DNA of 64,000 nucleotides, from the NCBI GenBank assembly GCA_021802545.1, contig JAJZRS010000009.1, positions 1 to 64,000 of the forward strand, written 5' to 3'. Below the pieces are notes generated by a model. It had not been told where the DNA came from. It made no database searches and saw only the letters and a program-made list of their open reading frames with translations. The translations under genes and the position numbers were made by a program. The stretch's first letter is position 1. Each line of letters begins with the position of its first letter. This DNA comes from Pseudomonadota bacterium (GTDB lineage: Bacteria; Pseudomonadota; Gammaproteobacteria; Burkholderiales; JABEVD01). Of the stretch, positions 1 through 64,000 are shown piece after piece.

Positions 1-56
1 GCCTCGGCCTGCTTCAGAAACCCAATGATCTGTTCTTCCGTAAAACGCTTCTTCAC
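1..56 (-). CDS. IS3-family transposase OrfA, N-terminal fragment (runs off window)
   Basis: Translation from a GTG at 56 gives VKKRFTEEQIIGFLKQAEA, the typical N-terminus of OrfA proteins of the IS3 family (IS407-like group), the helix-turn-helix subunit that is frameshift-fused to the OrfB integrase domain. A purine-rich ribosome site (GAGGAG) lies about 6-11 bases upstream. Only 18 complete codons are visible, so it is unknown whether the gene is intact beyond the window. Confidence 0.75.
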   Translation of the reverse strand, partial: MKKRFTEEQIIGFLKQAE

Positions 57-124
57 GTCCGTTCTCCTCTCTAAAAACGGACTTTACTAACTTCATTCTG
101 GTATGCCTAGTGGGAGGCAGGTCA
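1..124 (-). mobile_element. End of an IS3-family insertion sequence (partial)
   Basis: The left edge holds the start of an IS3-type orfA (see 1-56). Reading leftward, the stretch from about 124 begins TGACCTGCCTCCCA, which looks like an IS3-family terminal inverted repeat, followed by a short leader and then the transposase start. Only this end is in the window, so the other inverted repeat and the target duplication cannot be checked. The outer boundary at 124 is inferred. Confidence 0.5.
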
Positions 125-536
125 TCTAAGGGAAATTCTAGGCACTGAAGAGCTCGCGGAAATGCGCAGCGTGATAATCGATAGATCACTTAAGGAAGCA
201 AAAAAGTAGCGGTTACTGAGACAGAATCCACCTGGCCCTCAAATAGGATCAAAGGGGCTGTGGGGGTAGAGTGGGGCCTGTATATCTCAGATGCTGGCCT
301 CGCTCATAGGGGAAACTTTTGTCATAGATTTTTGTCTCATTTGTCCCATATTTGAACAATCCCTCAAGTCCACGGTAAGGAAGCCGATAATGTGTATGGT
401 AGAAAATAGAATGGGTTGCAACCTATTCTAATATCGAGCATAGATTTTGCTTTGATATCATCGTGAACCTTGAGTTGCAAGATATATTGGAACGAATGAT
501 TTGACTAAAAGGTGGTTTGTATATACAGTGTAGGGC
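57..536. other. Intergenic stretch between the IS end and the toxin-antitoxin operon
   Basis: Apart from the IS terminus (to about 124) I see no convincing gene. Short frames here lack ribosome sites and family resemblance. The AT-rich portion from about 300 to 536 presumably carries the promoter of the toxin-antitoxin pair. Confidence 0.4.
518..527. promoter_or_regulatory. Perfect palindrome before toxin-antitoxin operon (possible operator)
   Basis: TGTATATACA is a perfect 10-base palindrome ending 9 bases before the ATG at 537. Toxin-antitoxin operons are usually autorepressed by the DNA-binding antitoxin, here a ribbon-helix-helix-like protein, so this is a candidate operator. It could equally be part of the -10 region. 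Confidence 0.35.
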
Positions 537-824
537 ATGAACCCCATCATTATCTCTAACGAGATTCTTCTGAAGCTGAAAGATAAGCACAATGTGTCAC
601 GTAGAGAAGTGGAACAGTGTTTTGAAAACAGAATTGGGGTATATCTTGAAGATGATCGTGAAGAACATAGAACCGACCCTCCCACACTGTGGTTTGTTGC
701 TCCTACAAACCAGAACAGACTCTTGAAAATTATATTTGTTTTCTCTAATGGAAACATCTACATCAAATCCGCATACGATGCGAAACAGCACATTGTAGAC
801 CTTTATGAAGAGTGTGGCAGATAA
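537..824 (+). CDS. Probable toxin of a BrnT-like type II toxin-antitoxin pair
   Basis: The 95-residue protein has the size and layout of BrnT/RelE-fold RNase toxins: an N-terminal helical part (residues 5-35), then beta-rich stretches ending in LLKIIFVFSNGNIYIKSAY. Similar small proteins are often annotated misleadingly as ADP-ribosyl-(dinitrogen reductase) hydrolase. It is followed 24 bases later by a gene for a DNA-binding-type protein, the toxin-first order of brnTA. It lies next to an island end, where such addiction modules are common. Catalytic residues cannot be assigned with certainty, and the RNase role is inferred from architecture and context. Confidence 0.55.
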   Translation: MNPIIISNEILLKLKDKHNVSRREVEQCFENRIGVYLEDDREEHRTDPPTLWFVAPTNQNRLLKIIFVFSNGNIYIKSAYDAKQHIVDLYEECGR

Positions 825-848
825 TGCGGAACAAAGAAGGAGTATGAA

Positions 849-1205
849 ATGAGCGCAAAAGAAAAAATTTTGGGAACAGATGAGGCATGGGAATCAGAGA
901 AACTTGGCGCTGATAAGAAGCATGTTCGGCGCGCTGGTGAGGAGCTGTCATGTCAGATCGACAATGCGCTTGGACTGCAGATGATCTCCATTCGCTTGGA
1001 TAAGGGCCTAATTGAGTCCTTTAAGACGCTGGCGGCATTTCATGGTGTTGGGTATCAACCCCTTATGAGAGACGCTCTCAAACGTTTTGCTGAATCAGAA
1101 ATGAAGGCCATTGTTTCTGGCATAGTGGAATCCCAGAAAAAGCAACAGGCCCAACAGGAATCATTATCTGAGAAATCAGATTGTAACCAACAAAAAGTTG
1201 CGTAG
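849..1205 (+). CDS. Probable antitoxin, BrnA/CopG (ribbon-helix-helix)-like
   Basis: The 118-residue protein is charged. Its centre (residues about 45-80) reads ISIRLDKGLIESFKTLAAFH and then a helix beginning GVGYQPLMRDALKRF. This matches the strand-helix-helix pattern of BrnA/CopG antitoxins (I-x-I-R-L-D, then K-x-x-A, then G-Y-Q-x-L-M-R-x-A). The C-terminal tail is Gln/Lys-rich and probably disordered. It is cotranscribed with the upstream candidate toxin and ends just before a strong terminator. Its likely roles are toxin neutralisation and autorepression. Confidence 0.6.
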   Translation: MSAKEKILGTDEAWESEKLGADKKHVRRAGEELSCQIDNALGLQMISIRLDKGLIESFKTLAAFHGVGYQPLMRDALKRFAESEMKAIVSGIVESQKKQQAQQESLSEKSDCNQQKVA

Positions 1206-1206
1206 A

Positions 1207-1233
1207 GAAAACCCGCAAATGCGGGTTTTTTCT
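1207..1233 (+). terminator. Rho-independent terminator after toxin-antitoxin operon
   Basis: AAAACCCGC and GCGGGTTTT form a stem around a 4-base loop, followed by a T-run. It begins 2 bases after the antitoxin stop codon. Confidence 0.85.
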
Positions 1234-1453
1234 TATGTGGCTACCTTAGCTTTTTCTTCCGGACAATTCCTTCCGAGCGTGTATATAACATTGGGAGAAT
1301 AACGAGCAAATGTATTCAAGCCCCATCATGCGTTGAAAGTTCTTTTCTACAATTCGAAAATACCCCGCATGAATGCTGACTTTCCGAGGCGCTGAATTTT
1401 CGGTTTTGTAGAAAGCTCGACGGTTAAGCAGTTGAGGCGGCTCTAGTTGCTTT
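1234..1453. other. Terminal segment of the left island, no gene recognised
   Basis: About 220 bases between the terminator and the tRNA-Phe fragment. No supported reading frame on either strand. Integrase arm-type binding repeats could lie here, but I could not recognise any. Confidence 0.35.
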
Positions 1454-1502
1454 CGGATTGAAAATCCTTGTGTCGGTGGTTCGATTCCGCCCTTGGCCAC
1501 CA
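1454..1502 (+). other. 3' fragment of tRNA-Phe (GAA): probable att site at an island end
   Basis: From the anticodon arm (GGATTGAAAATCC, anticodon GAA at 1460-1462) through the variable loop, a T-arm with GGTGG/CCGCC around TTCGATT, and the acceptor end ending GGCCACCA, this matches the 3' half of a bacterial tRNA-Phe. The upstream sequence shows no D-arm and no 5' acceptor strand, so it is not a functional tRNA. Such 3' fragments are left where an element integrates into a tRNA gene by tyrosine recombination. The intact copy should lie at the far (left) end of the island, so DNA right of 1502 would be the original host sequence. Confidence 0.75.
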
Positions 1503-1507
1503 AATGA

Positions 1508-1539
1508 AAAAGCCCGTCGAAGAATCGACGGGCTTTTTT
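1508..1539 (+). terminator. Strong Rho-independent terminator
   Basis: A long stem (AAAGCCCGTCGA paired with TCGACGGGCTTT, loop AGAA) with a T-run. It was probably the original terminator of the tRNA-Phe gene. It is nearly symmetrical and could also stop transcription arriving from the cyo operon on the other strand. Confidence 0.85.
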
Positions 1540-1569
1540 CTTTCAAGCGGTACGAGCCAGTTTGTCTTT

Positions 1570-2487
1570 TCAGCGAACCAGGCTGAGGAATGCGATCATG
1601 AGGCCGGATGACGGGGCGTTCGTGTCGTGCAAAGGATGCACGTAGTCGACAGACATCATCAGGCTCAGCGCCATGACCATCGCGATTGACCAGGCGAAGG
1701 ACTGGCGCGCCCAAACCCTGTCGTCTCCGTTGCGGGAGCGCCATGCGGAGCGCATCCAGGCGGCACCAAGCAGCAGTGTGACGGCGAGATAAGACCATCC
1801 GGTGTAGCGAGCGATGGAAAGGAGAATTGCGCACAGCGTGAATGCGGCTACATAGAGCGGCATGTCACGCTTGATTCTCGATACGCCGCGCACCAGCGGC
1901 AGCACGGGTATGGAAGCCCTTGCATAATCGTTCAGATGGAGCACGGCAATCGCGTAGGCATGAGGGAGCTGCCACAGCGCGAAGCTCGCGAACAGGATCA
2001 AGCCCGCCGCATCCAGGCGGCCGCTTGCAGCGCAGTAGCCTGCAAGCGGAGGCACCGCGCCTGATAGGCTGCCGACCCAGGTGCCGTGAGTGGTGCGCTT
2101 GAGCCAGAGGCTGTAGAGCAGCACGTACACGGCGAAACCGAAGAGGGTGACCAGGGAAGCCAATGGGTTGGCGTAGCGCCACAGGAGGAAGAGGCCAGAT
2201 GAAGCCAAAAGAAGCCCGAGCAGCAGGGCATCAAGATCGCGAACCCTGCCGTTGGGAAGCGGTCGCTTCTGCGTGCGCAGCATCAGCGCATCGATATCCT
2301 TGTCGATCAGGTTGTTGAGCGTGCAGCCGCCGGCTATGGCGAGCGCGACGCCCAAGAGCGTCGCGACGATCACCCGAAGGTCGGGGTAACCCTGGCTGCC
2401 GAGGAAAAGCCCGCCAGAGACGGATACCAGGTTGCCGAAAATGATGCCCGGCTTCGCCAGGGAAAGATAATCCCTGAAGCGGCTCAT
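1570..2487 (-). CDS. cyoE: Protoheme IX farnesyltransferase (heme O synthase)
   Basis: It transfers a farnesyl group to protoheme to make heme O, the cofactor of the quinol oxidase encoded just upstream. The UbiA-family signature is visible: AKPGIIFGNL near the N-terminus and NNLIDKDIDALMLRTQKRP (Asp-rich prenyl-diphosphate site) at about residues 82-100, plus multiple membrane segments. I start it at the ATG at 2487, which overlaps the cyoD stop (TGATG), giving 305 residues as in other CyoE proteins; an in-frame ATG 48 bases earlier would run into cyoD. It is the last gene of cyoABCDE. Confidence 0.95.
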   Translation of the reverse strand: MSRFRDYLSLAKPGIIFGNLVSVSGGLFLGSQGYPDLRVIVATLLGVALAIAGGCTLNNLIDKDIDALMLRTQKRPLPNGRVRDLDALLLGLLLASSGLFLLWRYANPLASLVTLFGFAVYVLLYSLWLKRTTHGTWVGSLSGAVPPLAGYCAASGRLDAAGLILFASFALWQLPHAYAIAVLHLNDYARASIPVLPLVRGVSRIKRDMPLYVAAFTLCAILLSIARYTGWSYLAVTLLLGAAWMRSAWRSRNGDDRVWARQSFAWSIAMVMALSLMMSVDYVHPLHDTNAPSSGLMIAFLSLVR

Positions 2488-2801
2488 CAGTTGGGCATGG
2501 GCATCATGCGTATGCCCGTGTTGTACATGATCCACAAGGTGCCTGCCACCACGAAGACGATGATGATGAGCGTATAGGCGAATGCCAAGACGTTCCAGCG
2601 CTGCTCGGAGGATGCGTCGAGGTGCAGGAAGAAATGCATCTGCACGATGATCTGCAGCACGGCGGACAGCACGATGGTGGCGATGGAAATCGAAGGGGGG
2701 AACGCGCCGCCCATTGCCATGCCGAACGAAGCCAAAGTGAGCAAAAGGGACAGGACAAAGCCGGTCGTGTTGCTGCGGTAGGATACGGTCTCGTGCTGCA
2801 T
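2487..2801 (-). CDS. cyoD: Cytochrome o ubiquinol oxidase subunit IV
   Basis: A 104-residue protein with three membrane segments, the size and topology of CyoD, a small subunit needed for stable assembly of the bo3 oxidase. IVQMHFFLHLD is the conserved middle-helix motif of this family. It lies between cyoC (1-base gap) and cyoE (overlapping stop and start). Confidence 0.93.
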   Translation of the reverse strand: MQHETVSYRSNTTGFVLSLLLTLASFGMAMGGAFPPSISIATIVLSAVLQIIVQMHFFLHLDASSEQRWNVLAFAYTLIIIVFVVAGTLWIMYNTGIRMMPMPN

Positions 2802-2802
2802 T

Positions 2803-3429
2803 TTAAAGAACTCCCATCAGATAAACCACTGTGAAGACGCCGACCCAAACGACGTCGAGGAAGTGCCAGAAGAGGCTGAGCCTGAGCAGGCGCGAGGAGG
2901 TCCTGGGCGTGATCCCCTTGAAGTGGAGCTGAAGCATCATCACGCTCATCCATACGAGGCCGGTGGTGACGTGGAGCCCGTGCGTGCCTACAAGCGTGAA
3001 GAAGGCGGAAAGAAAGCCGCTTCTGCCCGGTCCGCTGCCTTCAAGAACGAGGTGGGTGAATTCGTTCACTTCCATGCCTATGAAGCCCAGGCCGAAGAGC
3101 GCGGTGAGCATCAGCCACTTGATCGTCCTGGAGTTGTCGGCCCGGTGCATGGAGATCATGGCGAAGCCGTTGGTAAAGCTGGATATCAGGAGGAACATGG
3201 TTTCGACGAAGACGTACTTCAGGTCGAAGATATCCTTGGAAGTCGGGCCGCCGGCATAATTGTGGTCGAGCACTGCATAAGTCGCAAAAAGCGAGGCGAA
3301 CAGGATGCAGTCGGTCATCAGGTAGATCCAGAAGCCGAACAAGGCATTCTCTTTCGCCTCCTCGGCGTGATCGTGATGATCGTGATGATCATGCGCGATG
3401 GTTGCAGACATAGTGTTCATTGAATTCAT
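2803..3429 (-). CDS. cyoC: Cytochrome o ubiquinol oxidase subunit III
   Basis: A member of the heme-copper oxidase subunit III family with five membrane segments. The cytoplasmic N-terminus is unusually histidine-rich (HDHHDHHDH, about residues 13-21). The family motif [14 protein letters not shown] is present. The first ATG (3429) overlaps the cyoB stop as ATGA. An ATG at 3420 has a better-spaced AAGGA ribosome site and may be the real start, 3 residues shorter. Confidence 0.93.
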
Positions 3430-5450
3430 CCTTGGGTGATCAGGTCGGAAGAGGAACCGGCCGAATTATGGGCGGAGGCGGAGGCGCCATTCTTCTCGAT
3501 GCGCGCCACTTCTTCTGCGCTCAGCATGTAATCGACGTCTTCATCGCTTGCGCGGGCAACGATGGCGATGATGATGGCAAGCAGGCTGGCAGCTGCAGGC
3601 AGCCAGATATGCCAGACCATGGCAAAGCCGAAGTTGAAGGTGAAGGCACCGATGATCACGCCGAGGCTGCTGTTTCTAGGCATGTGTATGGGCGCATAGG
3701 GTGCCTGAGCCCTGTGTGGGATGCCCATCTCCTTCATGTGTGCGAATGCATCGAGCGTATCGACATGCGGTATCTTCGCGAAATTGTAGAAGGGGGGCGG
3801 CGAGGGCAGCGACCATTCGAGCGAGTGGCTGTTCCAGACGTCTCCTGTCTTGTCGCGCAACGCCTCGCGGTTCCTGACGCTCACGACGATCTGGGTGATC
3901 TGGCAGAAGATGCCATAGGCGATGAGGAAAGTGCCGAACAGCGCTACCAGGAGGTAAGGCTGCCAGATGGGGTTGTCGTAGTGCACGAGGCGCCTGGGCA
4001 TTCCCATGAAGCCGAGGGCATAGAGCGGCATGAAGGCCACGTAGAAGCCGACGAGCCAGGACCAGAATGCGCGCTTTCCCCATTTCTCGTCCAGGCGGAA
4101 ACCGAACATCTTGGGGAACCAGAAGGAGAATCCTGCGAGATAGCCGAACAGCGCGCCGGGTATGAGCATGTTGTGGAAATGGGCCACCAGGAATTCGCTG
4201 TTGTGCAGCAGGAAGTCGGCGCCGGGCACGGAGAGCAGCACGCCAGTCATTCCGCCGACGGCGAAGGTGATGATGAAGCCGATGCTCCACAGCATGGGGG
4301 TGGTGAATTCGATCCTTCCCCTGTACATGGTGAAAAGCCAGTTGAACACCTTTACCCCGGTGGGCACTGCGATCACCATGGTGGCGATACCGAAAAAGGC
4401 ATTGACGTCAGCGCCTGCGCCCATGGTGAAGAAATGGTGCAGCCAGACCACGAAGGAAAGCAGAGCGATCGCGATGCTGGCATAAACCATCGACGCGTAG
4501 CCGAAAAGCTTCTTTCTAGAGAAGGTGGGAACCACTTCGGAGAAGATGCCGAATGCGGGCAGGATCACGATGTACACTTCGGGGTGGCCCCAGATCCAGA
4601 ACAGGTTCGCGAACATCATCTGGTTGCCGCCCATGCCGGTCGTGAAGAAGTGCATGTCCAGGTAGCGGTCAAGCGTGAGCAGGGCGAGGGTGACGGTCAG
4701 GACCGGGAAGGACATCATGATGAGCACCGTGGTCACGAGGATGGTCCAAGTGAATACGGGCAGCTTCATGTAGCTCATGCCGGGGGCGCGCATGCGCAGG
4801 ATGGTCACGAAAAAGTTGATGCCCGTCAGCAGCGTGCCTATGCCTCCGAGCTGCAGGCTCCATATCCAGTAATCCACTCCGGGCCCCGGACTGAACTTCA
4901 GTTCGGAAAGAGGGGGGTAGCCGGACCAGCCTGCCTGGGAGAAGTCGCCGATTGCGAGAGACACCATCACCAGGGCAGCGCTTGCTGCAGTGAGCCAGAA
5001 GCTCACTGAATTGAGGAAGGGGAAGGCCACGTCACGGGCGCCGATCTGCAAGGGCACGATATAGTTCATCAGGCCGATGAAGAACGGCATCGCCACGAAA
5101 ATGATCATGATCGTGCCGTGCGCGCTGAAGATCTGGTCGTAATGCTCGGGCGGAAGGAACCCGTGTCCCGCGCCTTCGGCATAGGCCTGATGGATGCGCA
5201 TCATGATCGCGTCGGCGAAGCCGCGCAGCATCATGACCCCTGCCAGAATGAGATACATGACGCCTATGCGCTTGTGATCCACGCTGGTGAGCCATTCGCG
5301 CCACAGGTATCCCCATTGGCCCCGCTGGGTGACCCAGCCGAGCAGCATCAGGGTCAGTATGGCCGATGCGCCGACCGCTCCCATGATGATGGGGTTCTCG
5401 TAGGGGATGGATTCGATGGTCAGTTTGCCGAAAAGAACGGATTGGAACAT
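3426..5450 (-). CDS. cyoB: Cytochrome o ubiquinol oxidase subunit I (catalytic)
   Basis: The 674-residue subunit carries low-spin heme b, heme o3 and CuB, oxidises quinol and reduces O2 while pumping protons. Visible signatures are [15 protein letters not shown] with its heme-ligand His, [17 protein letters not shown] (CuB His and the cross-linked His-Tyr region), WLHHFFTMG with the paired CuB histidines, and VAHFHNML near the heme ligands. Length agrees with E. coli CyoB. Second gene of the operon, 12 bases after cyoA. Confidence 0.97.
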
Positions 5451-5462
5451 TTTTTTATCCTC

Positions 5463-6359
5463 TTATCTTTGCGCCTGGATCAGGTTTGAAGGCGTGATGC
5501 ACCGTGAAGCCAGACGGTTCGGGGTGTCGGGCGCGTATTTGCTCAGGATGGCCTGGAATAGATCGGGCTCCACGCTGGAAAAGTAAATTGGCTGAACGTT
5601 CTCACTGGGATTTTCGAGCTTGGCGAGGCTGAGCCTGTCGAGGCGAGCGTCGCCTTTTTTCGTCACGTCGATCCAGTTTGCGAAATCCTCTGCAGAGGCC
5701 ACGTCCGTTTCGAAATGCATGCCTGCGAAGCCTTCCCCGCTGAATTGGGTGTTGAGACCGCGAAAAGTCCCGGTTTGGTCAGCGAGCAGGTTGAGGTTGG
5801 TCTGCATGCCCGACATGGCGTAGATCTGACCGCCGAGGCGGGGGATGAAGAAGGACGTCATGACCGTGTCGGAGGTGATGCGGAAATCGACAGGCGTGTC
5901 CTTGGGAATGACCAGCCTGTTGACCGACGCCACACCTTGTTCGGGATAGATGAAGAGCCATTTCCAGTTCATGGCGACCACTTCGACAGTCAGAGGCTTG
6001 ACGCTTGATTCGATCGGTTTTTCAGGGGTCAGTGCGTGGGTGGAGCGCCATACCAGCGTCCCCAGGATCAGGACGATAATGGCCGGGACGGTCCACACCA
6101 CCACCTCGACCGTATGGGAGTTGTCCCATTTCGGAGCATAGGTCGCACCGGTATTGCTTGCGCGGTATTTCCAGGCGAAAGCTAAGGCCATGACGATCAC
6201 TGGAATCACCACGATCAGCATGAGGGCAAAGGCAGTCAGGATGAGATGCTTTTCGTCCGCTGCAATCGGACCTTTCGGATCAAGGAGCGCCCAAGGGCTG
6301 CAATACCCTGCGCTGGGAAGCCAGAGCAACGGCAATAGCGTCGTCCACAGTTTTTTCAT
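5463..6359 (-). CDS. cyoA: Cytochrome o ubiquinol oxidase subunit II
   Basis: The 298-residue subunit II has an N-terminal signal/anchor, two membrane helices (about residues 40-65 and 85-105) and a periplasmic cupredoxin domain. The CuA-binding cysteines of cytochrome c oxidases are absent from the cupredoxin loop, as expected for a quinol oxidase. Conserved blocks include EVVAMNWKWLFIYPEQGVAS and FFIPRLGGQIYAM. A Cys near residue 20 lies at the expected lipoprotein position, though the lipobox is imperfect. First gene of cyoABCDE. A Fur-like site lies about 57 bases upstream. Confidence 0.95.
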   Translation of the reverse strand: MKKLWTTLLPLLWLPSAGYCSPWALLDPKGPIAADEKHLILTAFALMLIVVIPVIVMALAFAWKYRASNTGATYAPKWDNSHTVEVVVWTVPAIIVLILGTLVWRSTHALTPEKPIESSVKPLTVEVVAMNWKWLFIYPEQGVASVNRLVIPKDTPVDFRITSDTVMTSFFIPRLGGQIYAMSGMQTNLNLLADQTGTFRGLNTQFSGEGFAGMHFETDVASAEDFANWIDVTKKGDARLDRLSLAKLENPSENVQPIYFSSVEPDLFQAILSKYAPDTPNRLASRCITPSNLIQAQR

Positions 6360-6415
6360 AGGTCACCGATATCAGTCAATTAGAAGCTTGTTCAGCAAAT
6401 GCTTCGTTTTTTTAA

Positions 6416-6428
6416 AATGCGAATCATT
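6416..6428. promoter_or_regulatory. Fur-box-like site upstream of cyoA
   Basis: AATGCGAATCATT matches 11 of 13 bases of the core of the classical Fur consensus (AATGATAATCATT). It lies 57-69 bases upstream of the cyoA start, where a repressor could block the promoter. Flanking positions match poorly, so this is a moderate candidate. Confidence 0.35.
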
Positions 6429-6608
6429 GCTAGATTTGTAGTTCGCGATATTCTAATCCCGATACCAGAAAAAAAGGTAAATATCCTGTAACATAATAAT
6501 CGAATAGGTTAATCGATTGGGTAGGTAGATTGTGCGGCGCATGCTGCATTCGTTATCTGGATCAAGGATTGCCGAGGGTTGTAAGGAAATCGTAAGGATC
6601 CCATGTCG

Positions 6609-6627
6609 ATTGATAATAATTATCAAT
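6609..6627. promoter_or_regulatory. Perfect 19-base palindrome, Fur-like, upstream of 6740 gene
   Basis: ATTGATAATAATTATCAAT is a perfect 19-base inverted repeat with the 6-1-6 arrangement GATAAT-A-ATTATC expected for Fur binding. It lies about 113 bases before the ATG at 6740. Iron control of the desaturase-like gene is inferred from sequence only. Confidence 0.5.
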
Positions 6628-6739
6628 TAGCAGGATTCGATACAAAAAAATGTCTTGATGAGGCGCGTTGCTGTTGGTCTGTTTCCTGCTTGACGCCTTG
6701 TGATTCGTCTGTTTCAATAAAGCGCTCCTGGGAGACTGC

Positions 6740-7852
6740 ATGGAAAAAATCATTGTTTATGCCATTCCCGTATTCACCCTGATGATTCTGGCTGAGTACG
6801 GATTCGGGCTTTCGACCGGAAAGAGGGTTTACCGCATCAACGATGCTATCAGCAGTCTATCCCAGGGCATCCTGAGCCAGATCACGCTGGTGTTCACCGG
6901 AATCTTCCAGATCGGCATCTATACCCTGGCCTACGGGCATATCGCGCCTTATCAAGGCCCCTTCTGGGAAAAATGGTATGGATGGATTGCGGCGATGGTA
7001 TTCGTCGACTTCTGCGGCTATTGGCACCACCGCTATTCTCACGAGACGGGAATTCTTTGGGCGGCCCACGTGGTCCACCACCAGAGTCAGGATTTCAATT
7101 TTTCGACCGCCCTGAGGCAGGAAAGCGCTTATCCGGTGCTGGGGTGGGTGTTCTATCTTCCCATGGCGCTTGCGGGTGTTCCGCCCGGGGTTTATGCCGC
7201 TTCCGGCCTTGCTGTCCTGCTCTACCAGGTGTGGATCCATACCGAACTTGTCGGAAAACTGGGCTGGTTCGACAAGGTTTTTTCCAGCCCTTCCAACCAC
7301 AGGGTCCACCATGCAGTAAACGATCTGTACATCGACAGGAACTATGGCGGGATGCTTATCGTCTGGGACAGACTGTTCGGCACCTTCCAGGAGGAGGCGG
7401 ATGAGACCTGTGTCTTCGGGATCAGGCCTCAGCTGGACAGCTGGGATCCGGTATGGGCGAATCTGCACGTTTACTGGGCACTGGTCAGCGATGCATGGAA
7501 GACCAGATGCTGGGCCGACAGGCTGAGAATATGGTTCATGCCGCCCGGCTGGCGGCCAAGAGATCTTGATCCGAAGCCCGAATTCGAGCTGTCCTCGGTG
7601 AGTCGCTACGACCCGCCAATCAGCAGGGGCGCATTGTGGTTCGGCGGTTGCCAGTTTCTGCTGATGCTGGCCGCATTCTCGTGGTTTCTCTGGCAAATGG
7701 ATGATTTGTCCTTCGGCAAATCGGCAGCCGTCGTCGTTGGCATGATTGCGGGGCTGTGGTCGCTCGGCAGGATCATCGAGGGGCGCATGAAGATACCTGC
7801 CGCGCTCCTGATCGACCTTGCGGCGGTTTCCCTGGTTGCGCACCTGGTCTGA
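6740..7852 (+). CDS. Sterol desaturase / fatty acid hydroxylase superfamily membrane protein
   Basis: The 370-residue integral membrane protein has the histidine clusters that bind the di-iron centre of this superfamily: HHRYSH (about residue 96), HVVHH (about 109) and HRVHH (about 190). Hydrophobic segments lie at the N-terminus and again at about residues 290-370. It probably hydroxylates or desaturates a lipid, but the substrate cannot be read from the sequence. It is divergent from cyoABCDE; both need iron and oxygen, and both have Fur-like sites between them. The extra C-terminal hydrophobic domain makes it longer than minimal family members. Confidence 0.85.
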   Translation: MEKIIVYAIPVFTLMILAEYGFGLSTGKRVYRINDAISSLSQGILSQITLVFTGIFQIGIYTLAYGHIAPYQGPFWEKWYGWIAAMVFVDFCGYWHHRYSHETGILWAAHVVHHQSQDFNFSTALRQESAYPVLGWVFYLPMALAGVPPGVYAASGLAVLLYQVWIHTELVGKLGWFDKVFSSPSNHRVHHAVNDLYIDRNYGGMLIVWDRLFGTFQEEADETCVFGIRPQLDSWDPVWANLHVYWALVSDAWKTRCWADRLRIWFMPPGWRPRDLDPKPEFELSSVSRYDPPISRGALWFGGCQFLLMLAAFSWFLWQMDDLSFGKSAAVVVGMIAGLWSLGRIIEGRMKIPAALLIDLAAVSLVAHLV

Positions 7853-8025
7853 TCAGGCTGCGCTCAGCTTGAACTCGCTCAGATTCCTTTCGACGGATGA
7901 TTCGTCCTGCGCCTTGTCGAATTGCAATTTCAGTCGGTCAGGTTGGTGAAGGAAAGCGTGATGACAACGATCAGACTGAAAATGGTGAGGATGTTGATGA
8001 ACCGGAGTTGTTTTTGCAATGTCAT
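7853..8025 (-). pseudogene. Possible frameshifted remnant of a membrane sensor N-terminus
   Basis: From an ATG at 8025 the minus strand reads MTLQKQLRFINILTIFSLIV..., a cytoplasmic start plus membrane helix like that of chemoreceptors or sensor kinases, but stops after 28 residues. In a neighbouring frame translation resumes as DRLKLQFDKAQDESSVERN... and ends with a TGA at 7853-7855. The joined reading looks like one protein start broken by a frameshift. There is no good ribosome site, so a chance arrangement is possible. Confidence 0.35.
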
Positions 8026-8118
8026 GAAAGCGGGGCGCGATAGGCGCACGTTATGGTAAAACGGCACCATACCCCACACTGAAAACGTTTCGGATTGACG
8101 AATCTGATCGGCGGATAT

Positions 8119-8145
8119 GAAAAAAAACCCCGCTTGCGCGGGGTT
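8119..8145 (-). terminator. Rho-independent terminator of the sox operon
   Basis: On the minus strand AACCCCGC and GCGGGGTT pair around a 4-base loop and are followed by a run of eight T residues. It begins 3 bases after the stop codon of the last gene of the operon. Confidence 0.85.
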
Positions 8146-8148
8146 CGA

Positions 8149-8568
8149 TTATTGGGGCTTGCCGCCCATGTCGATCGGTTTTCCCTGAGATAGGGAAGTG
8201 AGATAGGCGACGAGATCGGCGAGCTTTTCGCTGCCCGCATCCGGAGGATTGCCCTGCAGCGCGTTCTTCGTGCATGCGCGAATCTGGTCTTCCAGTGTCA
8301 CGACCTTTTGGGCCTTCGGATTGAAGCGAGGGAAAATCGCGGCCGCATTGGAAAGACTGGGAATCATCTTGCCGTTGGGCAGCTTGCCCGGGCCGACGCC
8401 TCCGTTGGAATGGCAGGCGTCGCACGTTTTGCCTTTGCCGCCGAAGGTTTCGTGGGAAAAAACCTGCTTCCCATCCTGGATCGCCGCTTCAAGCGGATTT
8501 CCCGCTGCAAGGGCAGGAATTCCCGCCGCGAGGAGAAGCGCACCTAGCAATGCTCCGGAAAATTTCAT
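8149..8568 (-). CDS. Periplasmic c-type cytochrome at the end of the sox operon (SoxA-like fold; SoxX position unfilled)
   Basis: A 139-residue exported protein with a signal peptide (cleavage near AALA-A, about residue 22) and one heme c site, CDACH at 49-53. The region after the heme, TLEDQIRACTKN ... LVAYLTSLSQGKPI, closely parallels the end of the SoxA encoded in the same operon (TLQQRYRQCAKN ... FMTYMSNGLPM), including the Cys (99) that in SoxA can ligate heme. It may replace SoxX as electron acceptor of the SoxAX complex or act downstream of it. No typical soxX was found in the window, so I do not assign that name. Confidence 0.8.
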   Translation of the reverse strand: MKFSGALLGALLLAAGIPALAAGNPLEAAIQDGKQVFSHETFGGKGKTCDACHSNGGVGPGKLPNGKMIPSLSNAAAIFPRFNPKAQKVVTLEDQIRACTKNALQGNPPDAGSEKLADLVAYLTSLSQGKPIDMGGKPQ

Positions 8569-8598
8569 TTTTACATCCTTTCTGTGGGTGAAAAACTA

Positions 8599-9114
8599 TC
8601 AGGGGGTGACCAGGAGGTATCCCGACTTTTCGAAATCGACGACTGCGCCGATCCCCGAGACGACGCGGCGCGAGAACGGAAGCAGGTCATCCGGCGTATA
8701 TCCCTTCAGCTTCATGGCGACCGAGCATTCGTACATCTTCACGCCAGCCTTTGCCATGTACATGAGCAATTTCTTGTTGGGGTTGCCTTTGGGATGGGGG
8801 TCTTTGACCTTCGCATCATAGGCATCGTCGCTCAGGAGAAATTGCGCGCCGTCCGCCCTGAAGACCATGACGATCTCATAGTCCTTTCCTGCCTGCATGC
8901 CCAGCGCCTTGTACTGATCGACGAGATTCATCGTCCCGAAGATCTGCTTGGATATGCCGTTCCTCGGGATGACATCGACATGGTTGATCTGGACGACCAC
9001 CTTGAGGCCGGTCTTGTTGGCAATCTGGAGCGGGTCTTCATGCGCCAGGTCTTCGGCAAAGACGGCATTGCCGGACAGGACAAGCGCAAAAAACAGCAGA
9101 AGCAATTTCTTCAT
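8599..9114 (-). CDS. Exported DsrE-family protein
   Basis: The 171-residue protein has a clear signal peptide (cleavage after AVFA, residue 20) and a DsrE/DsrF/YchN-like alpha/beta domain: KVVVQINHV as first strand, then EIVMVFRADGAQFL, and Cys130 in KMYECSVAMKLKGY at the position of the sulfur-carrying Cys of DsrE-type proteins. Family members carry or transfer persulfide sulfur. Here the protein would act in the periplasm beside the Sox enzymes. A strong GAGGAG ribosome site precedes the ATG. It is seventh of eight genes in the operon and parallels 10679-11194. Confidence 0.8.
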   Translation of the reverse strand: MKKLLLLFFALVLSGNAVFAEDLAHEDPLQIANKTGLKVVVQINHVDVIPRNGISKQIFGTMNLVDQYKALGMQAGKDYEIVMVFRADGAQFLLSDDAYDAKVKDPHPKGNPNKKLLMYMAKAGVKMYECSVAMKLKGYTPDDLLPFSRRVVSGIGAVVDFEKSGYLLVTP

Positions 9115-9130
9115 GGGTTCTCCTCGGTGG

Positions 9131-10627
9131 TTAAAAAGTATAGGTGCATGCGATGTCTATGCGATTGCCGATAGAGCCGGCAATGATGCTCGCATCAGTG
9201 AGCTGCGTCCTTTGGGCGGCTTGTAATGCGACAGGCGACTGCAGATAGGACAACGGGTTGGGTACGCTGGCCTTGCGTATTTCGTAGTTGACCAGGAATC
9301 TCAGATTCTTGCTGTAGAAATACTGGGCGCCGTAGGTCACGGTTGAAACCAGTCTTTCGTCGTAGGCGGAATTCTTCAGCTTGTCGAGAGTGTCATACCG
9401 GATGTCAGCTTCCCATTTGGGGGCAAATTTGTACCCCATGTCCACATAATAGCCATCCGCGGTATTGGAGGAAGCAAGCATCATCTGGTCTACCGGCTCG
9501 AATGCCGCGCCGCCGACGTCGAGGAAAGGCGCAATGACGCCGTAATAGATCATGCCTGCCGCCTTGATGTATTCACCGCCGATTCTCAAGCCATGATCCA
9601 TGTACTTGGCGCCTACCCCTTCGCGTACACGGCTATAGTCTGTCCCGGCATAGTTGCGCCTGCCGTCCTGATACCAGGCGTAAGCCGAGGCATCCTGGCG
9701 AAATGCTCCGGATCCGCCGAAGATGTAGGATGCCTGGATGCGGCCTGAAATGTCGTAATTGCCGTTGTTGGCAATATCGAGTCCGTTTCCGTCGCTGACC
9801 ATGAGGGCGTATGAATATTCCCATTTCCCCTTGTCGATCCAGTCATAGGCTTCGATGCCCATGTCCCTGAATGCGCCGACAGGTTTGTCGTTCAGGGCGC
9901 CCATACAGTATGTGCCAGGGCCGGGAATACCTGCGCCACCCGCGCAGGCTCTCTGCAGCGACAAGGCAGGTATGGCGTTGGTGTACGCCGGATTGAGGTT
10001 GACCTGGGTCGAGGGGACGCCCAACATCGGCACTTCCTGGCGCCCAGAGTAATAGGGGTTCACGAAGCGTTCGTTCAAAAGCTGGTCTGAAACGTTAGTG
10101 AGGTTGGCATAATTCATTGCAGGTTCACCTTGCATCGCCTCCTCCCCCAGAGGAAGCCTGCCGATGCCGACCCTAAGTCTGGTTGCAGGCAGGTTGACGC
10201 TGATCGTGGCGTCGGTAATGGCGGGCGCATACCTGAATGAATTGGGATTCTGTTTCACCACAGTGATGCCGTTGTATCCCAATTCGGCAAGCAGGAAATA
10301 GTTGATCTTGCCATCCGTTCCGGGCATGATGCCCCTTACACCCGGCCTTGCGCGGAATACCTGTACGGCATTCTGATGGGAAAAATCGGGGCCGACGAGA
10401 TTGTTGATCGAGTCCTGGCCGTTGTAGTGCGTCAGCTGGGGCGGTGCGACGATGCCTGCGACGGCATTGCCCTCGTTGTGCACCAGTTCAGGCTGGATGA
10501 ACCCCCAGAAGTGGGCGGTATTCCTTGATCCGGGCGGTTCGTTGTTCTCGAGCTGAAGCCAGTTTGTCGCTTGAGCCGTCTGGCTGAAAGCGCAGAGCAC
10601 TGCTAATGAAATAATTCCCCTTTTCAT
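9131..10627 (-). CDS. Outer-membrane porin-like beta-barrel protein
   Basis: The 498-residue protein has a signal peptide (cleavage near TAQA-T, about residue 20) and a C-terminal aromatic residue (ending CTYTF), the signal for outer-membrane insertion. Alternating aromatic/polar strands run throughout (for example YGAQYFYSKNLRFLVNYEIR), as in phosphate/anion-type porins. It sits inside the sox operon between two DsrE genes, so it could admit thiosulfate or another sulfur anion; this is inference from position only. A short Cys-containing loop occurs at about residues 228-241 (CAGGAG ... YC). Confidence 0.75.
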   Translation of the reverse strand: MKRGIISLAVLCAFSQTAQATNWLQLENNEPPGSRNTAHFWGFIQPELVHNEGNAVAGIVAPPQLTHYNGQDSINNLVGPDFSHQNAVQVFRARPGVRGIMPGTDGKINYFLLAELGYNGITVVKQNPNSFRYAPAITDATISVNLPATRLRVGIGRLPLGEEAMQGEPAMNYANLTNVSDQLLNERFVNPYYSGRQEVPMLGVPSTQVNLNPAYTNAIPALSLQRACAGGAGIPGPGTYCMGALNDKPVGAFRDMGIEAYDWIDKGKWEYSYALMVSDGNGLDIANNGNYDISGRIQASYIFGGSGAFRQDASAYAWYQDGRRNYAGTDYSRVREGVGAKYMDHGLRIGGEYIKAAGMIYYGVIAPFLDVGGAAFEPVDQMMLASSNTADGYYVDMGYKFAPKWEADIRYDTLDKLKNSAYDERLVSTVTYGAQYFYSKNLRFLVNYEIRKASVPNPLSYLQSPVALQAAQRTQLTDASIIAGSIGNRIDIACTYTF

Positions 10628-10678
10628 ATCCCCTCCTTTTGGTAGTTGCTTGCAATAATTGATGTCCTTCTTGTTGCA

Positions 10679-11194
10679 TTATTTTTTCGGCGCTTCCGGC
10701 ATCTGTATCGGGATGATCAGGTTGTATCCCATCGATTCGTAGTGCGCTATGGTCGGGTAGGCGCCTGAATTGACGACGGCGCGATTCTTTTCGTCCAGGC
10801 CTTCCATGTCTGCAGGCTTGAGTCCCATGCTGTGAACCGAATTGCCGCAAAACTCGACTTGGACGCCTTTTCCAGCTAGGGCAGCCCACTTGTCCACGAT
10901 GCCCTGATGGTCGAGATAGTTCTTTTTGGCAAATACGGTGACGAAGGGCCCCTCGATGACCACGGCAAGCTTTGCGCCTGGATGCTCGAGCACTCGGGTC
11001 GCGACCATCGTGGCGTATTTGACTGCATCGATGTCTTTGGCTTTCAGATCCATGATGATTTTCAGATCCTTGTAGTGCACCGAGCTGTGATCGACAGCCG
11101 TCCCTCCCGGTGCAAAGGAATCGTCGTCTGCGATGGCCTGCAATGAAGACAGCCCGAAAAGCGCAATAATTGCCAGTTTCAGAATCGATTTCAT
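10679..11194 (-). CDS. Exported DsrE-family protein (second copy in sox operon)
   Basis: The 171-residue protein has a signal peptide (cleavage near AIA-D, about residue 22) and a DsrE-like fold: LKIIMDLKAKDIDAVKYA, then KLAVVIEGPFVTVF, and Cys116 in VQVEFCGNSVHSMGLKPAD, the conserved sulfur-carrier Cys position. It follows soxB by 29 bases and is about as long as the other exported DsrE protein but clearly diverged from it. Probable role: binding or relay of sulfane sulfur in the periplasm, or acting with the DsrE domain of the anti-sigma factor (15320-16036). Confidence 0.8.
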   Translation of the reverse strand: MKSILKLAIIALFGLSSLQAIADDDSFAPGGTAVDHSSVHYKDLKIIMDLKAKDIDAVKYATMVATRVLEHPGAKLAVVIEGPFVTVFAKKNYLDHQGIVDKWAALAGKGVQVEFCGNSVHSMGLKPADMEGLDEKNRAVVNSGAYPTIAHYESMGYNLIIPIQMPEAPKK

Positions 11195-11223
11195 ACTTTT
11201 TCCTTGTTTTGTTGATTAATTCT

Positions 11224-12933
11224 TCATGCGATACCCAAATTGCCTTCCACACCGATGAGTTTCGGCTCATTGAGCTTTCTCGGAGAAATCACCTGCTTTT
11301 CCCTGAGGTAGCTCGCCACCACTTCCCATACCGGTTCGCCTTTTGCCCCCTGCGCTACGGGCGCCCAGCCAGCAATTTTGTATTTCTTCCCTGCTTCCAT
11401 GCGCTTTCCATTGAGCGCGAGATTGTCTATCCGCTTGCCGTATCCTTGCGTGAGATCGCAGGTATAGGTGATTCTGCCGACGCGCACCATGTCGCCGCCC
11501 TGCTGCTTGTAGGGATCGGGATTGAACAGGTTGTCGAGCACATCCTCGAGGATGGCCTTGATGGTTTCCCCGGTCATCGCCGTCGTGGTGGTTTGCGGAT
11601 AGGTGATCGCCGTCTGGTCCATCAGGTGTTCCATGGTGATGGCTTCCCCCGGAAGCAGCGACGTGCCCCACCTGAATCCTGGAGAAAATGCGGCGTCAGC
11701 GCCCTTCATTTCGATCAGCGCATCAAGGATCAGCTGATCGAAAGTGCCGTTGAAGTTGCCGCGCCGGTAAAGCAGGCCTTCGGTGACGGCAAGTTTCTCG
11801 GCAAGCTTGCCTTCGAACGGCTTGCGCACTTTTTTGATGAGCTCCTCCATTTCCGGATCGGGGTCCAGCAGATTGGAGAAAACCGGGAGCAGCTTGTATC
11901 TGTAGCCGGCAACCTTGCCGCCTTTGACGTCGAGATCGAGCACGCCGAGGAATTTTCCGTTGGAGCCCGCATTGGTCACCAGGGTCTGCCCCTTCGCATT
12001 CTTGACGACAACCGGCGCCGGCACGCCATCGTGGGTATGTCCTCCCAATATGGCGTCTATTCCGGTGATTCTTCCCGCCATTTTCAGGTCGACGTCCATG
12101 CCGTTGTGGGAAAGGAGAACAATGACCGCAGCGCCCTTGGCCCGAGCCTCATTGACGGTCTGCTGCATGTTGTCTTCCTGGATGCCGAAAGTCCAGTCAG
12201 GTGTCATGTATCGCGGGTTCGCAATGGGCGTGTAGGGGAATGCCTGCCCGATGATGGCAACCGGAATGCCGTTGATTTCCCTGATCGCGTAGTGTTTGAA
12301 CACGGGGTCGCCGAAGTCTGCCGTCTGGACGTTCTGGGCCAGAAAATCGATTTTCCCCTTGAAGTCCTTGTCGACGACCTCCTTGACTCTTTCAGCCCCA
12401 TAGGTGAATTCCCAATGACCGGTCATCACGTCGACGCCCAGCAGCTTGCAGGCATCCACCATGTCCTGGCCGTTCGTCCAGAGGGACGTGGCGGAACCCT
12501 GCCATGAATCGCCCCCGTCGAGCAGCAGCGCGCCAGGGCGGCTTGCGCGCATTTTCTTGACGAGCGTGGAAAGATGGGCGAACCCGCCGACCTTGCCGTA
12601 GATTTTTGCAGCATGTTCGAAATCGAGACAGGTAAAGGCGTAAGCCTCTTTCGTTCCCGGACTGATGCCATATGCCTTCAGGAAATGTTTGCCGACGAGA
12701 TGGGGGGGCTTGCTGAGGCTGCCGCCCACACCGATGTTGACGCTGGGTTCCCTGAAATAGATCGGCATGAGCTGGGCATGGCAATCGGTGAAGTGCAGCA
12801 GCGAGACATTGCCGTACGGCGGAAGCTCGTAATCATTGAGCGGCGCCGAAAAAGCTGTGCGGCTGCCCGGAACGAGGCCGGCGGCTGTTGCCATGGCCAG
12901 GAGGTGCATGAATTCTCTGCGGTTCAGTGACAT
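11224..12933 (-). CDS. soxB: Thiosulfohydrolase SoxB
   Basis: The 569-residue protein is a dimanganese hydrolase of the 5'-nucleotidase/metallophosphatase fold that removes sulfate from the SoxYZ-bound sulfur chain. The N-terminal NRREFMHLLAMATAAGL is a Tat signal. Metal-binding motifs are visible: FTDCHAQL (about 47), DGGDSWQGS (about 138), SHNG (about 276) and GGHTHDG (about 301). Length is typical of SoxB. It lies 3 bases downstream of soxA. This is a marker gene for Sox-dependent thiosulfate oxidation. Confidence 0.97.
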   Translation of the reverse strand: MSLNRREFMHLLAMATAAGLVPGSRTAFSAPLNDYELPPYGNVSLLHFTDCHAQLMPIYFREPSVNIGVGGSLSKPPHLVGKHFLKAYGISPGTKEAYAFTCLDFEHAAKIYGKVGGFAHLSTLVKKMRASRPGALLLDGGDSWQGSATSLWTNGQDMVDACKLLGVDVMTGHWEFTYGAERVKEVVDKDFKGKIDFLAQNVQTADFGDPVFKHYAIREINGIPVAIIGQAFPYTPIANPRYMTPDWTFGIQEDNMQQTVNEARAKGAAVIVLLSHNGMDVDLKMAGRITGIDAILGGHTHDGVPAPVVVKNAKGQTLVTNAGSNGKFLGVLDLDVKGGKVAGYRYKLLPVFSNLLDPDPEMEELIKKVRKPFEGKLAEKLAVTEGLLYRRGNFNGTFDQLILDALIEMKGADAAFSPGFRWGTSLLPGEAITMEHLMDQTAITYPQTTTTAMTGETIKAILEDVLDNLFNPDPYKQQGGDMVRVGRITYTCDLTQGYGKRIDNLALNGKRMEAGKKYKIAGWAPVAQGAKGEPVWEVVASYLREKQVISPRKLNEPKLIGVEGNLGIA

Positions 12934-12936
12934 GAT

Positions 12937-13761
12937 CTACTTTCTGAAAACCGGGGTCTGCATTGGAAGGCCGTTGCTCATGTAAGTCATGAAATATTCC
13001 AGATCATTGTATGTTTCGCTGTTCAGGTTCAGCGGCTTGCCGCCAATGTTCTTCGCGCACTGGCGGTAACGCTGCTGCAATGTCATCAACTGGGTGCCGC
13101 CGATGAACTCGGGATAATGGGTCGCCTGCCCGACCATCATCGATACCTTTTCTCCATTGATGGGTTTGCCCGCATGGTCGACATGGCAGCTTGCGCAGGA
13201 TTCCTCATCCTTTCCGTGCTTTTCGTAGTAGTAGCGCCTGCCTTCGAGATAGGCGGACAGCGCGCCTTTTCCCCCGACTTTAACTGCGACCTTCATGCCA
13301 TCCGATAAACTCTTCGCGTAGGCGGTGATGAGCCCCATTTGCTTTCCGCCATATTCCAGAAGTTTTTCTCCGTTGATGCCCAGGCATGCATTGACGGCAT
13401 TTTCGAAGGTCACGACGCGGCGGGTATTGTCATCGTAATAGGGGTAGTTGCCTGCGATATTTTTGCCCCCGTTTTCGAAGCATGAAGCAAAGGTTTTTCC
13501 ATTCTTGAAGGGTTTTCCCCACAAAGCCTGGCCTTCGTCCACATCGATCGAGAAGGGCGGGAAGGACATGATGTCGTCGTATTGGCGCTTTGCCGGCGCA
13601 TCCATCGAAAAGGTGCCGTAAACGTAATCCGTGAATCCGACATTTGGCAAAAGCGCATGGTAATGATCGAGAAGGGCCTGTCTGTCTTCAACGGGGCCCG
13701 CATGGGCAGCAGGCTGCAAACAGACTGCCGACAGCATGATGGTGCAGATCGTCTTGATCAT
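12937..13761 (-). CDS. soxA: L-cysteine S-thiosulfotransferase subunit SoxA (monoheme form)
   Basis: SoxA with SoxX attaches thiosulfate to the SoxY cysteine. The 274-residue protein has a signal peptide (through AAHA, residue 21), an N-terminal domain that has lost its heme motif (CFENGG at 94), and one C-terminal heme site CASCH at 189-193, with Cys235 in RYRQCAKN as the active-site/ligand Cys. It is thus the one-heme type. The start is the ATG at 13761, one base after the soxZ stop; an upstream in-frame ATG at 13782 would lie inside soxZ. Confidence 0.95.
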   Translation of the reverse strand: MIKTICTIMLSAVCLQPAAHAGPVEDRQALLDHYHALLPNVGFTDYVYGTFSMDAPAKRQYDDIMSFPPFSIDVDEGQALWGKPFKNGKTFASCFENGGKNIAGNYPYYDDNTRRVVTFENAVNACLGINGEKLLEYGGKQMGLITAYAKSLSDGMKVAVKVGGKGALSAYLEGRRYYYEKHGKDEESCASCHVDHAGKPINGEKVSMMVGQATHYPEFIGGTQLMTLQQRYRQCAKNIGGKPLNLNSETYNDLEYFMTYMSNGLPMQTPVFRK

Positions 13762-13762
13762 G

Positions 13763-14077
13763 TCAGGAAATGACCGTTTCACCGTAAAAATTGGTGCCCA
13801 GATTGTCTACTGCGCTGATCGCGACTTTGTCGCCAGTTTTTGCCCCTTTGATCTTGAAGCCGAAGAAGGGATTTTGCGAGATCGCTACGCCCCATTGCAT
13901 GTCGAGGACGGTCTTTCCGTTCAGGGTGGCGTTGACCTGATTGATGAAGTGGGCGGGAATGAGTTTCCCTGTTGCCTTGTCCTTCCTCAGTCCGGTTTCC
14001 ATGACGTGCTTGATCAGCACCTTGACTTCTGCAACGTCGCCCTGCATCTTTGCGCGCATTTTCATTGAATTGTCCAT
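13763..14077 (-). CDS. soxZ: Thiosulfate oxidation carrier complex protein SoxZ
   Basis: A 104-residue immunoglobulin-like protein that dimerises with SoxY. Family motifs present are VLIKHVMETGLRKDKATG and IPAHFINQVNATLNGKTV. No signal peptide is seen, as usual, since SoxZ is carried out by the Tat signal of SoxY. A GGAGAA ribosome site precedes the ATG, 15 bases after soxY. Confidence 0.95.
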   Translation of the reverse strand: MDNSMKMRAKMQGDVAEVKVLIKHVMETGLRKDKATGKLIPAHFINQVNATLNGKTVLDMQWGVAISQNPFFGFKIKGAKTGDKVAISAVDNLGTNFYGETVIS

Positions 14078-14092
14078 GACTTTCTCCGGTTT

Positions 14093-14545
14093 TCAGCCGC
14101 CGCAGCCGCCGATTGTGACTTTGATTTCCTTGCCTGTCGTGTAAACCTTGTCTCCCGCCTTCACGGCTACTCTGACGGTTGAGGTTTTCGCCATCTTGAT
14201 GTGCGTGGCGACGTAGGGTTCGGCGCCGTCCGAAAAGAAGAAATCGGCGACCAGCGGGTTGGGGTTTTTCTCGGCAAAAATGGCCATGGAAACAGTGCCG
14301 GGGATGTTGCTCGTCACTTCCACTGGAACGATGGAGCCGTCTTCCGCAATGTCGGGGACCTTGAGGACGATGTCAGTGCTGTCGGCCGCGCCGCCGTATC
14401 CTGCATCCATCATCGCATCCATCACCGTCTTCGCCGAAAAAGCCGTCTTGTTCCAGGTTGCGGCCAGGAGTTCGACCGGCCTCAATAGGCCGACCAAGAA
14501 GGCGGCCGCAATGCCTTTTAGGAAGGGTCTGCGTTGTAAAATCAT
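14093..14545 (-). CDS. soxY: Thiosulfate oxidation carrier protein SoxY
   Basis: The 150-residue protein carries sulfur intermediates on a C-terminal swinging-arm cysteine. The C-terminus is TIGGCGG, the diagnostic GGCGG arm. The N-terminal RRPFLKGIAAAFLVGLL is a Tat-type signal. First gene of the eight-gene sox operon; its promoter (14592-14619) matches that of the divergent ECF sigma gene. Confidence 0.96.
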   Translation of the reverse strand: MILQRRPFLKGIAAAFLVGLLRPVELLAATWNKTAFSAKTVMDAMMDAGYGGAADSTDIVLKVPDIAEDGSIVPVEVTSNIPGTVSMAIFAEKNPNPLVADFFFSDGAEPYVATHIKMAKTSTVRVAVKAGDKVYTTGKEIKVTIGGCGG

Positions 14546-14591
14546 TTTGAAAAACCTTTCATCTTGTACCGGATCGGGAAAACTAATGTTA

Positions 14592-14619
14592 AAGACGTGT
14601 GACAGTCATTTTTTATTCC
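14592..14619 (-). promoter_or_regulatory. Candidate ECF-sigma promoter of the sox operon
   Basis: On the minus strand: GGAATA (14619-14614), a 16-base spacer, then CGTCTT (14597-14592). GGAAT-type -35 and CGTC-type -10 elements are standard for ECF sigma factors. The pattern lies 46 bases before the soxY ATG. The identical two hexamers at identical spacing occur on the other strand before the sigma gene. Confidence 0.7.
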
Positions 14620-14645
14620 GTAATTTTGCAAATATGCGCGTTGAT

Positions 14646-14673
14646 GGAATAATCTCGGATGCAGATACGTCTT
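14646..14673 (+). promoter_or_regulatory. Candidate ECF-sigma promoter of the sigma/anti-sigma operon
   Basis: GGAATA (14646-14651), 16-base spacer, CGTCTT (14668-14673) on the plus strand. The hexamers and spacing equal those of the divergent sox promoter while the spacers differ in sequence, as expected for two promoters of one ECF sigma factor, including autoregulation. Confidence 0.7.
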
Positions 14674-14707
14674 ACACTCAATACATAAAAATATTATTGG
14701 AGAGGGT

Positions 14708-14776
14708 ATGCGGCAGAGCTTGGAGCTTTCATGCGGGAATCCGTTCGTTAGTGGCAACGCTGGGTTGCCAAAATGA
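14708..14776 (+). CDS. Possible 22-codon leader peptide overlapping the sigma gene
   Basis: An ATG at 14708 with a strong GGAGAGGGT ribosome site reads MRQSLELSCGNPFVSGNAGL then PK and stops with TGA at 14774-14776, overlapping the sigma-factor ATG as ATGA. The sigma ATG itself has no clear ribosome site, so translational coupling is likely. The peptide has no recognisable domain and contains one Cys. Confidence 0.5.
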   Translation: MRQSLELSCGNPFVSGNAGLPK

Positions 14777-15327
14777 AGATACTCTCCCTGTTGTGCCGCA
14801 CGGATGCCCTGCAGGATCAATTGGAAAAAATGCGCCCGAAGCTGTATCGGGTGGCTTATTCCTGGAGCCACAATGCCGCGCTTGCGGACGATCTTGTGCA
14901 GGAAACGCTGATCAAGGCGCTCCAGAATGCCAAACAGCTTCGGAACGCCGAAGCGATGAATGGCTGGTTGTTCGCCATATTGGCAAATTGTTGGCGCGAT
15001 CATTTTCGCCAAAGCAGGGAAATGGACGATGTCGAAGAGATCGAGCGTGTCGATGAATTCACGCCGGAAGACGGGCATGCCCAGTCCCAGCTTGTATCGC
15101 GTGTAAGGAACGCGGTGGCCAGACTGCCTTTGGGGCAGCGGCAGGTGCTGACGCTTGTCGACTTGGAGGAGTTTTCTTATGCGGAAGTTTCGACCATACT
15201 TGAAATTCCGGTCGGAACCGTCATGAGCCGCTTGTGCCGAGCACGCAAGACATTGAAAACGCTGTTGTACGAACTTGCACCGCAGCAGGCTCAAGTCAGC
15301 CAAATTCGGAGGATTCGAGGTGTCTAA
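14773..15327 (+). CDS. ECF-type RNA polymerase sigma factor
   Basis: The 184-residue sigma-70-family protein contains only regions 2 and 4. Region 2 (about residues 20-85) includes LYRVAYSWSHNAALADDLVQETLIKAL, the core-binding and -10-recognition helix. Region 4 (about 120-170) includes LPLGQRQVLTLVDLEEFSYAEV and GTVMSRLCRARK, the -35 helix-turn-helix. It overlaps the following anti-sigma gene and is divergent from the sox operon, both preceded by GGAATA-N16-CGTCTT. It probably drives sox expression and its own. I cannot place it in a numbered ECF group. Confidence 0.92.
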   Translation: MKILSLLCRTDALQDQLEKMRPKLYRVAYSWSHNAALADDLVQETLIKALQNAKQLRNAEAMNGWLFAILANCWRDHFRQSREMDDVEEIERVDEFTPEDGHAQSQLVSRVRNAVARLPLGQRQVLTLVDLEEFSYAEVSTILEIPVGTVMSRLCRARKTLKTLLYELAPQQAQVSQIRRIRGV

Positions 15328-16036
15328 TCCAAATTTTTCTGATGAATTATTGAATGCATTTGTCGACGACCAGCTCGAGGCCGGGGAGAAATCCTGCGTT
15401 TTTGCGGAGATGGAGCACGATGAAGCGCTGAAATCGGCCGTATGCGAACTTCGCGGACTGAAGGAAATGACTCGGCATGCGTACCAGAATCCGCCGGCCA
15501 GCAAACTCGCCGCACTGAAAAGGCATCCGCTGCGGGAGATCCAGGCTTTGGCGGCATGCCTGCTCCTGCTGGTGATGGGCGGCGTGTCGGGGTGGCTTAT
15601 TTCCACGCTGACCGATTCCGGAGATCTCGTTCATCTTTATCAGGCGATCGCGCGCAACGACAGCGGTACATCGCCCAGCAAATTCATGGTTTACGTCGGC
15701 AATGCCGATCCGGTGAGGATGAAGAGCGCGCTCGACGAATCAGAGAACCTGCTTGCAACGGCCGATCAGGGAAATCGGGAAATTCGGGTTGAAATCATCG
15801 CCAATGAAAGCGGAGTGAACATGCTTCGTGCCGGCGTATCGCATTATGCTGCCCGCATCGCCGAGATGCAGACGAAATATCCGAATTTGAGCCTGGTGGC
15901 ATGCACGCAAACGCTGAACAAGCTGAAAAAGAAAGGCGTTGACGTCCGTCTCCTGCCCAATATCAGGTCGGTTTCTTCTGCTGTGGAAGAAATCAAAAGG
16001 CGCCTGGAAGAGGGGTGGGATTATGTCAGGGTCTAA
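15320..16036 (+). CDS. Transmembrane anti-sigma factor with periplasmic DsrE-like domain
   Basis: I start it at the GTG at 15320 (GGAGG site 7 bases upstream), overlapping the sigma stop codon; 238 residues. Residues 1-55 (ELLNAFVDDQLEAGEKS ... CELRGLKEMTRHA) resemble a short anti-sigma domain. Residues about 74-97 form one membrane helix. Residues about 121-235 are a DsrE-like alpha/beta domain (KFMVYVGNADPVRMKSAL, REIRVEIIANESGVNML, then VACTQTLNKLKKKGVDVRLLP), with Cys195 at the sulfur-carrier position shared with the two exported DsrE proteins of the sox operon. Topology places this domain in the periplasm. It probably senses a sulfur species and releases the sigma factor. The fusion is read directly; the sensing role is inferred. 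Confidence 0.8.
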   Translation: MSNPNFSDELLNAFVDDQLEAGEKSCVFAEMEHDEALKSAVCELRGLKEMTRHAYQNPPASKLAALKRHPLREIQALAACLLLLVMGGVSGWLISTLTDSGDLVHLYQAIARNDSGTSPSKFMVYVGNADPVRMKSALDESENLLATADQGNREIRVEIIANESGVNMLRAGVSHYAARIAEMQTKYPNLSLVACTQTLNKLKKKGVDVRLLPNIRSVSSAVEEIKRRLEEGWDYVRV

Positions 16037-17238
16037 AGAAAGAACCAGTAGACGAGCAGGTTGACAAAGGCCAGCGGCGCGCCGACGACAAGGAATCGCC
16101 AGAAATCGAGGTGTACGCCCTGGCGCTCGGCGAGCTGCGCGATGATGACATTGCTGGCGGCGCCCAGCAATGTCAGGTTGCCTGCTATGGTGCTTCCGGC
16201 AGCCAGGGCGAGCATGGCATGCTGCCCGCCTGAATGGACGCTCGGCAGAAGCAGCGCGACCAGCGGAACATTCGAGATGATCTGACTGAGCAGGGCTGCG
16301 CCGAAAAGAATGCCAGGAACGCCTGAAACGCTTTCAGGCAGCCATGACCGGATTGCTCCGGAATCCCATACTGCACGCATCAGCACGAACATCGCCGCGA
16401 AAAAGACGAGCGTTCGCCAGTCGATTTCGCCCAGGACGGTGAATTTTTTCGGGCTGAGCAGCAGTACGGGTGAACAGGCGCCGGCGGACAGAATCCAGAG
16501 CGGCAATCCGTAAGAGAAGAATGTCGCGAGCCCGGCCTTGATGAAGACGAGGGCAGCCATGACGGCAAGCCCCATGGCTGCATGGCGGGCAAGCACCGGG
16601 TCTTCGAGCTGCGCGAAGGAATGCGTCAGCACATGGCCATGGAAGTCGTGCCTGAAGGCTATTCGCAGAACGACCCATGCGAAAAGCAGATTGAGCGCTG
16701 TGGGCAGCGCGAGGGATTTCGAAAAAAGCAGGAAAGGGTTTTCAATTCCCCCGTGCATGGCGATGAGCAGATTCTGCGGATTGCCGACCGGACTTGCCGC
16801 AGAGCCTATGGTGACGCCGAAGGCGAGCGCGAGTAGGAGAAGCAGGGGTGGCAGCCTGTGTGTTCTTGCGAGCGTCAGCATCAGGGGCGTTCCGATCACG
16901 GCGAGGGTGTCGTTCATGAGCAGCGTGGAGGCCAAGCCGCTGACGGTCAGCACGGCCAGAACCAGCATTTCGGCATTGCCGATCTTTCCGAAAAGGAGGC
17001 CGCTCAGGCGATTCAGGAGTCCGCTTGAGACCAGGGCTTGCCCCAGCACGAACACGCCGAAAAGAAAACCGATGATTTCCCAGTCGATCGCATGCCAGGC
17101 TTCAGCCAGTGAAATGGCGCGGCTTGAAACGACAAATGCTGCGCCTCCCAGCATGATTTGCCAGATGGCAAGGCGCAACGAGCGCCTGAATGCGATGAAA
17201 AGGAGGACGGTTGCAAGCGTCCAAAGGGGCAGGTTCAT
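16033..17238 (-). CDS. ArsB/NhaD-superfamily (SLC13-like) membrane transporter
   Basis: The 401-residue protein is very hydrophobic, with about 10-12 membrane segments. Two paralogous halves carry family motifs: LLMNDTLAVIGTPLMLTLA and ASPVGNPQNLLIAM in the first, SQIISNVPLVALLLPSV and AAGSTIAGNLTLLGAASNVI in the second. This is typical of ion-transporter superfamily members (arsenite, Na+/H+, dicarboxylate, sulfate). The substrate cannot be fixed. It is convergent with the anti-sigma gene (stop codons overlap), and proximity to sox makes an inorganic anion plausible but unproven. Confidence 0.8.
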   Translation of the reverse strand: MNLPLWTLATVLLFIAFRRSLRLAIWQIMLGGAAFVVSSRAISLAEAWHAIDWEIIGFLFGVFVLGQALVSSGLLNRLSGLLFGKIGNAEMLVLAVLTVSGLASTLLMNDTLAVIGTPLMLTLARTHRLPPLLLLLALAFGVTIGSAASPVGNPQNLLIAMHGGIENPFLLFSKSLALPTALNLLFAWVVLRIAFRHDFHGHVLTHSFAQLEDPVLARHAAMGLAVMAALVFIKAGLATFFSYGLPLWILSAGACSPVLLLSPKKFTVLGEIDWRTLVFFAAMFVLMRAVWDSGAIRSWLPESVSGVPGILFGAALLSQIISNVPLVALLLPSVHSGGQHAMLALAAGSTIAGNLTLLGAASNVIIAQLAERQGVHLDFWRFLVVGAPLAFVNLLVYWFFL

Positions 17239-17250
17239 GGTTGTCCAAAG

Positions 17251-17277
17251 AAAAACCCCGCCGAGGCGGGGTTTTTT
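17251..17277. terminator. Rho-independent terminator between OmpA-like gene and transporter
   Basis: AAAACCCCGCC and GGCGGGGTTTT flank a 2-base loop, with A-runs and T-runs on both sides. It lies downstream of the OmpA-family stop codon (minus strand). Confidence 0.8.
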
Positions 17278-17292
17278 GCGAAGCGGAAAAGC

Positions 17293-18369
17293 TTATTTCT
17301 TCGTGCCGGAGACTTCCACGACAACGCGGCGGTCGGGCTGCAGGCACTTGATCAGCGCTTTGGTGGCCTTCTTGCCTTTGCATTCGCCGGGCTTGGTCAC
17401 GGGGTCGGATTTCCCCTTGCCTGAAGTGAAGATCTTGGTGGACGGAATGCCGTGGGCGTCGACAAGATATTTCTTGACCGAATCGGCACGCCTGTCGGAG
17501 AGCTTCTTGTTGTAGGCGTCGGATCCGATTCTGTCGGTGTATCCGGTCACGCTGACCGCATCATAGTTGACGGTGGTCAGATCATGAGCAAGCTTGTCCA
17601 GCGATTTCTTGCCTGCAGGCTTGACGACGGCCTTGTCGAAGTCGAACAAGGAACCTGCCGAGAGCGTCAGCTTTTCCGGAGCGGCAGCAGGCTGGGCCTT
17701 CGCTGCGGGAGCGGGCGCCGGTGCCGGTGCGGGCGCCGCAGCAGGCGCAGCAGGCGCAGGCGATTCCCCGAACGGGAAGACCAGGCTCACGGTGTAGGTG
17801 TTGATTCCGCTGCGGTTGTTGAAGCCGTCGTTGACAATGTACTTGTTGATTTCGCCGCGCAGCTTGACGGCATCGGAGATGTCGTACTGGACGCCGAATG
17901 CCAAGTGCATATTCAGCCCTTCGCTCTTGGAAACGCTGTAGCCCGGGAAGGAATCCTTGGCAGTGGCGTAATTGCCGCCCATTTTCACTTCAAGGGCGAA
18001 CTGCTGGGTGAGCGGAATGAGGGCCAGCCAGTCGATATTGAACCCGTCGACTTTGGACGTTCCGGTGCCCGCAGCGGTATTGATACCGAACTTGCCCAGA
18101 TTGAAGTACCCGCCTTCAAAGCCCATGTAGTCATTGAGCATGTAGCCGGCGAATACGTTGTAAGCCGTGTCGTGAGGGGCTGTGCTGAGCAGCGTGCCCG
18201 TGCCTGCAGTGGCGCCCGCAGCCGCCGCGCGGGCAGCCATTCCTGCATAATCATATCTGGCGCTGGATTGGCCTGCGCCGACTCCAGCGTACCATCCCGC
18301 AGCCGTGGCCATCGGACTTACACACAAGCCTGCCAGCCCAAGCGCCACCCAAATCCTCGATACCTTCAT
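17293..18369 (-). CDS. OmpA-family outer-membrane protein
   Basis: The 358-residue protein has a signal peptide (cleavage after ATAA or nearby, about residue 24), an eight-strand-type beta-barrel (about 25-205, with AGWYAGVGAGQSSARYDY as first strand), an Ala/Pro-rich linker (about 207-232), and a C-terminal OmpA peptidoglycan-binding domain (LFDFDKAVVKPAGKKSLDKL ... SVTGYTDRIGSDAYNKKLSDRRA). It anchors the outer membrane to the cell wall. It is convergent in orientation to nothing nearby and is followed by its own terminator. Confidence 0.93.
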   Translation of the reverse strand: MKVSRIWVALGLAGLCVSPMATAAGWYAGVGAGQSSARYDYAGMAARAAAAGATAGTGTLLSTAPHDTAYNVFAGYMLNDYMGFEGGYFNLGKFGINTAAGTGTSKVDGFNIDWLALIPLTQQFALEVKMGGNYATAKDSFPGYSVSKSEGLNMHLAFGVQYDISDAVKLRGEINKYIVNDGFNNRSGINTYTVSLVFPFGESPAPAAPAAAPAPAPAPAPAAKAQPAAAPEKLTLSAGSLFDFDKAVVKPAGKKSLDKLAHDLTTVNYDAVSVTGYTDRIGSDAYNKKLSDRRADSVKKYLVDAHGIPSTKIFTSGKGKSDPVTKPGECKGKKATKALIKCLQPDRRVVVEVSGTKK

Positions 18370-18544
18370 TTCTTCTCCTTATTCGTGTGATTGTTCAGAC
18401 AACGCAGCAGCAGCCAGAGCGTTGACAGCGAACCTATTGTCTCGACTACAAACGATAGCATATTCAATAAATATTTCAAGTCTGTGTAAGCATGCTTGTT
18501 GCGCGTTCGGTGAGTGGGCTATATTCGAATAGAGGACGGAGAGT

Positions 18545-19567
18545 ATGGATACAGAACATGAATTGCAGGCAACTGTGCGGGCGATGGTGCAGGAAGGAAA
18601 GGGCATATTGGCCGCGGACGAAAGCCTTCCCACCATTTCCAAGCGCTTTGCGCCTTTCGGCATCGAGTCGACCGAGGAATCGAGGCGCTCTTACCGGTCC
18701 CTGCTTTTTTCGACTCCCGGAATGGAAGACTGCGTCAGCGGCGTGATTCTGTTCGAGGAAACGCTGCGTCAGCGGGACGATGCAGGCAGGCTCCTTCCTG
18801 AATTGCTTTCCTCGAAAGGCGTCGTGCCAGGGGTCAAGGTCGACAGGGGAACGATTCCCCTGTCGCATTCGCCTGGGGACAAGATCACGGAAGGGCTCGA
18901 CGGCCTTGCGGCACGGCTCAGGCAATACAGGAGCGAGGGCGCGAAATTCGCCAAATGGCGGGAAGTCTACGGCATTGGCGCAAAGAATCCTTCCGCGCTG
19001 GCCGTCCTAGCCAATGCCGAGGTGCTGGCCCGTTATGCGGCGATCTGCCAGGAGGAGGGAATCGTGCCCATTGTCGAACCCGAGGTGCTGATCGATGGGG
19101 AACACGATATGGGGCGCTGCCTTGACGTGACCGAGGCCGTGCTGCATGCCGTATTTCACGCGCTGGAGCGGCACAAAGTGGTTCTCGAGCATATCGTGTT
19201 GAAGCCGAGCATGGTGCTGCCCGGCAAGGATTTCGGGGAAAAGGCCTCCCCTGAAGAAGTGGCCGAGGCAACGGTCAGGGTGCTGCGCAGAGCGGTGCCT
19301 GCGGCAGTGCCGAGCATCAACTTTCTGTCGGGTGGGCAGGGGCCTGAAGAGGCGACGGCCAATCTGAATGCCATGAACGCGCTATTTCCGGGCCAGCCCT
19401 GGGCGCTTTCCTTTTCCTACGGGCGCGCCTTGCAGCAGCCCGCTCTGGCAGCCTGGGCTGGAAGGAGAGAAAACGCCGGGAAGATGCAGCAAGCCTTCCT
19501 GAGGCGCGCGCAGCTGAACGGGCTCGCCAGAAGGGGAAGCTACTTGTCAGGCATGGAGAAAGAATGA
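18545..19567 (+). CDS. Class I fructose-bisphosphate aldolase
   Basis: The 340-residue protein cleaves or forms fructose-1,6-bisphosphate through a Schiff-base lysine. Signatures of the class I animal/plant-type family: GKGILAADES near the N-terminus (about 20-29), GVKVDRGT (about 97), KFAKWREVYGI (about 138), EHIVLKPSMVLPG with the Schiff-base Lys (about 220), and FLSGGQGPEEATANLNAMN (about 260). It overlaps the following PEP synthase gene by four bases (ATGA), so the two are translated together, which suggests gluconeogenic flux or CO2-fixation metabolism. Confidence 0.95.
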   Translation: MDTEHELQATVRAMVQEGKGILAADESLPTISKRFAPFGIESTEESRRSYRSLLFSTPGMEDCVSGVILFEETLRQRDDAGRLLPELLSSKGVVPGVKVDRGTIPLSHSPGDKITEGLDGLAARLRQYRSEGAKFAKWREVYGIGAKNPSALAVLANAEVLARYAAICQEEGIVPIVEPEVLIDGEHDMGRCLDVTEAVLHAVFHALERHKVVLEHIVLKPSMVLPGKDFGEKASPEEVAEATVRVLRRAVPAAVPSINFLSGGQGPEEATANLNAMNALFPGQPWALSFSYGRALQQPALAAWAGRRENAGKMQQAFLRRAQLNGLARRGSYLSGMEKE

Positions 19568-21975
19568 TGCGCTATATCCGCTGGTTTTCCGAACTCGGCG
19601 TGGGCGATGTCGAACTTGTCGGGGGGAAGAACGCGTCCCTGGGCGAAATGTACCGCGAACTTGCTTCCCAGGGGGTGAGGGTGCCGAACGGATTCGCCGT
19701 CACGGCAGAGGCTTACCGCTATGTGCTCGATAAGGCAGGCATATGGCCGAAACTCCACGAGGCGCTCGACGAACTGGATGTCAACGACGTGGACGATCTG
19801 GCAAGGCGCGCTCAACTTGCGCGGGATGTGGTTTACGGTGCGCCGCTGCCCGAGGACCTTGCTGAAGAAATCGCCGCATCCTATGAGAAGCTCGTTCAGG
19901 AATACGGCCCCGAATTGACGGTCGCAGTCAGAAGTTCCGCAACTGCGGAGGACCTGCCGAACGCGAGCTTCGCGGGGCAGCACGAAACTTATCTCAACAT
20001 TTCCGGAAAAGAGCGCCTGCTCGATTCCGTGAAGCGCTGCTTTGCCAGCCTGTTCATGGACCGTGCCATACGCTATCGGGTGGACAACGGATTCGACCAC
20101 TTCAAGGTCTATCTTTCCGTGGGCGTGATGAAAATGGTGCGGTCCGATCTGGCTTCCAGCGGAGTGATCTTTTCCATCGATACCGAAACGGGCTTCCATG
20201 ATGTCGTATTCATCACGGGCGCCTACGGTTTGGGGGAGAACGTCGTGCAGGGTGCGGTCGACCCGGACGAATTCTACGTGTTCAAGCCCGCCCTCGAAGC
20301 GGGCAAACGCGCCGTGTTGCGCAGAAGCCTGGGCGGCAAGGAAATCAAGATGATCTATTCGGAATCGGGGACGCGCAACGTACCTACCCCTGCCGAAGAC
20401 AGCGAGCGCTTTTGCATCCTTGACGCCGAGGCGATCGAGCTCGCCGAATTCGCGGTCAGGATAGAGCGCCATTACAGCGCGAAGGCAGGAAGAGTCATGC
20501 CGATGGACATGGAATGGGCGAAAGACGGTCTGGACGGCAAGCTTTACATGGTTCAGGCAAGACCGGAGACGGTTGCATCCAGGAAATCCGCGGATTTGCT
20601 CGTGGAATACGAACTGGAAGCGCGAGGCGGGACGCTCGCGACAGGCCGGTCCGTGGGGGCGAAGATCGCTTCCGGTCGCGCACGGGTCATCACCGACGTG
20701 GCCAAACTCGACGAATTCAAACCGGGAGAAGTGCTGGTTGCCGACACCACTACCCCTGATTGGGGGACGGTGATGAAGCACGCCGCTGCGGTGGTCACGA
20801 ACCGCGGAGGAAGGACCTGCCATGCCGCGATTGTCGCTCGGGAGCTTGGCATCCCCGCGGTGGTTGGGTGCGAGAACGCGACCGAATCAATCAAGACGGG
20901 AGAGGAAGTGACGGTTTCCTGCGCAGAAGGCGACATCGGGCATGTCTATTCAGGCATCCTTCCGGTCAAAAAGACGGTCACCGATCTTTCCTCCCTGCCG
21001 AGGCCGAAGACGCATCTGATGGTCAACATCGGCAATCCCGACATCGCCTTCAAGACCCGATTCCTGCCGAATGACGGCGTGGGGCTCGCGAGGATGGAAT
21101 TCATCATCAACGAATACATCAGGGCTCATCCGATGGCGCTTCTCCACCCGGAGAAGGTGGAGGACGGGAAGGAGCGCGCGGAGCTCGAAAAACTGGTCCG
21201 CCACTACGAAAGCCCTGAAAAATTCTTCGTCGAAAGGCTTTCAGAGGGCGTGGGCACGATTGCCGCAGCCTTTTATCCGAAGCCGGTCATCGTGCGCATG
21301 TCCGATTTCAAGACCAACGAGTATGCCTCGCTTCTCGGCGGACGCTGGTTCGAGCCCGAGGAGAGCAACCCCATGCTGGGTTTTCGAGGCGCGTCGCGCT
21401 ACGCCCATCCCGCCTATGCGGAAGGCTTTGCACTGGAATGCCTTGCCATGAAGCGCGTGAGGGAGGAAATGGGGCTTTCAAATGTGAAGCTGATGATTCC
21501 TTTCTGCAGGCGGGTCGAGGAGGGGGAAAAGGTGCTCGAATCCATGGGGGAGCACGGATTGAAGCGAGGAGAAAACGGTCTCGAGATCTATGTCATGTGC
21601 GAAATACCGAACAATGTCGTGCAGATCGATGCGTTTTCGAAGATTTTCGATGGGTTTTCGATAGGATCGAACGATCTTACCCAGCTGGTGCTCGGCGTCG
21701 ACAGGGATTCGCAGATCGTTTCTTTCGATTTCGATGAAAGGGATCCAGGGGTCAAGGAAATGATCCGTCTCACCGTGGAAGGTGCGAGAAGGAACGGCCG
21801 CCATTCCGGGATCTGCGGTCAGGCGCCTTCGGATTACCCCGAGATGGCCGAATACCTTGTCGAGATCGGCATCGATTCGATGAGCCTCAATCCGGATACC
21901 CTGCTTGCGACGACCCGTCATGTGCTGGAAGTCGAGAAACGACTGGGCATGCTGCCAAGATCCCTGCCCGAATGA
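19564..21975 (+). CDS. ppsA: Phosphoenolpyruvate synthase (pyruvate, water dikinase)
   Basis: The 803-residue enzyme makes PEP from pyruvate and ATP. Domains in order: N-terminal ATP-grasp nucleotide-binding domain (GGKNASLGEMYREL; VAVRSSATAEDLPNASFAGQ), the phosphohistidine swivelling domain (TNRGGRTCHAAIVARELGIP with catalytic His, about residues 410-430), and the C-terminal TIM-barrel PEP-binding domain (GLARMEFIINEYI, SNPMLGFRGASRY, IGSNDLTQLVLGVDRDS, SGICGQAPSDYPE with the catalytic Cys). Full family length. Coupled to the upstream aldolase. Confidence 0.97.
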   Translation: MMRYIRWFSELGVGDVELVGGKNASLGEMYRELASQGVRVPNGFAVTAEAYRYVLDKAGIWPKLHEALDELDVNDVDDLARRAQLARDVVYGAPLPEDLAEEIAASYEKLVQEYGPELTVAVRSSATAEDLPNASFAGQHETYLNISGKERLLDSVKRCFASLFMDRAIRYRVDNGFDHFKVYLSVGVMKMVRSDLASSGVIFSIDTETGFHDVVFITGAYGLGENVVQGAVDPDEFYVFKPALEAGKRAVLRRSLGGKEIKMIYSESGTRNVPTPAEDSERFCILDAEAIELAEFAVRIERHYSAKAGRVMPMDMEWAKDGLDGKLYMVQARPETVASRKSADLLVEYELEARGGTLATGRSVGAKIASGRARVITDVAKLDEFKPGEVLVADTTTPDWGTVMKHAAAVVTNRGGRTCHAAIVARELGIPAVVGCENATESIKTGEEVTVSCAEGDIGHVYSGILPVKKTVTDLSSLPRPKTHLMVNIGNPDIAFKTRFLPNDGVGLARMEFIINEYIRAHPMALLHPEKVEDGKERAELEKLVRHYESPEKFFVERLSEGVGTIAAAFYPKPVIVRMSDFKTNEYASLLGGRWFEPEESNPMLGFRGASRYAHPAYAEGFALECLAMKRVREEMGLSNVKLMIPFCRRVEEGEKVLESMGEHGLKRGENGLEIYVMCEIPNNVVQIDAFSKIFDGFSIGSNDLTQLVLGVDRDSQIVSFDFDERDPGVKEMIRLTVEGARRNGRHSGICGQAPSDYPEMAEYLVEIGIDSMSLNPDTLLATTRHVLEVEKRLGMLPRSLPE

Positions 21976-21987
21976 TGGGCGCGGGGC

Positions 21988-22608
21988 TCAGGAGTCGATT
22001 TTTCTGCAGTAGCAGTAGATGAACTTCTGTATCTTGCCAGCGGGCGTGTGATGCGCCTCTTCCTCGTGTTTGAGCAGCTTGAAGGGAGAGCCGAATTCGG
22101 CATGGAGGCCTTGTGCGTTGTAGCGCATGACCGGCAGTCCGCTGCATTTGTCCGGTCCGTCCTCTGCGAAGGTGGCGACGATCACGTGCCCGCCCGGCTT
22201 CACTGCCTTGAGCACCGCTTCGACGTAGGCGTGGCGCTCCTCGCTTGAAGTGAGGAAATGGAAGACGGCCCGATCGTGCCAAATGTCGAAAGCGTGGCGC
22301 GGAAGGACGGCATCCAGAATGCTCGCTTCGATCCAGTTCACTTTTGAAGCTGCGGGTCCGAGCCTGCTTTTCGCAGCGAGAAGGGCGGCGGAAGACAGGT
22401 CGAGCACGGTAAGATTCGAGTATCCTTCGCTCATGAGGTCGTCAACGAGCGTGGATGCGCCGCCTCCCACGTCGATGATCGCGGCCGATTTTTTTGCGCC
22501 GGTGCCGTGGATGAGTCGCAGCGATTCTTCGGCATGCACCTGGTACCAGCTGACGTCGTCAGATGCCTTGGTCGAATAGACCTTTTCCCAATGTTCTTTC
22601 GTCTGCAC
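21988..22608 (-). CDS. Class I SAM-dependent methyltransferase
   Basis: The 206-residue protein has the SAM-binding motif AAIIDVGGGASTLVDDLMSEG (about residues 40-60) followed by LTVLDLSSAALLAAKSRL, and IWHDRAVFHFLTSSEERHAYV typical of a subfamily that includes thiopurine-methyltransferase-like and tellurite-resistance-like proteins. The start is taken at the GTG at 22608 (AGGA site upstream), giving the usual N-terminus QTKEHWEKVYSTKASDDVSWYQ cut to its first residues; an ATG 57 bases earlier lacks support. Substrate unknown. Confidence 0.85.
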   Translation of the reverse strand: MQTKEHWEKVYSTKASDDVSWYQVHAEESLRLIHGTGAKKSAAIIDVGGGASTLVDDLMSEGYSNLTVLDLSSAALLAAKSRLGPAASKVNWIEASILDAVLPRHAFDIWHDRAVFHFLTSSEERHAYVEAVLKAVKPGGHVIVATFAEDGPDKCSGLPVMRYNAQGLHAEFGSPFKLLKHEEEAHHTPAGKIQKFIYCYCRKIDS

Positions 22609-22671
22609 GGAAAATCCTGTTGGTCCGACGGATCTAAAGATAGCCCGTTTTTTTGCATCGCGCAACAGGGA

Positions 22672-23403
22672 TTAATTTCTCGGCCGTTTTTTCCCCTTGC
22701 GCTCGATTTTGCCATCCTCGGGCGCGACTTCGACCGTGTTGCCCTTTTGTTTCTTCGATGCGAGCTTTGATGCGTTCATGGACCGTCCGAGCCAGCTTTC
22801 CGCCGTCTCCCCTTCATGGAGGCGGGAGAAGCCTATCGATACCGTGATTCTTCTGTCGAGGAGCCTGAGCTCGCGCTTCAAATCCAGAAAGTTCGGTTGC
22901 TTGCTGAAGCCCAGCGTTGCATCCATGCTCGGCATTTTCCTGTCCCTTGCCCACCAGATGCGTTCGTTGCCACTGCCGATGTCGACCAGGAAGCCTTCCC
23001 AGTCCTTGTAGAAGATGTCGAATTTGGATTGCTTCATGGGCCATGCCAGGTTTTTCTTCTTGACTTGGTCTTGCGCGATGCCCAGGGTCAGTCGGTCGAT
23101 GATTCTGAGCACGTCCTCGGTCTTTTGCAGGTTTTCCTCATAAAACAGGATGCAAAGATGCCTGGGCGAGATGAACCCGATCACGTCGCGCCGCTTGATC
23201 CTGAAATCAACGGCAAGCGCAGTCCACTTGAACAGTTTGGCCGCGTTTTCCTTGCCGTACCGCTTCTCGATCTTGGATGCCTTGTCGATTGCGATGACGA
23301 CCAGCCAGCAGGGCTTGTCCAAAGCATGCGCCGCGTATTCGCCGAGCAGTTTCCAGAACTCGTCCCCGTCGAGGAAATAGTCGAATTGCTGTTCTATTGC
23401 CAC
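22672..23403 (-). CDS. Degenerate GGDEF-domain protein
   Basis: The roughly 243-residue protein resembles the diguanylate cyclase fold: an N-terminal helix pair, then RRDVIGFISPRHLCILFYEENLQ at the place where active enzymes have R-x-x-D-x-x-x-R-x-GGDEF, then a C-terminal block beginning ITVSIGFSRLHEGETAESWL and ending in an AS-K-LAS-KKQKGN-like segment. The GGDEF residues are replaced by SPRHL, so cyclase activity is unlikely and a binding or scaffold role is more plausible. I chose the GTG at 23403, one base after the preceding gene; ATGs at 23445 or 23469 inside that gene are possible. The tail is very basic (KIERKGKKRPRN). Confidence 0.6.
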   Translation of the reverse strand: MAIEQQFDYFLDGDEFWKLLGEYAAHALDKPCWLVVIAIDKASKIEKRYGKENAAKLFKWTALAVDFRIKRRDVIGFISPRHLCILFYEENLQKTEDVLRIIDRLTLGIAQDQVKKKNLAWPMKQSKFDIFYKDWEGFLVDIGSGNERIWWARDRKMPSMDATLGFSKQPNFLDLKRELRLLDRRITVSIGFSRLHEGETAESWLGRSMNASKLASKKQKGNTVEVAPEDGKIERKGKKRPRN

Positions 23404-23404
23404 G

Positions 23405-24766
23405 CTATGCCTGCTGCGGAGAGAGCTGGACCGGCGCGCTTTCATCTTCGGCTTGCTCCAAAGCGACACCCTGGGAATTGTTCCTGTATATCCTTTGGCA
23501 GAGCAGGGCGATGATCTTCCTGGAAAGCGTCGAGCTGTCTCTGAGCAATGCCTCCAGCGTCTCGGGCGAGATCACGAACAGGAAGCACTGTGTTTCGGCC
23601 AATACCGTCGCGGTTCTCGCCTCGTTCAGGAAATAGGCCATTTCGCCGAATATCTCACCCGGTTTCAGGATGCCGAGCTTGGACTTGCCTGCCGATTGCT
23701 CCCGATAAAAACCGAGTTCGCCCTTGTAAAGGTAATAAATCGTGTTCGATTTGTCGCCCTGACGTATGATCATTTCGCCTTCCTTGAACGACTTGCCGTA
23801 TTTCTGGAAGATGCGCGAGGAGCGCCTGAACAGGAAATCCTCAAGCTTTTTGGCGAATCCCGTTTTTTCCGTGCTCTCAATGAAAATCTTCTCGAGGGCG
23901 ATGATGTCGATCTTGCCCGCGCAATGGAGGAATTGCGCCCATAGATAGAAGATGACGAAGATGGAATAGACGCAGATCAACACGAAGACCATGTTGCCGA
24001 GAGTGCCGTAGGTTTGGTCATATTGCGCCACCTTCGGGCTGTCGATGAGGAAATGCTTCAAAGCCAGGATCGAGAGCGCGCACAGCCCGCTGCTGGTCAA
24101 TGTCAGGTTGAGCCTGGGTTTCTTTGGCGTGATGCGGTAATAGGCCGAAAAAATGACATACCAGAGCAGCAATGCGGGGAACAGGTATCTGATCGCATGG
24201 AACAGCTCGGTCAACAAAGCATTGAAGAAAGGCTGGCTGGTCAGATAGATGTCGAGATGATCGTTGATGTAGCTTCCGCAGATCGAGAGCGCAACGACCA
24301 GCATGGCGAGCGGAACGATGGAAAGGGAGATGAATCCCGAGGAAATGGCGCCTCTCCTTCCGAAATCGGAAAAGATGATTCCGAAAGAGTTTTGCACGGA
24401 GTTCAAAAGTCCCCTGGAGCTCCAGATCAGCGTAAGGATGCTGACGCCCCCTGTCAGTTGGCCGACACCGGAAGATCTGTTGAGATTCTTCAGGAGATTG
24501 ATGTCGAGCATATGGTCGACGCTTTTGAACAGCGGGAAGAAGCGTCCGTAAAGATCCGGGTAATCGCCCAGGATCGAATTGAATATGAAGAACAACAGCA
24601 GGATGAGCGGGATGGCTGAGAGGAGGAAATAGTAGGCTGCAGCGGCTGCCTGGTTCTGCATCTCGGTTTTCATGAACAGGTTCAGCGTGACATAGCCTAC
24701 CTGCGTGAACCAGTTGATCCTCTCTCGGATATGGCGAATAGAGCCATTTTTCAGCACGGTTTCCAT
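23405..24766 (-). CDS. YihY/BrkB-family membrane protein fused to a cyclic-nucleotide-binding domain
   Basis: The 453-residue protein has two parts. Residues about 1-290 form a YihY/BrkB-type six-helix membrane domain (AAAAAYYFLLSAIPLILLLF; LIWSSRGLLNSVQNSFGIIF; ILALKHFLIDSPKVAQYDQTYG cut short here). Residues about 310-430 form a cNMP-binding beta-roll (GKSFKEGEMIIRQGDKSNTI, YYLYKGELGFYRE, LKPGEIFGEMAYFLNEART then ATVLAETQCFLFVI) with the phosphate-binding-cassette-like GEIFGEMAYFLNEARTATV. Most family members lack this sensor domain. It is coupled to the downstream degenerate GGDEF gene, which suggests nucleotide second-messenger control of a membrane process of unknown nature. Confidence 0.85.
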   Translation of the reverse strand: METVLKNGSIRHIRERINWFTQVGYVTLNLFMKTEMQNQAAAAAYYFLLSAIPLILLLFFIFNSILGDYPDLYGRFFPLFKSVDHMLDINLLKNLNRSSGVGQLTGGVSILTLIWSSRGLLNSVQNSFGIIFSDFGRRGAISSGFISLSIVPLAMLVVALSICGSYINDHLDIYLTSQPFFNALLTELFHAIRYLFPALLLWYVIFSAYYRITPKKPRLNLTLTSSGLCALSILALKHFLIDSPKVAQYDQTYGTLGNMVFVLICVYSIFVIFYLWAQFLHCAGKIDIIALEKIFIESTEKTGFAKKLEDFLFRRSSRIFQKYGKSFKEGEMIIRQGDKSNTIYYLYKGELGFYREQSAGKSKLGILKPGEIFGEMAYFLNEARTATVLAETQCFLFVISPETLEALLRDSSTLSRKIIALLCQRIYRNNSQGVALEQAEDESAPVQLSPQQA

Positions 24767-24920
24767 TTGTTTCCCCAGTTTTGCAAGTTATTGCAGGAAT
24801 GGGGAAGCGTGCGGTCATTGGATGACCTTTTCTCTTAGTGGCGTATCCCCAATGCTTTGTTTTATTAGCAATGACCCTATTATACATAGGGATAGACGGA
24901 TTCAAAATGTTTATTCCGGA

Positions 24921-25685
24921 TCAGTTCTCGGGCCGGTAGCCGAGCGCCCTTGACAGGGATTCGGCCGTCTCGACGACGAGCGCGGTCCATTCCTTGCGGC
25001 GCCGTTCGATCGGTGCGGAAACGGAAAGCCCTGCGACGACATGTCCGCTTGCGTCGCGAACCAGGGTGCCGATGCACCCGACGCCGAGCTCGGCTTCCTC
25101 GTTGTCGAGCGCGTAGCCTTGCCTTGCGGAAGACAGGCATTCCTTGGCGAGCGCTTTCGCCTTGGTGTATGTATTGTTCGTGTAAGCGGGGAGTTCCGTG
25201 CGCTCGGCATAGCTTCTGCATGCGGCTTCGCCCTGTTCGCCGAGCATCAGCTTGCCGACGGCTGTGACATGCAGCGGCGCGCGGCTGCCGATCACCTGCT
25301 CGACGCGCATCATGCGCTTGGCCAGCGCGCGCTCGATATAGACAACCTCGTCGCCTTCTCGCACCGTCAAGTTGACCGTCTCCCCGATCCTGTCGCGCAG
25401 CGCTTCCATCAGCGGCAGGGCGGTTTGCCTGATATCCGCATCGGAACCGGCGCGGCTGCCCAGGCTGATCAGCTTTCTCCCCAGTCTGTAATTGCCGCGC
25501 TCGGTGCGCTCGACCAGGCCGTGTTCCGCGGCTGAGGCGAGAATCCTGAATGCCGTGGATGGATGGAGTCCGGTTTCTGCGACAAGTATCTTCAGGCTGA
25601 CAGCTTCTTCCTGCAGTGAAATCGCATCCAGCAGCATGGCAAGCCGCCCGATGACCTGTATTGAATTGTTCGCCATTTTTCGCAT
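24921..25685 (-). CDS. IclR-family transcriptional regulator
   Basis: The 254-residue protein has an N-terminal winged helix (about 8-70: VIGRLAMLLDAISLQEEAVSLK then LAVETGLHPSTAFRILASAAEHG-like) and the C-terminal IclR effector-binding domain (HVTAVGKLMLGEQG; GYALDNEEAELGVGCIGTLV; VVAGLSVSAPIER). The start may be 9 bases further in (ATG at 25676). It is divergent from the transketolase-like/sugar-acid-kinase operon with only about 80 bases between starts, so it most likely controls that operon in response to a small organic acid or sugar. Confidence 0.92.
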   Translation of the reverse strand: MRKMANNSIQVIGRLAMLLDAISLQEEAVSLKILVAETGLHPSTAFRILASAAEHGLVERTERGNYRLGRKLISLGSRAGSDADIRQTALPLMEALRDRIGETVNLTVREGDEVVYIERALAKRMMRVEQVIGSRAPLHVTAVGKLMLGEQGEAACRSYAERTELPAYTNNTYTKAKALAKECLSSARQGYALDNEEAELGVGCIGTLVRDASGHVVAGLSVSAPIERRRKEWTALVVETAESLSRALGYRPEN

Positions 25686-25763
25686 TGTGAAAACGATTGT
25701 GTATTGCGAAATATTAGGGCGGGCTGTATGCTGTTGTCAAATGTTTTGTTGAGGAGCGGAGCA

Positions 25764-27953
25764 ATGAGCGCGATACCTGATTTTTGCGAAGGCATCCAGT
25801 ATTTCGGAAATCAATGGCCGGATTTCGATCTGCATGCGAAACATGCAGCCATCAAGCCTGGCCAGTCGGCCATCGGCGATGCCGCCGATCCGGATGCGGT
25901 CTACCAGACATTGCTCATGGCCGATGCGCTGCGCTACCTGACGCTTCAGGTCTGCGGGTCGAAAGGGTCCGGGCATCCGGGAGGATTCGCCAGCAGCGCG
26001 GAGGCCTATGCTTCCTTGGTGATGCTGGGTCACACCAACATCGTCACCGAAGTCGGACATCATGCCCCGGGTTTCTATAGCGCCATGTTTCTCGACACTT
26101 CCCTCGAGGACATGGGGATCAGGACGGTGAGCGACATGATGGCGCGCTTTCGCGAAAGGCATGGCCTGCTCGGCCACCTCTCAGGGGCGATTCCCGGACT
26201 GCTCGCTCCCGCGGGTCCGCTCGGCCAGGGGCAGCATTTCGCCATGGCCGGCGCATTGCTTCATCCGGGCACGCTTTTTCCCGTGACCATAGGCGACGGC
26301 GGCATGGGGGAGCCCTACGTGCTCAACTCGATGATGCATTTCCATACCGCCTACCCGAATGTGACGAATTTTCTTCCCGTGCTCGTCTGGAACGGCTACA
26401 GCCAGGAACATCATTCGATGGTTTCCAGGATGTCGAACGAGGAGATGATTTCCTACTGGAAGGGACATGGATTCGAAAATATCATCCTGGTCGATGCCAA
26501 GGAGCATGACGATTCGGGGCAATCTGGCCCCTACGTCGACAGCACGCGTTTTTCCCACAAGGCGCGCGTCGCTTTCTCATCCGCAGTGCTCTTGGGCATG
26601 GACGAAGCCGCCCAATCTGCGCTTGGCGGGACGCTGACAGTTGTCATCGTCAAGCAGCTGAAGGGGGCGGGCGTGCACACCGTCGGTTCGAAATCGCACA
26701 ACCTCTATCCCGCGGACACCCTGGACAAACCGCACATGATCGAGGGGCTGCAGCGGCGCGCCATCAATCCGGAGGCATGGGCCATCGTCAGGGAGAATTT
26801 CGTCAGGGCAGGAGGCGGGCCTGCCGCCAGGACGGTCGTGACTGAAAATTCGCTGGAATTGATTCCGCTCGGCAAGATGCCGCTCTATGAGCATGCGAAA
26901 GGAGAAAAGGCGGTTCCCTCGACCGCGATGGGCGTGCTGGTCGCCCATGTCGGAAAAACGGACGGCCGGTTTGTCGTGACCAATGCCGACGGCAACGAAG
27001 CGTCCGGCATGAAGAATATCAACGATGCCTTGAAGATCAGGCACCCGACGCCCGATCCCATCTACAACCAGACGCCTGAAGGTCAGGTTTACGAGCCGCT
27101 CAACGAAGATGCTTGTGCGGGCCTCGCAGCAGGTCTTGCCCTGTTCGGTTCCCGCTCGCTTTGGCTTTCCTACGAAAGCTTCGCAATCAATGGCTGGCCC
27201 ATCGTGCAAACCGTTGCCCAGGCGATGGCCGAACTGCGGCGCAAGACGCCCTCGATTGTCTGCATGTTCACTGCAGGCGCGCTCGAGCAGGGAAGAAACG
27301 GATGGACCCATCAGCGCCCTGAAATGGAAAACTATTTCGCTGCCCAGATGAGAAACGGCAATACCTATCCGCTCTTTCCGACTGACGCCAATTCGATCCA
27401 GGCCGCGTACGATTATGCTGCGAACAGCTTCAACAAGTGCATGGTCATCGTCGCATCGAAGAGTCCGCTTCCCGTCCACATGGACATGCGCGAGGCCAGA
27501 AATGCCGTTGAAAGAGGCGCGGCCGTCATCCACGAGAGTGGATGCGGGAAGACGGTCGTGTTCGCCGTGACGGGCGACATGATACTGCTGCCCGTATTCG
27601 AAGCGGCGAAGCAGCTCGAGGCGGAAGGCCATCGGGTGCGCATCGTTTCCGTGGTCAATCCGAGAAGGCTTTACCGCCCTGCGGATGTTGCCTGGGAGAC
27701 CGTTTCGGAGCCGGACAATGCCTTCATGGACGACGACGAATTCAATGCCCTGTTCGACGGCGACCTGCTGCTTGCAGTCAGCGGAGGCCCCAGCGCCGTG
27801 CTCGAGCCCGTTCTGCTGCGCACCCGCGCAAAATGCCGCGACACGTTCGCATGGAAGCGCGGTGAGACGACGGCGACGCCAGGCGAAATCATGGCCTTCA
27901 ACGGGCTCACTTCGGAAAACATGGCTTCCCGCGCGATGGCGCTGCTGGGCTGA
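25764..27953 (+). CDS. Transketolase-like thiamine-diphosphate-dependent enzyme
   Basis: The 729-residue protein starts at the ATG at 25764 (GAGGAG site). The N-terminal part has transketolase-type motifs (GSKGSGHPGGFASSAEAYAS; AGPLGQGQHFAMAGALLHPG; TIGDGGMGEPYVLNSMMHFH, with the GDG cofactor motif). The middle reads QTPEGQVYEPLNEDACAGLAAG, where transketolases and phosphoketolases have the catalytic Glu domain. The C-terminal part resembles the transketolase C domain. It is neither a canonical transketolase nor a canonical phosphoketolase by the segments I can recall. It is translated with a four-carbon-acid-sugar-kinase-like gene under a divergent IclR regulator; the substrate is unknown. 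Confidence 0.75.
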   Translation: MSAIPDFCEGIQYFGNQWPDFDLHAKHAAIKPGQSAIGDAADPDAVYQTLLMADALRYLTLQVCGSKGSGHPGGFASSAEAYASLVMLGHTNIVTEVGHHAPGFYSAMFLDTSLEDMGIRTVSDMMARFRERHGLLGHLSGAIPGLLAPAGPLGQGQHFAMAGALLHPGTLFPVTIGDGGMGEPYVLNSMMHFHTAYPNVTNFLPVLVWNGYSQEHHSMVSRMSNEEMISYWKGHGFENIILVDAKEHDDSGQSGPYVDSTRFSHKARVAFSSAVLLGMDEAAQSALGGTLTVVIVKQLKGAGVHTVGSKSHNLYPADTLDKPHMIEGLQRRAINPEAWAIVRENFVRAGGGPAARTVVTENSLELIPLGKMPLYEHAKGEKAVPSTAMGVLVAHVGKTDGRFVVTNADGNEASGMKNINDALKIRHPTPDPIYNQTPEGQVYEPLNEDACAGLAAGLALFGSRSLWLSYESFAINGWPIVQTVAQAMAELRRKTPSIVCMFTAGALEQGRNGWTHQRPEMENYFAAQMRNGNTYPLFPTDANSIQAAYDYAANSFNKCMVIVASKSPLPVHMDMREARNAVERGAAVIHESGCGKTVVFAVTGDMILLPVFEAAKQLEAEGHRVRIVSVVNPRRLYRPADVAWETVSEPDNAFMDDDEFNALFDGDLLLAVSGGPSAVLEPVLLRTRAKCRDTFAWKRGETTATPGEIMAFNGLTSENMASRAMALLG

Positions 27954-27954
27954 C

Positions 27955-29256
27955 ATGGCGACCAAGATCATCGTGCTCGACGACGACCCGACCGGGTCTC
28001 AGACGGTGCACGGCTGCCTGCTGCTCACACGGTGGGATGTCAAGACGTTGCGTGAGGCGTGTGACGACGAAGCTCTGCTCTTTTTCATCCTGACCAATAC
28101 GCGCGGCATGGGCGATCAGGATGCTGCAAGAATCACGCGGGAAGTGTGCGTCAATCTGAAGGCGGCGCTCGCTGATCGAGTTGACATCACGCCGATCGTC
28201 GTCAGCCGCTCGGATTCCACGCTGCGCGGGCATTATCCCGTGGAAACCAACGTCATATCGGATGAGCTCGGTCCTTTCGATGCGCATTTTCTCGTTCCCG
28301 CCTTTTTCGAGGGCGGCCGCATCACGCGGGGAAGCGTCCATTATCTCAGGATGGACGGCAGGGAGATTCCCGTCCACGAGACGGAATTCGCGAAAGATTC
28401 CGTGTTCGCCTACAGCCACAGTTATCTTCCCGATTACGTCGAGGAGAAAACGAAGGGCAGGGTCAAATCGCAGGATGTCGAGCGATTCCTTCTGGAAGAC
28501 CTGGAAAATTGTCTCCCGCGTCTGCTTGCGCTCGAAAGAAACGCATGCTGCGTGGTCGATGCGGAAAAAAGGGAAAACCTCGACAGGTTCTCTGAAAATC
28601 TGAAAAGGGCTGCGAGCCGGGGCAAGCGTTTCCTCTTCAGGAGCGCTGCGAGCCTGCTCACCTCTCTTGCGGATCTTCCCCCCCAGCCCGTTGCACCTGG
28701 GGAAATGTTTGGTTATGCACGAGGCAAGGCAGGCGCCGTGATCGTGGGCTCGCACGTGAAGAAAACGACGCTGCAGCTCGCAAAATTGCTCGAATTGAAA
28801 GGCGCTGTCCCCATCGAAATAGACGTCGACCGGATCGCAAGCGAATGGGAAATCCTGCTCGAAGAAACGCAGCAAAAGGCCAATGCAGCGCATGCGGACG
28901 GCATGATTCCTGTCGTCTATACGAGCAGGGTGGAGCGCACGTTTTCCGACCAGGCGGAGCGGCTCGCCTTCGGGGAAGCCGTATCGCGATTTCTGATGGA
29001 CGTGGTGCGCAACCTTCCTGAGGATTTGGGATACCTGATAGCCAAGGGCGGAATCACGTCCAACGACGTCCTCTCAAAGGGGTTGGCGCTTCGCACTTCG
29101 CGCGTCCTCGGCCAGATCCTTCCAGGCTGCTCGGTGGTGCGCTGCCCTCAAGACCATCCGCGGTTTCCCGATATGCCTGTCGTGATCTTTCCGGGGAATG
29201 TCGGGGACGATGATGCGCTGGCGGAATCCTGCAGGCGGATGTCCGGCCTTGCATGA
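27955..29256 (+). CDS. Four-carbon acid sugar kinase family protein (DUF1537)
   Basis: The 433-residue protein has the N-terminal DUF1537 domain with IIVLDDDPTGSQTVHGCLLL and TNTRGMGDQDA, then VVSRSDSTLRGHYPVET, and a C-terminal nucleotide-binding domain with YLIAKGGITSNDVLSKGLAL and VVIFPGNVGDDDALAESC. Characterised members phosphorylate threonate, erythronate and related acid sugars with ATP. It starts one base after the stop of the transketolase-like gene, so both proteins probably act in one pathway. It is the last gene before the tRNA-Arg fragment. Confidence 0.88.
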   Translation: MATKIIVLDDDPTGSQTVHGCLLLTRWDVKTLREACDDEALLFFILTNTRGMGDQDAARITREVCVNLKAALADRVDITPIVVSRSDSTLRGHYPVETNVISDELGPFDAHFLVPAFFEGGRITRGSVHYLRMDGREIPVHETEFAKDSVFAYSHSYLPDYVEEKTKGRVKSQDVERFLLEDLENCLPRLLALERNACCVVDAEKRENLDRFSENLKRAASRGKRFLFRSAASLLTSLADLPPQPVAPGEMFGYARGKAGAVIVGSHVKKTTLQLAKLLELKGAVPIEIDVDRIASEWEILLEETQQKANAAHADGMIPVVYTSRVERTFSDQAERLAFGEAVSRFLMDVVRNLPEDLGYLIAKGGITSNDVLSKGLALRTSRVLGQILPGCSVVRCPQDHPRFPDMPVVIFPGNVGDDDALAESCRRMSGLA

Positions 29257-29271
29257 ATTTTTATTCAAAGA

Positions 29272-29321
29272 TGGCGCGCCCGACAGGAGTCGAACCTGTG
29301 GCCTTTGGCTTCGGAATCCAA
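29272..29321 (-). other. 3' fragment of tRNA-Arg (CCG): probable att site and island boundary
   Basis: On the minus strand this reads from the anticodon arm (loop TTCCGAA, anticodon CCG at 29314-29312) through a T-arm (ACAGG TTCGACT CCTGT) to an acceptor end GGGCGCGCCA. The 5' strand of the anticodon stem already has one mismatch (TTGGA facing GCCAA), and no D-arm or 5' acceptor strand follows in the AT-rich DNA beyond. It is therefore a 3' tRNA fragment left by tRNA-targeted integration. Orientation puts host DNA left of 29272 and the inserted element to the right. Confidence 0.75.
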
Positions 29322-29588
29322 TTCTAATATGTAACCTTTAGCTGCGTGTATTTCCATTAATGCCATTAATTCGTTGAAAACTTGTAACAAGACATACTAG
29401 ATATCATTCCTCTATAATTTCTATATATCGTGTATTTACGTGCATTACGCGTGCGAAATATGAAGGGCTGACAAACTCTGTGTATTCAAAATACGAGCGT
29501 TGGTCACCCAGTGCCATCAAATTTCCCCTTGCTGAGACTGCTCATTTAACTATAATTTAATATGTGTCAAACTGATGCATTTGAGTTT

Positions 29589-29607
29589 GTTTTGGTTATG
29601 CCAAAAC
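29589..29607. promoter_or_regulatory. Perfect inverted repeat upstream of mqsRA
   Basis: GTTTTGG-TTATG-CCAAAAC is a perfect 7-base inverted repeat around a 5-base spacer, 47 bases before the mqsR ATG. It could be a second regulator site or a small hairpin. Confidence 0.35.
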
Positions 29608-29628
29608 TGCAATTTTGCTTGGAAAAAA

Positions 29629-29643
29629 TAACCAACTAGGTTA
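29629..29643. promoter_or_regulatory. Candidate MqsA operator
   Basis: TAACCA-ACT-AGGTTA matches the E. coli MqsA recognition pattern TAACCT-N3-AGGTTA with one mismatch and ends 10 bases before the mqsR start. Autorepression by MqsA or the MqsRA complex is the expected role. Confidence 0.6.
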
Positions 29644-29653
29644 GTATTCATCT

Positions 29654-29950
29654 ATGGAGAAGCGCACTCCTCACAATAAGCTAAGTGTCGTCAAAACACT
29701 GGTTGAGGCCGGTAAGGTTCGCACAACCCAAACGGCACGGGCTGGTGCTTCTGAATTGGGGTTGGAATATTCCTCCATGCTGGCTGTGGTGATGGCACTT
29801 AGGCCGGTAGATTTTTACAAGAGCATGACCACTCACGCAGACCACACAATTTGGCAGGATGTGTACCACACCAGCACGCAGGTCGGCGATGTGTATCTGA
29901 AGCTGACGGTTATAGACGATGTGCTGATCGTTTCTTTCAAGGAGCTATGA
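29654..29950 (+). CDS. mqsR: mRNA interferase toxin MqsR
   Basis: The 98-residue protein matches the MqsR RNase toxin family in length and motifs: EKRTPHNKLSVVKTLVEAGK at the start, the ELGL-x-Y segment, MALRPVDFYKSMTTHADH, and a C-terminal VYLKLTVIDDVLIVSFKEL. MqsR has a RelE-like fold and cleaves mRNA mainly at GCU. It overlaps mqsA by four bases (ATGA) and is preceded by a MqsA-type operator. It probably stabilises the island. Confidence 0.92.
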   Translation: MEKRTPHNKLSVVKTLVEAGKVRTTQTARAGASELGLEYSSMLAVVMALRPVDFYKSMTTHADHTIWQDVYHTSTQVGDVYLKLTVIDDVLIVSFKEL

Positions 29951-30354
29951 ACATGAAATGTCCAGTATGCGGTGCTGCAGAGTTGCTTCGAGACACGCGT
30001 GATCTTCCCTATACGTACAAGGGCGAAACCACCATGATATCTTCAGTGACTGGTGAGTTTTGCCCAGCTTGTGCTGAATCAATTCTTGATGCGGCAGAGT
30101 CGGAGCGAGTCATGCGTGAAATGAACACGTTCAACAAGCAGGTTAATGCATCTATCGTTGATCCTGGATTCATCGCCAGTGTGCGTAAAAAACTCTCACT
30201 AGACCAACGCGAGGCGGCTGAAATCTTCGGTGGCGGTATCAACGCCTTCTCGCGCTACGAGAACGGCAAAACCAAACCACCTCTTGCATTGGTAAAACTA
30301 CTGAAGGTGCTAGATCGCCATCCTGACTTGCTAGACGAGGTAAGGACTGCATAG
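29947..30354 (+). CDS. mqsA: Antitoxin MqsA
   Basis: The 135-residue antitoxin has an N-terminal zinc-binding domain with CPVC (from residue 5) and CPAC (about 40), followed by a C-terminal helix-turn-helix domain (VRKKLSLDQREAAEIFGGGI then NAFSRYENGKTKPP), closely resembling E. coli MqsA. It binds MqsR through the N-domain and operator DNA through the C-domain. An ATG at 29953 is an equally plausible start (MKCPVC). Confidence 0.94.
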   Translation: MNMKCPVCGAAELLRDTRDLPYTYKGETTMISSVTGEFCPACAESILDAAESERVMREMNTFNKQVNASIVDPGFIASVRKKLSLDQREAAEIFGGGINAFSRYENGKTKPPLALVKLLKVLDRHPDLLDEVRTA

Positions 30355-30427
30355 GAGAACAATCACCCTGGTTGACCAGCCTTTGATTGTAAACAGCCAA
30401 TTGCTTGAGCAGAAGGGAGATAAGGTG

Positions 30428-31069
30428 ATGGTCGGCATGACTGCTGATAGTAACCTCGCGGAAGGTAAGGAGCCTCGTTTCATTCGACTAAGGCTTGATC
30501 AAATTCACGTTCCCCGAAGTGCATTTCGATGGATTGACGATGCGGGGTTTTATCCCATGTCAGTGCCTTCGGTTACTCAGCAGGCATTACCCATTTTACA
30601 GTTTATCCAGCCTATTCTGGTTTCGTCGGGTCACAACTACCCATCCCGGGACAGTAGTAAGAAAAATAGTTATACCCTTGTTGCAGGGCGTAGAACCTTT
30701 CAATTACTTTTAGAACAACTTACACGTAAATCCAAGATATGGGTCATACATATAGGGCTCGATGAGAGTGAAACTAATTCTTGGGAAGCCATGGACATTT
30801 TAAGTTCGATGCTCCTTCGGCGCCCAGACGATGAGACGAAAACCCTGATAGCGGCGGCGCTTTATAAAGACGATGATTTCTCCGCAAGTTCTGGGAATTT
30901 TGTGGATATATCCAACACGCATAAAATTTCTAGCCTCTTGGGCATGTCACGGGCCACATTTAATCGAGCCATAAAGTCAGTAGATGAAATGGCATTAAAG
31001 AAAGCAAAAACTGCGGCCGAAGCAAAGACAACGCTGGGTATAGCTGATGACGACTTGGTGGATGAATGA
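30428..31069 (+). CDS. ParB/sulfiredoxin-fold protein with helix-turn-helix, first gene of recombinase trio
   Basis: About 213 residues from the ATG at 30428, which has a GGAG site 8 bases upstream (a TTG at 30383 would add 15 residues). RFIRLRLDQIHVPRSAFRW and PILVSSG ... YTLVAGRRTFQLLLEQL resemble the ParB N-terminal fold. ISSLLGMSRATFNRAIKSVD (about 175-195) is a likely helix-turn-helix. It overlaps the next gene by four bases. A ParB-like DNA-binding partner ahead of two large recombinase-like proteins suggests an accessory role in site recognition or synapsis. No specific function known to me. Confidence 0.6.
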   Translation: MVGMTADSNLAEGKEPRFIRLRLDQIHVPRSAFRWIDDAGFYPMSVPSVTQQALPILQFIQPILVSSGHNYPSRDSSKKNSYTLVAGRRTFQLLLEQLTRKSKIWVIHIGLDESETNSWEAMDILSSMLLRRPDDETKTLIAAALYKDDDFSASSGNFVDISNTHKISSLLGMSRATFNRAIKSVDEMALKKAKTAAEAKTTLGIADDDLVDE

Positions 31070-33579
31070 ACGGAAAACCGAATTCAGGAACATTCAGTGA
31101 ATTCGATACGGATCATGTTCGAAGAATAATTTCCCCTATAGTTCGTCTTCTGGATGCGCCAGAAGAGTTATGTGAAATTTTTCCTGTGCTTGAACAGTTC
31201 CAGACTGTTCTACGGTTTTATCAGCCATTGTCTAATGAGTCTGAGCTTCGTGGGATTGGCAAAATCGAGGAACTCATCGACAGAATACTTTCCGGGGATA
31301 TAGAGGTTTTGAAGTACATTCCTTCCGCACGAACCAGAAAAAATAGACAAACACTAAAACCGTACTACGAAGATCATGCGCATTACTGTACGTACTGGCA
31401 TCGCTGCAGTCCAAATTTAGAGCCTCAATACCACGCGCTCTTGGCATCACTCTTGCCTGTTCAGACACGCCTTCAACAAAGCAAGCGAGAATCAGAATCC
31501 TTTGTCGAGAGGTCATATCATTTGGGTCTGTCTATACGGCAGCTGACAGAACCAAATGAGGTTGAAACTAGAATATTGAAACAGATACCAACAGAAGCTT
31601 TGCCACCCAAGCAACTTCTTGAGTTCCTTGAGGGATTATTCGAGCGATATGGTTATATTTTCAAGACGACCGGGCTGCTTAGAACCTGGGCTTACATTCA
31701 TCGAGCTTTGTCTTGGTATCAAAGTGGGGAGTGGGAACAGAAAAAAAAATGGTTACATAAAAGAGGCTATAGAAAAGAATCTCCACGGCATGGTGGATTG
31801 GCGCTTGATAGAGATAGAGAAATTCAGGAAGTCAGTTCTCATCAGTTAGAACAGGGCGGATCCCGAACAACCCGAACATTCTATGCAGATACGGGTGGTT
31901 TGCACGGAATAGAAAAGCAGGATATTGATGCTGACCCGATACAGGATAGTGGAAAACTTTTCGAAAAAATAGAAATTCCTACACAGAAATCGACCCAATT
32001 TAATCTAGTAGATCGAGTCCTCATTAACAAGCGAAAAGCCCGATATGCGGCACAAGCAATCGAGATGGGCAACCAGCGACTTCCAGTTACGCATGCAACG
32101 ATGTCTGGCTTCGAGCTTAAGGTGTTGCTTGATGCTTTTTCCAATATTGAAAGCGACGTCTGGGAAAGCGTTCCACGGAAAATGAGGTCAAAAGTTGCTG
32201 CTTGGTGCTCCAGCCGATTTTTTCTGGGAAGAGCCCCGGAAGACCTCATGAAAACTCATGTCGTGGACATGAATGAAGATGGCGATGACATCATGAGGGC
32301 AAAATGGGATCCAGAAACACGAACAATGTGGTTGCCATGTCAACTACCGCTCCATAAAGCGCCTAACGATCGATGGCGTGTGCTGCAGCCGAAACCCGGA
32401 TTCAATCTGGACCTTTCAAACACATTGGCTCCATACCTCAGTAAGGTAACCAAAAATACGCAGAAACTATTCATGAAAGATCATGAAACTGAATTCACTC
32501 AATTGGTCAGCAAGCTTAACCAGATATATGGAACTAACCTGACCGTGAATAGGATCACAAATACGATTCCTCTATTGATGGCCCAGCTTGCTCCGGGTGA
32601 TGAAGTAATAGCGTTGTATTTTGCAGGTCGAAAGCCCAATCAACACAATCCATGCGTATATTCTGCGATCCCTGCAAGCAGGCTTGCATCGCTATTCTCG
32701 CAGGCATGTGAGCGAGTATTTGAATTGGCTCAGGTTTCGCGAGATTCGCTCCAATTGCCAGCATTTCCGTCACTGATATCCGGTGAGGATGATTTCGTTG
32801 GTTCTTTTCATGTACCGACGATCGATACATTGCAAACAACCATCCTGGATGTGCTCGACAGAATCGAAAACCTCAAAGCCCAACCGGGAACACCTGTACA
32901 TGAGCTTCACAATATGTATACCGCCTACCTGCTGCTCTTCCTCATGGCAACGACCGCTATTCGTGCAGTACGGCAGCCTATTCCATCAGAGTTCAATATA
33001 GACAAAATCACCGGAAGCTGTTTTGTCTCAGAAAAGGATACCGATGTATATCGTAATGCGCGGGTTGTCTGGCTACACCCCTTGCTGATAAGGCAACTCG
33101 AAGAATATGAGCGTCACGTTGTCAGGATTCGTCAGCACATTGCAATCAAAAACGCGAATGCTCTGGATAACTTCGACGCAAAAAATGAAATATATAAACT
33201 GACGTCTGCCAGTGCACCTGATCGAACGAACGATCAGGAGAGGCTTCAGGTAAAGTCCCCGATGTTATTCATGATGAGCGAGTATGGCGGTCACGCAATT
33301 GACATCGAACCGAAGAAAATCGAGGAGTTGCTTGGTCAGCATTGGAAATTAAGACTTGTATCCTTGCGACATTTCATTCGAACAGAATTGCTGATCAGCG
33401 GTTGTTCGGGTGCTGTCATCAATGCATTACTCGGTCACGCCGAACGTGGTGAATCACCATGGGGGAAATTCTCTACACTTCCCCCAGTTCTTTGGCGCGA
33501 CCAGTTGAAGGGTCATCTTGACCCAATACTTGAGCGCCTTAAATTCAGAATTGTGGGCAGCCCTCTACTGCGTTCTTGA
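31066..33579 (+). CDS. Large tyrosine-recombinase-like protein, apparently lacking the nucleophile
   Basis: The 837-residue protein has a C-terminal region (about 620-830) shaped like a tyrosine recombinase: LLFLMATTAIRAVRQPIPSE (box I position), VVWLHPLLIRQLEEYERHV, LRLVSLRHFIRTELLISG (H-x-x-R) and INALLGHAERGESPWGKFST (the GH box). Where active enzymes have the nucleophilic Tyr soon after GH, I see Trp and Phe (SPWGKFS) and no obvious Tyr. The N-terminal 600 residues are unrecognised. It may be a structural partner of the next protein. Overlaps of four bases with both neighbours indicate one operon. Confidence 0.6.
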   Translation: MNGKPNSGTFSEFDTDHVRRIISPIVRLLDAPEELCEIFPVLEQFQTVLRFYQPLSNESELRGIGKIEELIDRILSGDIEVLKYIPSARTRKNRQTLKPYYEDHAHYCTYWHRCSPNLEPQYHALLASLLPVQTRLQQSKRESESFVERSYHLGLSIRQLTEPNEVETRILKQIPTEALPPKQLLEFLEGLFERYGYIFKTTGLLRTWAYIHRALSWYQSGEWEQKKKWLHKRGYRKESPRHGGLALDRDREIQEVSSHQLEQGGSRTTRTFYADTGGLHGIEKQDIDADPIQDSGKLFEKIEIPTQKSTQFNLVDRVLINKRKARYAAQAIEMGNQRLPVTHATMSGFELKVLLDAFSNIESDVWESVPRKMRSKVAAWCSSRFFLGRAPEDLMKTHVVDMNEDGDDIMRAKWDPETRTMWLPCQLPLHKAPNDRWRVLQPKPGFNLDLSNTLAPYLSKVTKNTQKLFMKDHETEFTQLVSKLNQIYGTNLTVNRITNTIPLLMAQLAPGDEVIALYFAGRKPNQHNPCVYSAIPASRLASLFSQACERVFELAQVSRDSLQLPAFPSLISGEDDFVGSFHVPTIDTLQTTILDVLDRIENLKAQPGTPVHELHNMYTAYLLLFLMATTAIRAVRQPIPSEFNIDKITGSCFVSEKDTDVYRNARVVWLHPLLIRQLEEYERHVVRIRQHIAIKNANALDNFDAKNEIYKLTSASAPDRTNDQERLQVKSPMLFMMSEYGGHAIDIEPKKIEELLGQHWKLRLVSLRHFIRTELLISGCSGAVINALLGHAERGESPWGKFSTLPPVLWRDQLKGHLDPILERLKFRIVGSPLLRS

Positions 33580-36500
33580 TCATGAATGAAGAGAAAAAGG
33601 ATATCGAAGAATCCTTAGGACGCGCAGGCTCCTCTTGGCCGAGTTGGGCAATTAATAGTATTCCTCATGGGTTAACACGTAGGCAGGAATTATTCGAGAA
33701 ATTCGCCTCTTGGGTGGGGCACCATGCCAAGGATTTATGGGATGGTGTCAACGGACTCAAATTCGATCGTGATGAGCACCAGGTTATTTTGGGGCGTCTT
33801 TTGAATACGGCAAACAATTCAAGTGAAGGGCGTATATTAGCCAAATGGTGGTGCATGCTTGTGACGGCCGGAAACAAATTGGGTATCTGGAAAATCTCTC
33901 TTCCAGCCGGCGAAGTGACTTTGCCAGCTATCCCTCCAGTGTTTGTCCCGATGGATTTTCAATTGCTGCAGCATTATCGGCCCCTAGAGGAGGCTCTGAT
34001 TCGGCTTGCTTGCAGCGACCTCAATACAGATCAATTAAAGCATGCTGTTCTCTGCTCGGCCGTATTTTTTGGAGGCATTGCTTCTTCAGGACGACTTGCA
34101 GCACTGAGCGCCTTAACGTCTTCAGATATTACGGGGAACAAGAGCCTGCTATGGGCAATGCTCGAAATTCCAGATGGTCGCAATGCAACGAGATTGATCA
34201 GGTGGTATCCGGATTCGTTGACTGGCAGCTTGATAGTCCGTTTGCGGGAGACGGGGGCATGGACTAGTTCCCTTCTTGATGTGTGGCGACCCAAGCATCG
34301 ACTGATAACTGCCATTGATAATCTTGGTCTGGGTACATGGCCAGCAAGCTGGTCAGATAACGAACTATTGCGTGCAGTCCAAACATCTTTGTTCCTTGAA
34401 CATATGGGGGTGGTTGCCGGGTACCTTTGTGATCAATTTGTAAGTTATTCGCTTTCAGACACTACGTTACATCGCATTGCACAATGGAAGTCAGCCGAGA
34501 ATGAGTTGCCGTCTGAATCTTTCAAGGCGCATGAAAGTGTTGAAGGTGATTTCGTTCCGATACACGTGCCAGTGTTCTCACCAAGTGTGACGCACATTAG
34601 CCAGCGCGAGTCGTTACAAAGGATATATGCGGTTCTGAAAAATGGTAGAGGCGCCCCCGCCAAACTAAGCCAACTACAAAAAGAGATGGGGGCCGAAATG
34701 TGGCCAGTTACCCATTATCTGATCGAATGGGCGAAGTGGCGAATAAGCCCTGCCACGGGTGAGAATGGGATCCGGCCAGTCAGCGTGCTAAGGTATTTGC
34801 GTCCTTTGGCGAAAACGATTATTTATGAAGCTGACGACGAAGACCTTTTGAGCCTAGATGTCGAGGATTTTGAAATACTGTACGAATTGGCTACCGCGAA
34901 TATTAAAGGCAGCAAGGAGCGCGCAAAGGTTTGGGCTACCCTTCGCAGTTTTCACGATTTCCTGTTCTTATGTGGTGCCCCTGACATAGACTTTCGAGAG
35001 CTGGATGGTTACGGGTCAGATCAGTCTTCGGGAAGTGTATCGGCCAATCTGGTCACTGAGGCAGAGTTTCGTCAGTTCAAAAAAATCTTTTTTCAACCTG
35101 ATAAAAGTCAAAGCTCACTAGCAAGCCAGCGTCTATTTTTTGCTGCCATGCTGGGCTTCAGGGCTGGCCTAAGAAGGCGGGAGGTTCAGATGTTGCGGAT
35201 GACAGATTTTCATCCAGGGCCTGAGCCGTTCCTGGTCATTCGCCCTTCCAAATTTGCAACGCTCAAATCCAATTCATCGAATCGACGCATTCCCTTGAAA
35301 GCGCTGCTTCCAATAGACGAATTCGATGCCTTCGTTTCGTTCATGGTCCAACGTGATTTGCTTTTAGACGGCCTGCCAGGGTTCATATTTTCAGAAAACC
35401 ATTCACCGGATACGCCACCTTCTCAAGGGAAACTGATCGATCCGGTTACTGAAGCGTTTCACGTCATATGCGGAAATGGTCGTTCAAATTTCTGTTTTCA
35501 CCATTTACGCCATTCATTTTCGAATTGGCTGTTTTTGGCGCTGCTAGCATCTGACCAGCCAGAATTAATAGTTGAACGACCGGAATACTTGGATTCTGAG
35601 TTGTTGCAGGGTAATCACATCCAAGTTATTCGTGACACACTATTTCCCAGGTTGCCTGGAACGCCTGTCTCACCAGATCGTCGTCATCTGTACCAAGTGG
35701 CCGCTTTCATGGGGCACTTGAGCCCGCTTACGACCCTGCGCAGTTATCTGCATGTTCTCGACTGGATTGCCATGAGGAGCCTCGACATCTCCTTGGAAAA
35801 TAAACTTTCAGATCTGGGGGCAACGGGGTTGGGCAGGGTATGTGGCATGTCAGCCTCGGCACCATACAAGAACCCTTATCGCGATCTTGCTAAACAGCCA
35901 GTGAGATTTTTACGAGAATTCATCCATAGTCGCGGCAAATTCAGAAAAAGGGACGCGAAATTTACAGATCCGTGCATCGATCTGCAGAAAATTCAGGACT
36001 CGTTGAAAGTACAGGCACTACCTGATATTCGGCTTGTGATGACAGTGATTGCTCGTCGAATCGTATTGGAAAATAGCGATAGTTTGACAAGGAATTTCGC
36101 AATTAGTCAGGACAGCGTCGAAGCATCCAATCGAGCCTATATGCGCATGTATGCCAAGCAATCCGTAAAGAATCCGAAATCCAAGGTGCCGATGCCCTCA
36201 ATACCGAGAAACAGAAGAGACCAGATCGAGTTCTGGCGGATTCTTGAGGAAACGGAAAAAGCATACAAGATTCCGGAAAACAGGCAATGTCTGAGTTTGG
36301 CTGCGGAATGCCTCATACGGCGCAGCGGTCCAAGATACGGTAGACTCTATTTCGGAAAACGTATTAACGATGCGCCTGAGATTACACATGCCATATTGTT
36401 GATGGGAATTTCTCCAAAACAGGTCAAGCTTGTCGTGCGCAAGGTTCCTTCCGGAGAATATGTGAATCTCGATATCGAAAGCGTTGTTGAGACTATTCGA

Positions 36501-36701
36501 AAGACTGGCATCGGGGTTGTTACTGAGCCACTCGATTGGCAAACGAGATCCAAAAAATCTGATCTCATCAGGCTAGATATATCTATCTACGACACCGTAG
36601 GTGATGGCCTGAAGCATCGTTCTGAGGGGCGAGTGCGTGGTCTAAATTACGCCGCCCTGTTGATAACATTCGCGAATAATCAGGAATATCACTCAAGCTA
36701 A
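33576..36701 (+). CDS. Very large tyrosine recombinase (integrase), catalytic residues present
   Basis: The 1041-residue protein is more than twice the size of usual integrases. The catalytic domain lies at about residues 490-730: FFAAMLGFRAGLRRREVQML (Arg I), a Lys in KFATLKSNSSNRRIPLK, FCFHHLRHSFSNWLF (H-x-x-R), and AAFMGHLSPLTTLRSYLHV (His and the Tyr nucleophile). All expected residues are there, so it should be active. The region between Arg II and GH contains an insertion of about 75 residues. The N-terminal 480 residues probably bind DNA; a C-terminal extension of about 290 residues is unrecognised. Last gene of the trio with 30428 and 31066. Confidence 0.8.
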   Translation: MIMNEEKKDIEESLGRAGSSWPSWAINSIPHGLTRRQELFEKFASWVGHHAKDLWDGVNGLKFDRDEHQVILGRLLNTANNSSEGRILAKWWCMLVTAGNKLGIWKISLPAGEVTLPAIPPVFVPMDFQLLQHYRPLEEALIRLACSDLNTDQLKHAVLCSAVFFGGIASSGRLAALSALTSSDITGNKSLLWAMLEIPDGRNATRLIRWYPDSLTGSLIVRLRETGAWTSSLLDVWRPKHRLITAIDNLGLGTWPASWSDNELLRAVQTSLFLEHMGVVAGYLCDQFVSYSLSDTTLHRIAQWKSAENELPSESFKAHESVEGDFVPIHVPVFSPSVTHISQRESLQRIYAVLKNGRGAPAKLSQLQKEMGAEMWPVTHYLIEWAKWRISPATGENGIRPVSVLRYLRPLAKTIIYEADDEDLLSLDVEDFEILYELATANIKGSKERAKVWATLRSFHDFLFLCGAPDIDFRELDGYGSDQSSGSVSANLVTEAEFRQFKKIFFQPDKSQSSLASQRLFFAAMLGFRAGLRRREVQMLRMTDFHPGPEPFLVIRPSKFATLKSNSSNRRIPLKALLPIDEFDAFVSFMVQRDLLLDGLPGFIFSENHSPDTPPSQGKLIDPVTEAFHVICGNGRSNFCFHHLRHSFSNWLFLALLASDQPELIVERPEYLDSELLQGNHIQVIRDTLFPRLPGTPVSPDRRHLYQVAAFMGHLSPLTTLRSYLHVLDWIAMRSLDISLENKLSDLGATGLGRVCGMSASAPYKNPYRDLAKQPVRFLREFIHSRGKFRKRDAKFTDPCIDLQKIQDSLKVQALPDIRLVMTVIARRIVLENSDSLTRNFAISQDSVEASNRAYMRMYAKQSVKNPKSKVPMPSIPRNRRDQIEFWRILEETEKAYKIPENRQCLSLAAECLIRRSGPRYGRLYFGKRINDAPEITHAILLMGISPKQVKLVVRKVPSGEYVNLDIESVVETIRKTGIGVVTEPLDWQTRSKKSDLIRLDISIYDTVGDGLKHRSEGRVRGLNYAALLITFANNQEYHSS

Positions 36702-36708
36702 ATCGCGA

Positions 36709-37857
36709 TTACAACGTTAACTGATCGACATAGCTCTGATAACTATATGTCCGGTTCTTCTTTTGCCCCGTCATTTCCTTGACAATGCCGAGCTCGACAA
36801 GCTGGTTCACTGCAGCACTGGCCGTGGGGAAGCTGGTGTCAAGGAACTGCCGGGCGCGCTCTATGTTGAAACGCGGCATCATCGGCAGCATCTCGAATAG
36901 GCGATAGGCTACCGGCCCTGGCTTTGAGGATTCCAGCAAACGGCGACGGTCAGCCGCTACCAGGCTGGCGATGGCTACGATACTGCGCTCGGCCTCACTC
37001 GCGGCATTGGCCACGCCCTCTAAAAAGAAAGATATCCAATCCTCCCAGTCACCGTCGGTGCGGATGCTGGACAATCGGCGGTAATACTCAGTTTGATATT
37101 GCTTTAGGTAGGCGCTCAGATACATCAGCGGCTCAGGTAGCAGCTGCCAATGTTCGAGTAGTACAGCAATCAGCAGGCGTCCGATACGGCCGTTGCCATC
37201 CAGGAATGGGTGGATGGTTTCGAATTGGGCATGGATTAGAGCAATACGCACCAGTGGCGGCAGCGTGGGTGAATCGTCGTGGATGAAATGCTCCATGTTG
37301 CTGAGCAGATCCGCTATGCGGTCGGCTGGTGGAGGAACAAACACCGCATTTCCGGGGCGTGTGCCCCCGATCCAGTTTTGCGAACGGCGCAGCTCGCCTG
37401 GTTGTTTGCCTGCACCGCGCACACCATCCAGCAACAGTCGATGTGCCTCGCACAACAAGCGCACACTGATCGGCAAACCATTTGGGTCACGCAAGTTTTC
37501 CTGAACCATGCGGAAAGCACGAAGGTAGTTGGTAACTTCCTCGACATCTTCCGAATTGTTTATGGTAAATCCGGCTTCCTCGTCGAAGAGGTCGGTGAGG
37601 GTGGCCTGCGTACCCTCGATCTGAGAAGTCAGCAGTGCTTCCTTGCGGATCGCACTATAGAGCAACCAGTCAACCGACGGCACTAGTCCCGATACACCGG
37701 ACAGCCTGGCCAGAGCCAGCTCTGCTGCGCGATTGGCTGACACGAACAACTCTAATGCCAGCGGTGGGTCGCTTGGTGGCAGTGGATTTGGCACGAAGGC
37801 CTGTACGGCTTCACCCGATGTCGTCGATGTAATGTAAATGCCAGTAGCGCGGATCAT
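36709..37857 (-). CDS. Fic-domain protein (class II, inhibitory helix), with C-terminal winged helix
   Basis: The 382-residue protein carries the Fic core HPFLDGNGRIGRLL (about 218-231), which transfers AMP or another nucleotide group to protein hydroxyls. An N-terminal inhibitory motif, TSQIEGT (about 77-83), marks a self-inhibited class II Fic. The C-terminal NIERARQFLDTSFPTASAAV plus NQLVELGIVKEM is a winged helix-turn-helix. The gene is convergent with the recombinase trio and is preceded by three phased palindromes, so autoregulation through its own winged helix is plausible. Targets unknown; such proteins often behave as toxin-like modules in islands. Confidence 0.9.
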   Translation of the reverse strand: MIRATGIYITSTTSGEAVQAFVPNPLPPSDPPLALELFVSANRAAELALARLSGVSGLVPSVDWLLYSAIRKEALLTSQIEGTQATLTDLFDEEAGFTINNSEDVEEVTNYLRAFRMVQENLRDPNGLPISVRLLCEAHRLLLDGVRGAGKQPGELRRSQNWIGGTRPGNAVFVPPPADRIADLLSNMEHFIHDDSPTLPPLVRIALIHAQFETIHPFLDGNGRIGRLLIAVLLEHWQLLPEPLMYLSAYLKQYQTEYYRRLSSIRTDGDWEDWISFFLEGVANAASEAERSIVAIASLVAADRRRLLESSKPGPVAYRLFEMLPMMPRFNIERARQFLDTSFPTASAAVNQLVELGIVKEMTGQKKNRTYSYQSYVDQLTL

Positions 37858-37858
37858 A

Positions 37859-37934
37859 TTAAAGACATCTTGAATTCATTGGATTAACATTAAAGCATTC
37901 TTTAATTTTATTATCAATATTAAAGAAGTCTTGA
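37859..37934. promoter_or_regulatory. Array of three palindromic operators upstream of the fic gene
   Basis: Three near-identical 15-base sites, TTAAAGACATCTTGA (37859-37873), TTAAAGCATTCTTTA (37890-37904) and TTAAAGAAGTCTTGA (37920-37934), share TTAAAG-N3-TCTTkA and are spaced 31 and 30 bases apart, close to three helical turns. The first abuts the fic start (37857). This is the layout of a cooperative repressor-binding array. Confidence 0.6.
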
Positions 37935-38223
37935 TTATCTCGGGTATCTCTTTAAATTCAATCAAATTGAGGTCTGTGTTGTCCCTATACTCAGGTACGT
38001 CACAAGCATTGCGGGTTGCTAACCAAATTCCCAAAATATATGATCGGAATTGAATCGCTCCCATCGGGGCTCCTGCCGTGTCCGGGAAAGCCGATGCGTA
38101 CCCCGCAATTCAAGTGACACTCAGGGCTGAGATACGCGGCGACCGGTTCAATTACACATCACTCTCCCCAAATGCAGACAAGCCCCAAAATGGGGCTTAT
38201 CCAGGGGGTACATTATCCTGTCT
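37935..38223. other. Non-coding region between the fic operators and the small membrane protein gene
   Basis: No supported gene. It contains a moderate inverted repeat CATCGG/CCGATG (38062-38067 and 38091-38096) and the hairpin at 38180-38198. It could hold a small RNA or an attachment site, but I see nothing decisive. Confidence 0.3.
38180..38198 (-). terminator. Hairpin downstream of small membrane protein gene (weak terminator)
   Basis: AAGCCCC-AAAAT-GGGGCTT is a perfect 7-base stem located 25 bases after the stop of the gene at 38224. No clear T-run follows, so termination is uncertain. Confidence 0.4.
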
Positions 38224-38346
38224 TTAGTTCTTCGGCAGATCCGAAGAGTCTTCTTGTTTCTTGGAGCGGTACGCAAGGTAGGTTCCCACAATGGCTGCAA
38301 TGGCGGTAATGCCTTCAGCCCAGTAGACGGCAGATGAGACGCTCAT
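38224..38346 (-). CDS. Small (40-residue) single-pass membrane protein
   Basis: From an ATG at 38346 with an AAGGAG ribosome site, the frame reads a short start (MSVSSAVYWAEG), a membrane helix (ITAIAAIVGTYLAYR) and a charged tail ending DLPKN. It is well formed: good ribosome site, one helix, basic residues (RSKK) directly after the helix. It lies downstream of the int/HD module in the same direction. Function unknown; small membrane proteins of this kind occur in many mobile elements. Confidence 0.6.
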   Translation of the reverse strand: MSVSSAVYWAEGITAIAAIVGTYLAYRSKKQEDSSDLPKN

Positions 38347-38458
38347 GATTTCTCCTTATCAAGTTGCCTGTTGATCAATATACATGATTCCGAGAATATC
38401 CAAAGAATCGTGAAGAATGGTTGAGGGTGCTGGAAGCACCCCATCTGATGGGAAGCAT

Positions 38459-38758
38459 TCAAACCTTCACCTTCCTGAAAAACACCGTATTCAGCGCATG
38501 AAGCCGCATGTGGAAATCCATCGTGGTGAGGTAGCCAAGCTGGAAGAGGGATAGCAGAATACCGAAGGCGGAATTCATGTAGCCTGCGAGTACGATTCTG
38601 TCATTGTGCTTGTCGTCCAGCTTGAAGTTGTTATCATAATCACGAATGAAGTAGACGTGGTGATCAAAGGTATTGAGTAGGTGAGTGATGCGCTGGTCAT
38701 CATATTCGAATTTGCGCATGAACTTGTCCGGATCGAAGTCATTACCAAAAATGCCCAT
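38459..38758 (-). CDS. Hypothetical protein of the int/HD module
   Basis: A 99-residue protein starting MGIFGNDFDPDKFMRKFEYD at the ATG at 38758 (AGGAG site about 7 bases upstream). A helical body (RITHLLNTFDHHVYFIRDYD) precedes a more hydrophobic second half (AGYMNSAFGILLSLFQLGYL). No domain recognised. It follows the HD-domain gene by 14 bases and is probably cotranscribed with it and the integrase. Confidence 0.6.
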   Translation of the reverse strand: MGIFGNDFDPDKFMRKFEYDDQRITHLLNTFDHHVYFIRDYDNNFKLDDKHNDRIVLAGYMNSAFGILLSLFQLGYLTTMDFHMRLHALNTVFFRKVKV

Positions 38759-38772
38759 GTGTTTTCTCCTGT

Positions 38773-39729
38773 TCAAATGATAGTTTCAGCGGGAAGGGTG
38801 AAGGGCTTGCCCTTGCGATGAGGGTGTCTGTTGCCCCAGCCTCCGTTCTTGCTGGCCAGCGCCAGGGTCATGTCCTTCTCTGCACTCAGTCGGTCAGCAA
38901 AGCTGAGGATCATGGCTTCAGGTGTCACCGGATTGCGAATGCCCAGCCATTCGGCATTGGGTGCAGCTGTCAGTGCATGAATCAGGGAGTAATAGACCGT
39001 CTCGGGCAGGTTGATCCGGTTAGTGGATAACGCCGCCGAAATCCATTCCTGAACTGTATTGCGATGCCCGACCAGCTTGCCTCTGTCTGACATGGTCCAG
39101 TAATCAGGGCCACAATTGACATATTCGTCAGCCTTGCCGACATCGTGCAACATTGCGGCAGCAAGACAGATGCCAATGTTGGCCTGAGGAAACGATTTCG
39201 CAATCGCCAGTGCGTTCTCGGCCGTTTCGATCGTATGCCTGAGGTTCCCATTCCTGTATGCATGGTGATTGTTCAGGGAGGAGGGCGCTTCACAGAATCG
39301 GCGGAAGCGGAATCCATCCCACATGACTGCGCAGAAGAGATGGGAGAGATTGCTGGGAAGACGATCCAGCATATCTCTGGCTGCCGTAACGAGAGTCCTG
39401 TCCGACACCCATGAAGATGGCACGGTGTCGAAGAGATTGAACTCCCGCAAAGGCCGCTCAATCAGCACCAGACGGTTGATGTGAATGGCTCCATCGGAAG
39501 ACAATACCGGCAGCTTCCAGCGAATCGACACCAGCCTGTTCACCCTGAGCCGGATGTCAGGCTGAGAGCGCGTGAAGGTGACGTTCAACTGTGCTTGCTC
39601 GTGATAGAGCTCGACGGTGTATCGAACACCAATCCCATTGCCCATCGGTTCCTGCAACAGGGAGCGAATACGATAGGCGTAGGGGAGGGTGGGAATCGGC
39701 GGAATATTCTGAATGAATGTCATGGTCAT
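38773..39729 (-). CDS. HD-domain protein, YhaM-like (predicted phosphohydrolase/nuclease)
   Basis: The 318-residue protein has a C-terminal HD domain: NNHHAYRNGNLRHTIETAEN, then AAAMLHDVGKADEYV with the HD pair, GKLVGHRNTVQEWI, and VYYSLIHALTAAPNAEWLGI. This spacing (HHA...H, HD-x-x-K, GH, H) is that of YhaM/CBF1-type 3'-5' exonucleases and of HD domains in some integrative-element proteins. Residues 1-120 form a beta-rich N-terminal part, possibly an OB-like nucleic-acid-binding fold. It overlaps the integrase stop by four bases, so it belongs to the mobile module. Confidence 0.75.
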   Translation of the reverse strand: MTMTFIQNIPPIPTLPYAYRIRSLLQEPMGNGIGVRYTVELYHEQAQLNVTFTRSQPDIRLRVNRLVSIRWKLPVLSSDGAIHINRLVLIERPLREFNLFDTVPSSWVSDRTLVTAARDMLDRLPSNLSHLFCAVMWDGFRFRRFCEAPSSLNNHHAYRNGNLRHTIETAENALAIAKSFPQANIGICLAAAMLHDVGKADEYVNCGPDYWTMSDRGKLVGHRNTVQEWISAALSTNRINLPETVYYSLIHALTAAPNAEWLGIRNPVTPEAMILSFADRLSAEKDMTLALASKNGGWGNRHPHRKGKPFTLPAETII

Positions 39730-40997
39730 TCTCCTGAATTAGGGGTGGTAGAAGAGGGTGACGCGGCACTGGCCGCTCCGGTCTGCATGAGCAGGCGCTC
39801 GAACGCACTGCCATCCTGTCGGGTCAGATTCGGCACGAATCTGGAATAGACCCGGAACAGCATTTCGGTCGTGGTATGTCCCATCTGGCGGGCGATCCAT
39901 TCCGGGTTCTCACCAGCGGCCAGCCACAAGGTCGCAGCGGTATGACGGCACTGGTAAGGTCTGCGCTTCTCGAGATCGAGATGCCGGAGCAGGGGGTACC
40001 ACACCCGGTTCGTGACGTTCTTGTGATCGAGTGGTGTGCCAATACGCGTGCAGAAGACGTACTCTGTCTTGCCGCGTGTCACTTTCTCCTGGGCTCTGAG
40101 TGCGTCATGTACTACCTGAGACATCTGGATGTCACGTTGTGAACTGTCGTTCTTCGTGTACTCATCCTCATTCAGAACGAAGGTCTCCCTAATCAGAATC
40201 AGCCGACGATCGAAGTCGACGTATTTCCACTTCAGCCCGTCAATCTCACCGGTGCGCATCCCAGTGAAGAAACGAGTGGTGTAGTAGTCCCGGAAATCTG
40301 GGCGCACTGTTTCCAGAATCCGTTTGACTTCATCCAGCGTGAAGGGCGCCACATCCACGCGCTTGACCTTCAGCTGTTTGATATTTTGAAACGGTGTGCG
40401 AAAATTGAAACGGTCGGCGGCTTCATTCACGATCTGCCTCAACAGGTTGACCAACTTGTTGATGCGTCGATTCGACAGCTTTGATACCTTACCCCGGGCG
40501 TTGACTTTGGCGAGCTCTGCACGGTAAGCAAGGACATCAGCCTTGGTGATTCTGCCGACCTCCTTATCTCCGAATTTCGGAAGCAGTTGGTTGTCGATGT
40601 CGTACCTGATGATCCGCTTGTGGGATCGTCTCCACTCCACCTCCTTTTCCAGGTACCAGGTCTGCGCGAAATCTCTCAAGAGAGGTGTCCCAGCTACCCC
40701 GCCAACATCCATGTGGGACGATGTTGGCGCGTTATTTTCACCATGAGCGGGTGCCTGGTGTGGCGATTCCGAGGACATGGTTGTGAACTTCTGTCCGTTC
40801 TTGCTGTTCGGGAAGAAACGCGAATATTCGAATGTCCCTGCCTGAATTTCCGCCTCGATCCGATCTAGAACCTTCTGGACCCTTTTACGGTTGGCCGCTG
40901 TGTCCGTCAGTGCTGTCTGCTCCCGGCAACGAATTCCCTGAAACCTGAAGTCAAGAAACAGGAGTCCGGTATCGGCTCGAGTTCGTATACTACCCAT
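39726..40997 (-). CDS. int: Tyrosine-recombinase integrase
   Basis: The 423-residue phage-type integrase begins at the ATG at 40997, overlapping the xis-like gene by 8 bases; an upstream ATG at 41126 would run through that gene. It has an N-terminal arm-type DNA-binding domain (about 1-70, GLLFLDFRFQGIRCREQT), a core-binding domain (about 120-215), and a catalytic domain with TGMRTGEIDGLKW (Arg I), TKNDSSQRDIQM (Lys), YQCRHTAATLW (Arg II; first His replaced by Gln) and RQMGHTTTEMLFRVYSRFV (His and Tyr). It should be active. It may have mobilised this module or the whole island. Confidence 0.92.
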   Translation of the reverse strand: MGSIRTRADTGLLFLDFRFQGIRCREQTALTDTAANRKRVQKVLDRIEAEIQAGTFEYSRFFPNSKNGQKFTTMSSESPHQAPAHGENNAPTSSHMDVGGVAGTPLLRDFAQTWYLEKEVEWRRSHKRIIRYDIDNQLLPKFGDKEVGRITKADVLAYRAELAKVNARGKVSKLSNRRINKLVNLLRQIVNEAADRFNFRTPFQNIKQLKVKRVDVAPFTLDEVKRILETVRPDFRDYYTTRFFTGMRTGEIDGLKWKYVDFDRRLILIRETFVLNEDEYTKNDSSQRDIQMSQVVHDALRAQEKVTRGKTEYVFCTRIGTPLDHKNVTNRVWYPLLRHLDLEKRRPYQCRHTAATLWLAAGENPEWIARQMGHTTTEMLFRVYSRFVPNLTRQDGSAFERLLMQTGAASAASPSSTTPNSGE

Positions 40998-41220
40998 TGC
41001 AGATATCTCCGTTAGCCATGGGGATTGCGAAGGCACCAAGAGACTTGTGCATGTCTCTTTCAATGTGCTCCCAGATAAACAGGAACTTGCGCCCGCCGAA
41101 AGGCTTGATGTAATGAATGCCTTCAATCAAGACGCTATCGACCATTCTGTTTCGTATGGTCCTGCTGTCGTACTTGATTGCAGCTGCCAGTTCCTCGGTC
41201 GTCATATAGGTAAGTGACAT
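40990..41220 (-). CDS. Small DNA-binding protein, probable excisionase
   Basis: The 76-residue protein contains a helix-turn-helix-like start (YMTTEELAAAIKYDSRTIRN) followed by LIEGIHYIKPFGGRKFLFIW, the winged motif typical of excisionase/MerR-like HTH_17 proteins. A strong AGGGG ribosome site precedes the ATG. Position directly before the integrase and the overlap support a role as recombination directionality factor. Confidence 0.75.
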   Translation of the reverse strand: MSLTYMTTEELAAAIKYDSRTIRNRMVDSVLIEGIHYIKPFGGRKFLFIWEHIERDMHKSLGAFAIPMANGDICNG

Positions 41221-41284
41221 TTCACCCCTTTCAAATTAAAATTAGGACAGGAAGTACAAAAATCCTTCTACGTAAAGTTTGTAC

Positions 41285-41355
41285 ATCTAGGATGTATTTT
41301 ATACGGATATTATGCATTGTCAAGAAATAAAATCCATCAAGGATGCATTTAATAC
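41285..41355. promoter_or_regulatory. Direct repeats in the divergent promoter between xis/int and the Cro-like gene
   Basis: ATCTAGGATGTATTTTATAC (41285-41304) and ATCAAGGATGCATTTAATAC (41336-41355) agree at 17 of 20 positions and start 51 bases apart. The second lies just before the ribosome site of the Cro-like gene. These are probable operators of that regulator controlling both divergent promoters. Confidence 0.5.
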
Positions 41356-41367
41356 CTGGAGAGCGTA

Positions 41368-41568
41368 GTGATTAAGTGCCACTTATCTCGAATGATGGGC
41401 GAGCGGAAGCTAAAGGTTATTGATGTTTCAAGGGAAACCGGGCTACATCGAAATACGGTTGACTTGCTCTACAACGAAACAGCAATTCGGGTGGATCTCG
41501 ACACGATTGAAAAACTTTGTAAGTTGTTCAATTGCAGTGTTGGGGATTTGTTTGAGTATATTCCATGA
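41368..41568 (+). CDS. Cro/C1-type helix-turn-helix regulator
   Basis: The 66-residue protein (GTG start, GGAGAG site) is almost entirely an HTH_26/YozG-like domain: RKLKVIDVSRETGLHRNTVD, then RVDLDTIEKLCKLFNCSVGD and LFEYIP. It is divergent from the xis/int operon across a promoter with repeated sites, the usual place of a repressor that keeps a mobile element quiet. Confidence 0.85.
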   Translation: MIKCHLSRMMGERKLKVIDVSRETGLHRNTVDLLYNETAIRVDLDTIEKLCKLFNCSVGDLFEYIP

Positions 41569-41833
41569 GGCGACCTGCTCATGGTAGCTTTCTCTAATTC
41601 GGGATGGCGTACCAAAAAAAGCGATCGACTTCAGTTCGGCCTTTGCCGACTTTGACCTGCTTCACCTTGTTGGGCAGGAAGGTGGCGGTAACCCGCCGCT
41701 TAGTCACCGGTTGCTCTGAACGTCAGCTTTTCTTTTCGGGGAACTGGCGCTCGGTGCCAAAAGCTGCCGTTAGTATTGGCTTCATCGAGTGTCTCTTCAT
41801 TGCATTGATCTACCACAGCGACAAAATTTCCAT
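41569..41833. other. Intergenic junction between mobile module and RND efflux operon
   Basis: No gene I can support. A minus-strand GTG frame at 41594-41707 (37 codons) lacks a ribosome site. Composition changes across this stretch from the AT-richer module to the GC-richer efflux genes, so a boundary may lie here. Confidence 0.35.
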
Positions 41834-44800
41834 TTACACGGAATCCCGTACGCTTTCAAATCGACCGTAGCGCAGCGCAAGGCTGGGAAGCAGGAGCAGA
41901 TTCAATGCCGTGGAGGTAAAAAGACCTCCCAGAATGACAATCGCCATGGGGCCTTCGATCTCCCGTCCGGGCGCATTCGATCCCAAAGCAAGCGGCAGCA
42001 GGCCCAGTGCGGTGACCAGCGCCGTCATCAGTATCGGCGCAAGTCTTTCCTGCGCGCCCTGCAGCGCTGTTTCGGGTTCCCAGTTCAACCCGGCTTCAGC
42101 CACGAGATGTTCGTAATGAGAGAGCATCATGATTGAATTGCGCAGGGTGATGCCGAACAAGGTGATGAAACCGACAAGGGATCCGACCGAAAGCCCAGTG
42201 TCAGACAAGAGAACTGCCAGCACACCGCCGATGAGCGCAAAAGGCAGATTGATAAAGATCAGGATCAGGTTGCGGGGATTTCGCAATACCATCGAAAGCA
42301 GTAAAACGATGGCAATGCCGGCAATGGCGGAATGCATCAAAAGGTCATTCATCGTGCGGGCCTGCGCCTCGGCAGTTCCCCCGAATTCGACATAGCTTCC
42401 AACGGGCAAGCTAACTTTGGAGGCAATTTGCTTCTTTGCCTCGGCAACGAAAGATCCGACATCTCGGCCAGAGACATTGCAGGTAACAGTCTGGACGCGT
42501 CTTGCGCCATCATGCAGGATGACGTAGCGCCCTGGTTTTTCCTGAATGTCCGCCAATTGATTCAGCCGGATATAAGTTCCCGTCGCATTGCGAAGCGGTA
42601 GGTTGCCGACATCGAGGATGCTTCGCCGACTCATTGGATCGAGGATGACGTTGACATCGAACACCCGATTGCCGTCGTAAACCTGCCCGACGATATCGCC
42701 CTGAAAGGCGGTTCGAACCGCATCGAGCACTTGCACGGCGTCAAAGCCCCACTTGGTCAAGGCGTCTTCGCGCAACTTCACCAGAAGTTGCGGCATCCCG
42801 GGCGGGGATTGCACCTGTACTTCGGCAGCTCCTGAAATATGGCTCAATATCTTGGCAATTTGCTGCGCTTTTTCGTCCAGGTTATCGAGATTCTTGCCAT
42901 ACACATTGACCACGACCGAGGCGGTGTACCCCGAAAGCGTTTCCTCGATGCGCTCGACCAGAAACGTTTTCACCGATGTCGAGATGCCTGGAAACAATGC
43001 CATCGCTTTCCGGATGTCGGATTGTGCGTGACTGGCAGCGTTTTCATCGAGAGGCTTGAGTTCCACATCGATTTCACTGTACTGCGTGCCGTAGGTATCA
43101 TCCGCCTTTTCCGCTCTGCCGGCCCTCTGGGCGACTGTGTTGACGATTGGAAGCTCGAGTAGCGCCTTCATCATGTTATGCCCGATGCGCATGGACTCGG
43201 CGAGCGATGTGCCGGGCACAGCGGCCATGTGGACGATGAAATGCCCTTCCTTGAGTTCAGGGAGAAACTCCCCTTCCATGAATGGAAGTGTTGCAATACC
43301 CCCAAGCGTGGCAATTACGGTGAATAGGACAATGCTGCGGAAATGCCTTTCAACGTGCAATAGGAGCGATCGATATCTTGATTTGAGCCAGCGGACAATC
43401 GGCGGCTCATGTTCCGGCAGCGGATGGTTTCCGAGCAGCAGCATGCAAAGGGCCGGCGTAACGGTCACTGCCACGGCAAGCGACGCCAGCGTAGCCAGAA
43501 TATAGGCCAGGCTCAATGGCGAAAACAATCTCCCTGCAACCCCCGACATCGACAACACCGGCGTGAAGACCAGCGCAATCGCCAGGGTGGCATAGACCAC
43601 GGCGCTCCGAACCTCCAGAGTGGCATTGAGAATGACGTCAAAAGGGGGCTGAGGGACTTCCAGATGGTGATTTTCGCGCAGCCTGCGATAAATGTTTTCC
43701 ACCACAATCACCGCATCATCCACGAGCAATCCGATGGCGATGGCAAGTCCGCCCAGTGTCATGGTGTTGAAACTCAGCCCCCGGTATTCCATCACCATGG
43801 ATGCAGTCAGAAGCGAAAGGGGGATCGCGGTCAGGGAAATTGCTGCGGCACGAAGATTGAGCAGGAACAGGGTCAGCACCATGATCACCAGAACGGCTCC
43901 GATGATCAATGAATGACTCATGTTGCGGGTTGCGATCAGGATGAAGTTGGCAGGCCGGAACACCGTGTGCAGGACGATGCCCTGATTCGAAAGTCCCGGC
44001 GCAAGAACTTTCAGTTCCTGTTCGATATGCTCGGTGACCTTCTGCGTGTTGGTGCCGTACTGTTCCGATATCACCAGTTGCACGGCAGGTTCGTTCATGA
44101 TCGATGCGGCGCCGATGGCCGTGGCGGGGGCATCGACGATTCTGGCAATATCGCCTAGGACGATGTTCTGACCGTCACGGTGAGCGATGACCGTAGCAGC
44201 GATCTCGCCTGGTTCGAGCGACTGTCCTTCGCTTTGCAATACGATCCGCTGGTTGGCATTGTCGATCACCCCGGCGCCCCTGATTCCGGTCGCGGCTCGC
44301 GCTGAAGCGAGCACTTCGTCGATGCTCAGGTCGTATTTGACCAGTTTCTCAGGGCGGACCTGAATCTGGATCTCTTTTTCCTCTCCGCCGAATACGGCCA
44401 CATTCGATACGCCTGAAACGGCGAGCAGATCCGGTTTCAGGGTCCAGTCGGCAATCGTGCGCAGTTCCATGAGCGAATGCCTGCTTGACGTCAATCCTAT
44501 GGTCAGCGCGACACTCGTGGAGGAGCTCATCGGGGACATGGCGGGGGCGCGCACGCCTTGAGGCAATCTGGCAGTGGTCAGGCGTTCCGCGATGACCTGG
44601 CGGTCATGGTAGATGTCGCTGCCGGGTTGAAAAACCACGGTGATGACCGAGAGTCCCTGAATCGAGCTCGAGCGCAATGCCTGAATTCCGGGTGCGCCGT
44701 TGATCACATTTTCAATGGGCTGCGTGACCAGAATCTCCACCTGCTCGGCGGATAATCCCATGGCTTCCGTCTGGATGACCGTCTGCGGCGGGGCGAATTC

Positions 44801-44935
44801 AGGAAATACATCGAATTTGGCATCCGGCAACGTGTAAAGGCCATACAGGAAGAGAAGGCAGGCCAGCGCAATGACCACGCCGCGATAGCGCAAGGAAAAG
44901 CGTACTATTGCGGCCAGAATTCCGGAAGTATGCAT
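41834..44935 (-). CDS. RND efflux pump inner-membrane subunit, heavy-metal-efflux-like
   Basis: The 1033-residue protein has the RND layout: one N-terminal helix, a large periplasmic domain, a helix group around 350-500, a second periplasmic domain and a C-terminal helix group. FPEFAPPQTVIQTEAMGLSA near the start is typical of CzcA/CusA-like (HME) proteins. The proton-relay motif in the fourth helix reads GLLVDDAVIVVENIYRRL, with two Asp, more like general RND pumps than CusA or classical CzcA. Metal specificity is therefore uncertain. It ends the operon after the adaptor and outer-membrane genes and a CusRS-like two-component system. Confidence 0.88.
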   Translation of the reverse strand: MHTSGILAAIVRFSLRYRGVVIALACLLFLYGLYTLPDAKFDVFPEFAPPQTVIQTEAMGLSAEQVEILVTQPIENVINGAPGIQALRSSSIQGLSVITVVFQPGSDIYHDRQVIAERLTTARLPQGVRAPAMSPMSSSTSVALTIGLTSSRHSLMELRTIADWTLKPDLLAVSGVSNVAVFGGEEKEIQIQVRPEKLVKYDLSIDEVLASARAATGIRGAGVIDNANQRIVLQSEGQSLEPGEIAATVIAHRDGQNIVLGDIARIVDAPATAIGAASIMNEPAVQLVISEQYGTNTQKVTEHIEQELKVLAPGLSNQGIVLHTVFRPANFILIATRNMSHSLIIGAVLVIMVLTLFLLNLRAAAISLTAIPLSLLTASMVMEYRGLSFNTMTLGGLAIAIGLLVDDAVIVVENIYRRLRENHHLEVPQPPFDVILNATLEVRSAVVYATLAIALVFTPVLSMSGVAGRLFSPLSLAYILATLASLAVAVTVTPALCMLLLGNHPLPEHEPPIVRWLKSRYRSLLLHVERHFRSIVLFTVIATLGGIATLPFMEGEFLPELKEGHFIVHMAAVPGTSLAESMRIGHNMMKALLELPIVNTVAQRAGRAEKADDTYGTQYSEIDVELKPLDENAASHAQSDIRKAMALFPGISTSVKTFLVERIEETLSGYTASVVVNVYGKNLDNLDEKAQQIAKILSHISGAAEVQVQSPPGMPQLLVKLREDALTKWGFDAVQVLDAVRTAFQGDIVGQVYDGNRVFDVNVILDPMSRRSILDVGNLPLRNATGTYIRLNQLADIQEKPGRYVILHDGARRVQTVTCNVSGRDVGSFVAEAKKQIASKVSLPVGSYVEFGGTAEAQARTMNDLLMHSAIAGIAIVLLLSMVLRNPRNLILIFINLPFALIGGVLAVLLSDTGLSVGSLVGFITLFGITLRNSIMMLSHYEHLVAEAGLNWEPETALQGAQERLAPILMTALVTALGLLPLALGSNAPGREIEGPMAIVILGGLFTSTALNLLLLPSLALRYGRFESVRDSV

Positions 44936-45915
44936 CAGTCCTGATCGCCTTCGTCGTCACCTGACTGGATCTGGGCATGAAACTCTTGGGAAAGCAGTTG
45001 CTGCGCCCCGGTAACCACCACCATTTCGCCTGGTTCGAAGCCCTTGAATGCGAACCACCCCGCTGCCAAGGGTGCATCCATTGGCGCTGGCCGCCTCACG
45101 AAGCTCCCCGGTTTCTGCCGAACGTAAACCCAGGCCGATCCCTGCTGCCAAACCACGGCGGAAGCGGGAATGACCACGCCTTCCCGGGATAGCCCTACAG
45201 GCAGGGAAGCGCTGACCGTCATTCCGGGAAGCAAATTGGACGACGAGGCATGGAAGAAGAAACTCAGGCCCTGGAATTTGGCGTCCGTTTTCGGGGAAGG
45301 CGACACCAGGTTGGCTTTTATCCCGCTCTTCCCATCTGCCTGAATTTCGGCAGTGGCGGGCGCTTCAGGAATGGCAACCCCCGAAGATACCGTGATCTGA
45401 ATCAATACTTCCTTCCCATCCGCCAACTCCTTGAAGAGCGCGGTATCATTCAACACTGTCCTGACGATGGCGTTTCCCCATTGCAGCCTGGCATCCTTTA
45501 TGACCACATCGAGCGCTTCCCGGGCCGCATTCGAATTCGCTTGGTCGATCCGCCATGCGCCAGCGGCTGCCTGAAGCGCCTTGTCCGATACATTGCGCCC
45601 GTCATCATGTAATGATTTGATGCGCAGGTATTCCTGTCTGGAAATCTCCAGGGCAGCACGGGCCTTCTCCGATTGGGATCGGGACATGATGATCCGGTTT
45701 CTCAAATCGAGCAGGCTTTGCGTCGACAGCACCTTGCCGTAGGCCGGTACAGCTTGCCGATGAGCGGCCGGTTTGAGAGGCGCGGCCTGGATCCCGCTGC
45801 GTAGAAGAGCGGCCTGATCGAGCCTGACTGTTCCGCTCGACGCCGTGAATTCGCCTGCCAGACCAGGCGTCGTCATGGCAATCAGGAGGGTTGCGAGGAT
45901 CGGATTGGCTTTCAT
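44935..45915 (-). CDS. RND efflux periplasmic adaptor (membrane fusion protein)
   Basis: The 326-residue HlyD/CusB-type adaptor has a signal peptide (through GLAG, about residue 21), beta-barrel and lipoyl-like segments (VPAYGKVLSTQSLLDLRNRI), a helical hairpin (SRSQSEKARAALEISRQEYL) and LLPGMTVSASLPVG in the barrel domain. It bridges the RND pump and the TolC-like channel. Its stop codon meets the pump start (one-base overlap) and its start overlaps the channel gene by four bases. Confidence 0.85.
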   Translation of the reverse strand: MKANPILATLLIAMTTPGLAGEFTASSGTVRLDQAALLRSGIQAAPLKPAAHRQAVPAYGKVLSTQSLLDLRNRIIMSRSQSEKARAALEISRQEYLRIKSLHDDGRNVSDKALQAAAGAWRIDQANSNAAREALDVVIKDARLQWGNAIVRTVLNDTALFKELADGKEVLIQITVSSGVAIPEAPATAEIQADGKSGIKANLVSPSPKTDAKFQGLSFFFHASSSNLLPGMTVSASLPVGLSREGVVIPASAVVWQQGSAWVYVRQKPGSFVRRPAPMDAPLAAGWFAFKGFEPGEMVVVTGAQQLLSQEFHAQIQSGDDEGDQD

Positions 45916-47306
45916 TGTTCTTCCTGGCGGGGATCTGTCGTCTGAATAACCGGAATGGGCGCTGCCGGAAATAGCGGGCGCTGAACGGCATCTTCCAGCT
46001 TGCCCAGGGATTGCATCTCGCCGACGATCGCTCCGAGATGGGCGAGTTCCGCGGACAGGAGAGTATTGTCGGATTCCGCAGCCGCAAGCCGGTCGATTTC
46101 CCCTGTGTTGAACCGGCTTTGCATGGCAGCGTGATCGATTTCCTGATCGCGAAGCAACTTGTCGACGACAGCCATCTTTCTGTCGCTAGCCCGGTAAGCC
46201 GCCAGGGCAGAATCAATTTCGCCGATAGCGCGCGCCTCCAGCGCCGTAAAGGCAGCTGCCGCCTGACGGCGACGCTCCTCCGCTTCGGCTATGGGCCCCT
46301 CGTTCTGATTGAGGACGGGAAGAGGGAGCGCCAATCCGAGCATCCATCCCTGGCCCCAGTCATATCCTGTGCCCAGCTTGATATCCGGATACTGTTTTGC
46401 GATCTCGAGCTGCAGCGCGTTCTGACTTGCCGCATATCCGGCCAGCGCGGAAAGGATATCCGCACGGTTCAGGAGCGCCGTCCTGCGTATCGCTTGCGCG
46501 GCAAGCATGTCCGGTTTCGGGATTCTTGAAATGCCTTCCAGATCAATCGTGACTCCGGAGAGATTGGTTATGCCAATGGCGGAGGCCAGTTCGGTTCTTG
46601 CCTGGTTTTCCCTGCCCTGCACATCACTCAGGGCAACCAGGGCGTTCTGCAACGCAATTTGTGTCCGGGTGACTTCAGGCAGCGAGATTTCGCCGGACTG
46701 GAATCTGCTTTGCAGCAATCGAACCATTGCCCGCTGCGACAAGACCTGCTTCTGCAGGATATCCTCTTCGGTTTCTGCTGCATACAGGTTGACCATGCTG
46801 GACCTGACGCGGCTGTAGACCTTCCAGGTGCTGGAGGCGAGATCGAAGCGCGCGGAATCGGAAAGATGCTTTGCCTCCATCATGCGATATCCGCGCTTGC
46901 CCGCGGTCTCGATCGGAATGCCCAGCTTCCAGAAGAGGCCCCAGGGCTCCACCCCCCTGGGTTCCACGGTATTTTGCTGGGCGGAGAAACCCAGGCTGGG
47001 ATTGGGGCGCATCCCTGCCGTAATGACCTGTGCTTTTGCAATACCCAATTTTGCGCGCGCCACGTCCAGTTCAGGCTGATAATAAAAGGCGGCCAGCGTC
47101 AGGTAATTCAGATCCCAGGTTTTGATGGGCCATGGGGTCTCTCCCATGTTCTTCGTGATGAAATCCCTGAGCCCGGGACTATCCAGCGTGCGGGCCTCAA
47201 GCGAGGCTACCGTTTTCGAAGCCGTGATGGGCTTCGTCTGAAAGCCGGCGCAGCCAGCCAATAAGCTTCCAAAAAGACATGCAGTGGATATTTTCGTGAA
47301 TTTCAT
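45912..47306 (-). CDS. TolC-like outer-membrane efflux lipoprotein
   Basis: The 464-residue protein has a lipoprotein signal (SLLAGC, Cys19) and two repeated OEP domains with the long alpha-helices of TolC-family channels (LDVARAKLGIAKAQVITAGM; RRQAAAAFTALEARAIGEID). It resembles CusC/CzcC channels. It precedes the adaptor and pump genes in the operon and follows the sensor kinase by about 58 bases. Confidence 0.85.
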   Translation of the reverse strand: MKFTKISTACLFGSLLAGCAGFQTKPITASKTVASLEARTLDSPGLRDFITKNMGETPWPIKTWDLNYLTLAAFYYQPELDVARAKLGIAKAQVITAGMRPNPSLGFSAQQNTVEPRGVEPWGLFWKLGIPIETAGKRGYRMMEAKHLSDSARFDLASSTWKVYSRVRSSMVNLYAAETEEDILQKQVLSQRAMVRLLQSRFQSGEISLPEVTRTQIALQNALVALSDVQGRENQARTELASAIGITNLSGVTIDLEGISRIPKPDMLAAQAIRRTALLNRADILSALAGYAASQNALQLEIAKQYPDIKLGTGYDWGQGWMLGLALPLPVLNQNEGPIAEAEERRRQAAAAFTALEARAIGEIDSALAAYRASDRKMAVVDKLLRDQEIDHAAMQSRFNTGEIDRLAAAESDNTLLSAELAHLGAIVGEMQSLGKLEDAVQRPLFPAAPIPVIQTTDPRQEEQ

Positions 47307-47364
47307 GCGGGTATTATAGGGATATGATCCGAACGGGAGGCTGACTGGAAAATGACAAGATCCG

Positions 47365-48819
47365 TCATCCTCGACATCTCAAAGGGGGAGGAAAGCGAAG
47401 CGTGACGGTGGTGCCTTGTCCAGGCATGCTTTGGATTTCAATGGTGCCGCTGTGCATGGTCATGATGGATTTTGCGATGGCGAGACCGAGGCCGCTACCA
47501 TCCGCGTGATCTGAACGGGAACTGTCGACTCGATAGAAGCGGTTGAACAATTTCGATAGATGTTCAGGTGCTATGCCGATCCCTGTATCTTCGACGTTGA
47601 TTTCGACCCACTGCCCGTTGATTTCCTTGACGGAGAGGACAACGCTTCCCCCTTTGCGAGTGTGATGCAACGCATTGGAAACGAGGTTGCCGATTGCACG
47701 CCTGAATAGGGAAGGGTCAGCATCCAGCATCGAATGCCCCTGGCAACTCAGCGACACATTTCTTTCTTCCGCCATGGCCTCATAAAAGGCGCGAACGGCT
47801 TCCAGCTCCTTGTCAGCATCAAGCTGTTTGCGCTCGATGTGCGGCACAGGCTGTTCGGCTCGCGCAAGAAAAAGCAGGCTGTCGATCATGCGTGAAAGCC
47901 GATCGTACTCTTCAAGGCCGGATTCGAGCACATCCCGATACTCTTCAGCCGATCTGGGCCGGGAAAGCGCCACCTGCATTTCCCCCATCAGGTTATTGAT
48001 GGGGGTTCTGAGCTCATGGGCCAAGTCAGCGGAGAATTGGGAGAGACGCTGGAAGGATTCCTCGAGCCGATCCAGCATGTCGTCAAATGCAGCGGCCAGA
48101 TCCGCCAGTTCTACAGGCCAGCGTTCAGCGCGAATTCGTTCATGCAGTTGCGCTGAGGTGATGGCCTGAGCTTGTTCCGTAATTTTGTTCAAAGGGGACA
48201 AGCCCCTTTTCACCATAAATATGCTCAAGATCGCCGAGAGAAGGACGCCAAAAATCAATACGAGAGTAAGCTTATGGCGATAATCCACAGTGAGCCCACC
48301 TTCCTGTGAAAGGTCCAGCGCCACCTGGATGATGCGCATTTCCTTCGTTCCGGTTTGAGCAAGAGCCGCCATGAGAAGAAAGGGTTTACCCTGCGGAGAT
48401 GTCCAGCTTAGCGCCTTGTCAGGCAATACAGTCAAGTCGGCTGATTCAGGAAATGGAGAAGCGGAAAGGACTTTTCCCATCCCGGGCGTCGCGATGAGGG
48501 TTTTTCCCTTCAGGTCCAACACGCGGGCATAATACCTGGCCAGCGTGAAAGTCCTGCCTTCCCATTGCACTTCTTCGTTCAAGGCTTCAGGATCGACTTC
48601 CGGAGCCTGAAGGATGGACCTCAATACATGGATCTTGTCGGTCAGGAACTGGTTGTTTTCGCGTTCCAGGTTATTGAGAAGCACCCAATAAAGGAATCCA
48701 GTGCCGAGAAGTAGGAGGCTAAAGGTTGAAAGGGTGTAAAGGGCTGTCAACCTGCCGGTGATCGACCAAGGTTTTCCAAATTTCAGGAAATCAGCGTGTT
48801 TCGAGGACATAGCCGACAC
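47365..48819 (-). CDS. Heavy-metal sensor histidine kinase (CusS/IrlS-like)
   Basis: The 484-residue protein has two membrane helices (about 27-48 and 187-207) flanking a periplasmic sensor loop, a HAMP region ([18 protein letters not shown]), a dimerisation/phosphoacceptor segment [20 protein letters not shown] (His about 264), and an ATPase domain with [14 protein letters not shown] (N box), VEDTGIGI (G1) and [12 protein letters not shown] (G2). It belongs to the heavy-metal sensor kinases. It overlaps the response-regulator gene; an ATG at 48810 is an alternative start. Confidence 0.92.
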
Positions 48820-49465
48820 CGCGGACGGTATGGATCAGTTCTTTTTTGAATGGCGCGTCCACTTTGGCCCTGAGGCGACGGATGGCAACGTCAATGACGT
48901 TGGTGTCGCTGTCGAAGTCCATGCCCCAGATTTGCTCAGAAATTAGTGTGCGCGACAACACTTCGCCAGCTCTTTGCGCAAACAATGCCAGCAGCGAAAA
49001 TTCCTTCTGGGTCAGGTCGAGGCGAACTCCACCACGGATGGCACAATGACGCAACAGATCCACTTCGAGATCTGCAATGCGTAAAGTGTCTGACTGTAGA
49101 GCTGGCTTTCGCCGTAGCAATGTGCGTACCCGGGCAAGCAACTCGGAGAACGCAAAAGGTTTAACGAGATAGTCGTCCGCGCCCAATTCCAAACCCCTTA
49201 CCCGATCCTGTACTGAATCCCGGGCTGTAAGGAAGAGTACCGGTATCTGCCAACCTCCGCCTCGTAGTGCGCCGATAATTGACCATCCGTCACGTTTCGG
49301 GAGCATGACATCCAGAATGATCAGATCGATATCCTCCTCGGATGTCGCAAGATGAAGCCCATCCTCGCCATTATCGGCAATATCGACTGTGAATCCGTTT
49401 TCTTCCAGGCCCTTTTTGAGAAAATCGGCTGTTTTTTTCTCGTCTTCAATGATCAAGATGCGCAT
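48791..49465 (-). CDS. OmpR-family response regulator (CusR-like)
   Basis: The 224-residue protein has a receiver domain ([20 protein letters not shown]; phosphoacceptor Asp in [14 protein letters not shown], about 52; VKPFAF with the conserved Lys) and a C-terminal winged-helix DNA-binding domain ([34 protein letters not shown]). Typical of CusR/CopR/IrlR metal-response regulators. First gene of the regulator-kinase-channel-adaptor-pump cluster, which it probably activates. Confidence 0.94.
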
Positions 49466-49580
49466 TTTTTTGCAGAAACTTCGGCGGCTTCAGGTTGCAG
49501 GGCTCATTTTCCAGATCGGAAGACTATCACGCAACCTGCTCAAAAATGACTACATGATTGCTTCGGCTTTTGAGGTCAAC

Positions 49581-49949
49581 TTATTTTGCCGTGTCTCCAC
49601 TTCCAGGAGGTGGACGATTGCAGCATGCTCCTCCGGAAGATCGTGCATTGGACTTCGTATTTTCATCGAGAAAGGCGTACCAGGAAGATTTCAGACGCCA
49701 ACTGAATCCATGGTCGATGAAGATGCCCGCTTCTTCCAGCCAAGTTTCGATATCCCCGATTCCGACGCATGAGGCGTCATAGAAAATATGGAGCCGATTG
49801 GGCGAATCCGCGCGTGCACCGACAATCAGATTCCTTTCCATGAGATTCCTGATCGCCTCCTGTAGGGTTTCTTCCTCGAACGGCTTCACAGGAATATTGC
49901 GGCTGACCACGAATAGACTATCACTTGTTCCTCCGGCAATGTCGCTCAT
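49581..49949 (-). CDS. Hypothetical ferredoxin-like (HMA-like without CxxC) protein of the czc operon
   Basis: The 122-residue protein starts at the ATG at 49949 (GAGGAG site). DSLFVVSRNIPVKPFEEETL, NLMERNLIVGARADS and RLHIFYDASCVGIGDIETWL suggest a beta-alpha-beta-beta-alpha-beta fold like heavy-metal-associated domains, but the metal-binding CxxC is absent. A Cys pair occurs near the C-terminus in SSGGACCNRPPPG. It is the last gene of the MerR-controlled operon, 11 bases after the SHOCT gene. A metal-related role is inferred from context. Confidence 0.65.
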   Translation of the reverse strand: MSDIAGGTSDSLFVVSRNIPVKPFEEETLQEAIRNLMERNLIVGARADSPNRLHIFYDASCVGIGDIETWLEEAGIFIDHGFSWRLKSSWYAFLDENTKSNARSSGGACCNRPPPGSGDTAK

Positions 49950-49960
49950 TGGTATTCTCC

Positions 49961-50194
49961 TCAATTTTCCAAGTCCCGCTTTTTCTGTTCGAATTCCTCG
50001 CGTTCGATCTCTCCGCGCGCATAGCGCTCCTTCAGCAGGTCGAGCGCGGTTTTTTCCCGCTCGCGTCCGGAACAGGTACCGGAACAGTTCCTGACCAAAA
50101 GCGCGAAGGCGGCGATCAACACCCCCCAGAAAAGCAGCATGCCCAACCCCATTCCGCCCCATCCCCAGCCGTAACCATCCATATGACCCCACAT
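49961..50194 (-). CDS. Small SHOCT-domain membrane protein
   Basis: The 77-residue protein has a Gly/Trp-rich N-terminus (MDGYGWGWGGMGLG), one membrane helix (MLLFWGVLIAAFALLVRN), and a C-terminal SHOCT motif (ALDLLKERYARGEIEREEFE). Proteins of this kind are common next to copper and czc efflux genes; their function is not established. A GGAG ribosome site precedes the ATG. Confidence 0.8.
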   Translation of the reverse strand: MWGHMDGYGWGWGGMGLGMLLFWGVLIAAFALLVRNCSGTCSGREREKTALDLLKERYARGEIEREEFEQKKRDLEN

Positions 50195-50290
50195 TTTCGC
50201 TCCTTTCCCGGTCGCGCCGCTGCGATGAGAGTCTCAGCACATTATAGACAGATGAACAAATCCTGGCGGATGAAAGCAGGTCGTCCGCGA

Positions 50291-52195
50291 TCACGATGGT
50301 TTTTTTGCATCGTTCCGCCTGGCCACCCGCAGGCCGTTCATCACCGCCAGCAATTCGCTCGCCTCGTGCACCAGCACGGTGAAAGCGATGCTCAACATCC
50401 CGCTCAGCGCGAGCGGGATCATGACAGACAGCACCGCCACGGAAAACACGATGTTCTGCATGCTCACCTGCCGCACCTTGCGCCCCAGCCGCAAGGCATC
50501 CCCCACCTTGGACAGGTCTTCGGCCATCAGCGCCACGTCGGCGGCTTCGATGGCGGCATCGCTGCCCGCCACACCCATCGCCATACCGCAGGTGGCGGCA
50601 GCCAGCGCCGGAGCGTCGTTGATTCCGTCGCCCACCATCAAGACATGACCGTATTGCCGCTCCAGTTCACGCACGGCATCCACCTTTTCGTGCGGCTTGA
50701 GTCCCGCGCGCACCGCGTCGATGCCCAGCTCTTTTGCCACGACTTCCGCAGCCCGCGCATTGTCGCCGGTGAGCATGGCCACCCGCACGCCCTGGGCATT
50801 CAATCCCGCCACCGCCTCGCGCGCGGTCTCCCGTATCCGGTCGCGCAAGGCGATCAAACCCGATAGTTCATCGCGCTTACCCACCAGCACCACGGTCTTT
50901 CCATGATTTTCCCAGTCATCCAGCGTTTCCCGAACCGATTCCAGATCCATACCCAGACTGGCAAACAGCATCGGGCTGCCGATATGCCAGACTTCCCCCA
51001 GCACCTCGCCCCGCGCGCCCGCGCCAGCCAGCGATTCGAAGGCTGTCACTGCCGCCGGCGTTACGCCTTTTTCCAATGCTTCCGCCACGATGGCGCATGC
51101 CAGAGGGTGTTCGGAATAGCGTTCCAACCCCGCGGCAATGCCGATCAGCTGCGGCACATCCCCCTTCAGGGGCATGACGTCCGTCACCATCGGCTTGCCG
51201 TGGGTGAGCGTCCCGGTCTTGTCGAAGGCCACCATCCTGATCATGCCCAGGTGTTCCAGGTGCGCGCCGCCCTTGATCAGGATGCCGCGGCGCCCGGCGG
51301 AACCGATGCCTGCAGCCATCGCCACCGGCATGGACATCACCAGCGCGCAAGGAGCGGCCGCCACCAGCAGTAGAACGGCGCGCCTGGCCCAGTCGTCCAA
51401 TGGCAGATTGAATATCCACGGCACGACCAGCAGCAGCACGGAAACCATCAGTACCGCAGGCGTGTAGCGTCGGCCGAAACGCTCGATCCATTGTTGCGCT
51501 TTCCCCTTGCGTTCCTGCGCTTCCTCCACCAGGTGGATGATCCTGGACAGGCTGTTGTCGGCAAAAGCTGCCGTTGCCTCCACCTCCAGCGCACCCTGGC
51601 GGTTGATGCTGGCGGCGAACACGGCCATGCCCGGTCCCTTGTCCAGCGGCACCGATTCGCCGGTTACCGGCGATTCGTCCAGGCTGGAATTCCCGGCGCG
51701 GATGATGCCGTCGGTCGGCAACGCCTCGCCGGGCCGCACCAGGAAACGGTCGCCCACCCTCAGGCTGATGGCAGGCACTGTCGCTTCCTGTCCGTCCCTG
51801 AGCAGGCGCGCCTCCCTTGGCGCCAGGTCGAGCAGCGCGCGGATGGCGGAACGGGTGCGGGCGTAGGTGTATTCCTCGGTGCCTTCCGCCGCGCTGTACA
51901 GGAACACCAGCGCCGCCGCCTCGCCCCACAGACCCAGCAGCGCCGAGCCGACAGCAGCCGTCAGCATCAGCATGTCGATGCCGACCGCTCGCTCATGCAC
52001 CAGCTCCTCCAGCCCTTCGCGCACCCAGTAATAGCCGCCCGCCAGCATGGCAAGGAGATAAAAGGCAATTTCGCCTTCATGCCCGAGCAGCCCGGAGTGT
52101 GCGGAAAGATACCCCGCCCCGGCCAGAATGCCACTCGTCATTGCATTGGCGAGCGGCGGGAAGCGCCACCATGGGCCCCTGTAATCCTCACTCAT
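50291..52195 (-). CDS. P1B-type heavy-metal ATPase with APC membrane motif
   Basis: The 634-residue pump starts at the ATG at 52195 (GGAGGA site), overlapping the PII-like gene by 8 bases. It lacks an N-terminal metal-binding domain. Motifs: SPVTGESVP (actuator), DKTGTLTHGKP with the phosphorylated Asp, YSEHPLACAI (HP motif), GDGINDAPAL. The membrane motif that defines the metal site reads AAPCALVM, i.e. APC where most P1B pumps have CPC, SPC or TPC. Helix 8 has VLVHEASELLAVMNG, like the HEG-type motif of P1B-4 pumps. Zn/Cd/Co export is plausible, given the czc context. Confidence 0.9.
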   Translation of the reverse strand: MSEDYRGPWWRFPPLANAMTSGILAGAGYLSAHSGLLGHEGEIAFYLLAMLAGGYYWVREGLEELVHERAVGIDMLMLTAAVGSALLGLWGEAAALVFLYSAAEGTEEYTYARTRSAIRALLDLAPREARLLRDGQEATVPAISLRVGDRFLVRPGEALPTDGIIRAGNSSLDESPVTGESVPLDKGPGMAVFAASINRQGALEVEATAAFADNSLSRIIHLVEEAQERKGKAQQWIERFGRRYTPAVLMVSVLLLVVPWIFNLPLDDWARRAVLLLVAAAPCALVMSMPVAMAAGIGSAGRRGILIKGGAHLEHLGMIRMVAFDKTGTLTHGKPMVTDVMPLKGDVPQLIGIAAGLERYSEHPLACAIVAEALEKGVTPAAVTAFESLAGAGARGEVLGEVWHIGSPMLFASLGMDLESVRETLDDWENHGKTVVLVGKRDELSGLIALRDRIRETAREAVAGLNAQGVRVAMLTGDNARAAEVVAKELGIDAVRAGLKPHEKVDAVRELERQYGHVLMVGDGINDAPALAAATCGMAMGVAGSDAAIEAADVALMAEDLSKVGDALRLGRKVRQVSMQNIVFSVAVLSVMIPLALSGMLSIAFTVLVHEASELLAVMNGLRVARRNDAKKPS

Positions 52196-52517
52196 GACTC
52201 CTCCGAATGGGAATCGCAGCGACAATGTCGCTGACATAGATCCATCCCGCCTCGGCCTGCTCGGTGCGGGCGGCACGCTCGATGATGTCCACCAGTGCGT
52301 CCGTCTGATGGTCTTCGCAGATCAGCTCCAGCTTCGATTCGTTGGTGACCGCCTCGGCCAGTTCGATCGAATAATGCGGCTCCCTGTCATCCACCGCCTT
52401 GAGCAGTCCTTGCGCCGGAATGACGGCAAGATTGCATCCGCACCGCCCCGACTCCTTCAGGGCACGGATGACGTCGGCGATGCGGTGGTTATGGATATAA
52501 GCCTTGATTTCCTTCAT
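52188..52517 (-). CDS. PII-like signalling protein of the czc operon
   Basis: The 109-residue protein has a PII-like ferredoxin fold: MKEIKAYIHNHRIADVIRAL, then CGCNLAVIPAQGLL in the place of the T-loop start, SIELAEAVTNESKLELICED, and ALVDIIERAARTEQAEAGWI then YVSDIVAAIPIR. It lacks the Tyr-uridylylation T-loop of GlnB. PII-like proteins are known beside CzcA-type pumps and are thought to respond to metals or nucleotides. It is placed between czcA and the P1B ATPase. CGC at about 26-28 could bind metal. Confidence 0.75.
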   Translation of the reverse strand: MKEIKAYIHNHRIADVIRALKESGRCGCNLAVIPAQGLLKAVDDREPHYSIELAEAVTNESKLELICEDHQTDALVDIIERAARTEQAEAGWIYVSDIVAAIPIRRSHE

Positions 52518-52571
52518 GCGGATTCTCCTGTTTGGTGATGGCGCGCGGCCCGCAAGCCGCGCACTCCCCGT

Positions 52572-55500
52572 CTACTTCGCTTGTTTGCATTCGCGGCGGG
52601 TCTCCACCCACTCGTACATCAGCGGCAGCAACAGCAGGGTCAGCACGGTGGAAGTGAACAGCCCGCCCACCACCACGGTCGCCAGCGGACGCTGGGTCTC
52701 GGCGCCCACGCCGCTGGACAACAGCATCGGCACCAGGCCGAAGATGGCGATGGAAGCCGTCATCAGCACCGGCCGCAGGCGCAGCGCCGCGCCCTGCCTG
52801 ACCGCATCCCGGATCGAAAGGCCCTGCCACCGCTGGTCGTTGAGGAAGGAGACCAGCACGATGCCGTTCAGCATCGCCACGCCGAACACCGCGATGAATC
52901 CGATGGCCGACGGCACGGACAGGTACTGCCCCGTGACGGCGAGGCCGATTACCCCGCCGATGGTGGCGAACGGCACGTTGGCGATGATCAGCGTGGCATA
53001 GGTGAGCGAGTTGAACGCGGTATAGAGCAGGATGAAGATCAGTCCGATGGTGAGCGGCACGATCACCGCGAGCTTGGCCATGGCGCGCTGCTGGTTCTCG
53101 AATGCGCCGCCCCACTCGATCCAGTAGCCGGCAGGCATCCTCACTTCGCGTTTGATCTTCGCATCAGCTTCTTTCACGAAACCGTCCACGTCGCGGCCAC
53201 TCACGTCCATCTGGATCACTGCGTAGCGTTGCAGCTGCTCGCGCCGTATGAAGGAGTAGCCTTCATCCAGTTCGACGGTCGCCACGCTGGACAGCGGCAC
53301 CAGCGCGCCCGCCCAGGTGCGGATCGGGATGTTGCTGATGGCTTCCACGCTATTGCGGAATTCCGGGGCAAGCCACACCTGGATATCGAAGCGCTTGACG
53401 CCGTCAATCAGGGTGGAAACCGCCTTGCCCCCGATGCCGGCCTGCACCACTTCCAGGATGTCGTCGGCATTCAATCCCAGGCGCGCCGCCGCCTCGCGAT
53501 CGACCTTCACCACCATCTGCGGCTTGCCCTTGTTGGCCTCCAGCGAAAGGTCCGCCACACCCGGCACTTTTTCCAGGGCGGTCTTGATATCCCCGGACAG
53601 GCGGTCCAGCGTCTCCAGATCCTCGCCGTAGAGCTTCAGGGCCAGCGTGGCGCGCACGCCGGAAATCAGTTCCTCGACGCGCATCTGGATCGGCTGGGTC
53701 GCGGCGAAAACCGCGGTGGGAACTTCCTTCTCCAGCGCTTCCTGCATTTTGTGCGTCAATGCCGGGAAGGAAATGGCTTCAGGCCATTGGGCATGCGGCT
53801 TGAACTCCACCAGGATTTCCATGTAGTTCACATCTGCTGTTTCGCCTTTTTCCGCGCGCCCGATCGTGGCAAGGGCTGATTTCACCTGGGGAAACCGCTT
53901 GAGCGCGGCTTCGATGTCCTCGGAGACGCGGATCGATTCCTCCAGCGAGGTGGAAGGAATGCTGGTCACGCGGAACATGATGCTCCCTTCCTGCAAGGTC
54001 GGCATGAATTCCTTGCCTAGGAAGGGAAACAGCGCGAATGTTCCGATCAGCAGGGTAGCCGCTCCGCCGATGACCTTGCGTTTGTTCTCCAGCGACCAAT
54101 CCAGGAGCGGCAGATAAAGCCTTTTCGCCCACTGCACCACGAAGGTGTCTTTCTCCTCCTTGGGCTTGAGGATCAGCGAACTGAGAACAGGCACCAGGGT
54201 CATGGTCAATACCAGGGAACCGATCATGGCGAAGCTGATGGTGAGCGCCATGGGCTTGAACAGTTTGCCCTCCAGCCCGGTCAGGGAAAACAGCGGCAGG
54301 AACACCACGATAATGATCAGGATCGCGAAAGCGGTCGGGTTGATCACTTCGCGCGCCGCCTCCAGGATCACATGAGTCTTGTTGACCGTTTGCTCGACCT
54401 TGTTGGAAAGCAGGCGGAAACCGTTCTCCACCATCACTACCGCGCCGTCCACCATCATGCCGATGCCCACGGCCAGACCGGCCAGCGACATCAGATTCGC
54501 GGACAGCCCCCACTGCTGCATCAGGATGAAACTGATCAGCATGGCGAGCGGCAGCGCCAGAATTACCACGATCGCCGAGCGCACCTCCCCCAGAAACAGG
54601 AACAGGATGATCGCCACCAGGACGGAGCCTTCGACGAGGGCGCTCTCCGCGGTCTTGACCGCCTTCTCCACCAGTTTTGTGCGGTCGTAGATCGGCTTGA
54701 TCGTCACGCCATCGGGCAAAGCCTGGCGCACCGTCTTCAGCTTTTCCTTGACGGCGTCTATCACGTTCTTGGCGTTCTCGCCGATACGCTGCAAGGCCAT
54801 GCCGAGCACCGCTTCCCTGCCGTCTTTGGTCACCGCACCAGTGCGCAATGCGGGAGCCTCCTTCACTTCGGCCACGTCGCGCACATAGATCGGCGTGCCG
54901 TTCCGTTCGGTGACGGAGACATTCCCGATATCGCGCGTATTCGCCACCAACCCCAGCCCGCGCACCAGATACTGTTCCCGGCCCAGGTTGACATATTGTC
55001 CACCCACCTGGCGGTTGTTGGCGGTCAGCGCCTCCATCACTTCCTTGAAGCTCAGCCCGTACTTGATCAGGCGGTTGGGGTCGATCAGCACCTGATATTG
55101 CTTTTCAAAACCGCCCCAGGACATGACGTCGTCCACCCCTGGCACGGTTCTCAGCACCAGGCGGACGTTCCAATCCTGCAGGGTGCGCAGGTCCATCTCG
55201 GAAAGCTTCCTGTCGGCCGATTCGACGGTATACCAGAACACCTGCCCCAGTCCGGAACTGTTCGGGCCGAGCACGGGTTCGCCGTAACCCTGGGGAATGC
55301 CGCCCTTGATCTCCTGCAGTTTTTCGCTCACCAGGCGGCGGGCGAAATAGATGTCCACGTCGTCCTTGAAATACACGCTGACATAGGACAGCCCGAACAG
55401 GGAGACGGAACGGATTTTCTGCACCCCGGGCAACCCTGCCATGCCCCCTTCCACTGGAAAGGTCAGCAGCTTTTCCACGTCCTCGGCGGCAAGCCCGGGC

Positions 55501-55658
55501 GCTTCCGTATAAACATTCACCTGCACCGGCGTGACATCGGGGAAGGCATCCACCGGCACTTCGCGCCAGGCTTTCACGCCGAGCATCACCACCAGCAGGA
55601 ACGCCGCCAGCACCAGCACCTTGTAGCGCAGCGAAAGATCGACAATTTTATTCAGCAT
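52572..55658 (-). CDS. czcA: Heavy-metal RND efflux pump CzcA family
   Basis: The 1028-residue protein is a classical HME-RND subunit. VPVDAFPDVTPVQVNVYTEA near the start is the CzcA/CnrA/CusA signature. The fourth-helix proton-relay motif is AVGIGMMVDGAVVMVENGF, a single-Asp VDGAV form as in CzcA-type divalent-cation pumps. Two large periplasmic domains and twelve helices fit. Followed by a PII-like gene and a P1B ATPase, preceded by czcB and czcC. It exports Zn/Cd/Co-type cations from the periplasm across the outer membrane. Confidence 0.93.
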   Translation of the reverse strand: MLNKIVDLSLRYKVLVLAAFLLVVMLGVKAWREVPVDAFPDVTPVQVNVYTEAPGLAAEDVEKLLTFPVEGGMAGLPGVQKIRSVSLFGLSYVSVYFKDDVDIYFARRLVSEKLQEIKGGIPQGYGEPVLGPNSSGLGQVFWYTVESADRKLSEMDLRTLQDWNVRLVLRTVPGVDDVMSWGGFEKQYQVLIDPNRLIKYGLSFKEVMEALTANNRQVGGQYVNLGREQYLVRGLGLVANTRDIGNVSVTERNGTPIYVRDVAEVKEAPALRTGAVTKDGREAVLGMALQRIGENAKNVIDAVKEKLKTVRQALPDGVTIKPIYDRTKLVEKAVKTAESALVEGSVLVAIILFLFLGEVRSAIVVILALPLAMLISFILMQQWGLSANLMSLAGLAVGIGMMVDGAVVMVENGFRLLSNKVEQTVNKTHVILEAAREVINPTAFAILIIIVVFLPLFSLTGLEGKLFKPMALTISFAMIGSLVLTMTLVPVLSSLILKPKEEKDTFVVQWAKRLYLPLLDWSLENKRKVIGGAATLLIGTFALFPFLGKEFMPTLQEGSIMFRVTSIPSTSLEESIRVSEDIEAALKRFPQVKSALATIGRAEKGETADVNYMEILVEFKPHAQWPEAISFPALTHKMQEALEKEVPTAVFAATQPIQMRVEELISGVRATLALKLYGEDLETLDRLSGDIKTALEKVPGVADLSLEANKGKPQMVVKVDREAAARLGLNADDILEVVQAGIGGKAVSTLIDGVKRFDIQVWLAPEFRNSVEAISNIPIRTWAGALVPLSSVATVELDEGYSFIRREQLQRYAVIQMDVSGRDVDGFVKEADAKIKREVRMPAGYWIEWGGAFENQQRAMAKLAVIVPLTIGLIFILLYTAFNSLTYATLIIANVPFATIGGVIGLAVTGQYLSVPSAIGFIAVFGVAMLNGIVLVSFLNDQRWQGLSIRDAVRQGAALRLRPVLMTASIAIFGLVPMLLSSGVGAETQRPLATVVVGGLFTSTVLTLLLLPLMYEWVETRRECKQAK

Positions 55659-55667
55659 GGCCGTCTC

Positions 55668-56852
55668 CTAGTCCGAATCGCCGATTTGCGATTTGAGCAG
55701 TCGCGCCTTGAGGGCATAGGCCCCGCTCACCACGACTGTTTCTCCGGGCATCACCCCCGACCGGATGACGGCGAGCCCCTGGAAACGCTTTCCGACTGCC
55801 ACCGGGCGAGGTTCGAATCCCCCATCTTTTTCCACGAAAACCGTGGGCTGGCCTTGCATCAACAGGATGGCGTCTTCCGGCAGCAACAGGGCCTTGGAAC
55901 TCGTTCCGGTTTGAATCGCAGCCGCGGCGAACATGTTCGGCTTCAGCCTGCCATCAGGATTGGGTACTTCGACACGTGCCTTGACGGTGCGGGTGCCCGG
56001 GTCCATCACGCTGCTGATGTAGGTAAGTTTCCCTTTGAACACCTCGCCCGGATAAGCCGATACGGTAACGCTTGCCCGCGCGCCGACCCTGACCCTGCCT
56101 AGATCCTTTTCGAACAGATTGGCTTCGATCCACAGCACCGACAGATCGGCAATGGTGAACAGGGACTGATCGGGCTGAGCGAGTTCCCCCAGCACCGCCT
56201 TCTTCTCGATGACCGTTCCGGCGAAGGGCGTGGTCAGCGGAAAGACCGATCCCGCAGCGCGGTCCGGCGCAAGCCCCAGCATGCGCAGCCTGTCCGCAGA
56301 AGCGCGAAGCCGGGCCAGGGACTTCTCGCGCTCGGCTCTCGCCTTCAGATACTCCTTTTCGGGGATGATATTGTCCGCATAGAGCCCAACGGCGCGCTCG
56401 AAATTGGCCTGGGTCAGGGCAGCTTCGCTTGATGCCTGCCGATGGGTCGAGACTGCCTCGCCCAGCTCGATGCTGTCGAGCACAGCGAGCACCTGTCCCG
56501 GTTTCACCCGGTCGCCCAGTTTCGCCTGGACTTTGACAATCCGCCCCGCCACGCGCGGGCCTATGTGGGCTGATTTGTCCTGATTGGCCTGGATGGTGGC
56601 GGTGACCACGATCTGTTCGGCTTTTTCCCGGAGCGCCAGTTGCTGCACCCTGATGCCCGCCCTTCTGGCTTCTTCGGCGCCCAGGACGAGCAATTTTTCC
56701 GTCCCCGCTTTCCGTAATTGTTTTGCCTCATTTTCCTGCACTTTGGGCTTCTCTCCGCATCCGGCGAGAAGGACTGCGGACAGGCCGCCGATCATGAGCA
56801 GCGAGGCCAGTCGTTTCAGGCGGGGTGTTTGTGGGACGTATGTGTTTTTCAT
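55668..56852 (-). CDS. czcB: RND efflux adaptor lipoprotein CzcB
   Basis: The 394-residue protein starts at the ATG at 56852 (AGGA site), with a lipoprotein signal ending LLAGC. It has HlyD-type features: VVTATIQANQDKSAHIGPRV, a lipoyl domain GDRVKPGQVLAVLDSIELGE, a helical hairpin, and TPFAGTVIEKKAVLGELAQP with barrel and membrane-proximal domains. Longer in-frame starts (to 57131) would lie within czcC and are rejected. It lies 9 bases before czcA. Confidence 0.9.
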   Translation of the reverse strand: MKNTYVPQTPRLKRLASLLMIGGLSAVLLAGCGEKPKVQENEAKQLRKAGTEKLLVLGAEEARRAGIRVQQLALREKAEQIVVTATIQANQDKSAHIGPRVAGRIVKVQAKLGDRVKPGQVLAVLDSIELGEAVSTHRQASSEAALTQANFERAVGLYADNIIPEKEYLKARAEREKSLARLRASADRLRMLGLAPDRAAGSVFPLTTPFAGTVIEKKAVLGELAQPDQSLFTIADLSVLWIEANLFEKDLGRVRVGARASVTVSAYPGEVFKGKLTYISSVMDPGTRTVKARVEVPNPDGRLKPNMFAAAAIQTGTSSKALLLPEDAILLMQGQPTVFVEKDGGFEPRPVAVGKRFQGLAVIRSGVMPGETVVVSGAYALKARLLKSQIGDSD

Positions 56853-56881
56853 GTCATGAATTCCTGGGTGAATATCTTGGT

Positions 56882-58177
56882 TCAGCGCGGCTCGGGCTGC
56901 CAGCCCGCCGCAGCTTCCATTTCCACCTGGGTCAGCCGCAATGCAATGCGGGCATCGAGCAGGTCCAGTTGCCCGTCCAATGTCTGGCGGTTGACCAGCA
57001 ATAGTTGCAGCAGGCCGATTTCGCCCGCGCGGAAGGAAACGGCAGACAGGCGCTGGTTCTCCTCCAGTGCAGGGAGCACGGATTCCTCCAGAGCCCGCAC
57101 ACGCGCCCTGAGTTGCGCGAACCGCTCCCACAAGGCGATCACCTGTGCGCGGGTATCCCGTTGCGCGGCCTGTTTCTGTACTTGCGCCTGGGTCAGATCG
57201 GCCATCGCTCGGCCAATCCCGGCATGGTTGCGGCGAAACAGGGGAAGGGGCAATGAGACGCTGAAAGTCGTGACTTTCAGACCGGCATTGTCCGGGGTGC
57301 CGTTTCCCGCACCCAAACTCAGCGTCACATCCGGATAGACTTTCGCGCGTTCCAGGTCGAGACGGCTTCTGGCTGATTTTTCCCGATGGTCGAATGCGCG
57401 CAGCAGCGGGCGGTTGGCGGTCGAAATCAGCAGATCTTCCAGTCCATACGAGGCAGGCGGAAGATCGATGGGCCCGTCCACATTAGGAAAACTGTCGGCA
57501 GGCCATTGCAACAGGACGGCCAGTTCGGCTCGCGCCTGAACCAATTGCTCCCGCAATAAAGACACCTGGTTCTGCGCGCGCTCCGCTTCCACTTGGGCGA
57601 GATTGCCATCGAGACGGCTGTCTTCTCCTGCCGCCACGCGCTTTCCGACCGCAGCCGCCGCTTCCCTGACAAGATTGAGCGTCCGTTCCTCCATTTGAAT
57701 GCGCAATTGCAGGCCGAGCACATGCACGAAGCGGCTCTCCACTTCCGCGCGCAAGCGGCGCCGGGCTTCCGCGATGGCTTCCTGTGTCGCAGCGAGAGAC
57801 TGCTCCGCTGCGCCGCGTCGCTTGCCCTGTTGTCCGGCTATTTCAAAAGTCTGCGCCAGCCAGGCCATTTGCCCGCGGTTGATTTGGTCGGGAGCCCCTG
57901 TTTGAGGAAGAATGCCCTTGCTCCATTCCGCGCCAAGCTGCGGATTGTTCCACAGCGGCGCGCTGGCATCGGCGAGTTCGCCCTGCACCGCGACAAGATT
58001 CGCCTGGGCGGCACGCAATGCCGGGTTGGCCTGTTCGGCCTGAACCCAGGCCTGTTCCAGAGTGATATCCGCTGTCAGGGCTGGAACTGGATGAAGAAGC
58101 GCAAGCAAGAACGGCATCAGGCGGCGCCTCGACCACATCCTGCAGAGCAGGATGCTGCAAACGGTAACGATTTCCAC
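56882..58177 (-). CDS. czcC: RND efflux outer-membrane channel CzcC
   Basis: About 431 residues from a GTG at 58177 with an AAGGAG site 5 bases upstream; an ATG at 58138 is a shorter alternative. There is a signal peptide with cleavage near PALTA. The OEP domains show TolC-family helices (AQANPALRAAQANLVAVQGE; ARVRALEESVLPALEENQRL). Second gene of the operon driven by the MerR-type promoter at 58642-58672. Confidence 0.87.
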   Translation of the reverse strand: MEIVTVCSILLCRMWSRRRLMPFLLALLHPVPALTADITLEQAWVQAEQANPALRAAQANLVAVQGELADASAPLWNNPQLGAEWSKGILPQTGAPDQINRGQMAWLAQTFEIAGQQGKRRGAAEQSLAATQEAIAEARRRLRAEVESRFVHVLGLQLRIQMEERTLNLVREAAAAVGKRVAAGEDSRLDGNLAQVEAERAQNQVSLLREQLVQARAELAVLLQWPADSFPNVDGPIDLPPASYGLEDLLISTANRPLLRAFDHREKSARSRLDLERAKVYPDVTLSLGAGNGTPDNAGLKVTTFSVSLPLPLFRRNHAGIGRAMADLTQAQVQKQAAQRDTRAQVIALWERFAQLRARVRALEESVLPALEENQRLSAVSFRAGEIGLLQLLLVNRQTLDGQLDLLDARIALRLTQVEMEAAAGWQPEPR

Positions 58178-58255
58178 GATCACTCCTTTTGACCAATAGG
58201 CGTTCGCCACTTCATTCGACGCGAACGCGCACTCAAAATTGCTTCGAATCAGGTC

Positions 58256-58603
58256 TTAGGAAAAGAGTCGGGGTGGCCGATAATGGCTTTCTGGAAGAGA
58301 AGGGAGCTGGGATGACTTGCAGACGGGGAAGTAATCGTCTCCAACCTTCATCAAGGGGACCGGATGCAGGAAAAAGATTCCGATGAAATGGCCCTCGGCG
58401 TGGCACCAGTGATTGCACGGGCTTTTAGGCGAAATGCTCCCGATGTGTTCGGGTTCGGCCGTGGAATGGCCATCGGCCTCAGCCAGGCTGCGTTGCTCGT
58501 CGAACCACAAATCAGCTACCGCCTCCTTGTTGAATGTCCAGCCGGCATTGATCACCAGGGTGAGCAGCAGGAACTGGATGATTCGTCGGGCCTTGGCGGA
58601 CAT
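58256..58603 (-). CDS. Small periplasmic protein, CzcI-like
   Basis: The 115-residue protein has an N-terminal membrane/signal segment (IIQFLLLTLVINAGWTF) and a periplasmic part with a Cys/His cluster, NHWCHAEGHFIGI (with CNHWCH at about 63-68), and a C-terminal HPVPL ... RPPRLF tail. Size, first position in the operon and the Cys/His cluster resemble CzcI-type accessory proteins of czc operons. It is the first gene after the MerR-type promoter. Metal binding is inferred. Confidence 0.6.
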   Translation of the reverse strand: MSAKARRIIQFLLLTLVINAGWTFNKEAVADLWFDEQRSLAEADGHSTAEPEHIGSISPKSPCNHWCHAEGHFIGIFFLHPVPLMKVGDDYFPVCKSSQLPSLPESHYRPPRLFS

Positions 58604-58641
58604 GGCAGAATATAGACTTGATTTTCGAACAAGATAAGGTC

Positions 58642-58672
58642 ATGCTAGACCCTGTAGCTGCTATAGGGTCAA
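58642..58672 (-). promoter_or_regulatory. MerR-type promoter/operator of the czc operon
   Basis: On the minus strand: TTGACC (58672-58667), a 19-base spacer holding a 23-base dyad with one mismatch (58648-58670, GACCCTGTAGC / GCTATAGGGTC around a central base), and TAGCAT (58647-58642). The overlong 19-base spacer with an internal dyad is the hallmark of promoters that MerR proteins twist into activity. It points toward the CzcI-like gene and czcCBA; the merR gene starts on the other side at 58693. Confidence 0.8.
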
Positions 58673-58692
58673 GAAAAATATCGGAGAGAAAC

Positions 58693-59133
58693 ATGCGCAT
58701 CGGGGAATTGGCGAAAGCCACCGGCATCGACGTCGAAACCCTGCGCTATTACGAGCGCATCGGGCTGTTGCATCCGCCTTCCCGCCAGGTCAATGGCTAC
58801 CGGACATACGACCAGGACGCGGTAGAGCGGGCGAATTTCATCCGGCACTGCCGCGCGCTGGACATGGGACTGAACGACATCAATCGGTTGCTCGGCTTAG
58901 CTTCGAAGCCCGAAGCAGATTGCAGCGGCGTGAATCGTCTGCTCGACGAGCATTTTGCCCGCGTGCGCACCAAGCTCGAATCGCTCAGGATCCTTGAAAA
59001 ACAGCTCGCTCGGCTTCGAAACCAATGCGATATCGCTCACAAGGTGAGCGATTGCGGCATTTTGCGAGAATTCATTGCGGCTGCCCACGGAGAAGCATGC
59101 ACATGCCATTCTTCCAGCAGCAGCGCCAGCTAA
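58693..59133 (+). CDS. MerR-family metal regulator (CadR/PbrR-like)
   Basis: The 146-residue protein starts at the ATG at 58693 (GAGAG site). The N-terminal winged helix (MRIGELAKATGIDVETLRYY; RQVNGYRTYDQDAVERANFI) is followed by the dimerisation helix and a metal-binding part with Cys in ADCSG (about 77), NQCDIAH (about 112) and VSDCGIL (about 119), the three-cysteine pattern of CadR/PbrR proteins, then a Cys/His tail HGEACTCHSS. It probably activates the divergent czc operon with Cd, Pb or Zn. Longer upstream starts would overlap the operator. Confidence 0.9.
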   Translation: MRIGELAKATGIDVETLRYYERIGLLHPPSRQVNGYRTYDQDAVERANFIRHCRALDMGLNDINRLLGLASKPEADCSGVNRLLDEHFARVRTKLESLRILEKQLARLRNQCDIAHKVSDCGILREFIAAAHGEACTCHSSSSSAS

Positions 59134-59148
59134 CGACGTTCCGCATCT

Positions 59149-59619
59149 CTATTTCGGCACGGCTTCGGGCATTCCCTGACGCTTCTGCATCTGTTCCATC
59201 ATCATTTCCATGCTGTCCATGCGTTTTTCCATCTCATTCATCCGGCCCGTCATGGCATCGGGAGATGCGCCGGCATCCCCTTCACCCATCATCCCGCCTT
59301 TCATCATGGCGCAATCCATCATCCCGTGCATCATGCTCTTGCCGAGCATCATGTTTTCGTGCATGGTTTGCATATAGTCCATCATCAGCTTCTGTCGCGC
59401 TGCCGGATCCTTGGTTTTCCGGACCTTGTCGAGCTGGGCTTGCATCTTTTTCTCGTTTTCCTGCATTTTTTGCGTGATTTTTTCGCCATCAGCGGAAGCC
59501 GGCGCCGCAACCTTGCCGGTTCGACCCGTCTGGTCGGGATGATGTGCATCGTCGGCATGGACCCCTGGCGCACCCATGAACAACACGGCTACCGCACTGC
59601 TGATCAACAACTTTTTCAT
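59149..59619 (-). CDS. Methionine-rich periplasmic protein, probable copper binder
   Basis: The 156-residue protein has a signal peptide (through GVHA, residue 22), a His-containing mature N-terminus (DDAHHPDQ), a charged helical middle, and a C-terminal half dominated by Met, often in MM or MxxM pairs (MMHGMMDCAMMKGGMM near residue 100; EMMMEQMQKRQGM near the end). Such Met-rich periplasmic proteins bind Cu(I) or Ag(I). It is last in the copper-type operon on the minus strand and convergent with merR. No named family recognised. Confidence 0.7.
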   Translation of the reverse strand: MKKLLISSAVAVLFMGAPGVHADDAHHPDQTGRTGKVAAPASADGEKITQKMQENEKKMQAQLDKVRKTKDPAARQKLMMDYMQTMHENMMLGKSMMHGMMDCAMMKGGMMGEGDAGASPDAMTGRMNEMEKRMDSMEMMMEQMQKRQGMPEAVPK

Positions 59620-59707
59620 GACCCTCTCCTTTCACGTTGAAAAACAACCCTGCATCCATTGATACTGCTTGTCCCGTGCGGCAGATTCTCGTTGCATCAG
59701 CGCTGGT

Positions 59708-60952
59708 TCAGGCCATCCTGCGCCACTGGACAATCACGGCACCAGCAGCCAGCATCGATGCCGCCACCAGGAACGGCGCAGCAGGTGCAGCCATAAATAG
59801 CATGCCGGATGAGGCGGCGGCGACGGCCTGTCCCAAATTGGCGGCGGATGTCTGCTGGCCGAGCGCCTTGCCCTGCCCCTGTCCCGCTGCTTCTGAAATG
59901 ACGCCGGCCAGGATGGGAACGAGAATTCCGGTTCCGGCAGCGATCATCCCGAACAGCACGTCGATGGCCTGCGCGGATTTTGCAAAAGGAATCAGGCCCA
60001 GCCCGAATGCGCCCGAAACAAAGGCGAATACGAGCAGGGCTTGAATTGAAAATTTGCGCATCAGCACCGGCAGGAGTCCAATCTGGACGGTGATCATGAC
60101 CAGGCTGCAGACCACAAAAAACTGGCTGATTGCGCCTGGATCAAGGGATAACTTTTGTTTGCCCAGGAGGGTGATGCCCACCTCGGCAGTGCTCACGCCA
60201 AACACGGTTGCCAGGGTGAACAGCAGCGCCCATCGAACCCGATTTTTCTCGCTGCGTCTTACTACCTCATTGTTCCCAGCCAAAAGAAACTGCTTGTGCG
60301 GCATGGATAGCAGCGCCATGCCTGATGCGCATAAAGCACTCACCAATGCGATAATGAAGAACGGCGAATCCGGCATCAGCACTCCTGCCAGCCGCATTGC
60401 GGCGGGAGGCGACAACACCATGGATGAGAACCATCCGCCCACCATCGGCCCGAGCATGAAGCCAAGGGAGGTGAACGAAGCGACAATGGCAAATCTTCTC
60501 GGGCGATCGGCTGCATCGCATGTTTCGGCGACATAGGCCAGCGTGGCGGGAAGTACGGCGGCGGAGAATATGCCGCTCAACATCCGTGACGCGTACAGCA
60601 TCGTCAGGCTCGGGACATTATCGAGCAGAACCAGGCTGATACCGCTTCCGATCAGCCCAAGCGAAATCACGATGCGCCGATTGAACCGGTCCGATAAAAT
60701 GCCCCACAGGGGTGACAGGAAAAACAACGCCAAGGTGTACAAAGCCGTCAGCACTCCGGTATGCCAGGGAACCGTACTGGAATCCACTAGCCGCGCCAGA
60801 ATGAACGGCAAGAACGGCAGCGTGACGCCGTAGGCCATGGAAACGGTCATGGCTGCGGCAAGCAACACCGCGAAGCGGCCTGGCGTCAATCCTGTGGCCT
60901 GAACGGCTCGGTCAGCCATACCGGCGGCCTCACCCGGGATGCCGGTGAACAT
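59708..60952 (-). CDS. Major facilitator superfamily transporter
   Basis: About 414 residues from the ATG at 60952 (GAGGGT site), overlapping the YHS gene by 23 bases. Twelve membrane segments and the MFS signature between helices 2 and 3 (LSPLWGILSDRFNRRIVISL) are present, as in drug:H+ antiporters (DHA1). RPRRFAIVASFTSLGFMLGP is the conserved segment around helix 5. The substrate is unknown; its place within a copper-type operon suggests metal or metal-complex export, but antiporters of this group often act on organic compounds. Confidence 0.85.
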   Translation of the reverse strand: MFTGIPGEAAGMADRAVQATGLTPGRFAVLLAAAMTVSMAYGVTLPFLPFILARLVDSSTVPWHTGVLTALYTLALFFLSPLWGILSDRFNRRIVISLGLIGSGISLVLLDNVPSLTMLYASRMLSGIFSAAVLPATLAYVAETCDAADRPRRFAIVASFTSLGFMLGPMVGGWFSSMVLSPPAAMRLAGVLMPDSPFFIIALVSALCASGMALLSMPHKQFLLAGNNEVVRRSEKNRVRWALLFTLATVFGVSTAEVGITLLGKQKLSLDPGAISQFFVVCSLVMITVQIGLLPVLMRKFSIQALLVFAFVSGAFGLGLIPFAKSAQAIDVLFGMIAAGTGILVPILAGVISEAAGQGQGKALGQQTSAANLGQAVAAASSGMLFMAAPAAPFLVAASMLAAGAVIVQWRRMA

Positions 60953-61418
60953 GCTTACCCTCATGCACCTCCAGGTTGCCAGCCTCGCACTCCTCCTCGT
61001 AATGAACGAATGCCCGGCGCAACCGCTCTGTCCAGCCCTCCCCCAGTCGCACGCCGATTTCGGCCAGCCTTTCCTCAATCTGTTCAGCAGTCGCTTGAAG
61101 TAGGTCATATACGATCACGATGCTGTCTCCTTCGATCGATATGGACCGAATTCCCATCATGGTCAGCAATGCATCGCCTAGAGCCCTTTCCTGTTCAGGC
61201 GACAAGGGCTGGGCCAAGCGCAGGCGCCGGCGCTTGATTGCCGAGAGCCCTTCCTGTTTCGGAGCTTTCTGCCCGGGCATGCCGACATACAGATGAGGAT
61301 TGGCCAGGAAACGTTCCTGACACTGTCTTGAACAGAAGGAATAAGGCATTCCCAGATGCACAAGTTGATGGCTGCCGGATTCAACTTGCATTCCGCAGAC
61401 CACATCTTGGGTTAACAT
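60930..61418 (-). CDS. YHS-domain protein with HMA-like C-terminal domain
   Basis: The 162-residue protein starts at the ATG at 61418 (GGGAG site). Residues 1-45 are a YHS domain (DVVCGMQVESGS; MPYSFCSRQCQERFLANPHL) with CGM and CSRQC cysteines, the TRASH-type metal-binding module of copper handling. Residues about 65-125 (LRLAQPLSPEQERALGDALL; ISIEGDSIVIVYDLLQATAE) resemble a ferredoxin-like HMA fold without CxxC. The tail is Glu/His-rich (EEECEAGNLEVHEGKHVHRH). A candidate metal chaperone or sensor. Confidence 0.75.
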   Translation of the reverse strand: MLTQDVVCGMQVESGSHQLVHLGMPYSFCSRQCQERFLANPHLYVGMPGQKAPKQEGLSAIKRRRLRLAQPLSPEQERALGDALLTMMGIRSISIEGDSIVIVYDLLQATAEQIEERLAEIGVRLGEGWTERLRRAFVHYEEECEAGNLEVHEGKHVHRHPG

Positions 61419-61459
61419 TTCCGTTCTCCCTGGAGGGTTGATTGCATGATGCAATGACT

Positions 61460-62092
61460 TCAGCGTCCCAAACCGATGCGCGGAAGAAATGCAGGGGTCT
61501 GTTGGGCGTAGCGGCTGTACTCGTCGCCGAATTCCGCAAGCGCATCCCGCTCCTCGGAACGAGCCAGACGAACATACATCCACACCAGTACGGGGAACAT
61601 CAGCAGCGTCAGAATGGTTGGCCACTGCAACAGGAATCCGAACATGATCAATATGAAAGCATCGTATTGAGGATGGCGGATACGCGCGTAAACCCCGGTG
61701 GTCGCCAGGCAATGTTTGCGCTGCGCGGCGTAAAGCACTCTCCATGCCGAAGAAAGCAGGATGAAGCCGCCGCTGATGAGAGCGAAGCTGGCGAGATGAA
61801 AGGGGCCGAAATGGGGATTGACGCGCCAGCCCAACAACTCTTCCAGCAGATGACCCGCATCGTGGGAGAACCAGTTCACGTTGGGATAGCGGCTCTGCAG
61901 CCAGCCGGAAAGCAGATAGATGGTCAACGGGAAGCCGTACATCTCGGCGAACAGCGCCACGATGAAAGCGGAAAACCCACCGAACGAACGCCAGTCGCGC
62001 GGGGTTTTCGGCTTGGTGAAGCTGAATGCGAAAATGATGAACACCGCGGAATTGATGATGACCAGCAACCAGTGGCCATAAGCACCGTTCAT
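61460..62092 (-). CDS. Isoprenylcysteine carboxyl methyltransferase-family membrane protein
   Basis: The 210-residue protein has about five membrane helices and the ICMT/PEMT C-terminal motif: LATTGVYARIRHPQYDAFIL, then a helix pair and EERDALAEFGDEYSRYAQQT. Family members use S-adenosylmethionine at the membrane. They recur in bacterial copper and mercury islands with unknown substrates. It lies in the copper-type operon between the two YHS genes. Confidence 0.82.
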   Translation of the reverse strand: MNGAYGHWLLVIINSAVFIIFAFSFTKPKTPRDWRSFGGFSAFIVALFAEMYGFPLTIYLLSGWLQSRYPNVNWFSHDAGHLLEELLGWRVNPHFGPFHLASFALISGGFILLSSAWRVLYAAQRKHCLATTGVYARIRHPQYDAFILIMFGFLLQWPTILTLLMFPVLVWMYVRLARSEERDALAEFGDEYSRYAQQTPAFLPRIGLGR

Positions 62093-62137
62093 TGGCTGCC
62101 TCCTTGCTCGGGAATGGCATAAATGGCCAAGATGCCG

Positions 62138-62440
62138 TTACTTCTCAGGGTTCCTTGTACAGCATTGCCCAGGACCATGCCTGCCGGAACCGCACAAGAA
62201 AAAGTTGTACAGCGGCACCCAGATCAGCGCGAAGTACCAGCCGTAGCCATAGCTCTCGATCAATCCCAATCCAAAGCCGGACCAGCTGATCCATTCGAAT
62301 CCCGGCAGCAATTTGCGCCAAGCTTGGTACATCGCGTGTCCTGGAAAAACCAGATCGAACGCCACACACAGCGCAAAAGTGATCGCCAGAAACAGGCTGG
62401 TCGCATGCCCCACCGCCACCAAAGAAACGCCTTGTTTCAT
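62138..62440 (-). CDS. DUF5676 family membrane protein
   Basis: The 100-residue protein has three likely membrane segments: ATSLFLAITFALCVAFDLVF, LLPGFEWISWSGFGLGLIES and YGWYFALIWVPLYNFFL. Spacing and motifs match DUF5676 proteins, which are found near copper and mercury resistance genes. Start at the ATG at 62440, overlapping the short YHS gene by four bases. Function unknown. Confidence 0.8.
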   Translation of the reverse strand: MKQGVSLVAVGHATSLFLAITFALCVAFDLVFPGHAMYQAWRKLLPGFEWISWSGFGLGLIESYGYGWYFALIWVPLYNFFLCGSGRHGPGQCCTRNPEK

Positions 62441-62712
62441 GACTGCTCCTTTTCTTTGCCCAAGTACTGTTGCGGATCGGCATCGAACTTGTCGAGGCAG
62501 CTTCTGGAACAGAAACGGTATAATACGCCGTGATGCGATTTCGCATAGCCGCTCCCGGCAGGCACCTGCATGCCGCATACCGGATCGGTATCGTTACCGC
62601 TTGCAGCGTCGTGCCGCACGTGCCCGCCGTGGACCATGTGGGCGCCGCAACCAAAGCGCATCATCAGAAAGAATAACCCGGCAAACAACAATAACGAAAA
62701 TAAGCCTTCCAT
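62437..62712 (-). CDS. Short membrane-anchored YHS-domain protein
   Basis: The 91-residue protein has an N-terminal membrane helix (LFSLLLFAGLFFLMM), a His-rich link (HMVHGGHVRHD), and a YHS domain (DPVCGMQVPAGSGYAKSHHG; LYRFCSRSCLDKFDADPQQY). The CGM and CSRSC cysteines make a probable copper site. It is translated with the DUF5676 gene by an ATGA overlap. Confidence 0.85.
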   Translation of the reverse strand: MEGLFSLLLFAGLFFLMMRFGCGAHMVHGGHVRHDAASGNDTDPVCGMQVPAGSGYAKSHHGVLYRFCSRSCLDKFDADPQQYLGKEKEQS

Positions 62713-62827
62713 GACCGCCCCTCTGCTTATTGCAAGTATTCAAAGCTTCACGCGGCCGAGCCGCAACAAATTCTCGATCCCTTTTCGCTGCCCCGCTGCG
62801 ATCATGGAATGGCCATGATTTTCCAAG
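62713..62827. other. Short gap within the copper-type operon
   Basis: 115 bases between the YHS gene start and the stop of the small membrane protein. No gene or clear terminator seen; an internal promoter is possible. Confidence 0.3.
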
Positions 62828-63013
62828 CTAATTGTCTTCTCCTGACCTGTCCGGGGGGCGTCGCAATGCGATGAATCCCCACAGCACGATGGCCGGACAG
62901 ACCAGCAAAAGCGCGGACAGCAGCGCTGTCCACCATGTCAATCCCCATAGAATCAATATAGCAGCCGCCAACGCTATGGCAAGCCAGGGACACAGCCATG
63001 CCCATTTGTTCAT
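62828..63013 (-). CDS. Small two-helix membrane protein
   Basis: The 61-residue protein has two membrane helices ([40 protein letters not shown]) and a charged tail ([11 protein letters not shown]). It overlaps the stop of the copper ATPase gene by four bases, so it is translated with it. No family recognised. A role beside the copper pump is inferred from coupling. Confidence 0.7.
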
Positions 63014-64000
63014 GACAGATCCTTCTGATACAGGGTTACCCGGTTCAGCCTGAGCGCGTTCAGGATTACCGAAACCGAGCTGAAGCTCATCGCCGCCGCA
63101 GCTATGATGGGCGACAGCAGCAGGCCGAAGAACGGATACAGCACTCCCGCCGCCACCGGCACGCCGAGTACATTATAGATAAAGGCGAAGAACAGGTTCT
63201 GGCGGATATTGCTCATGGTGGCGCGGCTCAATCGCACCGCGCGCACTATGCCGCGCAGGTCGCCTTTCACCAGCGTGACGCCCGCGCTCTCCATCGCCAC
63301 ATCGGTGCCCGTGCCCATAGCGATACCAACCTGCGCCTGGGCAAGCGCAGGCGCGTCGTTGACGCCATCGCCCGCCATTGCGACGAAGCGGCCCTGACCC
63401 TGAAGTTGCTTGACGATGGCGGCCTTCTGTTCCGGCAGGACTTCCGCTTCAATCTGGTCTATGCCCAGCTTGCGCGCCACCGCCTCCGCGGTGGTGCGGT
63501 TGTCGCCGGTGAGCATGATGATGCGCACGCCTTCCTCGTGCAATGCGCGAATCGCATCCGGCGTGGATGCCTTCACCGGGTCGGCGACCCCGATCAGCCC
63601 GGCTGGCTGCTTATCTATCGCGAGCAGCATCACGGTCTGGCCATCGGCGCGCATTTCATCCGCGCGCACCGGCAGCACCCCTGCATTGATGCCCAGCTCC
63701 TCGAACAGTTTGAGATTGCCTAACGCCACGGCGTGGCCCTCAACGCTTCCCGACACGCCCTTGCCCGTGTAGGAGCGGAAATCGCTGACCGCCGCAAGGA
63801 TTAAGCTCCTGCCCTGTGCGCCGCCCACGATAGCCGCGGCCAGCGGATGTTCGCTGGCGCGCTCCAGGCTCGCACCACGCCTTAGCACTGTGTCTTCGTC
63901 GAAACCGGCAAGGGCGGTGACCGACATCAGTTTAGGCTTGCCCTCGGTCAGGGTTCCGGTCTTGTCCACCACCAGTGTGTTTACTTTCTCCATGGTTTCC
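63010..64000 (-). CDS. copA: Cu(I)-type P1B-1 ATPase, C-terminal part (runs off window)
   Basis: The visible 330 residues begin just before [12 protein letters not shown] (phosphorylation site) and include [10 protein letters not shown] (HP motif), [34 protein letters not shown] and the last two helices. [18 protein letters not shown] (Tyr-Asn) and [19 protein letters not shown] (Met-x-x-Ser-Ser) are the helix 7-8 signature of copper(I)-exporting pumps. The CPC motif and N-terminal metal-binding domains are outside the window. It leads the copper-type operon. Confidence 0.92.

Follow-up and report, generated by a model that had tools for sequence, protein, structure and literature searches.

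The stretch of DNA analysed here (the window, 64,000 nucleotides) raises the question of whether an ECF sigma factor and its anti-sigma factor, encoded beside a run of sox genes, read a sulfur signal at the outer face of the cytoplasmic membrane. External-sulfur sensing by the regulators of sulfur oxidisers is called poorly understood in the 2024 SoxT paper (PMC11582611), which models a signal relayed by a membrane transporter to repressors in the cytoplasm; an outer-face sensor acting through a sigma factor and its sharply defined promoter would differ from such a transporter-to-repressor model. The sox run lies on the minus strand and begins with soxY (14093..14545; TIGR04488, E 6e-47), followed by soxZ (13763..14077; TIGR04490, E 4.4e-39), soxA (12937..13782; TIGR04484, E 1.1e-56) and soxB (11224..12933; TIGR04486, E 5.3e-263), all over their cut-offs. 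The same strand then carries genes for an exported DsrE-family protein, DsrE_b (10679..11194; Pfam DsrE, 4.6e-6), an outer-membrane porin of the Porin_O_P type (9131..10627; PF07396, 7.2e-5, 22.6 bits against a cut-off of 20.9), a second exported DsrE-family protein, DsrE_a (8599..9114; Pfam DsrE, 5.5e-9), and, as the last gene of the run, a small SoxA-like cytochrome c (8149..8568; PF21342, 1.4e-14, over cut-off; TIGR04484, 58.8 bits, under its cut-off of 110); both DsrE proteins match over cut-off and have a hydrophobic N-terminus. Divergent from soxY across 227 nt, the plus strand encodes an ECF sigma factor (14773..15327; Pfam Sigma70_r2, E 1.2e-14, and Sigma70_r4_2, E 1.5e-16; TIGR02937, E 9.5e-25, over cut-off), whose best NCBIfam equivalog, PRK12511, stays under its cut-off. 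The gene for a predicted anti-sigma factor with a periplasmic DsrE domain (15320..16036, plus strand, 238 aa, GTG start) overlaps the end of the ECF gene by 8 nt and is followed by a convergent gene for a CitMHS-type transporter.

In the anti-sigma protein, residues 1-57 make up an anti-sigma domain, residues ∼73-98 a membrane helix and residues ∼120-238 a DsrE domain, in which Cys195 is encoded at 15902-15904. The initial annotation had proposed an N-terminal anti-sigma-like region, one membrane helix and a DsrE-like domain, and the structural model, the profiles and Foldseek bear this out. Single-sequence scans of the protein against Pfam and NCBIfam gave no match at E 0.1, Pfam PF02635 did not match it over the gathering score, and among 12 family members PF02635 matched 2 at E up to 1 (best 0.0007). 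The DsrE assignment is thus carried by profile and fold comparisons, which rule out the unknown C-terminal domain that the plain scans alone would wrongly suggest. The family profile matches MTH1491 (1l1s) at E 2.3e-10, and the DsrE domain alone matches the same entry at E 1.7e-8, with Cys195 aligned on the 1l1s cysteine. An AlphaFold model, built on an alignment (A1) of 12 full-length homologues from the same order, has a mean pLDDT above 90 in every ten-residue block from 121 to 230 and of 85 in the last block, with segments 58-73 and 87-116 below 50 and a linker of low confidence. Foldseek matches the model to 1l1s (E 6e-9), DsrEFH (2hy5_A, 1.5e-5) and YchN (1jx7, 4.9e-4), with ST0148 (2pd2) and 8uja, a designed cage on a DsrE-like protein, among the further best matches. 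The structural aligner VIA, whose list for the full model spans residues 114-238 only, places ten DsrE-type entries at Z 11.3-17.8, the next, unrelated entry reaching 7.3; four of the ten (2hy5, 2qs7, 3mc3 and 3pnx) are titled DsrE, and 1l1s, 2pd2 and 2fb6, titled as being of unknown function, are presumably members of the same family. The confident model argues that the C-terminal domain adopts the DsrE fold claimed for it. In DsrE proteins the reactive cysteine sits at the end of the fourth strand; Cys195 terminates strand 190-195 of the model and by position is the cysteine after strand 4, and both the fold and this cysteine are shared with MTH1491 (1l1s), DsrEFH (2hy5) and TusBCD (2d1p). 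The well-known members of the DsrE relay are soluble and cytoplasmic, whereas the anti-sigma DsrE domain is membrane-tethered, predicted to be periplasmic and fused to a regulator.

At the N-terminal end, the first 77 residues, modelled alone, form three confident helices, for which Foldseek at E up to 10 returned 13 PDB chains, 12 of them from five anti-sigma entries (RslA, ChrR twice, RsiW and MucA) at weak scores of E 2.9-9.9, and the best VIA Z, 5.9 for RslA, is little proof alone, since the arrangement of the helical bundle may be common. With the N-terminal profile, MucA-type anti-sigma factors take the top two places among PDB sequences (6in7, E 0.054; 8z6g, E 0.1). On these combined weak scores the domain can be placed with the class I anti-sigma domains (RseA/ChrR/RsiW type), and by analogy it appears to hold the ECF sigma factor in check. 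The zinc motif of the ZAS subgroup is HxxxCxxC; in this family Cys42 alone is conserved, with no second cysteine three residues on. No winged-helix DNA-binding domain of the ArsR/SoxR type was found in the anti-sigma or the ECF protein. The likeness to the RseA, MucA and RsiW class extends to a helical N-terminal domain, one membrane helix, a gene placed after that of the ECF factor and a putative autoregulatory site, whereas here the outer domain has the DsrE fold and its cysteine is invariant. No model in Pfam or NCBIfam names the combination of an anti-sigma and a DsrE domain.

The top hydrophobic 19-residue segment of the protein begins at residue 76, and the AlphaFold helix covers residues 73-98 with partly low confidence. 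Four lysine or arginine residues lie in the 15 residues before the helix and none after it; the same excess before the helix is found in 80 of 84 homologues (equal numbers in 2, fewer in 2). As these residues are more frequent before the helix than after, the N-terminus should lie inside and the DsrE domain in the periplasm.

A scan of one genome per species gave 137 relatives, of which the best 80 loci were taken and the 57 weaker ones left out. The 80 loci contain 83 full-length anti-sigma-DsrE genes, and an ECF sigma gene lies directly upstream of every one (83/83, -6 to +38 nt apart). Together with the window protein these give 84 sequences, which form 45 clusters at 70% identity and have a median pairwise identity of 35%. 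Cys195, which had been expected to be conserved among orthologues, is invariant (84/84); the relatives were recruited by an N-terminal pattern, which biases N-terminal conservation and leaves Cys195 unaffected. A second alignment (A2) has seven rows, with L013, L014 and L017 excluded. Such an invariant cysteine could also belong to a thiol-redox sensor, in which Cys195, perhaps with a Dsb-type partner, would report periplasmic disulfide stress or an oxidant. DsbC-type genes in L039, L051, L052 and L054 (one cluster; Pfam on two) and a thioredoxin-like DUF255/DsbD_N protein encoded divergently in L101 point in this direction. In Hyphomicrobium denitrificans, however, a role in sulfur transfer is proposed for DsbA-like and SoxS proteins as well (PMC11582611), and Dsb neighbours therefore do not separate redox from sulfur sensing. 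No second conserved cysteine exists in the anti-sigma DsrE domain across the 84 sequences, and the occurrence of the family tracks soxB (49 of 50 carriers, see below), both of which make a redox sensor unlikely. On the cytoplasmic side, Cys42 is present in 80/84 sequences and would also fit cytoplasmic thiol sensing, which counts against the periplasmic switch favoured below.

The promoter regions define the probable targets of the sigma factor. Enumeration of spaced words in 82 ECF upstream regions gave GGAAT-N17-CGTC in 74/82, against 0 in five shuffles. The exact form GGAATA-N16-CGTC occurs 127 times in the 80 loci (reversed form: 2). Of the 127 sites, 122 fall within the 1650 nt that lead up to an anti-sigma stop codon, and the remaining 1.16 Mb holds 5; the exact form precedes the ECF gene in 73/83 cases, and in 43/80 loci the sites form back-to-back pairs. 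With the spacer allowed to be 15-17, 136 sites were found (8.7 in shuffles), and the gene in front of them is an ECF gene in 59 cases, a stand-alone DsrE gene in 40, soxY in 3, an anti-sigma frame in 5, a SoxB-like gene in 1 and another gene in 9, with no gene called in 19. In the window the only exact sites are a predicted ECF promoter before the ECF gene (14646..14671, plus strand) and one before soxY (14594..14619, minus strand), which stand back to back; in L036 and L037, loci from the same genus, the soxY site is found at the corresponding position. Allowing one mismatch gives 4 sites where ∼3 are expected, so the weight rests on the exact pair and its place. The whole genome (2.77 Mb) holds 3 exact sites, 2 of which are this pair; the third is antisense in a transporter-like frame and was taken as chance rather than as a target.

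Lone exact sites are common background, with 85 in 30 non-carrier genomes and 181 in 30 carriers (46 of the reversed pattern in the latter), so that only place and pairing carry weight. Site pairs, 47-65 nt start to start, occur in at least 18 of the 30 carriers and in none of the 30 non-carriers, whose sites were listed in full and 26 of which have soxB. In G003, a non-carrier of the same genus, a single site precedes the sox genes and the contig ends 9 nt past it, so the apparent absence of a pair is probably due to an assembly break. A GGAATA-N16-CGTC dyad before ECF genes and, in this genome, before soxY is the new element described here. By sequence, the ECF gene and soxY share a putative autoregulatory promoter, and as the exact sites face both genes, the ECF sigma factor very probably directs transcription of both its own operon and sox in this genome.

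Across the family, the commonest partner of the pair is an exported stand-alone DsrE gene, found within 6 kb in at least 53/83 cases by a greedy gene choice that skips some genes and in 59/83 when every ORF is considered; a porin gene is a neighbour in 31/83. In this exported family (61 neighbours plus the window's own two) the cysteine is kept in 63/63 proteins and a hydrophobic segment precedes the domain in 62/63. The initial annotation had placed Cys195 in register with the cysteines of both exported DsrE neighbours; pairwise BLAST of the window anti-sigma protein against them detects no significant similarity, but the multiple alignment places Cys195 on both cysteines, and comparison of the exported and anti-sigma DsrE profiles gives a probability of 99.5% (E 3.3e-22), cysteine on cysteine. 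In the DsrE-domain tree, for which long-branch warnings were raised and few columns were available, all 84 anti-sigma DsrE domains lie on one side of a branch with support 100/98, consistent with a single origin of the fusion.

These relationships bear on a docking sensor, in which the exported DsrE protein, itself a product of the regulon, would bind the anti-sigma DsrE domain and so determine, as feedback, which state the anti-sigma factor adopts, and Cys195 would serve the complex more than chemistry. The frequency of the exported DsrE gene beside the pair agrees with such feedback, as does the share of spacer 15-17 sites (40/136) that precede a stand-alone DsrE gene; the two DsrE families are homologous, the anti-sigma domains forming one clade beside the stand-alone ones, and mixed oligomers are known among DsrE proteins, DsrEFH being one. 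Against it, 24/83 full-length genes have no DsrE ORF within ∼6 kb even when every ORF is considered (some contigs end early), and we regard docking as possible, though on the unlikely side.

The association with sox genes is looser than that with exported DsrE genes. The survey of the ECF-(anti-sigma-DsrE)-sox arrangement suggested earlier found sox genes in 12/80 loci (L036, L037, L039, L049-L054, L065, L066 and L075). Six of these (L036, L037, L049, L065, L066 and L075) have the sox side divergent with a site before its first gene, spacer 16 except for 15 in L049. That first gene is soxY in two loci and soxC in two, and in one locus each it is an exported DsrE gene (spacer 15) or encodes a YeeE/TsuA-like transporter; the remaining six loci carry their sox genes downstream of the anti-sigma gene, on its strand. 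A SoxB-like match in L073 was dropped as soxB, with weak 5′-nucleotidase and phosphoesterase matches only. In 11 carriers with the best soxB match elsewhere (G022, G036, G054, G097, G112, G150, G186, G216, G245, G357 and G382), all sites of which were listed, no exact site reads towards soxB within 5 kb; in G216 an exact site lies 1.2 kb from soxB on the other strand. Sox is thus not a universal direct target, and both this result and the count of only 12/80 loci weigh against a general switch for sox. The core predicted regulon would comprise the ECF/anti-sigma pair together with the exported DsrE gene; some lineages, among them the present one, would have sox added to it. The sox link proposed at the outset is in this respect stronger in this genome, where the sites face the ECF gene and soxY, and gives way elsewhere to exported DsrE as the most constant partner.

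A survey of the order found a full-length anti-sigma-DsrE match in one piece in 50/399 genomes (45 at E 3.7e-53 or better and 5 shorter ones from one genus). Matches to soxB at E 0.001 occur in 257/399 genomes but also in 10/14 control genomes, and only matches over the cut-off were used; these are present in 185/399 genomes, among them 49/50 carriers (E 2.2e-187 or better) and hence 136/349 non-carriers, and the one carrier in which soxB was not found, G302, is 91% complete. The association has a Fisher p of 2.7e-17 with genomes counted regardless of descent, of which the co-occurrence is not independent. The survey scored only some candidates per genome, which makes absences soft, and the 349 include G003 and G350 (66% complete; a two-piece match, no soxB seen). 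In at least 14/50 carriers, from seven genera and four families, soxB lies within 10 kb, where ∼1% per genome would be expected, in keeping with the sox association anticipated outside this genome. Reverse dsrA is not a fixed companion: in carriers such as G086, G097, G165 and G200, no dsrA match exceeded the cut-off. An ordinary envelope-stress ECF pair, placed near sox by chance and carrying the DsrE domain as an inert spacer, might account for the 68/80 loci without soxB, soxY or soxZ in the fetched stretch (several stretches being short). The proximity of soxB in the carriers, the paired sites at soxY and DsrE genes and the invariant Cys195 speak strongly against mere chance, which we consider very improbable.

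Taking together the computed domain make-up, the predicted topology, the invariant cysteine, the ECF pairing, the paired sites and the co-occurrence with soxB, we favour, with somewhat better than even confidence, a transmembrane sulfur-signalling switch in which sulfur on periplasmic Cys195 would free the sigma factor for its own operon and the divergent sulfur genes; in sulfur-oxidising bacteria, the anti-sigma-DsrE protein probably serves as a sulfur sensor that faces outwards. In the resting state, the N-terminal domain in the cytoplasm would hold the ECF sigma factor encoded just upstream. DsrE-family cysteines carry bound sulfur, and Cys195 may accept the signal, directly or by way of the exported stand-alone DsrE proteins from the target genes, as sulfane sulfur from polysulfide or SoxYZ or as a thiosulfonate derived from tetrathionate or thiosulfate. 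The loaded cysteine could alter the state or the oligomerisation of the domain and so release the sigma factor, which would then act on GGAATA-N16-CGTC promoters ahead of its own operon and ahead of sulfur genes transcribed divergently. The latter would be soxYZAB, the two exported DsrE genes and the porin gene here, and exported DsrE, often with a porin, in other lineages. PMC9861516 cites the transfer of thiosulfate by DsrE/TusA proteins, which makes a thiosulfonate on Cys195 as possible as a persulfide. Anti-sigma action and the sulfur-carrying role of the cysteine are presumed by analogy with known families; the ligand, the sign of the response (the signal releasing sigma) and the mechanism of release are our inference. 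The ligand may be sulfane sulfur made by the Sox system and freeing sigma, as initially suggested; thiol-redox sensing or docking of exported DsrE would also fit the observations. A more specific form of the switch, which we put forward tentatively as a real possibility short of probable, is a periplasmic relay ending in transcription, with sulfane sulfur passing from a Sox carrier or polysulfide to exported DsrE and on to Cys195. If this relay is true, beta- and gammaproteobacterial sulfur oxidisers would read external sulfur without import, with a metabolic carrier fold as receptor and exported DsrE as both product and co-receptor. The predicted targets (exported DsrE, porin and sox) suggest roles for two uncharacterised proteins, and a single cysteine, a single promoter sequence and a reporter would be enough to put the question to the test.

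Several known systems resemble parts of this switch. According to the available text of PMC10451225, PMC12423496 and PMC11582611, SoxR and sHdrR, with SoxT1B, of Hyphomicrobium denitrificans likewise exert cysteine-based control of sox by sulfane sulfur; these are, however, ArsR-type repressors, SoxR being fed via a membrane transporter, whereas a predicted periplasm-facing sensor and a sigma factor are encoded here. The genome of the window gave no Pfam match to Sulf_transp (SoxT/TsuA-type), so the importer-fed Hyphomicrobium denitrificans route is not evident there. TspS/TspR of Acidithiobacillus, proposed to regulate sox, are described in the accessible part of PMC12194929 as a two-component system with sigma54 rather than an ECF/anti-sigma pair. 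The terms DsrE and anti-sigma are used for unrelated things in the portions available of PMC10512742, PMC12563154 and PMC9861516. A DsrE-bearing anti-sigma factor or a pathway of this kind was not found in the literature searched, a set that did not include the 2021 ECF classification (NAR).

A parallel in sigma-factor control is the ECF26 pair RpoE1/RpoE4 of Sinorhizobium meliloti, and it suggests a non-covalent signal by sulfite, as proposed for that pair, or by thiosulfate. DsrE proteins are known for cysteine-bound sulfur, and the invariance of Cys195 likewise argues against a non-covalent ligand; we judge it distinctly improbable. What favours it is that soxC comes first in the divergent operons of L066 and L075, and that the metabolism of thiosulfate and taurine activates RpoE1/RpoE4, which have sorT under their control (PMC3511301). 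ECF control of sulfur-compound oxidation is already known from the same source, and the likeness lies in an autoregulated ECF/anti-sigma pair; the stimulus there is metabolic sulfite and the target sorT, and that text, as far as it is available, describes no DsrE sensor and does not mention a DsrE domain.

One scan of viral contigs gave no relative, and 12 plasmid records match the DsrE part only, none covering 80% of the query. Named carriers, sulfur oxidisers among them, are Sulfuricella, Sulfurimicrobium, Sulfuritalea, Thiobacillus, Acidiferrobacter, Thiohalobacter, Thiogranum and Chromatiales, together with Cupriavidus sp. BIS7 and Pandoraea terrae and many bins called only Proteobacteria; those not labelled as metagenome bins include Sulfuricella sp. 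T08 and the Cupriavidus and Pandoraea genomes just named.

The cytoplasmic domain of the anti-sigma protein carries a cysteine, Cys42 (codon at 15443-15445 of the window), in its predicted third helix, and this residue is conserved in 80 of the 84 homologues when the window protein is included in the alignment. Despite such conservation, a zinc motif around Cys42 is absent from the family alignment of these 84 sequences.

Within the sox run, a Porin_O_P-type porin (9131-10627, minus strand) is flanked by two exported DsrE genes, and a related porin is found again in 31 of the 83 homologue neighbourhoods. This placement, together with the recurrence, suggests that a sulfur compound crosses the outer membrane. 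The last gene of the run encodes a small SoxA-like cytochrome (8149-8568, minus strand) that matches only the SoxA model in NCBIfam, with a score below the model cut-off, and no soxX was identified in its vicinity.

A common gene order is shared by nine homologue loci (L056, L063, L069, L070, L080, L081, L084, L097 and L110), two of which are named Acidiferrobacter. In this group, the divergent DsrE gene is absent beside the ECF/anti-sigma-DsrE pair, a lactonase-type beta-propeller gene lies downstream of the pair (Pfam run on L110), and the preceding genes look like purM and purN as judged by inspection. At L039, L051, L052, L054 and L101, DsbC-type or thioredoxin-like genes occur near the pair, and such a gene is preceded by a promoter-like site in L051 and L052. 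Finally, L068, L086 and L104 each contain two complete pairs.
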